Source of the DNA: Eximiradius proteiniborus
GTDB taxonomy: Bacteria; Bacteroidota; Ignavibacteria; Kapaibacteriales; UBA2268
Assembly (NCBI GenBank): GCA_937936035.1
Contig: CALGXJ010000055.1
Coordinates: 1 to 36,110 of the forward strand
DNA: 36,110 nucleotides
Direction of reading: 5' to 3'
In this document: positions 1-36,110 of the stretch, in pieces
How the letters are laid out: every line of letters begins with the position of its first letter
Position numbering within the stretch: the stretch's first letter is position 1
Position numbers and translations under genes: made by a program
The notes under the pieces: generated by a model
Told to the model about the DNA's origin: nothing
Databases searched by the model: none
The model's input: only the letters and a program-made list of their open reading frames with translations

Positions 1-42
1 TAATAATGATTAAAGAGAACAAATATCAGGAAGGGTAAAAAT

Positions 43-73
43 AAAGAGGCTGCACTTTTGAGCAGCCTCTTTT
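43..73. terminator. Bidirectional hairpin terminator
   Basis: A perfect 11-bp inverted repeat (AAAGAGGCTGC at 43-53 and its complement at 62-72) encloses an 8-base loop. Runs of A on the left and T on the right would give a U-tract on either strand. It lies ten bases beyond the stop of the formiminotransferase-cyclodeaminase gene and probably ends that minus-strand transcript. A gene left of the window could use it too. Confidence 0.8.
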
Positions 74-82
74 ATTCAAATA

Positions 83-1708
83 TTATTTTTTGTCCCTGTC
101 GTCTAATATTTTCAGTATTTCGTCGCATTTTGCTTTTGCCCGACCAACCATAGCTTCTGCCTCTGCAAGAATTCTTTGCTTGAACTCTTCGTCCTTTATT
201 CCCGGCAAGTTAATCAACACATTACGGTATGCTCCCCAAATCCCAACTTCAAGTGCACGCGCCCCAACTTCAACATCCGATTTCGAAGCAATATTCCCAA
301 TTTTTGCACATTCAACCATTGCGTCCCAAACTGCATCTCCAAGTCGCATAGTGCCAAGTGGCACCTCGATTGCCTTTTTCAAGCCATCTTGCATTTTCTG
401 CTCTCGCACACGCTTTTCCTCTTCAGTGTCTTTCGGAAGTCTTAGTGCCTCCATATAGTCATTGAACGCGTTTGTGTCGGCATCAATCATTGGAATAAGC
501 GATTGCACTGCATTATGCAACGGCGGAATAATTTTCCGTAAATCCTTTTCAAGATGCTCGAATTTACGAACTCCATAAGTAAGCTTTGCTACCATTGCTC
601 CAAGTCCGGAACCGATTGCGGCAATTGCTGCCGAAGCACTTCCTCCGCCGGGTGCAGACGAACGAGCAGCTACTTCTTCGATGAAAGCTCTAACTGTCAT
701 CCCGGCAAGTGGTTCAACCGCTTCTTCTTTTATTATATACTCAATTATTCGTTTCTTTGGGTCAAACTGCGAAACAGAATTTAGCCCAAGTCTATCAATT
801 ACAAGCTTGATTTTTTGGTCTTCATCCAAAATAAACAAATTTTCTTTTTCTATATAATAATCTGCTGCCATCAGCATTGCTTCGAGCGGGATTAATCCTA
901 CTATTTCCGAACCCGCAACTCCGACGTTAATTTCCTTAGCTATGCGTTTTGCTTCTTCGAATGCGATGTGTGGCGGAGTAACCTTGAAATTAGTCAAATT
1001 CATAGAGATTTGAGCCATATTGTATTCATTTACCCACCAGCCAATTGCTTTCACTTCTTTGAGCAATCCTGGCTGACCATCTCCGCGACCAGCCTCACGC
1101 AGATCCAACGCAATCCGGTGAGCCTGGTTGTTTGTTCCAAGTATGTTGATATTATATGCAATCAGGAAAAATCTTGCTCCTGCAACAGTTGCCCCCCATT
1201 CCGGAATAAACTCGGCAGAACCAAAATCGGGCTTCCACTCGGGCTTATGTATTTTTTCACGTAATCCTTCATACTCACCCTGGCGAATATCCGGAAGACG
1301 CTTGCGATATTCTTTCTCTTGTGCATATTCATACAAATAAACCGGAATGCCAATTTCTTCGGCAGCACGCCGGCCAAACTCTTTTGCAAGCTCTACGCAC
1401 TCTTCCATAGTAACATTTGCAACAGGAATAAACGGACAAACGTCCAATGCTCCCATTCGTGGATGTTCACCTTTGTGGTGGCGCATATCAATTAGTTTTC
1501 TCGCAACTTTTGCTGCGTTAATTGCACCATCTACGATGTGTTCGGGAGAGCCAACGAATGTATAAACTGTTCTGTTGGTTGATTTGCCCGGGTCAACATC
1601 GAGCAGTGTGCAACCTTCTGTTTGTCTGATGGCATCTGCTATTGCATTGATTATCTCTTCGTTCCTGCCTTCTGAAAAATTTGGCACACATTCAACAATT
1701 TTTTTCAT
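83..1708 (-). CDS. ftcD: Bifunctional glutamate formiminotransferase / formiminotetrahydrofolate cyclodeaminase
   Basis: This 541-residue fused enzyme transfers the formimino group of formiminoglutamate to tetrahydrofolate and then releases ammonia to give 5,10-methenyl-THF, linking histidine breakdown to one-carbon metabolism in the cytoplasm. The formiminotransferase half (about residues 1-330) opens with IVECVPNFSEG and carries the folate/active-site segment HKGEHPRMGALDVCPFIPV. The cyclodeaminase half (about 340-535) has the glycine-rich segment SAPGGGSASAAIAA. The length matches the fused animal-type enzyme. It starts at ATG 1708, 16 bases after the stop of the Wzi-like gene, so it appears to be the last gene of a polysaccharide-export cluster. 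No hutH, hutU or hutI is visible, so the metabolic link to its neighbours is unclear. The assignment is firm; the operon link is inference. Confidence 0.93.
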   Translation of the reverse strand: MKKIVECVPNFSEGRNEEIINAIADAIRQTEGCTLLDVDPGKSTNRTVYTFVGSPEHIVDGAINAAKVARKLIDMRHHKGEHPRMGALDVCPFIPVANVTMEECVELAKEFGRRAAEEIGIPVYLYEYAQEKEYRKRLPDIRQGEYEGLREKIHKPEWKPDFGSAEFIPEWGATVAGARFFLIAYNINILGTNNQAHRIALDLREAGRGDGQPGLLKEVKAIGWWVNEYNMAQISMNLTNFKVTPPHIAFEEAKRIAKEINVGVAGSEIVGLIPLEAMLMAADYYIEKENLFILDEDQKIKLVIDRLGLNSVSQFDPKKRIIEYIIKEEAVEPLAGMTVRAFIEEVAARSSAPGGGSASAAIAAIGSGLGAMVAKLTYGVRKFEHLEKDLRKIIPPLHNAVQSLIPMIDADTNAFNDYMEALRLPKDTEEEKRVREQKMQDGLKKAIEVPLGTMRLGDAVWDAMVECAKIGNIASKSDVEVGARALEVGIWGAYRNVLINLPGIKDEEFKQRILAEAEAMVGRAKAKCDEILKILDDRDKK

Positions 1709-1724
1709 AACTAACCTTTTTTAA

Positions 1725-3347
1725 TTAAAAATCACCAAATTTTAATATCAAACGTGCGTATGGACGCACATCCCCATTTATATTTGAATGCCTGAAATAT
1801 CCCAAAACATAGAAATTACTTAATATTTCATATCCCATTGAAATAGAAGCTGAAAAATTCCGTTCTACCTTGCCACTCAAAAATGAAATTTCCATCGGGT
1901 CGAACCATCTGCGAGTTTGAAATGGGTCGCCACCTGCATTATATATTAAGCTATCGCCTTCGAAAACATTTGCTCCGTGCCGTGTGTAGCTTATTCCAAG
2001 TTCAATAGGATAACGCTGCCCCCACCAGTATTTTACCGATAGCAAATATCTGTCTGAATTAGGCAAGAGTATAGAACCAATAAGTTTTCCATCGTGCGAA
2101 ACAGTGTTTTGTCGGTTAAAATGCGAAAAAGTATATGGTTCGACCCGTGCATACTCAAATCCAATATCCAGATTATATAGGGAAGCATATTCTACTGAGA
2201 AATTATAAGCCATCTTGTTGCTCCAGTAGCCTGTTCCGACTTTTTCGAAAATTATGTCGTCGAGCAAATAACTGCCTTTGATTTGCAATCTGCTAACCGG
2301 GCGAACTGTATAAAACAATCCCATAAGCGAATTATCTCTATCGTGCAATGCGTGTTCAATCGATTTCAAAAAGCCAATCGGGTTCAGGTATGCTAAATCA
2401 GTATTCCTATTCGAGTATATCACTTGCTCGACAAAGGCAACTTCTCCCCAGCTCGGTCTAACCGCAATTTTATGGTAAGCCATATACTTGGGTGGTATTT
2501 CTGCGAAGGCACCAATCGAGCTTTGAGTTGGCTCCCCAATAAGCGAACCGTGAATAAATGAATATTCAAAATTGCTGAATTTTGCTGCAAGAGTGAGCGC
2601 ATCGAATGCTGGCGCAAGGTCTGCAATAAAAATTCTTTGCTGAAGTCCGGCACCTTCGAGCTTTGTTTCGCGTGCGATTGATGCAAAGAACCAACGATTA
2701 CGATAATTCACGTGCGATTCAGAAAAGTCAATATCATCATTCAATTTTGTAAATTTTATACTTTTTGCATAGTATTTATCGGCTGCAGCAAGTTCACGCG
2801 AACCAGAGAACAAACGTCCATTAGTCGCCTGCAAATTAAACCCCATTCGATTGTCGATGCTTCCATTGAAGCGAACACCTAAAGTACCTATGATGCTTTT
2901 TTCGCCATTTCTTAGGGAGAACATATTATCGAGCATACCAAGTGGCGAAACCAAAACTCTTGTAGAGTCGTAAGAATAATAATAGAAAAACTTTTCTTTG
3001 CCCGAAAACAAATCTTTTGAAAGCACAAAAGAACTATCGCTTGGGCTACTGAAAAGAACTGTTTTTTCTCTACTAACAATTTCGAATTCGATTAAATACT
3101 TTTCAAGTAATTTTACATCAGAATTTGAAAGATATTCTCGCTTATTATTAATTAAACGCAGAAATTCCTGAATTTCCATTTTTTGAAGTGGCAGCGACGA
3201 TAGCGAAAGATGTTCAAGCAAACCAATAGATTCAGCTCTTTGCAGAAAGATATATACAGGGTGGGCAACCTGAACATTTTCTACTTGTGCATATACAGTG
3301 CTTGCAATCAAAAGGCAGATTGCCGCTATTAATCTTCTTTTTATCAT
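1725..3347 (-). CDS. Outer-membrane beta-barrel protein, Wzi-like capsule assembly candidate
   Basis: A 540-residue exported protein with a signal peptide (MIKRRLIAAICLLIASTVYA, then Q). An N-terminal region of about 120 residues is followed by many alternating amphipathic strands, ending in ARLILKFGDF with a terminal phenylalanine typical of outer-membrane barrels. Its start ATG shares one base with the TAA stop of the upstream SLBB export gene, which implies translational coupling. Position after wecB and a Wza-like protein, together with size and barrel pattern, fits the Wzi family that anchors or assembles surface polysaccharide at the outer membrane. The Wzi assignment rests mainly on context and overall pattern, so it could be another barrel type. 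Confidence 0.7.
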   Translation of the reverse strand: MIKRRLIAAICLLIASTVYAQVENVQVAHPVYIFLQRAESIGLLEHLSLSSLPLQKMEIQEFLRLINNKREYLSNSDVKLLEKYLIEFEIVSREKTVLFSSPSDSSFVLSKDLFSGKEKFFYYYSYDSTRVLVSPLGMLDNMFSLRNGEKSIIGTLGVRFNGSIDNRMGFNLQATNGRLFSGSRELAAADKYYAKSIKFTKLNDDIDFSESHVNYRNRWFFASIARETKLEGAGLQQRIFIADLAPAFDALTLAAKFSNFEYSFIHGSLIGEPTQSSIGAFAEIPPKYMAYHKIAVRPSWGEVAFVEQVIYSNRNTDLAYLNPIGFLKSIEHALHDRDNSLMGLFYTVRPVSRLQIKGSYLLDDIIFEKVGTGYWSNKMAYNFSVEYASLYNLDIGFEYARVEPYTFSHFNRQNTVSHDGKLIGSILLPNSDRYLLSVKYWWGQRYPIELGISYTRHGANVFEGDSLIYNAGGDPFQTRRWFDPMEISFLSGKVERNFSASISMGYEILSNFYVLGYFRHSNINGDVRPYARLILKFGDF

Positions 3348-5095
3348 TATTTGTTCTTCGAAACCCAGTAAATGTTAAATAAAGTTCCGATTACAGCAAC
3401 TGTTACACTCACAAGCGAAGCAATTGTTCCGTATTTTTGCCATTCTATTGCAAGAGGAACGTCTGGCGGACGCGGCACATAAATTTCATCACCTGCGAAC
3501 ACGAATGTATTTTCATCGCCTTCTGTCCATACGCGAGATTTGCCACGAATAATACGGGATCGCTTTTTCGCAGCTCCTTGCGCATAGCCTCCAGCTTTCT
3601 CAATATACCATTGCATTGTTTTGCCTTCGTGAAACTCTACATATCCCGGATGATTAACCTGACCATATACGTAAACATATCCGGGATTGTCCGGCACTGT
3701 TATCACATCACCGTCGTAAAGCAGAACGTTATCTATTTCTGAATTTTCCTTAAATGCTTTTACAAAATCACAAGAAACAATTTGCTTTTTAAGCATCATA
3801 TCAATATAGAAACGCGTTGTATCCTCCATCGTTAAATCACTGTACTGGAAGGATGAAAAATACTCTCCCCGGTAATCTACATATGCATCAATCATTTCCT
3901 GACGTCTGGTAATATATGCAAGCGGCAAATACGCTTTGCTTGTGAAACCTCCTGCTTGAGCTATCACATCTTTAAGGCGTGTTTGTCCAAAAGTAACTGG
4001 ATAAATTCCGGGATTTTGAACTTCTCCACGAACCGAAACAGTTGCCGTGTTTTCATATTTTTTTTGCTCCAACATCCCGACAACAATGCTTGCTCCGGCT
4101 TCAATCTCAATATCTTCTTGCAACAGGTTTAAGTTTCTGTCAACCTTTATTTTTCTTGGAGCTTGTCCCTGCTGATATAGTGTAATATTGTTCAAGTCAG
4201 CATTATCTTTAAGTCCGTAGCAGAATTTCAACACATAAGATAATTTATCGTCATTTTTGTAGGGAAGCACAACAGGTCTGTGAACAGCACCGCTCAAAGA
4301 TACTTTTGGATATTGATATGGTTCGAATGGGACGAATATTTCATCGCCTTCTGCAATGAACGGGTCGTAGCCAAGGTCTCCTGTTGCAATTGCTCGCTCT
4401 ATATCAACATTTTGTGAAGTTTTAAATTTACGCAACAGAGTAATATTTCGCATTGAATACAGATTTTCTGCTGCTATTCCTGCTTCGGAATAGCTTTTGG
4501 TTCTTTCTCTTGTCCTTGATTGTAGTTTTTGTATCGATATTTTTTCTTCGTCTGCAAGTGATTTTTCTGTAGAAATTTGATTTGCGAATTTTATTGCTGT
4601 TGATACTCTATATGACGAAGGCAAAGCGTAAGTACCGGGGAACAACACATTTCCACTTATAGTAACAATTACAGTTCTTGCCTTCCTCAGCGAAAGATTG
4701 ACTTCTACTCTTTCGTTCCTTTGCCTGAAAATACTTGATAGAGTATCTTTCAACTGTGCAAGTGTCATATCCCGAACAGATATTTCTCCGCCGCGTGGCA
4801 ATACAAGGGTTAGATCGGGCGACACCATAAGTGGCACTTCATAGGGAACAATAGGATTTGCCTGCAATGAAACAATATCGCCAGGTCCTAAATAGTAATA
4901 CTTCGGCTCTACTACATTGCCAACAGGCATCCTATCCTGTTCTATTGCAGAGGTCAATGCCTTGTCTGTTGAAGTTTGCAGCTTGAATATGTCTTCTTTG
5001 TCAAGTGTTGAAGATGATGGCAGCCCTTTCAGTTGTGAGCTTAGATTTATACTTGCAACAAACAAGATAAACACTGCTATTGCAATTCTTTTCAT
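3347..5095 (-). CDS. SLBB-domain polysaccharide export protein (Wza-like)
   Basis: A 582-residue periplasmic/outer-membrane protein expected to form the export channel for a surface polysaccharide. It has a signal peptide (MKRIAIAVFILFVASINLSS, then Q) and then a Poly_export domain around residues 65-160, beginning YYLGPGDIVSL. At least three SLBB-type beta-grasp repeats follow (near 260-300, 355-395 and 480-520); each shows a pattern like VSVRGEVQNPGIYPV followed by an aliphatic helix and AGGF or AGGY. A hydrophobic segment near 555-577 (IASLVSVTVAVIGTLFNIYWV) sits just before a short KNK tail, so the C terminus is membrane-anchored as in Wza. No lipobox cysteine is present. It lies three bases downstream of wecB and overlaps the Wzi-like gene by one base. 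Confidence 0.9.
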   Translation of the reverse strand: MKRIAIAVFILFVASINLSSQLKGLPSSSTLDKEDIFKLQTSTDKALTSAIEQDRMPVGNVVEPKYYYLGPGDIVSLQANPIVPYEVPLMVSPDLTLVLPRGGEISVRDMTLAQLKDTLSSIFRQRNERVEVNLSLRKARTVIVTISGNVLFPGTYALPSSYRVSTAIKFANQISTEKSLADEEKISIQKLQSRTRERTKSYSEAGIAAENLYSMRNITLLRKFKTSQNVDIERAIATGDLGYDPFIAEGDEIFVPFEPYQYPKVSLSGAVHRPVVLPYKNDDKLSYVLKFCYGLKDNADLNNITLYQQGQAPRKIKVDRNLNLLQEDIEIEAGASIVVGMLEQKKYENTATVSVRGEVQNPGIYPVTFGQTRLKDVIAQAGGFTSKAYLPLAYITRRQEMIDAYVDYRGEYFSSFQYSDLTMEDTTRFYIDMMLKKQIVSCDFVKAFKENSEIDNVLLYDGDVITVPDNPGYVYVYGQVNHPGYVEFHEGKTMQWYIEKAGGYAQGAAKKRSRIIRGKSRVWTEGDENTFVFAGDEIYVPRPPDVPLAIEWQKYGTIASLVSVTVAVIGTLFNIYWVSKNK

Positions 5096-5098
5096 TAT

Positions 5099-6199
5099 TT
5101 ATCTCAGATAATTATAAATAATTTCTACTATTCTCGAGGCAGTTTTCCCGTCCCAAAGTTTCGGGACTTCGTAAATTTTATTTTTTTGATCGAATGCTTC
5201 GTATATTGCTTTCAGTATGTTTTCCTTTTCTGGTGGAACGAGCACATTTGTGCCAATTTCAACAGTTATTGGTCGTTCGGTTGTCGTTCTTGTTGTGATG
5301 CAGGGTATTCCCAAAAAAGTTGTCTCTTCCTGTATTCCCCCCGAATCAGTAATCACAAGCGAGGCACTTTCCATGATTTTCAGGAAGTCCAAATATCCAA
5401 GAGGTTCTATCAAAAGAAGTCTTTTGTTGTTATTTATAACGTTCGATAGACCAAATTCTTCGATTTTCTTTCGAGTTCTTGGATGAAGAGGGAAAACAAT
5501 TTTCTTTTTGCTTGTTATGTAGTCAAAAATATCAAAAAACATTTTCAACATTTCAGGTTCATCAACATTTGTAGGTCTATGCAAAGTAACAAGGACGTAA
5601 TCGTCCTTTGCGAGATTCAGTTTTTCCAATATTGTCGATTTGTGTAGCCTATCTTTTGCGAAAATCACTGAATCAATCATAGTATTTCCTACAAAGTGAA
5701 TTTTTTCACTTGGCACACCTTCATTCAATAAATTTTCGTAGCCTGATTTTTCAGTAACAAAGAGCAAATCAGAAATTGCATCAGTAACTATTCGATTGAT
5801 TTCTTCTGGCATTGTGCGATCGCCCGAGCGCAATCCAGATTCAATATGTCCAAGAGGAATATTGAGCTTCTTAGCAGTAATTGCGGCAGCCATCGTGGAG
5901 TTTACATCACCAGCAACCAAAACTAAATCAGGTTGCACCTGCTTGCATACCTTTTCGAACTCAATCATTACTTTAGCTGTTTGTTCGGCGTGTGTTCCGG
6001 AACCAACCCCAAGGAAGAAATCAGGCTTTGGCATCTCCAAATCCTGAAAAAACGCCTCGGACATCTCATAATCGTAATGTTGTCCGGTGTGCACAATGAT
6101 ATGCTGGATTTTATCAGAGTATTTTGCGGTTTCCCGTACGATTGGCGCAATTTTCATAAAATTTGGCCGCGCCCCGACAACAGAAATGATTTTTTTCAT
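5099..6199 (-). CDS. wecB: UDP-N-acetylglucosamine 2-epimerase (non-hydrolysing)
   Basis: A 366-residue cytoplasmic enzyme that interconverts UDP-GlcNAc and UDP-ManNAc, a precursor for capsule or O-antigen sugars. Family motifs appear in order: VVGARPNFMK at the N terminus, VHTGQHYDYEMS, VAGDVNSTMAA, GHIESGLRSGDRTMPEEINR with the catalytic acid region, PLHPRTRKK, and the nucleotide-binding ITDSGGIQEE followed by TTTERPI. The length is normal for the family. The start ATG at 6199 gives the usual KKIISVVGARPN opening. It is the first gene of a minus-strand cluster with SLBB and Wzi-like genes, which supports a role in surface polysaccharide rather than wall recycling. Confidence 0.96.
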   Translation of the reverse strand: MKKIISVVGARPNFMKIAPIVRETAKYSDKIQHIIVHTGQHYDYEMSEAFFQDLEMPKPDFFLGVGSGTHAEQTAKVMIEFEKVCKQVQPDLVLVAGDVNSTMAAAITAKKLNIPLGHIESGLRSGDRTMPEEINRIVTDAISDLLFVTEKSGYENLLNEGVPSEKIHFVGNTMIDSVIFAKDRLHKSTILEKLNLAKDDYVLVTLHRPTNVDEPEMLKMFFDIFDYITSKKKIVFPLHPRTRKKIEEFGLSNVINNNKRLLLIEPLGYLDFLKIMESASLVITDSGGIQEETTFLGIPCITTRTTTERPITVEIGTNVLVPPEKENILKAIYEAFDQKNKIYEVPKLWDGKTASRIVEIIYNYLR

Positions 6200-6262
6200 A
6201 ATTCTTTCAAATATATTTAATCTGCAAATTTACAAAAATGTTAAATATATAACATACTTCAA

Positions 6263-6297
6263 TTAGAAAATAACTTTTAGAAAATAACTTTTAGAAT
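6263..6297. repeat. 14-bp tandem repeat, 2.5 copies
   Basis: TTAGAAAATAACTT occurs twice back to back (6263-6276 and 6277-6290), followed by a partial third copy (TTAGAAT, 6291-6297). It lies in the AT-rich divergent promoter region between wecB and the large T9SS cargo gene. It may be a protein-binding site or simple slippage; the sequence does not decide. Confidence 0.75.
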
Positions 6298-6313
6298 AAT
6301 AAAAGCGTTACAA

Positions 6314-6335
6314 AATAAACAATAATTTGTTTATT
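6314..6335. promoter_or_regulatory. Inverted repeat in divergent promoter region
   Basis: A perfect 9-bp inverted repeat (AATAAACAA, loop TAAT, TTGTTTATT) sits between the divergently transcribed wecB cluster and the T9SS cargo gene. It has no G/C-rich stem and no terminator-like context, so a dimeric regulator site is more likely than a terminator. No known operator is recognised. Confidence 0.4.
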
Positions 6336-6410
6336 GTATTTAATAATACTAATTAATTAAGTTAATGTTAATTTTGAAATTAATTAAAAATAAGTTAAAT
6401 TAAAGATAAT

Positions 6411-6418
6411 TAATTTTG
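6411..6418 (+). promoter_or_regulatory. Bacteroidota-like -7 promoter element (TAnnTTTG)
   Basis: TAATTTTG exactly matches the Bacteroidota -7 consensus TAnnTTTG and ends eight bases before the ATG of the large T9SS cargo gene. If used, transcription would begin almost at the start codon, giving a very short or absent leader. A clear -33 TTTG box is not evident. The same octamer lies at a similar distance before the J-domain gene near 29885. Confidence 0.5.
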
Positions 6419-6426
6419 CTTTTGCG

Positions 6427-9400
6427 ATGAAATACACATTTTTTCTTACAATTGCTGTTTTGCTCTTGTTTTGTGGGCAAAATGCATATACGAATACGTA
6501 TTCTTCCTATTCCGGAAGAAATTTTTATGTGTCTTTTATGCAAAACGAAATTCATCTCAACAGAGATCCGCTTGTTTTACGTATTTTTCTTACATCACTC
6601 TATCCTGCCAACTATCAGGTGATAATGCCAGGCGAAACTTTTACAGGTTCTTTGAGAGCCAACGAAATCAAAGAAATAGAAGTGCCCGCTACCTTAGAAG
6701 CAAGAAATTCAGAAGTCCCAGAAAAATTGGCAATACAAATTAAATCAGATATTCCTATTACTGTTTATTGTTTTTCGAGTAAACTCACAACAAGCGACAG
6801 CTACTCGGCTATTCCGGTCTCGCGCTGGGGGAAAAAATACATCGTTGCAAGCTATCCCAACGATCAATATGTTGCACCTGAACGCGAAAATTTAGATTCC
6901 CTAACGAAGTTTGTTCCTCGCTCCAGCCAATTTTTGATTATTGCTGCGTATGATGGAACTGTTATTAATTTTACTCCAAAATCAAACACCCGAGCCGGTA
7001 AATTAGTTAATCAAAATTATCAGGTGATACTTAATCAGGGCGATGTCTATTTAGTCCAGTCCTATCCATTTCCAAAAGGATTCGGTGATCTAACCGGAAC
7101 AATTGTTACCGGCAACAAACCATTTGGATTACTATCCGGCCACGTAAGAACAGCTATTCCACAAAATGCTCCTTACCCGTTTGATTCCAAAGATCATCTC
7201 GTGGAAATGCTTCCCCCGACGTATTCTTGGGGAAAAAACTTTATTTCAACACCTTTTGGTGTGAATTCAAAAGGTGATTTGTTCCGTATTGTTGCTCTCG
7301 AGCCGGAAACAATTGTTGAAATGAGAAAGTTAGATGGAAGTACTAGCTATCTGCCAATCAACAGTACTGGTGGCTATTACGAAGTCAGAAATTTAAATAC
7401 TCCTATAGTCTGGAATTCAAACAAACCTATTCAAATTGTTCAGTATATGCAACATACCGGAGAATTTGGCGACTCTAAAGAATACGATCCGTCAATGGTT
7501 GTGATCCCGCCAACAGAACAATTTGTTAACGAGATTCTTTTCCTCACACCTCGTAATTTTCGGGTTGAAGATCAATTCAAAGAGCATCGCGTTGCTGTCG
7601 TTTTCGAAAATTCCGCTCTTGCAACTTTAGCGCTCGACGGTCAAAAAATTACCGATATGTGGGATGTATCTGTCGAAGCTATCCCAAATACAAACTATTC
7701 CTGGACTTCGATAAGGCTCAAAGAAGGACGCCACAAGCTATCCTCCACTTCCGGAAAATTTTCCGGTGTCTTATACGCTTATGGTTTTCACGATTCCTAC
7801 GCTATGTCGCTTGGCAATTCGCTTATCGATCCCACTAATCCGGATACTATTCCTCCTACAATTAAGGTTTCCGATATTTGCGGTGTTATTCAAGGTTTCG
7901 TTACCGACCTGCACAATGCTGCCGATTTAGGTCTGGACTACGCTTATGTTGTTCCAGAGCTTACAAATAACTATTCCTGGACAATTTCCGAGATTTCTGA
8001 TACTGCTTTTTTTGCTAATTTTACAGCTTCGCCAATAGATCTTTATCGAGATGGGCGCTTTACTATTGACTTTTTCGACAAAGCAAGCAACCGCACAAGA
8101 TATTCCTTTAATTATATCGGCACAAAAATTGACAATGTCGAATCGCTAAGTTTCCCAAATACTGCACTAAATAGCAAAGATTGCCGAAGCTTTGAAATAA
8201 CCAACAATAGTAATAAAATTATTGAACTGCAATCAATTGATATTGTTGGCGATGGCAGAATTTCCTTCAACACCGGCAGGACGCTTCCTTATCAGCTTTC
8301 CCCAAAAGAAAAAATAAATCTGCAGGTTTGCTTTGCTCCAAATGGTGATTCAACTTCTCTTTCTGCCGATCTAAGACTTAATTTCGATTGCGACTATACT
8401 AAAATCGTTAAATTAAACGGTCGCGTGTTTGCTCCTCAATTCGAACTCACAGGGTACGATTTTGGAAAAATTCGCTTAGGAAACGAGGCATTAGGATTTA
8501 TAAAGCTTGTTAATACAGGCAATACAAATATCTTAATTGAAAACATCAGCGGTTTTAATGGTTTCACTGATTTTCAACTCGAAAACATTCAATATCCGAT
8601 TTCGCTTCTGCCCGGCGAAGAACGTCAATATTGGGTAGTCTTTTCACCTTCGCAAAGATATTTCTATGATTTCGACATTACTGCTACAAATAGTTTTGGT
8701 CTGAGCGCAACTGCTCAAATCAAAGGCGAAGGAATTGCCCCGGATATTAATGATGTTATAGTTGATTTTGGCAGAAAAAGAGTTGGGACTAAAAATTCTA
8801 TTTCCGCTTTGCTGAAAAATTCCGGTAACGATGCTACTACAATTTCTATTCAAACTCTCGACGGCAATTTAGATGATGGAAATTTTGAGTTGATTTATAA
8901 TCTTGATGGTATTCCATTGGGAATAAATCAGGAAAAACTCCTTGATTTTTCATTCGAACCAACTAAAACAATTAATTACAATACTGTTGCGAAATTTCAG
9001 TGCGACTGGGAGCTTCACCCACCGATTAATATTGAAATCACAGGAGTTGGCACTTTGCCCGAAATCACCTCTTTCGATAATCGCTTTGATACCACATTTG
9101 TTTCTCACGATTTGGATAGTGCTCTTTTGATTTTCGAGACCTCCGGCAATGAAGACCTGACAGTATTTGATGTGAATATTATAGGCGGAGATATTAATTC
9201 TTTCGAGATTGAAAATTATCCTTTTAGTAACCAAAAAATTCAACCTAACGAGAAAGTTTATTTTCAGACTAAATTCAAACCAAGACGAGCTGGCGAACAT
9301 ATTCTCTTTCTCGAAATCGTTAGCGATGCACTTCCAAACTATGGCATTAAACGCGATACTGTTACAATCTCTGGATATGCTTTGCCAATTGATACGCTCA

Positions 9401-10425
9401 ATTATTCAATGTCAGTTGATTTTAATAATTTTGAAGCCTGCAGGTTCTACTCAGGAAATTTAGTAATCCGAAATCTTGGAAATGTAAATATTAATGTTCA
9501 ATCTATCACAATAAACAGAAATAATAAAGACTTGTTCGTGGATTTTGCAACAGATATATCTGCCTTGTTGCCATTTACAATATTGCCAGATTGCTCACTT
9601 GCAATACCAATTGTTTCTTATGCTGAAAGAAACCAAAATGGAAAAGTCGAATTCGAGATGCTTTTCAACGATACTCTTAGTCAAATACTTGAAGTAGAAA
9701 TGTCGCCGATAGTATATCAGATTGAACTTGTGGAAGCGAACAATTTGCGCGTAGTTCCGGGCGACACAGTTAAATTGCACATTCACGGTCGTTTCCCAAA
9801 GGGTATAGATGCTAAAATAGCACCAAATATTTCATTGTTTGTCAATCGCTTCCTGCTCGATTTGCTGAGCAATAATACTGAATTTGTTCTGAAAGGTGCC
9901 AATACTGATTTGCATTTAATATCGCAAATAAATAAATCCAATGATAGAATTAATCTTATATTGTCTGTTGATTCGCTGATTATTTCCGAACCTCTCGATT
10001 TTTATTTCACACTCGAATTTTTGGGATTACTTCATAAGGATGATTCAACTACAATAAAATTATCTCTTAATGCTGATAATTGCTTCGATCCACTGATTGA
10101 CTTAATTCCGTTGAAAATTATCAACGTATGTAATTTTCCCTTGCGTCCAATAAAATTAATTACTAATTTGCCATATTTAAGTGTAACTCCAAATCCAATT
10201 ATAGATGAATTGGTAGTGGAATTATATCTAGTTGATAATGATGAGGTTACGCTTTATTTAACTGATATGCAAGGGAAAATGATGATTTTAGATGAAAGCA
10301 GAAAATTTCATAAAGGTAAATATATTTTGAGATACAACACCTCAGACTTAACAAATGGTGTTTACAATTTGATACTTTTATCAAAACAAATGAAGGAAAA
10401 TATTATTTTTATTAAAACTAAATAG
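6427..10425 (+). CDS. Giant secreted protein: IgGFc-binding-like domain, choice-of-anchor-type repeats, T9SS sorting domain
   Basis: A 1332-residue exported protein. The signal peptide is MKYTFFLTIAVLLLFCGQNA. About residues 125-465 match the IgGFc-binding N-terminal family pattern (SRWGKKYIVASYPN, then a long beta-rich region with LSGHVRTAIP and DHLVEMLPP). About residues 560-1000 hold repeated beta-sandwich modules of the choice-of-anchor D/ASPM-SPD2-Hydin type, with segments such as FELTGYDFGKIRLGNEALGF and IVDFGRKRVGTKNSI. The last 85 residues are a type IX secretion type A sorting domain (SVTPNPIIDELVVELYL, later NGVYNLILL and a basic end). It is therefore expected to be exported through T9SS and anchored or released at the surface, perhaps as an adhesin. 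The start follows a -7 promoter element closely. A barrel-protein gene follows ten bases later. Ligand unknown. Confidence 0.88.
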   Translation: MKYTFFLTIAVLLLFCGQNAYTNTYSSYSGRNFYVSFMQNEIHLNRDPLVLRIFLTSLYPANYQVIMPGETFTGSLRANEIKEIEVPATLEARNSEVPEKLAIQIKSDIPITVYCFSSKLTTSDSYSAIPVSRWGKKYIVASYPNDQYVAPERENLDSLTKFVPRSSQFLIIAAYDGTVINFTPKSNTRAGKLVNQNYQVILNQGDVYLVQSYPFPKGFGDLTGTIVTGNKPFGLLSGHVRTAIPQNAPYPFDSKDHLVEMLPPTYSWGKNFISTPFGVNSKGDLFRIVALEPETIVEMRKLDGSTSYLPINSTGGYYEVRNLNTPIVWNSNKPIQIVQYMQHTGEFGDSKEYDPSMVVIPPTEQFVNEILFLTPRNFRVEDQFKEHRVAVVFENSALATLALDGQKITDMWDVSVEAIPNTNYSWTSIRLKEGRHKLSSTSGKFSGVLYAYGFHDSYAMSLGNSLIDPTNPDTIPPTIKVSDICGVIQGFVTDLHNAADLGLDYAYVVPELTNNYSWTISEISDTAFFANFTASPIDLYRDGRFTIDFFDKASNRTRYSFNYIGTKIDNVESLSFPNTALNSKDCRSFEITNNSNKIIELQSIDIVGDGRISFNTGRTLPYQLSPKEKINLQVCFAPNGDSTSLSADLRLNFDCDYTKIVKLNGRVFAPQFELTGYDFGKIRLGNEALGFIKLVNTGNTNILIENISGFNGFTDFQLENIQYPISLLPGEERQYWVVFSPSQRYFYDFDITATNSFGLSATAQIKGEGIAPDINDVIVDFGRKRVGTKNSISALLKNSGNDATTISIQTLDGNLDDGNFELIYNLDGIPLGINQEKLLDFSFEPTKTINYNTVAKFQCDWELHPPINIEITGVGTLPEITSFDNRFDTTFVSHDLDSALLIFETSGNEDLTVFDVNIIGGDINSFEIENYPFSNQKIQPNEKVYFQTKFKPRRAGEHILFLEIVSDALPNYGIKRDTVTISGYALPIDTLNYSMSVDFNNFEACRFYSGNLVIRNLGNVNINVQSITINRNNKDLFVDFATDISALLPFTILPDCSLAIPIVSYAERNQNGKVEFEMLFNDTLSQILEVEMSPIVYQIELVEANNLRVVPGDTVKLHIHGRFPKGIDAKIAPNISLFVNRFLLDLLSNNTEFVLKGANTDLHLISQINKSNDRINLILSVDSLIISEPLDFYFTLEFLGLLHKDDSTTIKLSLNADNCFDPLIDLIPLKIINVCNFPLRPIKLITNLPYLSVTPNPIIDELVVELYLVDNDEVTLYLTDMQGKMMILDESRKFHKGKYILRYNTSDLTNGVYNLILLSKQMKENIIFIKTK

Positions 10426-10435
10426 TAGGTTAATT

Positions 10436-11293
10436 ATGAACAAAAGGTTCATTTTACTATGTCTCGGGATATTTGCGTTATCCTTTTTTAAGTCGAATGC
10501 TCAAATGGATTTAGCAGACCCTCTTATGCCTGTCGAGAAAAAGCCTAATCTCTACGTTGGTCCCGTTCTGGGATACAATAAGTCTATGCACACAGTTGAA
10601 TTGAAAACATTTGCTCAGGATCCGCTGTGCCCAACTTTTGTTGATGGTTCGAGCAACGGATTTTTTGGAGGACTTTCCTTTGAATATCTTTTGGGCGAGG
10701 CTGAGAATTCAAATTCTTCTATTATAGCTCGTTTATTATACAATAATTTGCCTGCATCGATGGAGCAAAACGATCTCGACCTTCCAACGCGTGTGATTTC
10801 TATAAGCGGCAGAGATACTGTAGAATCTATAGAATACACTTCTATTGTTCACAAAAACGAAGTGAAATATGATTTGGTAACTTTCGAAGTAATGTATAAA
10901 TTCAATCCTATTCAGGGAAATGGCTTAGGGCTTACAGTTGGTCCAACATTTGATTTCGCTCTTGTTAAAACTCAGAAACAGACAATGAACTTAATTCGTC
11001 CTTTAAATGCACAATTCAGTCGCGACCCAAACGCTGAAGCTAAAGGCTACAAATATACTAACAACGATAGAACAATAGTTATTCAAGATGGCGATATTCC
11101 TAATTCAAGTGCTTTTCGTTTAGGATTAAAGTTTGGTGTGCAATATGAAGTGCTTATGAAAGGTGGTATGTATATTGTTCCTGCTGTTTTCTATAATTTT
11201 GGGGTTACTAACTTAAATAGTGATTTCGATTGGCGAGTAAACGCTCTTCAAATCGGTGTTGATTTGAGATTTTCATTCGTCAGCCTATTCTAA
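10436..11293 (+). CDS. Outer-membrane beta-barrel protein (PorT-like fold candidate)
   Basis: A 285-residue exported protein with a signal peptide (MNKRFILLCLGIFALSFFKS, then NAQ). The mature part has alternating strand patterns (LYVGPVLGYNKSMH, GLGLTVGPTFDFALV, FRLGLKFGVQYEVL) and ends LQIGVDLRFSFVSLF, a typical barrel C terminus. This is the pattern of small OMP_b-brl/PorT-type barrels of Bacteroidota. It lies ten bases after the T9SS cargo gene and is followed by a strong terminator, so the two form a two-gene operon. It may help display or transport that cargo, but this is inference from position only. Confidence 0.75.
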   Translation: MNKRFILLCLGIFALSFFKSNAQMDLADPLMPVEKKPNLYVGPVLGYNKSMHTVELKTFAQDPLCPTFVDGSSNGFFGGLSFEYLLGEAENSNSSIIARLLYNNLPASMEQNDLDLPTRVISISGRDTVESIEYTSIVHKNEVKYDLVTFEVMYKFNPIQGNGLGLTVGPTFDFALVKTQKQTMNLIRPLNAQFSRDPNAEAKGYKYTNNDRTIVIQDGDIPNSSAFRLGLKFGVQYEVLMKGGMYIVPAVFYNFGVTNLNSDFDWRVNALQIGVDLRFSFVSLF

Positions 11294-11315
11294 TTATATT
11301 TTTAAAATAAATAGT

Positions 11316-11350
11316 AAAAAAGTGCTGCCCCAGTGATGGCAGCATTTTTT
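11316..11350 (+). terminator. Rho-independent terminator
   Basis: The stem TGCTGCC (11323-11329) pairs with GGCAGCA (11338-11344), extended by an A-run on the left and T-run on the right, with a T-tract to 11350. It lies 23 bases after the barrel gene and closes the T9SS cargo operon. Confidence 0.85.
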
Positions 11351-11408
11351 ATAATATAATTTTTTATGTTTCGTTTCTAATAAAATGTTTTATACAATAT
11401 ACCAGTAA

Positions 11409-12206
11409 ATGAAAAAGTTAGTAGTTTTTTTCCTGTTGTTATCTTCTTCATTATTATTTTCTCAATCAGATAAACAAATTTACAGCATTGGTGGCAACGT
11501 CATTGTAAAAGGTCGCGTTACCTGCGAGCTCACTGGCGAACCAGTCGAAACCGAACTTGAATTTCGCGCCTCTAATGGGAAAAAAATTCGAACGAAATCA
11601 AATTCCATTACAGGCAATTGGGAACAAGTTCTGCCATCAGACAATTACAAAGTTATCCTTCATAGCTGGAATGTTGCTCGTAAAACTTATGATCTGCAAG
11701 TGCAACCAAGCGAAAAGTATAAAGAAATTCAACAAAATTTCTCAGTTAAGCGATTGCTCCCAACGGATATTTATTTGCAGTCTCCTTTATTTAAAAACAA
11801 TAGTGCTGAATTGAATGCCGATTTCTCGCAAATCGCTGGTGAAATAAAAGAGGTGCTAAAATATAACCGTGCTGTGGAATTTACTTTTTATGTCAGTGCC
11901 TCAGATATGAATAGACCTTCCGAAATAAAAGTTAATGCTATCGATAATACTCCGGACAAAACAAAATCGTCTAAAAAACCTGTGAAAAAGCAACAGACTG
12001 CTCAAACCGAGACAGCCGAAATTCCTGACTATACTAAACTGCTAAACCAACGTTATTCTGTATTGAAGAGTTACGTCAGTGAGCATTTCTCAGATAACAA
12101 TCGTGTTAATGTTGCAATTGACATAGAAGGAAAATATTCTCTCCACCCGAATAATTTTTCGGTAGTTGTAACCAATAATTACGATAAATTCGAAACTAAT
12201 AGATAA
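11409..12206 (+). CDS. Exported protein with carboxypeptidase-regulatory-like and degenerate OmpA-like regions
   Basis: A 265-residue protein with signal peptide MKKLVVFFLLLSSSLLFS (then Q). About residues 30-95 resemble a CarboxypepD-regulatory/transthyretin-like beta sandwich (VKGRVTCELTGEPVETELEF, with EQVLPSDNYKVILHS). About residues 125-260 follow the layout of an OmpA-family peptidoglycan-binding domain: LFKNNSAELNADFSQIAGEI in place of the first strand-helix, then, after a lysine-rich insert, LNQRYSVLKSYVSEHF in place of the usual xLSxxRAxxVxxYL helix. The conserved aspartate/arginine pair that binds diaminopimelate is not evident. It has its own promoter region after the preceding terminator. 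Fold assignment is tentative; the degenerate reading is inference. Confidence 0.6.
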   Translation: MKKLVVFFLLLSSSLLFSQSDKQIYSIGGNVIVKGRVTCELTGEPVETELEFRASNGKKIRTKSNSITGNWEQVLPSDNYKVILHSWNVARKTYDLQVQPSEKYKEIQQNFSVKRLLPTDIYLQSPLFKNNSAELNADFSQIAGEIKEVLKYNRAVEFTFYVSASDMNRPSEIKVNAIDNTPDKTKSSKKPVKKQQTAQTETAEIPDYTKLLNQRYSVLKSYVSEHFSDNNRVNVAIDIEGKYSLHPNNFSVVVTNNYDKFETNR

Positions 12207-12232
12207 GTCAACCTGTTTTTTCTGTTGTAAAT

Positions 12233-12264
12233 AAAATAGGATATAATTATATATACCCTATTTT
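12233..12264. terminator. Bidirectional terminator between convergent genes
   Basis: AAAATAGG (12233-12240) pairs with CCTATTTT (12257-12264) around an AT-rich loop that can extend the stem. It lies between the convergent OmpA-like gene and the HEAT-like gene and could serve both. Confidence 0.6.
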
Positions 12265-12289
12265 GTATATTTATGAAAATATTAAATTA

Positions 12290-12841
12290 TTATGCAGTTG
12301 CCTTGATTTTTTTCAATACTTGCTTTGCAAGTTTTGCAACATTTTCACGGGAACTTGTTGTGCATTCCTCGACAAATTCTTTTGCTTCTTTGTTTCCAAT
12401 AATAAATCTATAGTTTTCTTTCAGGAATTCGAGCAATTTCCCACGAGAAATATCGCGGCAGTCCTCTGTATCGAACTTAATATTTCTCAGTGCAAGAAAC
12501 ATCGGAACGATCTCGTCGGCAAAATGTGGCTTATGAAGTAATATTTGCCCAAGAGCTGCCAGAGCGTGATTAGATGGAATTAATTTCCCGCTCAGCAGAA
12601 AATCTTTTAACATCGGCAGTATCTTTGCAACATTTTCATCAGTCAATACAGTTGCTAAATTGCCAAGCAAATCAATACCTGTCCACTTTATAATGTTGTT
12701 CTTTTCTTTCGTGAGTTCAATTATATAATCAAAATCCTCCAAAAAAAAGGCTGGATTTTTTGCACTATCCCTTACAATCTGCTTTGCATAAGAGAACTTT
12801 ATTTTAGGGTTTTTCGATGTTATTTTCTCTCTATCAATCAT
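12290..12841 (-). CDS. Small HEAT-like helical repeat protein
   Basis: A 183-residue cytoplasmic protein with no signal peptide. Predicted helix pairs such as KWTGIDLLGNLATVL, NHALAALGQILL and NVAKLAKQVLKKI recur at roughly 35-40 residue spacing, which fits an armadillo/HEAT-type alpha solenoid. It starts eight bases after the stop of the nitrilase-family gene, so the two are probably co-transcribed. No catalytic motif is seen; a scaffold role is possible. The specific function is not recognised. Confidence 0.65.
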   Translation of the reverse strand: MIDREKITSKNPKIKFSYAKQIVRDSAKNPAFFLEDFDYIIELTKEKNNIIKWTGIDLLGNLATVLTDENVAKILPMLKDFLLSGKLIPSNHALAALGQILLHKPHFADEIVPMFLALRNIKFDTEDCRDISRGKLLEFLKENYRFIIGNKEAKEFVEECTTSSRENVAKLAKQVLKKIKATA

Positions 12842-12849
12842 AACTATAC

Positions 12850-13659
12850 CTACAACTTTTTCATTATTTGCTTGTACATATCTGGTAATCTATCGTTATT
12901 AATGTCATTTATCAAATTAAATGATTTATCGCGGGTTCGCTCCGGATAGATCTCAGCAGTTTTTATTTTAGCACTGTCAGATGGTGCTTCTGCAAGAGTG
13001 TCCCCATTATAATCATAAATAGACGAACGTCCATTGAAAAGCAGAGTTTCATCATTTCGTTTCTCTATACCAATACGATTGGCAACTGCCAGATACACCT
13101 TGTTCTCTATTGCTCTTGCTGGCATTACTTTGTTCCACAATGGAGTTACCAGGTTCGACGGACACGCAATTAAATCGGCTCCATCCAGACCAAGACACCT
13201 TGCTGCCTCTGGGAAACGCCAATCGTAACAAATCATTGTGCCAATTCGGATGTCCCTATCTGGAAACGAAACAACAAAAAAGCCAGTATCACCACGGTCG
13301 AATGCGTAAATTTCTTTATAAAATAAATGTGTTTTTCTATATACACAATTTAGCGTCTTGTCCGGAAAAAATAAACCTGCTGAATTGAATATCTTGTTGC
13401 CTTTGCTTTCAGCAAAACCGATTATTATTATTCTATTGTTGTTTTGCGCATCTTCTCGCAAAAAATCTAATTCTTCTGACTCAAAATCTATTGCATTTGC
13501 CGAAGCTTCATCACGGTTAAGAAAAAAATATCCGCTTAGGCTCAACTCAGGAAAAACTATTATGTCAGATTTTATTTCAGATAAACATTTTTTCACATAT
13601 TCAATGTTAAATTCTTTATTAAAAAATTCAGGTGCAAATTGAACAGCCGAAATTAACAT
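12850..13659 (-). CDS. Carbon-nitrogen hydrolase (nitrilase superfamily amidase)
   Basis: A 269-residue cytoplasmic enzyme expected to hydrolyse a non-peptide C-N bond of an amide or similar substrate. The Glu-Lys-Cys catalytic triad of the superfamily is visible: E38 in FPELSLSGYFF, K109 in VYRKTHLF and C144 in GTMICYDWRFPE. The length is typical. The C-terminal part has the usual WNKVMPARAIENKVYLAVAN segment. It is the first gene of a two-gene minus-strand unit with the HEAT-like protein. The substrate cannot be told from sequence alone; omega-amidase and N-carbamoyl hydrolase relatives look similar. Confidence 0.9.
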   Translation of the reverse strand: MLISAVQFAPEFFNKEFNIEYVKKCLSEIKSDIIVFPELSLSGYFFLNRDEASANAIDFESEELDFLREDAQNNNRIIIIGFAESKGNKIFNSAGLFFPDKTLNCVYRKTHLFYKEIYAFDRGDTGFFVVSFPDRDIRIGTMICYDWRFPEAARCLGLDGADLIACPSNLVTPLWNKVMPARAIENKVYLAVANRIGIEKRNDETLLFNGRSSIYDYNGDTLAEAPSDSAKIKTAEIYPERTRDKSFNLINDINNDRLPDMYKQIMKKL

Positions 13660-13959
13660 GATTTTTTCCTGATATTTATAATTTTCATCAAAATTAACAA
13701 GAAAATTTCAAAAATCCAATATTATCAATAATTTTAGAATATTAGCGTGGGCTAAACACGTTCAGAAAAATGAATATTTGATTAAAATTTTATCATAAAT
13801 CAATTTTTTCTTTGGTGTTTTTTTGAGATTTTTGTTTATTGCATTGTGTTGAATGTGTAATTTTTTTCACACTTTGTTTTAAAGTTTCCTTTTATTAAGT
13901 GAAACGTAAAATTAACTAAAAAATTACTCCCGGTTTGGAGCTCAAATCGGAGTGTAAAA
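13660..13959. other. AT-rich divergent intergenic region
   Basis: About 300 bases separate the divergent nitrilase and NlpC/P60 genes. The region is very AT-rich with T-tracts. It contains a small CGTG/CACG inverted repeat near 13746-13760 and a GTGT/ACAC pair around a T-tract near 13855-13873. No ORF, RNA gene or riboswitch was recognised; it presumably holds promoters in both directions. Confidence 0.5.
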
Positions 13960-14814
13960 ATGTCTCAAAATTGGAGAGAAAGAATGTTTGGATATAGTAA
14001 GTTAAAGAAATTAATAATAATTCTGATTTTGCCCATATTATTGTTAGCTTCGTTTGAAGATGTCTCTGCTGCTAAAAAGAAAAAAACACATCGTCGTGCA
14101 AAAAGTACTAAATACAATCCTTCCGCAACTCGCGCACAAGCAATCGAAATAATAAAATCAAATTCTGCATCTGTTAGTGAATTAGCTGGTTTGGAATCCA
14201 AAGTGGGACAAAACAACGACTGGTTACTTAATAACGATGGCGAAGACCTATACGACCCTAATATCGTCGGCGACTACGGCGAAGACTTAGCTGAACTCGA
14301 AAAAGAAGACGATATTACAGTAAATATTGATGATTTTAAGACTCTTTGGATTCAATTTGTTACCGGAGAGTTCGACAAAACTTCATATGGCTTGAAAAAA
14401 ACTGACTTGATGGACAAAATAATGGAATGGCTTGGCACTCCTTATCGCTTTGGCGGAACTTCCGAAAGTGCTATCGATTGCTCCGGATGGACCCAAAGAA
14501 TTTTCCTTGAAGTTGCTAATATCGCTCTTCCGAGAACCGCTCGCGAACAAATTAACGTCGGACAAAAAGTTAGTCGCAAAAACCTTGAATTCGGTGATTT
14601 AGTATTTTTCCATACATATTCAAGAAAATTCGCATCACACGTAGGCATTTATTTAGGGGATAACTTATTCGCTCACGCAAGCTCGAGATTCGGTGTTACC
14701 GTTTCTTCGCTGGAAAGCCAGTTCTATAAAACCCGCTTTATCGGTGGTCGCCGTCTGTCAACTAACGATTTGCGTAAGCTTGCATTAAACAGTCCAAAGA
14801 GCAACCAGTTATAG
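13960..14814 (+). CDS. NlpC/P60 (C40) cell-wall endopeptidase
   Basis: A 284-residue exported cysteine peptidase expected to cut peptide stems of peptidoglycan. A basic N terminus and a hydrophobic segment (LIIILILPILLLASFEDVSA) form a signal peptide. A charged linker runs to about residue 140, and the NlpC/P60 domain fills residues 145-265. Catalytic residues counted from ATG 13960 are C174 (in AIDCSGW), H227 (in SHVGIYLGD) and H239 (in LFAHASS). Two in-frame ATGs are possible (13960 and 13984), each with GGAG seven bases upstream; the shorter form still has a full signal peptide. It is monocistronic, ending at a strong terminator. Confidence 0.92.
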   Translation: MSQNWRERMFGYSKLKKLIIILILPILLLASFEDVSAAKKKKTHRRAKSTKYNPSATRAQAIEIIKSNSASVSELAGLESKVGQNNDWLLNNDGEDLYDPNIVGDYGEDLAELEKEDDITVNIDDFKTLWIQFVTGEFDKTSYGLKKTDLMDKIMEWLGTPYRFGGTSESAIDCSGWTQRIFLEVANIALPRTAREQINVGQKVSRKNLEFGDLVFFHTYSRKFASHVGIYLGDNLFAHASSRFGVTVSSLESQFYKTRFIGGRRLSTNDLRKLALNSPKSNQL

Positions 14815-14836
14815 GGCTTTACTATTTATTCCTATT

Positions 14837-14863
14837 AAAGGCGAATGTAAATTCGCCTTTTTT
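14837..14863 (+). terminator. Rho-independent terminator
   Basis: A perfect 10-bp stem (AAAGGCGAAT at 14837-14846, complement at 14851-14860) with a GTAA loop, followed by more Ts. It lies 22 bases after the NlpC/P60 stop. Confidence 0.9.
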
Positions 14864-14934
14864 GTTGTGATGCAGATTATTGTTTAATCCCGCAGAAATA
14901 GAAATTTTGTTGAAGAAGAGAAATTTGATATTCT

Positions 14935-16617
14935 TTATTTTTCTCTTTTTAATCCAACAATTGTAATATCATCATAGTAGCTTGCTTTAAACGAATGTTC
15001 CTCTACTTCTGAGATAATTTTTTCTATAAGCAATTCGGCATTATATTTATGATATTCTTTTATTATTTTTTCTAATCTTGCTTCTGTGAATTCTTCGCCG
15101 TGTTTGTTCTGAGCTTCGCTTACTCCGTCGGTAAACATCACGATAGTGTCTTCTTCACTGAACTCTGTTTCGCCTACTTCATAATTGAAAACTTTATCCA
15201 AGCAACCAAGCAGCAAGCCACCTTTTCTTAATAATTCAATTTCTTTTGTCTTATTTCTATATAGCATAGGTGGATTGTGTCCGGCGTTTATATAAGTAAA
15301 CTTATTCGATTTAAGGTCAAGCTTTCCAACAAAAAACGTAATAAATTTATCAGGAGAAGTATTTGAATAGACCAAACTATTTAATTTTTCAACTAATTCA
15401 TTTAATTCAAGCTCAAGCGAAGCCAATATACGCAAGGCAGACTGAAAATTTGCCATAAGAAGCGCGGCTGGCAATCCTTTGCCGGAAACGTCAGCTATTG
15501 CAACCAATAATTGATAGTTATCTATCATAATGTAATCAAAGTAATCGCCACCCACTTGACGCGAAGGAATGCTACGACCATAAATAGAATAATTTGGAAT
15601 AGCAGGAGCTACTTTGGGCAAGAGGTTCTTTTGAATTTCGAGTGCATAAGCAAGTTCGCTCTCGATTGCTTTTTTGGCAAGTTCTTCCTGAAATAATCGT
15701 TCGTTTTCCATCGCTGTTATTGTTGTATTAGCAATGGCTGTAATAAACAGTTTCTTTGTTTCATCATACGGTGCAGAATTATATGTCGGACCTACAATCA
15801 GCAGCCCTTTGGTTTCACCTTGCACAATCATAGGCACAAGTAGCTCTGCCTTTGGAAACAATTCAGCTATGTTGTGCGGGAACTCAGCTTTTTCTATTAC
15901 ATTTACAAATTGATTTTCTCCACTAATTTCTATTCGAGTTCCATTTTCTGAATTGTTAAATCTATTTATTAGCACCTCATAATTGTTTTTGCTAATTTTC
16001 AGAAGCAAAGCGAACCGATTTATCATCAACTGTCCCATCAAGTGATACGAAAGCATTTTTACGATTTTATCACGTGAAAGCAAATGGCTGAAATCTCTTG
16101 AAATTTCAAATACAGTCGAAAGCATCTGGCTATGGCGTTCTGCTTTAAGCTTCGCTTTGCTCAAACTATGCACATATTTGGTTGTTTGAAGTGCGTTAGC
16201 AGTAATTTGCGATATTAGTTCGCCGTAATGTAACTCTTCGTCTGTCAGCTCAGTTTTTCCAAGCGGACTGGAAAGCAGAAAAACAGCAAGAAGCTCGCTT
16301 TTGTAATAAACCGGAAAAATATAGCTAAGTTGAAATTTCTTAAAAAAATTACTAAGTGTAGAAAATTTGAAATCGCTAAAATATACCTTTTCGGGCAATA
16401 GTTTTATTCCTTTATCTACAGCTAATTGTAGGCATTCCTCGTTTCTGATGTATACAGCAGAACGTGAAAATTTTAGCTTACCCATCATACTCAAAATCGA
16501 AGCATTAAGTATCTTTTGCTCATCGTTAAGCTCGTTGAGTTTTGTGCTTAAGTCGAGCAGTGATTGCAGATTTACAATTGATTTTCTTCTTTGCTCTAAT
16601 AAATTGGCAATATCCAT
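14935..16617 (-). CDS. GAF-domain PP2C/SpoIIE-type serine phosphatase (RsbU-like)
   Basis: A 560-residue cytoplasmic signalling protein. Residues 1-40 are probably coiled coil, a GAF-like sensor lies at about 30-150, a linking helix at 150-165 and a second GAF at about 165-310. The SpoIIE/PP2C phosphatase domain fills about 340-558. The metal-binding motifs are intact: GGDYFD at 356-361, DVSGKG at 376-381, then INAGHNPP, MFTDGVSEA and DDITIVGLK. Such enzymes dephosphorylate anti-sigma-factor antagonists to control sigma factors or other partner-switching outputs; no antagonist or anti-sigma gene is nearby. The start ATG lies inside the 3' end of the upstream lipoprotein gene (22-base overlap), implying translational coupling. 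Confidence 0.93.
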   Translation of the reverse strand: MDIANLLEQRRKSIVNLQSLLDLSTKLNELNDEQKILNASILSMMGKLKFSRSAVYIRNEECLQLAVDKGIKLLPEKVYFSDFKFSTLSNFFKKFQLSYIFPVYYKSELLAVFLLSSPLGKTELTDEELHYGELISQITANALQTTKYVHSLSKAKLKAERHSQMLSTVFEISRDFSHLLSRDKIVKMLSYHLMGQLMINRFALLLKISKNNYEVLINRFNNSENGTRIEISGENQFVNVIEKAEFPHNIAELFPKAELLVPMIVQGETKGLLIVGPTYNSAPYDETKKLFITAIANTTITAMENERLFQEELAKKAIESELAYALEIQKNLLPKVAPAIPNYSIYGRSIPSRQVGGDYFDYIMIDNYQLLVAIADVSGKGLPAALLMANFQSALRILASLELELNELVEKLNSLVYSNTSPDKFITFFVGKLDLKSNKFTYINAGHNPPMLYRNKTKEIELLRKGGLLLGCLDKVFNYEVGETEFSEEDTIVMFTDGVSEAQNKHGEEFTEARLEKIIKEYHKYNAELLIEKIISEVEEHSFKASYYDDITIVGLKREK

Positions 16618-17642
16618 CTAAGTCCATTTTGAACGTTTACACTATGTTTTATCGTTCCCGTGGAACGGTCGCAAATGTTTATTTTCTTGGAATTACCTTG
16701 TTCGTCAACTTCAAGAGCAATCAACTCGCTTCTGAAATTATTAAAGAAAAGCTCACGGTATGAATATTTACCTACGTTAGTAGCCGAGGAACGGTTTTTT
16801 ACGTTTATTCGCAATAAATTATTACCGTTTGTAACAAACAAATAATTTGAGTTTGTTATTACTGATGAAACAGGTAGAACGGTTTCAGCTTTGATGGAAG
16901 ATGTTCCTATTGGTATTTCGCCAAGTTTCTGCCTTGTTGAAACATCAATAATTGTTGCTATTGCTGCAGTAGGAGCAACGTCTGTAAGGTCTTTCCCAAG
17001 TCCGCGCGACACAACCACAACCTGTTTTCCGTCTGAACTAATGCCTACATAAACGGGGTGGTGGGCAACCGAAATTACAGACTCCTGCTTGTTTGTTCGA
17101 CTATCTATTACTGAAACAGTATTGTCCGAGTAGTTTGCCACATAAATCTGATTACCAGATGCTACTATTGAACGCGGTGAGGAACCTACTTTTATCTGCT
17201 TTGCCAAGACAAAATTTGTTAAATCTAACAAACCCACCTTGTCAGTATTCTCGAACGAAATGTATGCATCAGTTGCATTAGCAAATGCAATGTCGTTCGG
17301 AATGATCTGGCTTTGCGAAAAATCAACTGTAAATTTATAGTCAAGTGTATTAAAATCTAAAACATAAATTTTGAAGCTTCCCTTTGCAAATAAAAATATG
17401 TTATCCCGAAAATGCCGTGCAAGAGAAATTGTGTCATTTCTATTTATCTGAGGTAGCTTTGAAAGAATATTTTCTTCTAGCACATTCCCGTTCAGCAAAT
17501 CTACTTTTGCAATTGAAAGGGTATTCTCTGTGTTATAAATAAATAATGCTTTATTCGAATCAGTAAAATTATCAATTAGTTTTTCTTCGCTGTTGCAAGC
17601 TGCGAGTAGAAACGCAATAAATAGAATATATTTGAGTTTCAT
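16596..17642 (-). CDS. YncE-like beta-propeller lipoprotein
   Basis: A 348-residue lipoprotein. The N terminus MKLKYILFIAFLLAACNSEE contains a clear lipobox (LAAC), so Cys16 should be lipidated. The mature protein has repeated blades with the YVTN/YncE pattern, for example IVASGNQIYVANYSDNTVSV followed by IDSRTNKQESVISV, and YVGISSDGKQVVVVSRG. This predicts a seven-blade propeller in the periplasm. Its last 22 bases overlap the start of the GAF-SpoIIE phosphatase gene, suggesting a functional pairing, possibly an envelope component with a cytoplasmic signalling partner. No transmembrane link between the two is visible. The ligand is unknown. Confidence 0.85.
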   Translation of the reverse strand: MKLKYILFIAFLLAACNSEEKLIDNFTDSNKALFIYNTENTLSIAKVDLLNGNVLEENILSKLPQINRNDTISLARHFRDNIFLFAKGSFKIYVLDFNTLDYKFTVDFSQSQIIPNDIAFANATDAYISFENTDKVGLLDLTNFVLAKQIKVGSSPRSIVASGNQIYVANYSDNTVSVIDSRTNKQESVISVAHHPVYVGISSDGKQVVVVSRGLGKDLTDVAPTAAIATIIDVSTRQKLGEIPIGTSSIKAETVLPVSSVITNSNYLFVTNGNNLLRINVKNRSSATNVGKYSYRELFFNNFRSELIALEVDEQGNSKKINICDRSTGTIKHSVNVQNGLRWILPIY

Positions 17643-17822
17643 TGCTTCCCTCTTTTTGTGATAATACGAAATTAATTTGATAAAAGTTTATACTATATAA
17701 TAAAACAAGCAACAATTTTTTGTTACAAATTAAATAATAACACATTTATATACTAAAATATTTTGTTTAATTATTTGTTTGATAAGTTGTATTATTGTAA
17801 TTATTATTTTTATTTTTTGCAA

Positions 17823-19256
17823 ATGAACGATTATTTCAATGAATATGATGATGAGTTTCCCGAGGATATAGAAGAACAATTCAAGAGGTTCCGTCGGGCA
17901 ATTCGTCGTCGCAATAAAAGCAACGAAGACCTTCCGAGTGCTGATGCACTTGATGATTTAATTGATTATTCTCTTTCGAAAAGTAAGTTCGAAGATGCTC
18001 TTGCTTTTTGCGAACTTCTTTTGGAATATAATCCGGCATCTGTTGATGCACGAAATAAAAAATGTGTGATTTTGTTCAATCTTGGCAGATACAAAGAAGC
18101 ATTTGAAATTGCCGAAGATTTGTATAACGAAAACCCGACAGATATTGATACTTTGATAAACTACTCAATTGCTTTAGAAAATACCGGCAATCCCAAAAAA
18201 GCTCTGAATATTATTAATATTGCCAAGCAACTCGACCCTGCCAATGATGATATTGATTTTCAAATGGGATTGATTTTCCAATCTCTTAAAGAATACGAGA
18301 AATCTGCTTCCATACTGAAAGGTTTGGAAGAGAATGCTTCTTACCGCAAAGACTTGTTTCAGGAAATTGCTTTTTGCTACACTAATTTAGATAAATACGA
18401 CGATGCAATAGAATATTACAAAAAAGCTATAGACGAAAATCCATACGACTACTACCTTTGGTTCAATCTCGGGCTTGTGTATTCATACAATAGTATGCAC
18501 TACAAATCTATTGATGCCTTTAAAATGGCACTCGCTATTAATCCTAATTTTTTAGTATGCTACTACAATTTAGCTAATGTGTACACAACTATTGGTCATA
18601 CCAACGAAGCTATTGAATGCTACCGGGAATGTATAAATATTAATCCATCAGATGTCGATGCTCTTCATAATTTAGCAAGTTTGCTTGGCGACAGTGGCGA
18701 TTATACTTCTGCTATCACAACATTTACTCGTTTGTTGCAAGTGCGTCCAAACTATTATCCTGCTCTCTACGGCAGAGGAATTTGCTATGACGCAATCGAA
18801 GAATATGAGCTTGCTATTCGCGACTTTAAGCAATGCGTGAAAATTAAGCCTGATTATGCAGACGTCTACCACTCTATGGGCGACGCATACTACAATCTTG
18901 ATAATTTAGACGAATCTTCGAAATCATACGAAAAAGCACTTGAAATAGAGCCCTATAATTCCGAATATATATTCGATTACGCTCAGGTGCTTTATGAATT
19001 AAATAAATTCGACGAAGCTCTCAAAGAAGTTGCCCACCTGGTTGATTTAGCTCCGAATTGGCTTGAAGCCTTGTATTTGAAAGCTAAAATCCACACAAAA
19101 TTAAATCATTTCGAGGAGTTTATAGAAGTAATTGCTGAAATTAATTCGCTCGATCCATCTGGTACGAAAATTTTTATAGAGGAAATGAAAGATTTTATCG
19201 CCAAAATTCCTGATTTCGAAGAAAAATTGAATAAAGCAATTCAGGAAAACAGCTAA
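17823..19256 (+). CDS. Tetratricopeptide repeat protein
   Basis: A 477-residue protein made almost entirely of TPR units from about residue 45 to 455, roughly a dozen. Examples are DLFQEIAFCYTNLDKYDDAI, YDYYLWFNLGLVYSYNSMHY and DYADVYHSMGDAYYNLDNLD. The N terminus is charged (NDYFNEYDDEFPEDIEEQFK, then an Arg-rich stretch RFRRAIRRRNK) and has no signal peptide, so it is a cytoplasmic scaffold. I chose ATG 17823; an upstream TTG at 17763 would add 20 hydrophobic/aromatic residues that look like translated leader. A T-rich block ending TTTTTTGC precedes the ATG by three bases. It is convergent with the glycosyltransferase gene and the stops overlap. The partner is unknown. Confidence 0.9.
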   Translation: MNDYFNEYDDEFPEDIEEQFKRFRRAIRRRNKSNEDLPSADALDDLIDYSLSKSKFEDALAFCELLLEYNPASVDARNKKCVILFNLGRYKEAFEIAEDLYNENPTDIDTLINYSIALENTGNPKKALNIINIAKQLDPANDDIDFQMGLIFQSLKEYEKSASILKGLEENASYRKDLFQEIAFCYTNLDKYDDAIEYYKKAIDENPYDYYLWFNLGLVYSYNSMHYKSIDAFKMALAINPNFLVCYYNLANVYTTIGHTNEAIECYRECININPSDVDALHNLASLLGDSGDYTSAITTFTRLLQVRPNYYPALYGRGICYDAIEEYELAIRDFKQCVKIKPDYADVYHSMGDAYYNLDNLDESSKSYEKALEIEPYNSEYIFDYAQVLYELNKFDEALKEVAHLVDLAPNWLEALYLKAKIHTKLNHFEEFIEVIAEINSLDPSGTKIFIEEMKDFIAKIPDFEEKLNKAIQENS

Positions 19257-20428
19257 TTCTTTTCGCCGGTGTAAGTGTGTGGGGTGGATACAAACCTGTT
19301 GCGTTGCCCTCTTGCTTTTATCCACGAAAGTAACATTAGCAACAGCATTTTTGGGAGTTCTAATAATGCTGCAAACATTCTTTTAGTGTAAAAACGCTTT
19401 GGAATTGATAGCATCAAAGTTGCAATATATAGAACGAATACTGAAATCCACCATTCAGAAAACGGAAAATCAGAAATAAAGAGCGACAGAATAAAAAATA
19501 CAGACAATGCTCCAAGCAAAATTATTCTTGGTGGGATTAAGCTATGCAACACCTTGTTAAAATAATCCAAATTCCCTTTGAATAACTGAACAAAGCCTTT
19601 TGTGAAGTATTTCAAAACAAAATCAAGATGTGCTGCTGCCCAGCGAGAACGTTGCCGGGTGTAATTTCCCCAGTTTTCGACCTTCTCGTCCAATACAACT
19701 GCCGTACTGCAATATGCTATCTTTATTCTTTCTGCTAATATGCGAATTTCAAGTTCGCGGTCCTCGCCTGCCACATCCAGAATATCCGACATAAGCCTTC
19801 TGAACAAATTCCATTCAATAGAGAAAGCCGAACCAATTATCATAGCCGAACCGCCAAGCCTGAAAATTCCACGCCTAATCAGCGAATTGGCACTTTCCTC
19901 GCTCAATGCGTCCAAATATGCTGTATTCGTATTAATGTTTTTTGCTGTGCGATGTCCCTGAACTACTTTGTAACCACTATTGTGAACTAAATTCATCTGA
20001 TGCAGAAATCCCGGTTGCATAATATTATCGACATCAAGAACCACAGTATAGTCGTATTTGCCTTGTTCAATGCTACTAAGAGCTGAATTAAGCGATCTAG
20101 CTTTTGTGCTGTTTTCAAATTGCACTTCTAGCACATTGCATCCAGTGTTTTTCAACTTTGCAATAGTTTCGGGCGCAACTCCATCAGCGATTACATATAC
20201 ATCAAAATACCCGCGTGGATAATCGTGATTTAGTGCGGAATGAGCTACATCAAGAATAATTCTGTTTTCTTTATAATTGGGTATCAGAACAGCAAATCGG
20301 TTTAGTTTGTTTATTTGCGGTTGAAAGCTCTTTTCGCGTAGCAACGAAAACACAGCAAGCACAAACAAATAAACCGTTCCAAATCCAAAATAAAGCAACA
20401 ATATGAAAACTGCTACATCCACAATCAT
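19253..20428 (-). CDS. Membrane glycosyltransferase family 2 (processive type)
   Basis: A 391-residue inner-membrane enzyme that would transfer sugars from a nucleotide donor to a growing glycan. One N-terminal membrane helix (about residues 3-29) leads into a GT-A domain. Hallmark residues are the AD of YVIADGVAP (81-82), DVD at 132-134, ED at 222-223 and QRSRW at 259-263, the D, DxD, ED, QxxRW set of cellulose/hyaluronan-synthase-like enzymes. Three hydrophobic segments follow at about 305-325, 330-350 and 360-380. It appears monocistronic. Its stop overlaps the stop of the convergent TPR gene. The product glycan is unknown, and no PilZ or BcsB-like gene is nearby. Confidence 0.9.
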   Translation of the reverse strand: MIVDVAVFILLLYFGFGTVYLFVLAVFSLLREKSFQPQINKLNRFAVLIPNYKENRIILDVAHSALNHDYPRGYFDVYVIADGVAPETIAKLKNTGCNVLEVQFENSTKARSLNSALSSIEQGKYDYTVVLDVDNIMQPGFLHQMNLVHNSGYKVVQGHRTAKNINTNTAYLDALSEESANSLIRRGIFRLGGSAMIIGSAFSIEWNLFRRLMSDILDVAGEDRELEIRILAERIKIAYCSTAVVLDEKVENWGNYTRQRSRWAAAHLDFVLKYFTKGFVQLFKGNLDYFNKVLHSLIPPRIILLGALSVFFILSLFISDFPFSEWWISVFVLYIATLMLSIPKRFYTKRMFAALLELPKMLLLMLLSWIKARGQRNRFVSTPHTYTGEKN

Positions 20429-20548
20429 AAAATAGCAAATTTTTGGATGTTAATCAAAATAGCATTTCGGAATAATCTAATTTAGAACAGATGAGATCAT
20501 TAAGTTAGATAAAATAATTCTCCTTTTGCAAATGGAAAGGGTGCGAAC

Positions 20549-21655
20549 TCAAAATTTTGGTTCTTCAATTAATATTACTTCTTTTCCAGTGCTATTAATA
20601 AATCCGCGTGAAACTTTTTTAGTTTTTTCATCAAATTTTTCAAAATACGCCATCCCACACGACATTGAGTGCAGCTCTCTGTAGATAAAACCAACCACAG
20701 TGTTGCCTCTATAATCTATAAAGCCTTTTTTATATCCTTTCATTGCGACGGCATATCCTTCCGAAAAACCGCTCAAAATCGTAACTGTCTCGATACTATT
20801 AGCTGTTTTTCCAAATACTTTTACGGGTTTGCCATTAACATCAATTATCTGGTATGTTAAGTTCCATTTTTCGTCCATTAGGCTTACAACAGCATATCCT
20901 CCACTATAATTAAATACTTGATGATAAATTGGTTCTATTATCAAATTACCAACAGTATCAATTATTCCCCATTTATTATTTGTGCCTTGTACAAAAGCCC
21001 TAGCATTCTTAAATGAACTTGGTTTGTTACTAAACTTAAAGTCAACTTTTACATTTCCCAAAGTATCAATAAAACCCCATTTCCCCCCCATTTTTACAGC
21101 GGCAAGTCCTTCGGAAAAATCATCAGCTTCATCGAATTTTGCTTCAATTACAAATTTCCCGGTTTTATTTATGTAGCCATAAACAAACCCTTTTTGCACA
21201 CAAGCACGATTGTTTGAAAAATATGAATAATAACCATTGATAGCAACAAAGTTTTGTCCTATAATTTTCCCAGAAGTATCAATCAGCACATAATCATTTT
21301 GACGTCCAACAAATGCAACACCTTCATTAAATGAAGTTGCTGAGTAATAAACAGCAGGTATTTTTATCTCGCCTTTTTTGTCTATATAGCCCACTCTTCC
21401 TGTTTCAAAATCCACTATTGCAGTTAAACCTTCAGAAAAACAAGGAGAATCACCATAATTATTAACAAAAACTTTGAATTTTGGTTGAATTACAATGTTT
21501 CCTGCTTTGTCAAAAAAAACCCACTTGTTGTCAAGCAAAAAAGGAGCTACTCCATCACTGTAAGTTCCAATAGAATTGGCAGTAATAACTTTTTGTGAAA
21601 ATAATGATGAATGTACCCCTAAAAAAATTAAAGAAATTAAAATAACAAATCTCAT
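20549..21655 (-). CDS. WG-repeat exported protein
   Basis: A 368-residue protein with a signal peptide (MRFVILISLIFLGVHSSLFS, then Q) followed by about eight to nine WG repeats across the whole mature chain. Examples are NKWVFFDKAGNIVIQPKF, GYIDKKGEIKIPAVY, KWGFIDTLGNVKVDFKF and NKWGIIDTVGNLIIEPIY; spacing is about 45-50 residues. WG-repeat proteins are common in Bacteroidota and Ignavibacteria-like genomes, but their function is mostly unknown; surface or periplasmic binding is plausible. It stands alone, with a 120-base gap downstream and a 327-base gap upstream. Confidence 0.9.
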   Translation of the reverse strand: MRFVILISLIFLGVHSSLFSQKVITANSIGTYSDGVAPFLLDNKWVFFDKAGNIVIQPKFKVFVNNYGDSPCFSEGLTAIVDFETGRVGYIDKKGEIKIPAVYYSATSFNEGVAFVGRQNDYVLIDTSGKIIGQNFVAINGYYSYFSNNRACVQKGFVYGYINKTGKFVIEAKFDEADDFSEGLAAVKMGGKWGFIDTLGNVKVDFKFSNKPSSFKNARAFVQGTNNKWGIIDTVGNLIIEPIYHQVFNYSGGYAVVSLMDEKWNLTYQIIDVNGKPVKVFGKTANSIETVTILSGFSEGYAVAMKGYKKGFIDYRGNTVVGFIYRELHSMSCGMAYFEKFDEKTKKVSRGFINSTGKEVILIEEPKF

Positions 21656-21735
21656 TTTTCATCTCATATTTGTAAATAATAATGTTAATTAATCGCAATT
21701 GTTGATTTTCATCATATTAAGTGAAATATTATTAA

Positions 21736-21751
21736 AAAAACAATTGTTTTT
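21736..21751. promoter_or_regulatory. 16-bp perfect palindrome, candidate operator
   Basis: AAAAACAATTGTTTTT lies about 80 bases upstream of the WG-repeat start codon. Its symmetry and position fit a dimeric regulator site, but in such AT-rich DNA chance is possible. Confidence 0.3.
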
Positions 21752-21904
21752 CAATAATTATGAAATATTAACTAATAAACATTTGTATTTATTATCGTGA
21801 GAACAATTTTGAGTAGCTATCTTACTGATATCAGAAATATATTAGAAAAACAGCTGAAAATATCCAATAAGTTGAATAACGAGCATTGATCTCTAAATAA
21901 TAAA

Positions 21905-21950
21905 AACTTCAACTTCTTTCGTGAACAAAATACGAATAAAAGTTGAAGTT
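21905..21950 (-). terminator. Long-stem terminator
   Basis: An 11-bp inverted repeat (AACTTCAACTT at 21905-21915, complement at 21940-21950) encloses an inner TTCGT/ACGAA pair. On the minus strand it is followed by TTTTATTATTT. It lies 32 bases beyond the barrel-cytochrome stop and should end the cheV-like/cytochrome/barrel transcript. Confidence 0.75.
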
Positions 21951-21982
21951 GCAAACAAATATAATAGAAAATAATAGTTTAC

Positions 21983-23176
21983 TTAGAAGCCAGCCATTAT
22001 TCCAATAAGAGCTTTGCCAAACTTTCCTAATTCTTCGCTATCGGTGTATGTATACTCAGTAAAAAGTCGAAAATTGCGACGGATGGCATGTCCGGCGTGC
22101 AATGTTAAGGACTTTTCGTTGAGTTCTTTGTAGTCACTATTTATATAATTAAGCAGCACCGCGCCATAAGGTCCAGAATTATCACCTTTAGGAGTGAAAA
22201 TCAACTCGGCAAATCCTCCATCGGTTTTGACTTCTTTATCAATAGCCGAAGAAGCTGAATTTCTCAAAGTGTTTTTATCAGTTCGGAACAGGTATTGAAG
22301 ATTTAGCTCCAAAATATCATTATAACTTAATGTTAGGTCAGGTCCGAATATCGTAAACTCTGGGCTGCTACGTGTAAAATTATTAAATACACTTTCTTTG
22401 CCCAAATAAGAAAATACACCTATTCGGGCAAATTCTCCAATATCTTGGGAAATTCTTGCTGAAAAGTTTTTATATTTGTCCTTGTCAAATAGTCTTGCTT
22501 CATTTGCTGGAGAAATACCATTTCCATTTCCTATTTGCAAAACAATGTCTGTGCTGGTTTCGAGACCGAGAGTAAGCATAGCCCCACGGTCGTATGCAAG
22601 ATTTGCCTTTGCAATGCCAACTTTTGTTTTGTAAATGTTGTAGTCGGCAAAGGTCAATCGAAGTTCTCGTTTGAAAAGCGGGTCTGATATTTGGTATTGC
22701 CCAATATATAAATCTAAATCGATATTGAATAAATCATTAAACATTATGTAAGCATCTTCAATTCCTGCAACATTACCTCTTTCTGAAAAGAAAAAGTAGA
22801 AGTAGTATGCTATATCGGGGGCGATTGTCCCACCGGATAAAATTTTCAAAACATAAGGAGTTGCAAAGTCACCTTTCTTTTGGTTTGCTGTATTGTATAC
22901 GGCATTCAAATCTAAGCGGAAACCGATTGGGAATTCTCTCATCAACGACAGATGGGAGTCGCCTGTTTCAAGAAAATAGCGTGGTGCTTCGCTGTCTTTA
23001 AACTTAAAACCATTTGCTGCGAATTCATCACCGTAAGGTTTTAGTTTTGGAGCAGGAGCGTGGCAAGTTTGGCAGGATAATTTATACTGGCGAGCGAATG
23101 CCGGGATAGCAGATGCTTCGCTGCATGCTTCAAAAAATATGAACACAACAATAATAACTACAAAGAAATTTTTCAT
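21983..23176 (-). CDS. Outer-membrane beta-barrel with N-terminal c-type haem motif
   Basis: A 397-residue exported protein. I place the start at ATG 23176, because AAGGTGG lies four bases upstream; the in-frame ATG at 23194 would overlap the preceding gene. A signal peptide (FFVVIIVVFIFFEACSEASA) precedes FARQYKLSCQTCHAP, giving one CxxCH haem site at C35, C38 and H39, followed by the family pattern KLKPYGDEFAANGFKF. The remaining 330 residues are strand-rich, porin-like (DLYIGQYQISDPLFKREL, ELNLQYLFRTDK) and end FGKALIGIMAGF. Such haem-barrel proteins are known in redox-active bacteria. It directly follows a multihaem cytochrome gene, suggesting a joint electron-transfer role. The precise family is inferred. 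Confidence 0.82.
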   Translation of the reverse strand: MKNFFVVIIVVFIFFEACSEASAIPAFARQYKLSCQTCHAPAPKLKPYGDEFAANGFKFKDSEAPRYFLETGDSHLSLMREFPIGFRLDLNAVYNTANQKKGDFATPYVLKILSGGTIAPDIAYYFYFFFSERGNVAGIEDAYIMFNDLFNIDLDLYIGQYQISDPLFKRELRLTFADYNIYKTKVGIAKANLAYDRGAMLTLGLETSTDIVLQIGNGNGISPANEARLFDKDKYKNFSARISQDIGEFARIGVFSYLGKESVFNNFTRSSPEFTIFGPDLTLSYNDILELNLQYLFRTDKNTLRNSASSAIDKEVKTDGGFAELIFTPKGDNSGPYGAVLLNYINSDYKELNEKSLTLHAGHAIRRNFRLFTEYTYTDSEELGKFGKALIGIMAGF

Positions 23177-23186
23177 TTTTCCACCT

Positions 23187-24530
23187 TTAATCAATTATTT
23201 TAACTTTCGCATAAGCTGTGTTAACTTCAAAGGGACGGTATTCTTCTTCGGGAACTTTCAAGTATTTCCCGACTGAACTTACAAGCAGTTGATAATACAG
23301 AGTGGCTTTGAATGTAAGTTCTTTTGATTTGATTTTATCAGGTATATGAAATGTAAAGTTTTCAATTTTTGTTTCGCGTGGTCCTATGCGGTAATCAACA
23401 CCAAGCGAAGCAGTGTTCCATTGCTGAATAGTCATTCTTCCTTGTGGGTCAAAATATGGCATACGGAAAATTCTATTGCCTTCGGGAATATCATCACGTT
23501 CTAATCCTTTAAAATTCGGGTCTTTCAGAGGAACTCCCATATCCTGATATGAAAGCGTCTTTGTAGAAATTGTATATTCCTCGCCGGGAAAACCTTTTTT
23601 GGTAACCGGGATATGATATTTTGTTCCGTCTTCGCCGATTGCAACAAGTTCGAGCCACACTAACCTGTCTTCTACCGAACCAGTCGGGAACTTGTGTCCA
23701 GTTTTTTGGTTATATAATGTAACTGTAAGATTCAGAGCATCGCCGGGTGCGCATTCACTATGGTCTGGGTACACTTTCAGCTCGATTGTTCCTCGAACTT
23801 TGGATGGGTCGTGAGCACCTGCAAAAATATGCTGACGCACGTCAGGATACACTTTGCCCATTGCTGCTTTTATGCTTTGTGCCCGTGGCATATGACAATC
23901 CTGGCAATGGACGTTTTCTTTGGCGTAAGGTCCTTCTTTCCATTCGAGATGAGTGGATTTTACCCATACTCCGTATGGACTTTTTTCGTTGTGGCAAATA
24001 CCGCAAAAGTCCCCTGTTTTCATAATTGGATTTACTTCAATTTTGTGCACAGGCGAACCAACCTCGCCAATTCGTGAGTTGTACTTAGTTTTGCCGGGTT
24101 TAATAACGTAGTTGAAATTGTAAGGAAGGTCTCCTTCAAATCCCGAAATCAGATGACATACCTCGCAGGAAACACCTTCGTTAGCACGAGTTCCAGCTGA
24201 TGGAGGTTGCGGAGGTATATCGCCAGAAAGCAAAGCCAAGGGCGCGTGGCAACCGTTGCAACCAGCTTCGACTTCTGCAACTTTCTCGTCGAGTCGTGCG
24301 TGAGGCAGAGCCAAAGCAAAATATTCTATCTCGTCCCATTCGTGAGTATAGGACTGGGACATCATTGCTTGCGACCATTGATTGTAGAAGTCGCGGTGGC
24401 AGGCAGTCCCACAATATTTTGGCGTTTCAAAATCAGAATACTTAAACTTCGGGTTGTTCGGGCTATTTAAAAATGATAACAATAAAGCTGAAACGCCTAA
24501 TAATGCGCTAATAAGTAAAATCTTTTTCAT
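23187..24530 (-). CDS. Exported multihaem cytochrome c, one haem site of CX3CH type
   Basis: A 447-residue exported cytochrome. A signal anchor or signal peptide (LLISALLGVSALLLSFL) precedes four CxxCH sites at C91, C122, C176 and C209, and an unusual first site C40-GTA-C44-H45 (CX3CH), confirmed codon by codon. Extra histidines at 63, 77, 162 and 194 are candidate distal ligands. The segment THLEWKEGPYAKENVHCQDC resembles the cytochrome c554/multihaem family. Residues 240-447 form a beta-rich domain without haem sites. The gene starts 18 bases after the cheV-like stop, and its stop overlaps the ribosome binding site of the downstream haem-barrel gene. It probably carries electrons in the periplasm. 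Confidence 0.9.
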   Translation of the reverse strand: MKKILLISALLGVSALLLSFLNSPNNPKFKYSDFETPKYCGTACHRDFYNQWSQAMMSQSYTHEWDEIEYFALALPHARLDEKVAEVEAGCNGCHAPLALLSGDIPPQPPSAGTRANEGVSCEVCHLISGFEGDLPYNFNYVIKPGKTKYNSRIGEVGSPVHKIEVNPIMKTGDFCGICHNEKSPYGVWVKSTHLEWKEGPYAKENVHCQDCHMPRAQSIKAAMGKVYPDVRQHIFAGAHDPSKVRGTIELKVYPDHSECAPGDALNLTVTLYNQKTGHKFPTGSVEDRLVWLELVAIGEDGTKYHIPVTKKGFPGEEYTISTKTLSYQDMGVPLKDPNFKGLERDDIPEGNRIFRMPYFDPQGRMTIQQWNTASLGVDYRIGPRETKIENFTFHIPDKIKSKELTFKATLYYQLLVSSVGKYLKVPEEEYRPFEVNTAYAKVKIID

Positions 24531-24548
24531 ATTTACTTATAAATATGT

Positions 24549-25499
24549 TTATAAATGGCTGTTATTTAATTCAATTAGATATCTTACAGTTGATAATAGT
24601 TCGCCTATCTGTGGCTTTGTTAGCTGTGCATCTGCCCCGATTGATTTACCTTTGTGAAGTATATCTTCAGAAATTATCGAAGAAAAAATTATAACAGGTA
24701 ATTTTTGCAGTATAGGATCGCTTTTTACTAACTTCGTTAAAGTGTAACCGTCCATTATAGGCATTTCAATGTCTGTTATTACAACATCACAAAAATCTTG
24801 TAATTTGTAACCTTCACGCACTTTCTGGGCAATTTCTTGCAACCGTTTCCACGCTTCCTCGCCATTATGAAATGCTTCAATTTCGAAACCTGCAATCTTT
24901 AATCTATCTGTAATCATCCGGCGAATAGTTTGAGAATCCTCTGCCGTGATGGCGCGTAATTGCTTCTCAAATTTTTCTACTTTTTGTTTGATATCAATTG
25001 CAGATGAGGGGTCAATATCGGCTACAATTTTTTCAATATCAAGCATCAAAACAGTTACATCTTTCAAATTGATTATCCCGACGATAGATGATTTGTCGCT
25101 CCCGAATTCTTCCATAGCGTCAGGTGTTGTAATTTCGGTCCAGGAAATTCTGTGAATTCGCTTAACATCGCTAACAATTAATCCAACCCGCAGCTTATTA
25201 AATTCAGTGATTATCATTTTGTTGTCTGTCAGATCCGATGGAATTCCATATAAGTACTTTCGCAAATCAAGCGCCGGAATTACCACTCCCCGCAAATTGA
25301 ACACTCCACAAACGCATTCGTGTAAATTGGGCAATTTAGTTAGCTGAGGCATTCTGATTATTTCCCGTACCTTCGCAACATTCACACCGAATGATTGAGT
25401 TTGTTCAAGTCTATTCTCATCTGTAAAATCAATTATAAATTCTACTATTTCGAGTTCGTTGGTTCCTGTTTCCAGCAAAATGTTTGTTTGAGTAGCCAT
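24549..25499 (-). CDS. cheV: CheV-type chemotaxis adaptor (CheW domain fused to receiver domain)
   Basis: A 316-residue cytoplasmic signalling protein. Residues about 15-165 form a CheW domain (SFGVNVAKVREIIRMPQLTK, then GVFNLRGVVIPALDLRKYL). Residues about 180-310 form a response-regulator receiver domain with acidic pair E187/D188, phospho-acceptor D243 (VITDIEMPIMDGY) and K295 (AQLTKPQ). CheV proteins couple chemoreceptors to CheA and tune adaptation. No cheA, receptor or flagellar gene is in the window. Instead it is followed 18 bases later by the multihaem cytochrome, an unusual neighbour that could suggest redox-linked signalling. Confidence 0.93.
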   Translation of the reverse strand: MATQTNILLETGTNELEIVEFIIDFTDENRLEQTQSFGVNVAKVREIIRMPQLTKLPNLHECVCGVFNLRGVVIPALDLRKYLYGIPSDLTDNKMIITEFNKLRVGLIVSDVKRIHRISWTEITTPDAMEEFGSDKSSIVGIINLKDVTVLMLDIEKIVADIDPSSAIDIKQKVEKFEKQLRAITAEDSQTIRRMITDRLKIAGFEIEAFHNGEEAWKRLQEIAQKVREGYKLQDFCDVVITDIEMPIMDGYTLTKLVKSDPILQKLPVIIFSSIISEDILHKGKSIGADAQLTKPQIGELLSTVRYLIELNNSHL

Positions 25500-25636
25500 A
25501 ACAAAACCTCTTTTTTATCCATAATATACAAATAAAAAACGAAATAATCAATATTTTAATAATGAATTAATCGTTAAACTTTTTTTATTCTTTAGAGTAA
25601 ACTTATGTAGATTAATTTTAACGATAATAGAGAAAT

Positions 25637-25664
25637 GCCCGTATTGCAAATATGCAATACGGGC
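25637..25664. terminator. Strong hairpin downstream of TonB-dependent receptor gene
   Basis: A perfect 12-bp stem (GCCCGTATTGCA at 25637-25648, complement at 25653-25664) with loop AATA. It lies 31 bases past the receptor stop on the minus strand. The T-tract on that side is short (ATTTCTCTATT), so termination efficiency is uncertain, but the position fits. Confidence 0.65.
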
Positions 25665-25695
25665 TTTGATTTTGTCTTTATGATGCAAATCAAAA

Positions 25696-27690
25696 TTAAT
25701 ATCTTACGCTAATTCCGCAAGTAAATGTTCTTCCGTAGCCAGGTAGCCCAATTTGGGTTAAGTAATATTCATCAGTTATGTTGTTAATTCGGGCAAATAA
25801 TTCAAAGTTGTTTCCATATAGGTCAAAACTATAGCCGATGCGGAAATTTAGCAAGGTATAGCTTTCAAGCTTGTCGAGCTTGCCGGAAATAGCATTCAGA
25901 GCGAATTGCTTGCCGATATGCTCCAATTCAATTTGTGGGACGAGCCCAAAACTAAACTTATACCCAGCTACCAACGATGCCTGCAATTCAGGTTTATATT
26001 CGAGATGGTCAACCTTCTTGCCTTGTTCTTTGCCTTCTGATTTCATAAATGTCGCATTTCCTTGAAGCAGCAGGTTAGAATTTGGCAATAAATTAAATCC
26101 AAGTTCTGCTCCATAAACGGTTGCTTCGGCAAGATTATCTCTCATACGCATATTGGGATAATTCGGGTTGTAAAGTGGATGCTCCTTTGGCACTTTGATA
26201 CGAATAATCAAATCATCATAGAAGCTTCCGAAAGCTGTAAAATTCAAATTTACAATTTCAGAAGTGTACGAAATTCCCCAGTCGAGTAGCAGACCCGTCT
26301 CTGCGCCTAAATCAGGGTTTGGTATGAATTTCCCTAATGCTCCGGAATATGCTTCGCGCAGAGTTGGGAAACGCGTTCTTCGCGAAATATTTGCATAAGT
26401 AGAAATTTCATCTGTCAAATAATATCGAGAACCTACAAATAGCCCAAAATCTTGAAATGTTTCGCCTTCGCTATCTTTGTAAATTCCTGTTTTCGGGGTT
26501 ACTGCTCCGTCGTATGTTGCTCCTGCAGCAAAATTAATATCTTTATAGCTCGATTTGTATTCTACTCCTGCTGAATAAGTAAACAGCGAAAATTCATCTT
26601 CTGCGTCGTTATCTATTTTTTCTTTGTGCATCGAGTAATACGAATTAAACACAGCGGTCAGCCAGTTTTTTTCAAACACTTCATATTCCAATGCAAAGCG
26701 GTTCCCAAATGTGAGATCTTTGTCCTTTTGCTTTGTTACTATTTTCGAATAAGTAGAATCATATGTATCTATTTGCTGATTGAAGAAATCGCCCCATAGC
26801 GTTGTGCGGAATATCACATTTCGCCCTAAATACTGTTCAGCATTAAACGTAAAAACATTTCGATTAATATCTGAATAACGCCAGAAACGAGCATCTTTTG
26901 CATACAGATATTCTTCGCTGGGAACCCCTTTTTCAGCTGTAGTCAGATTATAGGACAAACCAAGTGACGTCCCGTCAGATGGTTTGTATTCTGAACGAAT
27001 GAAAATATTCAGCCTTTCGAAATCGCTGTTTGTGCGAAGCCGAGAGTTCTGCGATTGATGCAGCAAAGAATTTGGAGCATCTTTCGACATCAAAAATCCG
27101 TCCGATTTGTTGTAACTGACTGCTGTCAGGTAATTGAAATCCCCGGACTTCCCATCATTCGATGCAGCAATATATGTTCCACCTCCATCTGTATATTGAA
27201 GCTTTACATTTCCACCCACTCCGTCTGATACTCGCTCATAAGACGAAATACTAACGACACCACCGAGGATATTAGGCCCCCAAAGTGCTGAATTAGAGTT
27301 TTTTTCAACCTTTACCCGTCCAATTATTTCAGTAGGAACAATGTTCAAGTCGAGTCGATTGTCCCACGGAATGTTTAGCAGAGCTCCATCTAAAAATAAT
27401 CCCATCTGGCGTTCGCCAGCCCCTCGAAGAAATGACAAAGCTTCTCCGCGAGAGTTTGTTCTAATCATCGTTGAAGTCATATATAACTGCAACTCGGAAA
27501 ATGATTTGACGTCCGTTATGGAGAGCATTTTTAGATCAATCACAGACGACGAAGCAGTAATCTGTGGCGTCTTTTGAGCACCGCTTACAACTACATCGCC
27601 AAGACGATACACTCGCAAAGTGTCCTTGCTGGCAAGTGCTGAATTAAACAATAGACAAAGAAAAACAATATATATGCTTATTTTCCTCAT
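25696..27690 (-). CDS. TonB-dependent outer-membrane receptor
   Basis: A 664-residue active transporter of the outer membrane. A signal peptide (ISIYIVFLCLLFNSALA) is followed by a TonB-box-like DVVVSGAQK and a plug domain (about 35-150) with MTSTMIRTNSRGEALSFLRG, GLFLDGALLNIPWD and SNSALWGPNILGGVVSI. The rest is a 22-strand-type barrel (DLTFGNRFALEYEVFEKNWL, GLLLDWGISYTSEIVNLNF) ending TFTCGISVRY. The short plug and size resemble BtuB/CirA-type siderophore or cobalamin receptors, but substrate cannot be assigned. No cobalamin riboswitch fits in the short upstream gap. A small membrane protein gene lies 66 bases upstream on the same strand. Confidence 0.92.
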   Translation of the reverse strand: MRKISIYIVFLCLLFNSALASKDTLRVYRLGDVVVSGAQKTPQITASSSVIDLKMLSITDVKSFSELQLYMTSTMIRTNSRGEALSFLRGAGERQMGLFLDGALLNIPWDNRLDLNIVPTEIIGRVKVEKNSNSALWGPNILGGVVSISSYERVSDGVGGNVKLQYTDGGGTYIAASNDGKSGDFNYLTAVSYNKSDGFLMSKDAPNSLLHQSQNSRLRTNSDFERLNIFIRSEYKPSDGTSLGLSYNLTTAEKGVPSEEYLYAKDARFWRYSDINRNVFTFNAEQYLGRNVIFRTTLWGDFFNQQIDTYDSTYSKIVTKQKDKDLTFGNRFALEYEVFEKNWLTAVFNSYYSMHKEKIDNDAEDEFSLFTYSAGVEYKSSYKDINFAAGATYDGAVTPKTGIYKDSEGETFQDFGLFVGSRYYLTDEISTYANISRRTRFPTLREAYSGALGKFIPNPDLGAETGLLLDWGISYTSEIVNLNFTAFGSFYDDLIIRIKVPKEHPLYNPNYPNMRMRDNLAEATVYGAELGFNLLPNSNLLLQGNATFMKSEGKEQGKKVDHLEYKPELQASLVAGYKFSFGLVPQIELEHIGKQFALNAISGKLDKLESYTLLNFRIGYSFDLYGNNFELFARINNITDEYYLTQIGLPGYGRTFTCGISVRY

Positions 27691-27756
27691 AAATTCCTCA
27701 AATAATTGTTTAAAATATTTTGTTCTAATTTTTTAAAAGTTGTTTTAATGATACTT

Positions 27757-28296
27757 TTATATTTCTGGCGGCGGAGTAGGTATATCTGAAATATAAGAAA
27801 TGTATTTTTCTAATATAACTATATTATTCTGAATTAAAGCTACATTCGGTAAGAATATTGTTTTTGCGTGCTCTTCGAAAAATAACAGAAGCGAGAGCAA
27901 TTTACTTAATACATATCCCCGACTTCCTTCGTTTTGATAAGAATTGCTTATCAATTCATCCAAATTTTTGAAGAGCTGTTCCTCTTTTTTATCGTTTATG
28001 CACACAATATGCATCCATCCATCTGCAATTTCCATCTTAATTACATCATACAGCCGCCCGAAATAGAAAAATTCATTTTTTTCGAACTTTCTGTAATTGG
28101 GGTCTCCAATCTTTATTTTCAAAAATTCTACTTCCGTTTCCGGTAAGCTCGATTTTAGCAGTTGTTTGATTTCTTTTTTTATTATTTTTTGAGAAATTGA
28201 GAATAGAAAAAAATATCCAGCTGAATTAAATAATATTACCGGGATAATTAGTAAAACAATTAATCTGTTAATTATATTTGCTCTGTTTCTTTGCAA
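27757..28296 (-). CDS. Small membrane-anchored protein of unknown function upstream of TonB receptor
   Basis: A 179-residue protein. It starts at TTG 28296 directly after an in-frame TAA; no other start lies upstream of the membrane helix. Residues 12-34 (LIVLLIIPVILFNSAGYFFL) form one membrane segment. The rest carries the segment NEFFYFGRLYDVIKMEIADG followed by HIVCINDKKEEQLFKNLDEL. Similar short proteins with a pattern like YxGxxYDVV and a later DKKE(E/D)xL occur beside TonB-dependent receptor genes in Bacteroidota, as far as I recall. The C terminus is hydrophilic and ends in a short proline-rich tail (IPTPPPEI). It is likely co-transcribed with the receptor. Function unknown. Confidence 0.65.
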   Translation of the reverse strand: MQRNRANIINRLIVLLIIPVILFNSAGYFFLFSISQKIIKKEIKQLLKSSLPETEVEFLKIKIGDPNYRKFEKNEFFYFGRLYDVIKMEIADGWMHIVCINDKKEEQLFKNLDELISNSYQNEGSRGYVLSKLLSLLLFFEEHAKTIFLPNVALIQNNIVILEKYISYISDIPTPPPEI

Positions 28297-28489
28297 TTAT
28301 CTACTTTCGGCACATAGTCAATAAACAATTCATCTAAAACATATTTAATCATTATTCAAATATCAAAATTAATATATTATTAATTATTATTTAAAGTCAA
28401 TTTTGAATAAGATAGTATCTTCACTATACGACGAATTTATTGTTATGAACATAATTTTTGCTTAATATTGCAAAAAAACAAGTGATAAT

Positions 28490-29722
28490 ATGAGAATGCT
28501 GAAAATATTTCTAATATCGTTCAGTTTGATAAGCTCATTAGCATTTGCAGATGAAAACGATACTTCTGGTGTAAGCATCAATACGCTTCCGTTTGGATTT
28601 TATAGCAATTCATTGGGTTGGGTTTTTGGGAGCTTTACAAGTATTAAAGGTTATCCTCAAAAAAACTCATTTGCCAAAGCTGGTGGAATAATATCTACTA
28701 ATGGTTCGAAATATGTTTACCTTCAAGCAGATGAAGTGCAAAACCCTATATTTAAAAGGCAGTTCATAAGACCAGACATATTTGTTGGCAAACTTGGCGA
28801 CGTGAAAGAATACATTGGATTGCCGGATGCAAATAGGATTGTGCCCGGAAGCAACAACTCACGCGAAGAGCAACATCTACTTTTGCACGGCACAGATTAC
28901 TGGTTTGAACTGAATTTGAAGCATCTATTGCCAATAGGTAAGGGAATAAACAAAGATTTTGAATATGTTATCGATATTCGGAACAGCGAGCAAATCAATG
29001 AGCCAATGTTGAATATTGGTAAAGTATTTTTCGAGACAAAGCTTATTTATAGGGATATGACCCTGAAAAATAGTTTTACAAAGCTCAAGCTTGTTACTTC
29101 TGCAATTGATTTTTCTCTATCAAACGATAATACAAACTATATTTATTTCCCAACTTATGGAACATATCAAAAAGTTTCATATATCAAACAATTCAATGCT
29201 TTCGGGTGCGACGTCCCTGCTGATATATGGAAAGTCGATTTCCGTAGCTTTTACCCGATTTTTGATGGAATCAACTCATTTCCTACTGTGATTGCGTTCA
29301 ATTTTGTTACGATGGATACACCTTCTTGGTACGAAAAATTCAAAGGAAAGTATAAAAGAGGCAAACTATTTGTCGGACCGACGCTTGGCGGGACCAAATA
29401 CCTTCGCGGATATAAAGACCTGAGGTTTCACGATAGGGCTATGCTCTATTATTCGTTGGAACTTCGGAAAAATCTTGATTGGAATCCTTTTAACTATTAC
29501 GAATGGACGCGAAAAATTGGAATTGACGTTTTGCAATTGGCTTTGTTTGGCGATTTAGGGAGAGTTGCTCCCGAATGGGATATTACTGAATTTCATCAAA
29601 ATATGCGTTATACTTATGGTTTAGGAATTCGTGCCTTTATGCAGGGAATGGTTTTAAGAATGGATGTTGGTAAAAGCAAAGAAAATATAATGATACAAAT
29701 GTTTGTCGAAAACCCATTCTAA
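28490..29722 (+). CDS. Omp85/surface-antigen-like outer-membrane barrel without POTRA domains
   Basis: A 410-residue exported protein with a signal peptide (LKIFLISFSLISSLAFA, then DEND). The C-terminal half has the features of an Omp85 (BamA/D15) barrel: the loop motif GTKYLRGYKDLRFHDR corresponding to the conserved (V/L)RG(F/Y) lid motif, then MLYYSLELRK, LALFGDLGRVAPEWD, YGLGIRAFMQGMVLRMDVG and a terminal phenylalanine (MIQMFVENPF). There is no room for POTRA domains between signal peptide and barrel, unlike BamA (over 750 residues). ATG 28496 is an alternative start. The gene diverges from the TonB receptor cluster and may form a small channel. Export or lipid-transport roles are speculation. 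Confidence 0.75.
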   Translation: MRMLKIFLISFSLISSLAFADENDTSGVSINTLPFGFYSNSLGWVFGSFTSIKGYPQKNSFAKAGGIISTNGSKYVYLQADEVQNPIFKRQFIRPDIFVGKLGDVKEYIGLPDANRIVPGSNNSREEQHLLLHGTDYWFELNLKHLLPIGKGINKDFEYVIDIRNSEQINEPMLNIGKVFFETKLIYRDMTLKNSFTKLKLVTSAIDFSLSNDNTNYIYFPTYGTYQKVSYIKQFNAFGCDVPADIWKVDFRSFYPIFDGINSFPTVIAFNFVTMDTPSWYEKFKGKYKRGKLFVGPTLGGTKYLRGYKDLRFHDRAMLYYSLELRKNLDWNPFNYYEWTRKIGIDVLQLALFGDLGRVAPEWDITEFHQNMRYTYGLGIRAFMQGMVLRMDVGKSKENIMIQMFVENPF

Positions 29723-29867
29723 TTTGCATTATTTTTCGAATTTTTAATAATAATTCAATTTTGTTGTTTTCAAATTAAGTAAAAATACGGATGTTTCTTT
29801 TTTCATTATTCTCTATAATCTATAATGGTAGAATAATATTAAAAAAGAAATTTCGTTATTTTTTACT

Positions 29868-29875
29868 TAATTTTG
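29868..29875 (+). promoter_or_regulatory. Bacteroidota-like -7 promoter element (TAnnTTTG)
   Basis: TAATTTTG, identical to the element before the T9SS cargo gene, ends nine bases before the chosen ATG of the J-domain gene. It implies a very short leader and argues against the TTG at 29873 as the start, since that codon lies inside the promoter element. Confidence 0.5.
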
Positions 29876-29884
29876 CAACCAAAT

Positions 29885-30193
29885 ATGAAACCGAAAGATT
29901 ATTATGCAATATTAGGTGTGGAGCGAACCGCTTCGCGAGACGATATAAAAAAAGCGTTTTATGAACTTGTTAAGCGCTACCACCCTGATTTGCATAACGG
30001 AGATGAATATTTTCTTCAACGATTTCAGGAAATTAATGAAGCCTACTATGTGCTTGGCGATTTAGACCGCCGTCTTGATTATAGCTTGCAGCTTTACCGC
30101 TACGAAGAGTTCAAAGAAGAAGCACTTGAAAAACTAAAAGAACTTCAAAAACAAATGAAACGTGAAATAAAAAAATCCAAAAAGAAGTATTAG
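29885..30193 (+). CDS. J-domain (DnaJ-like) protein
   Basis: A 102-residue cytoplasmic protein. Residues 3-65 are a complete J domain: DYYAILGVERTASRDDIKKA, then VKRYHPDLHNG with the essential HPD tripeptide, and INEAYYVLGDLDRRLDYSLQ. The remainder is a charged lysine/glutamate-rich helix (EEALEKLKELQKQMKREIKK) and there is no zinc or substrate-binding domain, so it is a minimal co-chaperone that would stimulate a DnaK-type ATPase. I chose ATG 29885 because the upstream TTG lies in the promoter element. It is followed 22 bases later by the carbonic-anhydrase-like gene, probably in one operon. Confidence 0.9.
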   Translation: MKPKDYYAILGVERTASRDDIKKAFYELVKRYHPDLHNGDEYFLQRFQEINEAYYVLGDLDRRLDYSLQLYRYEEFKEEALEKLKELQKQMKREIKKSKKKY

Positions 30194-30215
30194 TTCAACA
30201 AATTTCGGAGTTTAG

Positions 30216-30761
30216 ATGAAACTCGAAACAGGTAATAGTGGAAGTATAATTTCATACAATGGCAAAAGCCCAAAGATTCATCCTACTGCTTTTATTTGCG
30301 AAGGTGTTCGGATTATCGGCGATGTAGAAATTGCAGAGAATGTATCTGTTTGGTATAATACTGTTATTCGCGGTGATGTTCATTATATTAAAATCGGAGC
30401 TCGTTCAAATATTCAGGATATGTCTATGCTTCACGTTACAAACGATGTTTATCCACTTGTGTTAGAAGAAGATGTGTCTGTTGCTCATTCAGTTTCCCTG
30501 CATGGCTGCACTCTCAAAAAAGGCTGTTTAATCGGAATTGGTGCTATTGTTTTAGATGGTGCAACTGTTGGTGAAGGAGCTTTGGTCGCGGCCGGTGCTT
30601 TGGTGCGCGAAGGCTTCGAAGTGCCGCCCTACACTCTTTTCGCAGGTCTTCCCGGAAAAGTTGTTCGCGAACTTACTCCCAAAGAAATAGAACGCGTCAG
30701 GAACACTCCGACTAACTATATGAAGTATGTTGCAACTTATCGCGAACTACTCGGTAAATAA
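30216..30761 (+). CDS. Gamma-class carbonic anhydrase-like hexapeptide protein
   Basis: A 181-residue left-handed beta-helix protein of the gamma-carbonic anhydrase/YrdA/PaaY family, which binds a metal between subunits of a trimer. Hexapeptide repeats run from about residue 28 to 140 (GVRIIGDVEIAENVSVWYNT, VIRGDVHYIKIGARSNIQD). The three zinc-ligand histidines are present: H73 (SMLHV), H91 (VAHSV) and H96 (SLHGC). A C-terminal helix follows (TPKEIERVRNTPTNYMKYVA). GGAG five bases before the ATG supports the start. Many members have weak or no measured anhydrase activity, so the reaction is uncertain. It ends at a terminator shared with convergent ruvB. Confidence 0.92.
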   Translation: MKLETGNSGSIISYNGKSPKIHPTAFICEGVRIIGDVEIAENVSVWYNTVIRGDVHYIKIGARSNIQDMSMLHVTNDVYPLVLEEDVSVAHSVSLHGCTLKKGCLIGIGAIVLDGATVGEGALVAAGALVREGFEVPPYTLFAGLPGKVVRELTPKEIERVRNTPTNYMKYVATYRELLGK

Positions 30762-30781
30762 TACATCGACTTTTTCTAATG

Positions 30782-30817
30782 AAAGAGGCTGCCTCGTTGA
30801 GAGAGCAGCTTTTTTTG
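30782..30817. terminator. Terminator between convergent genes
   Basis: GCTGC pairs with GCAGC, extended outward by A-T and G-T pairs and inward by CTC/GAG; a T7 tract follows on the plus strand. It lies between the carbonic-anhydrase-like gene and ruvB. The left arm AAGAGGCTGC is shared with the terminator at 43-73. Confidence 0.75.
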
Positions 30818-30837
30818 TTTATTCTACTTGTTTACTA

Positions 30838-31860
30838 TCAAAACAACCTGTTTTCTTCTTCTTGATGTGATGCACCTAAATGCTCGAATGCCAGCTTCGT
30901 CGCGGTCCTTCCGCGAGGCGTGCGATTGATGAACCCTTGCTGAATTAGAAACGGTTCATATACTTCCTCAATGGTTCCCGGCTCTTCGCCAACTGAGACC
31001 GAAATTGTGTTTATCCCAACTGGACCACCATTAAATTTATAAATTATCGCCTGAAGAATACGCTTATCCATTTCGTCCAACCCGTATTTATCAACATCAA
31101 GAGCGGAAAGAGCGTATTGGGCAATTTCTCGCGTGATTCTTCCATCTGCTTTCACTTGGGCAAAATCCCGAGTGCGTTTGAGCAATCGGTTTGCTATTCT
31201 GGGAGTTCCACGCGAACGCTTTGCTATTTCCATTGCTCCTTCTTCATCGATTGGTATATCCAGAATCTTCGCTGAACGCAGCACCACAACAAATAAATCT
31301 TTGCTATCATAATAATCAAGCCGGTTTACAATTCCGAAACGTGAACGGAGCGGATCCGAAAGCAATCCGGCACGTGTCGTTGCACCAATTAATGTAAATT
31401 TAGGTATTTTTATCTGTATTGTCCGAGCCGATGGTCCGCTATCAAGCATAATATCCAGCCGAAAATCTTCCATTGCTGAATAAAGGTATTCTTCTACTAC
31501 AGTCGATAGCCGATGTATTTCATCAATAAATAATATATCACCGTCGGTCAAATTTGTTAGCAATCCGGCTAAATCACCGGGCTTTTCCAGAACAGGACCA
31601 GATGTGGTTTTTATGTTTGTGCCCATCTCACGGGCAATTATGTAGCTTAATGTTGTTTTGCCAAGTCCGGGCGGTCCGGTTAGCAGAACGTGGTCTAATG
31701 CTTCTTTTCTTTGCAATGCCGCTTTGATGAATACTTTCAGATTTTCTACAATTTTCCTTTGCCCGATAAATTCTTCGAAAATAGCCGGACGCAGCGTGAT
31801 ATCTAATTCATCTTCTTTGTTTTTCAGTGGCGAAACTGTATCTTTTTGACGTTCTTTCAA
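30838..31860 (-). CDS. ruvB: Holliday junction branch-migration helicase RuvB
   Basis: A 340-residue AAA+ motor that, with RuvA, drives branch migration of Holliday junctions in recombination and repair. Visible features are Walker [11 protein letters not shown] (61-70), Walker B FIDEIH (111-116), sensor-1 region LIGATTRAG, arginine-finger region [11 protein letters not shown], and the C-terminal winged-helix segment [19 protein letters not shown]. The start is TTG 31860: an in-frame TAA directly precedes it, no ATG lies before the conserved [12 protein letters not shown], and AGGG lies six bases upstream. It follows the PorD-like gene by 16 bases, so the two are probably co-transcribed. Confidence 0.97.
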
Positions 31861-31876
31861 TTATTTCCCTCGCAGA

Positions 31877-32770
31877 TTATCTTCTGGCTTCGTTGTAAAT
31901 GTGTGCATTAGTTGGATCTAAATATATTAAATTGTCAAAAACTTTTCCGTCGGGATAGCCTTTGAAAAGTGCGGCGAATTCCCGCGATTTTGTATCAAAA
32001 AACATTTGCAGAAAAGCGCTCGGTCCGACCATTCGCTTTTCCTTGAAATCAGCCATTTTAGATATGGTTTGAGCAATATTTTCAAGTGCTTTTTGCTTGT
32101 TTTTTGCAAGCAGGTCCATTCCGTCCAAATATAATTCTGTTATTAATTTACGGAAATTATGATAACGCGGGTCAGTAAGTTCACTTATTAAAGTGTATTT
32201 GGTAAGTTCACCCGGTGCCGCGTGTGTTCCCCAACCTTCAACTCCCTGATTTGCTCCAAGCAACAACACTTGCTTTGCACGGTCGAATGCAACGTTCCCA
32301 TCAAGTTCGCCATAGCTGTCTAAGTCCATCCCGATTATTAGCATCATATAAAAATCAATAATGCTTGTTATTTCATCAAATCTATTGATATTGAAGGTTA
32401 AATTTGCTCCCTGCGAATACGAAAATGCCCATTTGTTTTCGAGCAATCTCACAGCAACGGAAGTTGCTTCGGCATCGTCCAGCAGTGGGCGACGGGACAC
32501 AATATACATCCGTGCTGAAAATCTGTTTCTATTGCCACCCGATAATACAATGTTTATATCCACCGGAATGCGTTCGCCTTCCCATTCAATATTTACGAAC
32601 TGTTGATTGTTAATATAATTCTGCAAGTCATTTTCGAGAGATGAAACAAATATTCGTTTATCCGGATCTATTTGCTCCATATTGACGCTTACTGTTGCTC
32701 TTATCTCCTGCGAAATCAGATTGTTAAATAAAAAAAATGGCAGTATAAAAGTTAAAAGTAATTTTTTCAT
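31877..32770 (-). CDS. PorD/DUF4835 family exported protein
   Basis: A 297-residue protein with a signal peptide (LLLTFILPFFLFNNLIS, then QEI). The mature sequence fits the DUF4835 family, called PorD in type IX secretion: an N-terminal beta-rich part (ATVSVNMEQIDPDKRIFVSS and later RFSARMYIVSRRPLLD), the segment ITSIIDFYMMLIIGMDLDSY, and a helical C terminus with YHNFRKLITELYLDGMDLLA and FDNLIYLDPTNAHIYNEARR. In T9SS-bearing Bacteroidota this protein is associated with the secretion machinery. The T9SS cargo at 6427 in the same window is consistent. It heads a short operon with ruvB. Confidence 0.85.
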   Translation of the reverse strand: MKKLLLTFILPFFLFNNLISQEIRATVSVNMEQIDPDKRIFVSSLENDLQNYINNQQFVNIEWEGERIPVDINIVLSGGNRNRFSARMYIVSRRPLLDDAEATSVAVRLLENKWAFSYSQGANLTFNINRFDEITSIIDFYMMLIIGMDLDSYGELDGNVAFDRAKQVLLLGANQGVEGWGTHAAPGELTKYTLISELTDPRYHNFRKLITELYLDGMDLLAKNKQKALENIAQTISKMADFKEKRMVGPSAFLQMFFDTKSREFAALFKGYPDGKVFDNLIYLDPTNAHIYNEARR

Positions 32771-33014
32771 TGCATCACCGTTATTACTTATGTAATTAAC
32801 GAAATATAACTAATTATGTTAATCTATCCAAATTATTGTGAAACGATAAAAAATAGCAAAAACAAAATATTTTGCTTATTTATCAGTGTATATTGAATAT
32901 TGTGAAAAATGTATGTTTTTTCTAAAAATATTTTGTTTGAATTGTATATTTCTACGATATTTGTATGTTTATGAAATTTGATAATAATTATTGTTGTAAT
33001 ATATAGGTTTTTTT

Positions 33015-33386
33015 ATGTTAAATGTAAATCAGTTAATTAAGATTTTTATCATTTCATTGCAAAATCAGGGTAAGCAACATTTCTTCGCTTATTCCCCGGA
33101 AATTTCTTTAATTGCACCAATCAGCCTGAACAAAGAAAACGATGATTTTGACGAAGACGAAGATGACGATGACGACGACGAAGACGACCAAGATTACTAC
33201 GAAGATAATGAATACGAAGGTGATGAGTTTGACTTTGGCGATGATGATGACGATTTTGATGATGAAGAGTTCGAATTTGACGACGAAGAATTCGATTTCG
33301 ACGACGAAGATTTAGATTTCGACGAAGACGACCTCGATTTCGACGAAGAAGACGATTTGTTCGAGGACGACGAAGATTTAGCATAA
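33015..33386 (+). CDS. Small protein with extremely acidic heptad-repeat tail
   Basis: A 123-residue protein of unknown function. The first 40 residues are ordinary (MLNVNQLIKIFIISLQNQGK, then HFFAYSPEISLIAPISL) and could form a small folded domain; there is no clear signal peptide. Residues 41-123 are almost all Asp/Glu with regularly placed Phe/Leu. Residues 82-116 form five seven-residue units of type DDEEFDF or DEDDLDF, encoded by 21-bp units (33258-33362). It is followed closely by the helix-hairpin-helix/barrel gene on the same strand and diverges from the PorD-like gene. The acidic tail could bind cations or basic partners. An R/H-rich antisense frame over the repeats is a shadow. Confidence 0.7.
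   Translation: MLNVNQLIKIFIISLQNQGKQHFFAYSPEISLIAPISLNKENDDFDEDEDDDDDDEDDQDYYEDNEYEGDEFDFGDDDDDFDDEEFEFDDEEFDFDDEDLDFDEDDLDFDEEDDLFEDDEDLA
33258..33362 (+). repeat. 21-bp imperfect tandem repeats within acidic gene
   Basis: Five in-frame 21-base units made mainly of GAC, GAT and GAA codons with TTC, TTT or TTA/CTC/TTG at fixed places. The protein heptad is conserved better than the DNA, so selection on the protein rather than recent slippage seems to keep the pattern. Confidence 0.7.
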
Positions 33387-33452
33387 GTTTCTGTTACATA
33401 TATTTGCTTTTTGGTTGAAATGGAGAACTTTAAGGTTCTTCATTTCTCGTTT

Positions 33453-35408
33453 ATGAGCAAAAAATGCTTTATATTGAATGTCCTCTTACTATTTTCAAAT
33501 TGTCTGTATTCTCAGGATATAGATGATTTCGAATTAGAAAGATACCTTGTTCAGTTTTCCTCAGAAGAAGAACTGACCAACGTTATAGAAACTCTCGAAT
33601 ATTATTTCGCAAATCCTGTCAAACTCTACAAAGCCCGCCCGGATGCCCTGACTGTTCTGCCAAATATTAATTATTATGTTTCTTCTGCAATAATTGAACG
33701 GTTCAACAATAATCCGGGTTCGTCCTATTTGTCGCTTTTCGATGGTTTAGAGCTTTCCGACATCCAGCAAAAAATAATCATTAAAGCAACCGATAGGGAC
33801 ACAATTCAGCAGCGTCGGTTTTCTGCCGACTACAGAGTTCGCAGCATCGAGCGTCTCGAAACTGTCCGTGGATTGAAAGAGAAAAAATACCTTGGAGATA
33901 AATCCGACATCTATCAGAGATTTCAGGCAAATTACTCTCAATTCCAAATTCAGGCTATCGGAAATAAAAATTTAGGTGAGATTTATCTTTATGATTTTTT
34001 TTCTGTTGGTTCAAAATATCAAACTGATAATTTAAAAATATTAGTTGGGGATTTCGCTGCTGCTTTCGGTTGCGGGAATACGCTCTGGCAAACATATTCT
34101 CTTGGCAAAGGTGGCGATGCGGTTCGCTCGGCTACACCCTATCGAAACTCGGTAAATCTCAACACTTCATCAATGAGAACAAATTTTATGCGCGGCGGCG
34201 CCATCGAATACAAATTCAATCACCTCTGGCACACCTTTACTCTGACCGCTTTTGTCTCGAATGCTAAACGACCAGCAAATGTTGATACAGCAAAAAAAAT
34301 TGCTACTTCTATCTACACTGCAAATTATTTCCATACCAGAACAGAAATCAACAAAAAAGATGCTCTTGGTGAAACATCCGTAGCCGTTAATTTTGCATAT
34401 AATTACAAAAAAATCACACTTGGTGCTACCTGTTTCTCGTTAAAATACGATTATCCACTAAAAAGCTCTTCCAGCCGTGCCTTCGAAGGCTCGAGCTCAA
34501 CTATTATTTCAGTATATTCGCTTTATTCTGCTCCAAAAATTAGCTTGGGCGGTGAGTTTTCTCTCTATTCAGAAGAGTTTCCAGCGGTGAAACTATATTC
34601 TTTATTCAAACTCAATAATGTTGATTTTGCTGTTCATTACAGAAACTACCATTCTAATTACAGAAGCTTTTGGGGATATAACTTTGGCGAAAGCTCTATC
34701 ACTGCCAACGAAGAAGGGCTTTATACAGCCTTTTCTGCAAAAATAAGCAAAAATCTTAGAGCGGAAGCATACTTGGATTTATATCGCACTCATTGTCGCA
34801 CCTATTCCGTCGAAAAGCCAATCAAAGGCTTTGACTATTCAATAAAACATCTATATGATAATAAATTGCTCGGTTCGTTCTTTCTATTGATAAGAGCCGA
34901 AGCTAAAACTGATGGCTTCAAGCCCAAAGGAACCTCAAACCAGGTTATTTACACTCTTCGCCGTAATCAGGTTCGTTTTGAATTCGAGCGCAGAATTATA
35001 AAAAATTTTACATTCAAAACACGATTTGATGCGACTGATGTTGACTTTGAACGCAAAAAGCCCAATGAAAATGGTTATGCCTCTTATTTGCAAATAAGTT
35101 ATGATGTGCTGAAAAATCTCTCAATTACAGGCAGAGTCTCTATTTTTAATACTGATAGTTATTCATCTGCAATCTGGCATTATGAATATAGAATGCCAAC
35201 TTCTGTTTACACAAACCCGCTATATGACGAAGGCAGTCGCGTGTTGCTTCGGATTAATTATTCACCATTGAAATTCATCAAGCTGTATTTTGCTTATACG
35301 AGATTAGAAAAACCGAAACTCGAAAATCTGGGCAGTTCCTACGATTTAATCAAGGGCAACAAAGACAATCGGCTTTATATGCAAATAAACATTAGCTACG
35401 CGGAATAA
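33453..35408 (+). CDS. Exported helix-hairpin-helix / beta-barrel protein
   Basis: A 651-residue protein counted from ATG 33453, which gives a clean signal peptide (MSKKCFILNVLLLFSNCLYS, then Q). ATG 33420 and TTG 33411 are alternative starts that would add a charged extension. Residues about 15-110 hold ComEA-like helix-hairpin-helix elements: FANPVKLYKARPDALTVLPN, then IIERFNNNPGSSYLSLFDG. The remaining 500 residues are strand-rich and barrel-like, with IYLYDFFSVGSKYQTDNLKI, LVGDFAAAFGCGNTLW and an end of RLYMQINISYAE. Similar long HHH proteins occur throughout Bacteroidota, and their role, perhaps surface DNA handling, is not established. It appears to follow the acidic-protein gene in one transcript (66 bases to the chosen start). 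Confidence 0.75.
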   Translation: MSKKCFILNVLLLFSNCLYSQDIDDFELERYLVQFSSEEELTNVIETLEYYFANPVKLYKARPDALTVLPNINYYVSSAIIERFNNNPGSSYLSLFDGLELSDIQQKIIIKATDRDTIQQRRFSADYRVRSIERLETVRGLKEKKYLGDKSDIYQRFQANYSQFQIQAIGNKNLGEIYLYDFFSVGSKYQTDNLKILVGDFAAAFGCGNTLWQTYSLGKGGDAVRSATPYRNSVNLNTSSMRTNFMRGGAIEYKFNHLWHTFTLTAFVSNAKRPANVDTAKKIATSIYTANYFHTRTEINKKDALGETSVAVNFAYNYKKITLGATCFSLKYDYPLKSSSSRAFEGSSSTIISVYSLYSAPKISLGGEFSLYSEEFPAVKLYSLFKLNNVDFAVHYRNYHSNYRSFWGYNFGESSITANEEGLYTAFSAKISKNLRAEAYLDLYRTHCRTYSVEKPIKGFDYSIKHLYDNKLLGSFFLLIRAEAKTDGFKPKGTSNQVIYTLRRNQVRFEFERRIIKNFTFKTRFDATDVDFERKKPNENGYASYLQISYDVLKNLSITGRVSIFNTDSYSSAIWHYEYRMPTSVYTNPLYDEGSRVLLRINYSPLKFIKLYFAYTRLEKPKLENLGSSYDLIKGNKDNRLYMQINISYAE

Positions 35409-35466
35409 TTGATTTAAGTAATATTTGTTGAGAATGTTTCTACTTGTGATGGATATATAAAGCACA

Positions 35467-35595
35467 CTATACTTTATTTTTTGTAAATTCGTAGAGTTGA
35501 TAAGTAAGTTTATCTATTTCTTGCTTCTATACGGTTTTATTTGCATTTTTATCCTTCTTTTTTGCTTCTAATATTTTATCTATTAACTTTTCCGT
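35467..35595 (-). pseudogene. Remnant C-terminal tail of an N6-adenine DNA methylase / type IIG restriction enzyme
   Basis: Read on the minus strand from 35595, the frame gives TEKLIDKILEAKKKDKNANK, then TV, a TAG stop (35529-35527), then KQEIDKLTYQLYEFTKNKV and another TAG (35469-35467). This closely follows the C-terminal tail of Eco57I/TaqI-like N6-adenine methylases and BREX PglX-like enzymes (VDKILEAKK..., then LEQEIDKLVYQLYGLT). No start codon or methylase domain lies upstream; in this frame TAA occurs at 35598-35596 and the SIR2-like gene ends at 35645. It is thus a broken relic, not a working gene. It lies directly downstream of the SIR2-like gene, which supports a decayed defence locus. 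The family match is from memory of the tail pattern. Confidence 0.7.
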
Positions 35596-35600
35596 TTAAT

Positions 35601-35613
35601 GAACCGTCGGTTC
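35601..35613. repeat. 13-base odd palindrome
   Basis: GAACCGTCGGTTC reads as a perfect inverted repeat of six bases around one central T. It sits between the SIR2-like stop and the methylase remnant. It is too compact for a stable hairpin and may be a site or chance. Confidence 0.4.
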
Positions 35614-35644
35614 CCTCTATTACATTAAAAGTTTTAATATTTTA

Positions 35645-36110
35645 TTAGAAAATATATTGTTTTTCTTCTTTTTCTTTTGCTAAACTGCGAGCGAATTCTA
35701 TACAGATTGGTAAATTATTTAAAAAATCTTCTGTACCCATTATTAAGTATTCAAAGCTACCAGATGAAATTTTCTTGATATTAAAATCAGGTAATTCAGT
35801 ATAAATTGGATTTTGCTGGACATTACTAAAAAAATCGACAAGCTTTTGTTTTGATTCTTGTTTCAAAATTCTCTGCATACCATTATTTTCCTCAAAATAA
35901 TCACTCTCGGATATATCGTCACTAATTTTTGGATTTATTATCACTAAAAACTTATCAGTACTTGAAGCAAGCTCATTGAAAATTAAATTGTTTATATGAG
36001 GATCGAAAAAACTATATCCAATAACAAAAAAGTATTTTTTCTTCTTTAGAGAGTTTTTAAAATATTCAAGAAGAGAAAAAAAAGGATCTATAGTATAAAT
36101 TTTTGTCCCA
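35645..36110 (-). CDS. SIR2-like domain protein, C-terminal part (5' end beyond window)
   Basis: The frame is open from the window edge (first full codon at 36109) to a TAA at 35647-35645, giving at least 154 residues; an internal ATG at 35944 is not the true start. The upstream part encodes KKYFFVIGYSFFDPHINNLI followed by FNELASSTDKFLVIINPKIS. This is the hallmark of the C-terminal half of SIR2-like (SIR2_2 type) domains: VIGYSxxDxHIN followed by a Rossmann strand ending INP. Such domains hydrolyse NAD in several phage-defence systems, unlike housekeeping sirtuin deacetylases. The N-terminal NAD-binding motif must lie beyond 36110. DNA here is about 22-28 percent GC in hand-counted lines, lower than the neighbours. 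A restriction-methylase relic lies downstream. Confidence 0.85.
   Translation of the reverse strand, partial: GTKIYTIDPFFSLLEYFKNSLKKKKYFFVIGYSFFDPHINNLIFNELASSTDKFLVIINPKISDDISESDYFEENNGMQRILKQESKQKLVDFFSNVQQNPIYTELPDFNIKKISSGSFEYLIMGTEDFLNNLPICIEFARSLAKEKEEKQYIF

Follow-up and report, generated by a model that had tools for sequence, protein, structure and literature searches.

A small hyperacidic protein with a conserved head and a predicted disordered Asp/Glu/Phe tail in Eximiradius proteiniborus

Introduction

Long acidic tails dotted with aromatic residues are well studied in eukaryotes, where they serve as DNA mimics, histone chaperones and activation domains. Further, DSS1/SEM1 is a short acidic disordered protein with interspersed hydrophobic residues. 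To our knowledge, few stand-alone acidic tails of the aromatic-dotted kind are known in bacteria beyond that of the RNA polymerase subunit delta. Delta of Bacillus subtilis joins a folded N-terminal domain to a disordered acidic stretch of 83 residues with a net charge of -47, which is described as mimicking DNA (PMC7749165). In Hfq, a disordered acidic C-terminal tail acts as a nucleic-acid mimic (PMC5606850), and the Asp/Glu repeats of the HMGB1 type are long disordered tracts that are autoinhibitory or DNA-mimicking (PMC10250230).

Here we describe a gene for a small hyperacidic protein at positions 33015..33386 (+ strand) of a 36,110-nucleotide stretch of the Eximiradius proteiniborus genome (hereafter, the window; contig 55 of a 1.69-Mb MAG that is 78% complete). 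The nearest mechanistic parallel appears to be delta (RpoE), which is also a small protein with a folded N-terminus and an acidic tail of approximately 83 residues (-47 in delta and -59 here). Unlike delta, whose N-terminus is a HARE-HTH domain of approximately 90 residues, the protein has a head predicted to be a 40-residue beta-meander. Pfam did not match the HARE-HTH model (PF05066) to the protein, and the model was not found in eight of the nine genomes tested (G000-G004, G014, G062 and G077, including all four of the window's genus); it was found once, in G022, and the B. subtilis and L. lactis controls were positive. We therefore rejected identity as delta, given that PF05066 was found neither in the protein nor in the four genomes of the genus.

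A small beta core followed by a disordered acidic tail is also the layout of Hfq. However, the Hfq tip, of a few residues, is much shorter and much less acidic than the tail described here, no basic rim is evident in the head, three strands are predicted, and Pfam did not detect the five-strand Sm-like domain. The long disordered Asp/Glu tract resembles the HMGB1-type repeats, but the protein is bacterial, is Phe-rich rather than purely Asp/Glu, has no attached DNA-binding domain and shows no sequence relation to HMGB1 or DSS1. In a comparison with SSB, neither an OB-fold match nor a DDDIPF-like tip was found; the protein ends in ...EDDEDLA.

A hyperacidic protein without an evident export signal

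The open reading frame (ORF) starts with ATG and is intact over 123 codons. The calculated pI of the product is approximately 2.7 and its charge at pH 7 approximately -57. The head (residues 1-40; 33015..33134) has an ordinary mixed composition. The tail (residues 41-123; 33135..33383) contains 59 Asp or Glu among 83 residues (71%) and no Lys or Arg, giving a net charge of -59, together with 18 hydrophobic residues (11 Phe, 4 Leu and 3 Tyr). An earlier note made on this DNA had called more than 80 residues nearly all Asp/Glu; the acidity was borne out, and the wording slightly overstated the proportion. Note that an antisense Arg-rich ORF at 33121-33384 is a by-product of the GAC/GAA codons of the tail.

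No export signal was evident: the maximum 19-residue hydropathy was 0.64, and neither a signal peptide nor a membrane segment was seen by inspection. We infer that the protein is cytoplasmic. A secreted matrix protein was rejected, as there was no cleavable or 19-residue hydrophobic segment and the head was predicted to be folded. Binding to mineral, which had been suggested earlier, is therefore unlikely. A RiPP or graspetide precursor was rejected as well, given that a Thr/Ser/Lys core is absent.

As the earlier note proposed with its cation binding, the 59 carboxylates of the tail might act as a cation buffer that loosely binds Ca2+, Mg2+ or transition metals, possibly condensing. Trigger factors of the same genus end in His/Asp-rich tails that look metal-binding, so metal handling may matter to this lineage. 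However, we regard this role as unlikely. Pfam detected no EF-hand, RTX or other calcium motif, and neither RTX nonapeptides (GGxGxDxUx) nor an EF-hand loop was present in the sequence. The 83-residue tail contains neither His nor Cys. Further, the conserved Phe and Leu residues would serve no need in a buffer, and a folded head domain is conserved.

Predicted structure of the head and tail

AlphaFold2, run on a six-sequence alignment, predicted the head as a three-strand beta-meander (strands at residues 11-17, 20-27 and 32-36), with a pLDDT of approximately 90 over residues 11-36 and values of 92, 92 and 85 over residues 11-40. A Foldseek search with the head returned 369 matches, all with E > 1, and thus no significant fold match. 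Residues 41-123 had a pLDDT of 51-58 and no secondary structure, and the tail is accordingly predicted to be intrinsically disordered, a call that rests on the six-sequence alignment and on a method to which binding-induced folding is invisible.

The earlier note had proposed a structured acidic ribbon or an amphipathic helix. The hydrophobic residues are spaced at i, i+2, i+7 and i+9, which places them on opposing faces of a helix. The helical hydrophobic moment of the tail (100 degrees) was 0.10, compared with a mean of 0.46 (SD 0.23) for shuffled tails; at 160 degrees it was 1.02. The low helical moment, the low pLDDT of the tail and the loss of the heptad in two of three genera (below) argue against both proposed structures, and we rejected them.

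A seven-residue repeat confined to one genus

Five seven-residue units occupy residues 82-116 of the tail (33258..33362) and are specific to the window's genus. Four are exact (DDEEFEF, DDEEFDF, DDEDLDF and DEDDLDF) and the fifth is shifted (DEEDDLF). Tandem Repeats Finder detected a 21-bp period with 82% matches at 33251-33352. The regular placement of Phe and Leu reported earlier was present and exceeded chance: 11 lag-7 hydrophobic pairs were observed in the tail and 3.4 were expected from tail shuffling, and none of 5000 shuffled tails reached 11. Between units, the protein pattern was kept while the codons varied, again as had been described.

The lag-7 periodicity was significant within the window's genus only (p < 0.0005). 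The register was lost in the orthologues of two other genera, G004 (p = 0.39) and G014 (p = 0.57), and the G004 tail possesses a longer repeat of its own (lag 13, p = 0.002). With the exact heptad missing from two of the three genera, a strict period cannot be what is functionally conserved.

Two further features of the tails were seen. A segment, EFDFGDD, is unchanged between G004 and the window's genus and is a possible docking motif. The acidic tail of G002 is broken by a 100-N assembly gap (L004 1634-1730), probably arising from the repeat.

Orthologues and selection

Orthologues were found in six genomes of three genera (G000, G001, G002, G003, G004 and G014). Identity to the window protein was 92% for G001, 77% for G003 and 66% over the head for G002; G004 represents a second genus, and G014, a third, was found with a profile of the head (E = 9.6e-23). 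In all six, the head motif hKxFhhSLxxxxKxxxFAxxPxxxxxxPI is followed by an acidic tail and lies upstream of a predicted beta-barrel gene. The residues F11, S14, K20, F24-A25, P28 and P35-I36 of the head are invariant. The head profile (A3) yielded no other convincing member among 123 genomes of the order, in which two marginal matches (E ~0.004) both contained in-frame stops, and no further match among 396 genomes of the phylum. Neither half of the protein was meaningfully matched in Pfam, NCBIfam, PHROGs or PDB. Matches to Falstatin and kiwellin (E 0.17-1) were dismissed as matches of composition, and weak tail matches in G012, G014, G032 and G054 as unrelated ORFs. A phage or plasmid origin was also rejected, as no homologue of the head was present in the viral contigs and plasmids searched and PHROGs gave no match. 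By these searches, the libraries covered contain no earlier record of the orthologue family, which is small.

For three within-genus pairs, codon counting gave dN/dS values of 0.064, 0.117 and 0.084 in the tail and 0.32, 0.13 and 0.13 in the head. Between the G000 and G001 tails there were nine synonymous and five nonsynonymous changes, at 31 synonymous and 215 nonsynonymous sites. All indels among the orthologues were in frame, and no frameshift was found in six genomes. The net charge of the tail was -59, -61, -59, -59 and -52 in five orthologues, in which the number of hydrophobic residues was 15-19. The ORF is a real gene kept by natural selection, and the charge of the tail and its content of hydrophobic "stickers" are conserved, but the register is not.

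These values bear on whether replication slippage of GAC/GAA codons merely added a neutral expansion to a short gene. The 21-bp units are still approximately 82% alike, indicating that part of the tail arose by recent duplication, and G004 has a repeat of its own. However, the low dN/dS of the tail (0.06-0.12) and the in-frame indels indicate selection rather than slippage, and the charge and hydrophobic count stayed constant while the units differed between genera. Slippage without selection is contradicted by these data, and we consider a neutral origin of the tail very improbable. The view of the earlier note that the tail is not random low complexity is thus upheld: homologues were inspected for loss of the tail or frameshifts within it, and the tail was kept.

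The locus

Immediately downstream of the acidic gene is a gene for an exported, predicted outer-membrane beta-barrel protein (33453..35408, + strand). Its ORF is listed from a TTG at 33411; on inspection, the ATG at 33453, which is followed by a signal-like sequence, is the likelier start. At every orthologous locus in the three genera, the same barrel gene closely follows the acidic gene. In the window's genus, a divergent gene upstream of the acidic gene (31877-32770) encodes the type IX secretion system (T9SS) protein PorD (DUF4835; NCBIfam NF052317, E = 2e-59).

Between the acidic stop codon and the barrel gene there is a terminator- or attenuator-like hairpin with a 13-bp stem and a 4-nt loop (33417..33446, + strand; folding z -3.7). 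A hairpin was found in five of five loci folded, with z from -2.5 to -4.0 at the corresponding position in G002, G003, G004 and G014. The simplest reading is a terminator or a partial attenuator, and the acidic gene is therefore probably expressed largely on its own.

The arrangement raises the possibility that the protein is a partner of the barrel protein or of PorD, for example by regulating an envelope protein from the cytoplasm or by serving as its assembly chaperone. Adjacency to the barrel gene in three of three orthologue genera and the divergent PorD gene are consistent with this possibility. However, the barrel gene was found in 48 of 54 genomes of the family, and the acidic gene lies upstream of it only in genera g1, g2 and g12 (30 loci inspected). 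Further, the upstream neighbours differ in G004, a terminator-like hairpin separates the acidic and barrel genes, and the hyperacidic protein has no export signal. We consider such a partnership distinctly unlikely.

ORFs of the same design in other lineages

A search for the pattern [DE]3-Phe-[DE]3 matched 59 of 123 genomes of the order, compared with 14 for a reversed-pattern control; the search undercounts Phe-poor tails. Small ORFs of the same design were found in many genera (loci L112-L115, L117, L118, L149-L155, L157-L161, L171, L180, L182, L185, L186 and L290-L296). Their heads are variable (17-73 residues) and their tails of 60-84 residues consist of 66-78% Asp/Glu, with a net charge of -40 to -63 and at most one Lys or Arg. 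Within the loci read, rather than by a formal census, there was usually one stand-alone ORF per genome. No Pfam or NCBIfam model covered eight representatives, and no description of the recurring design was found in the open-access literature.

Each lineage carries its ORF at its own fixed address; neighbouring genes were named by reading translations rather than by a family scan. In genera g5, g20 and g21, the ORF is beside ppdK, often convergent with rplU-rpmA, and in g9 it is one gene away. In most of g18 and in g15, it adjoins a sirtuin gene (sir2). In family f7, its place is within the trp operon, with trpC on one side and trpF on the other, and in f9 it adjoins homoserine/methionine genes. 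A further family of the class, f17, has the ORF adjoining a GGAGFIGSA epimerase gene, and mostly next to metH, in six of seven genomes; in the seventh it is near a contig end. A motif near YEEDFDF is conserved across genera in five of six aligned f17 tails, and is possibly a docking motif.

The ppdK-linked ORFs have short heads, with which the head of the window protein shares a K-x-Y-F-x-P likeness. The likeness is suggestive only, and we do not claim homology, because the ppdK-type protein gave no confident predicted structure. Homology between the same-design groups is unproven from sequence; the design may have originated repeatedly or may have been relocated.

Nascent chains rich in Asp/Glu abort bacterial translation, and high Mg2+ suppresses this effect (PMC9718836). 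The acidic gene might thus be a leader ORF, in which Mg2+-dependent intrinsic ribosome destabilisation, through the hairpin, couples translation of the acid-rich stretch to expression of the barrel gene. The hairpin in all five loci folded and the f7 ORF inside the trp operon fit such a role. However, an ordinary terminator explains the hairpin equally, and the acidic run begins past residue 40, where abortion is reportedly weaker. Further, in several genera no gene of the unit follows the same-design ORF, which is convergent with rpmA, leaving nothing downstream to regulate, and purifying selection on the head sequence and Phe positions is not required by the model. A leader function is, in our judgment, improbable.

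A proposed two-part polyanion

Our preferred reading, to which we assign a probability of roughly 0.4, is that the product is a cytoplasmic two-part protein in which the head is an anchor and the disordered polyanionic tail is a nucleic-acid mimic or binder of basic surfaces, by analogy with the acidic region of delta. The head (residues 1-40), as a small beta-meander, would probably self-associate or dock on a partner. In the tail (residues 41-123), the surrounding Asp and Glu would keep the Phe/Leu stickers exposed. The tail would most likely serve both as a nucleic-acid mimic and as a chaperone-like binder of basic surfaces, and candidate partners, as with the acidic region of Bacillus delta, might be RNA polymerase, ribosomal proteins or nucleoid proteins. 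The same-design ORFs elsewhere (net -40 to -63) suggest that selection acts on bulk polyanionic and aromatic character and not on sequence. We also count in favour of this reading that trigger factor, a ribosome-associated chaperone, carries a similar fused tail in two genera (below). Against it, the head is homologous neither to the HARE-HTH domain of delta nor to any known fold, and the neighbouring genes (the barrel gene and porD here; ppdK, sir2, trp and metH elsewhere) give no pointer to transcription or translation.

Taken more broadly, the ORFs might represent an undescribed bacterial class of small cytoplasmic Asp/Glu/Phe polyanions, usually encoded by one gene per genome in most lineages of the order and in a second family of the class. 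In such a class, the head and the address would be replaced while charge and stickers stay constant, making it a functional counterpart of the delta and DSS1 type and a family defined by physics instead of sequence. We hold this view tentatively and consider it doubtful. The recurrence of the design across lineages is a more interesting lead than the small orthologue family. A clade in which charge and sticker content are under selection, but head, register and locus differ, offers a natural test of which sequence features are important in acidic disordered regions, and the 123-residue protein and its counterparts are concrete targets for asking what such tails bind in bacteria.

The C-termini of trigger factors were read at L096, L101, L103, L165, L174, L217 and L218. 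In g19 and g25, which belong to the same family as the window, trigger factor ends in an Asp/Glu/Phe tail (62-73% Asp/Glu over the last 60 residues) that resembles the tail described here, but is fused to trigger factor. No stand-alone Asp/Glu/Phe ORF was detected in these two genera. We rejected the idea that the fused tail and the stand-alone ORF are complementary, because two genera with the tail are too few. In many genera, including that of the window, trigger factor ends in a His/Asp-rich (HDHDH) tail.
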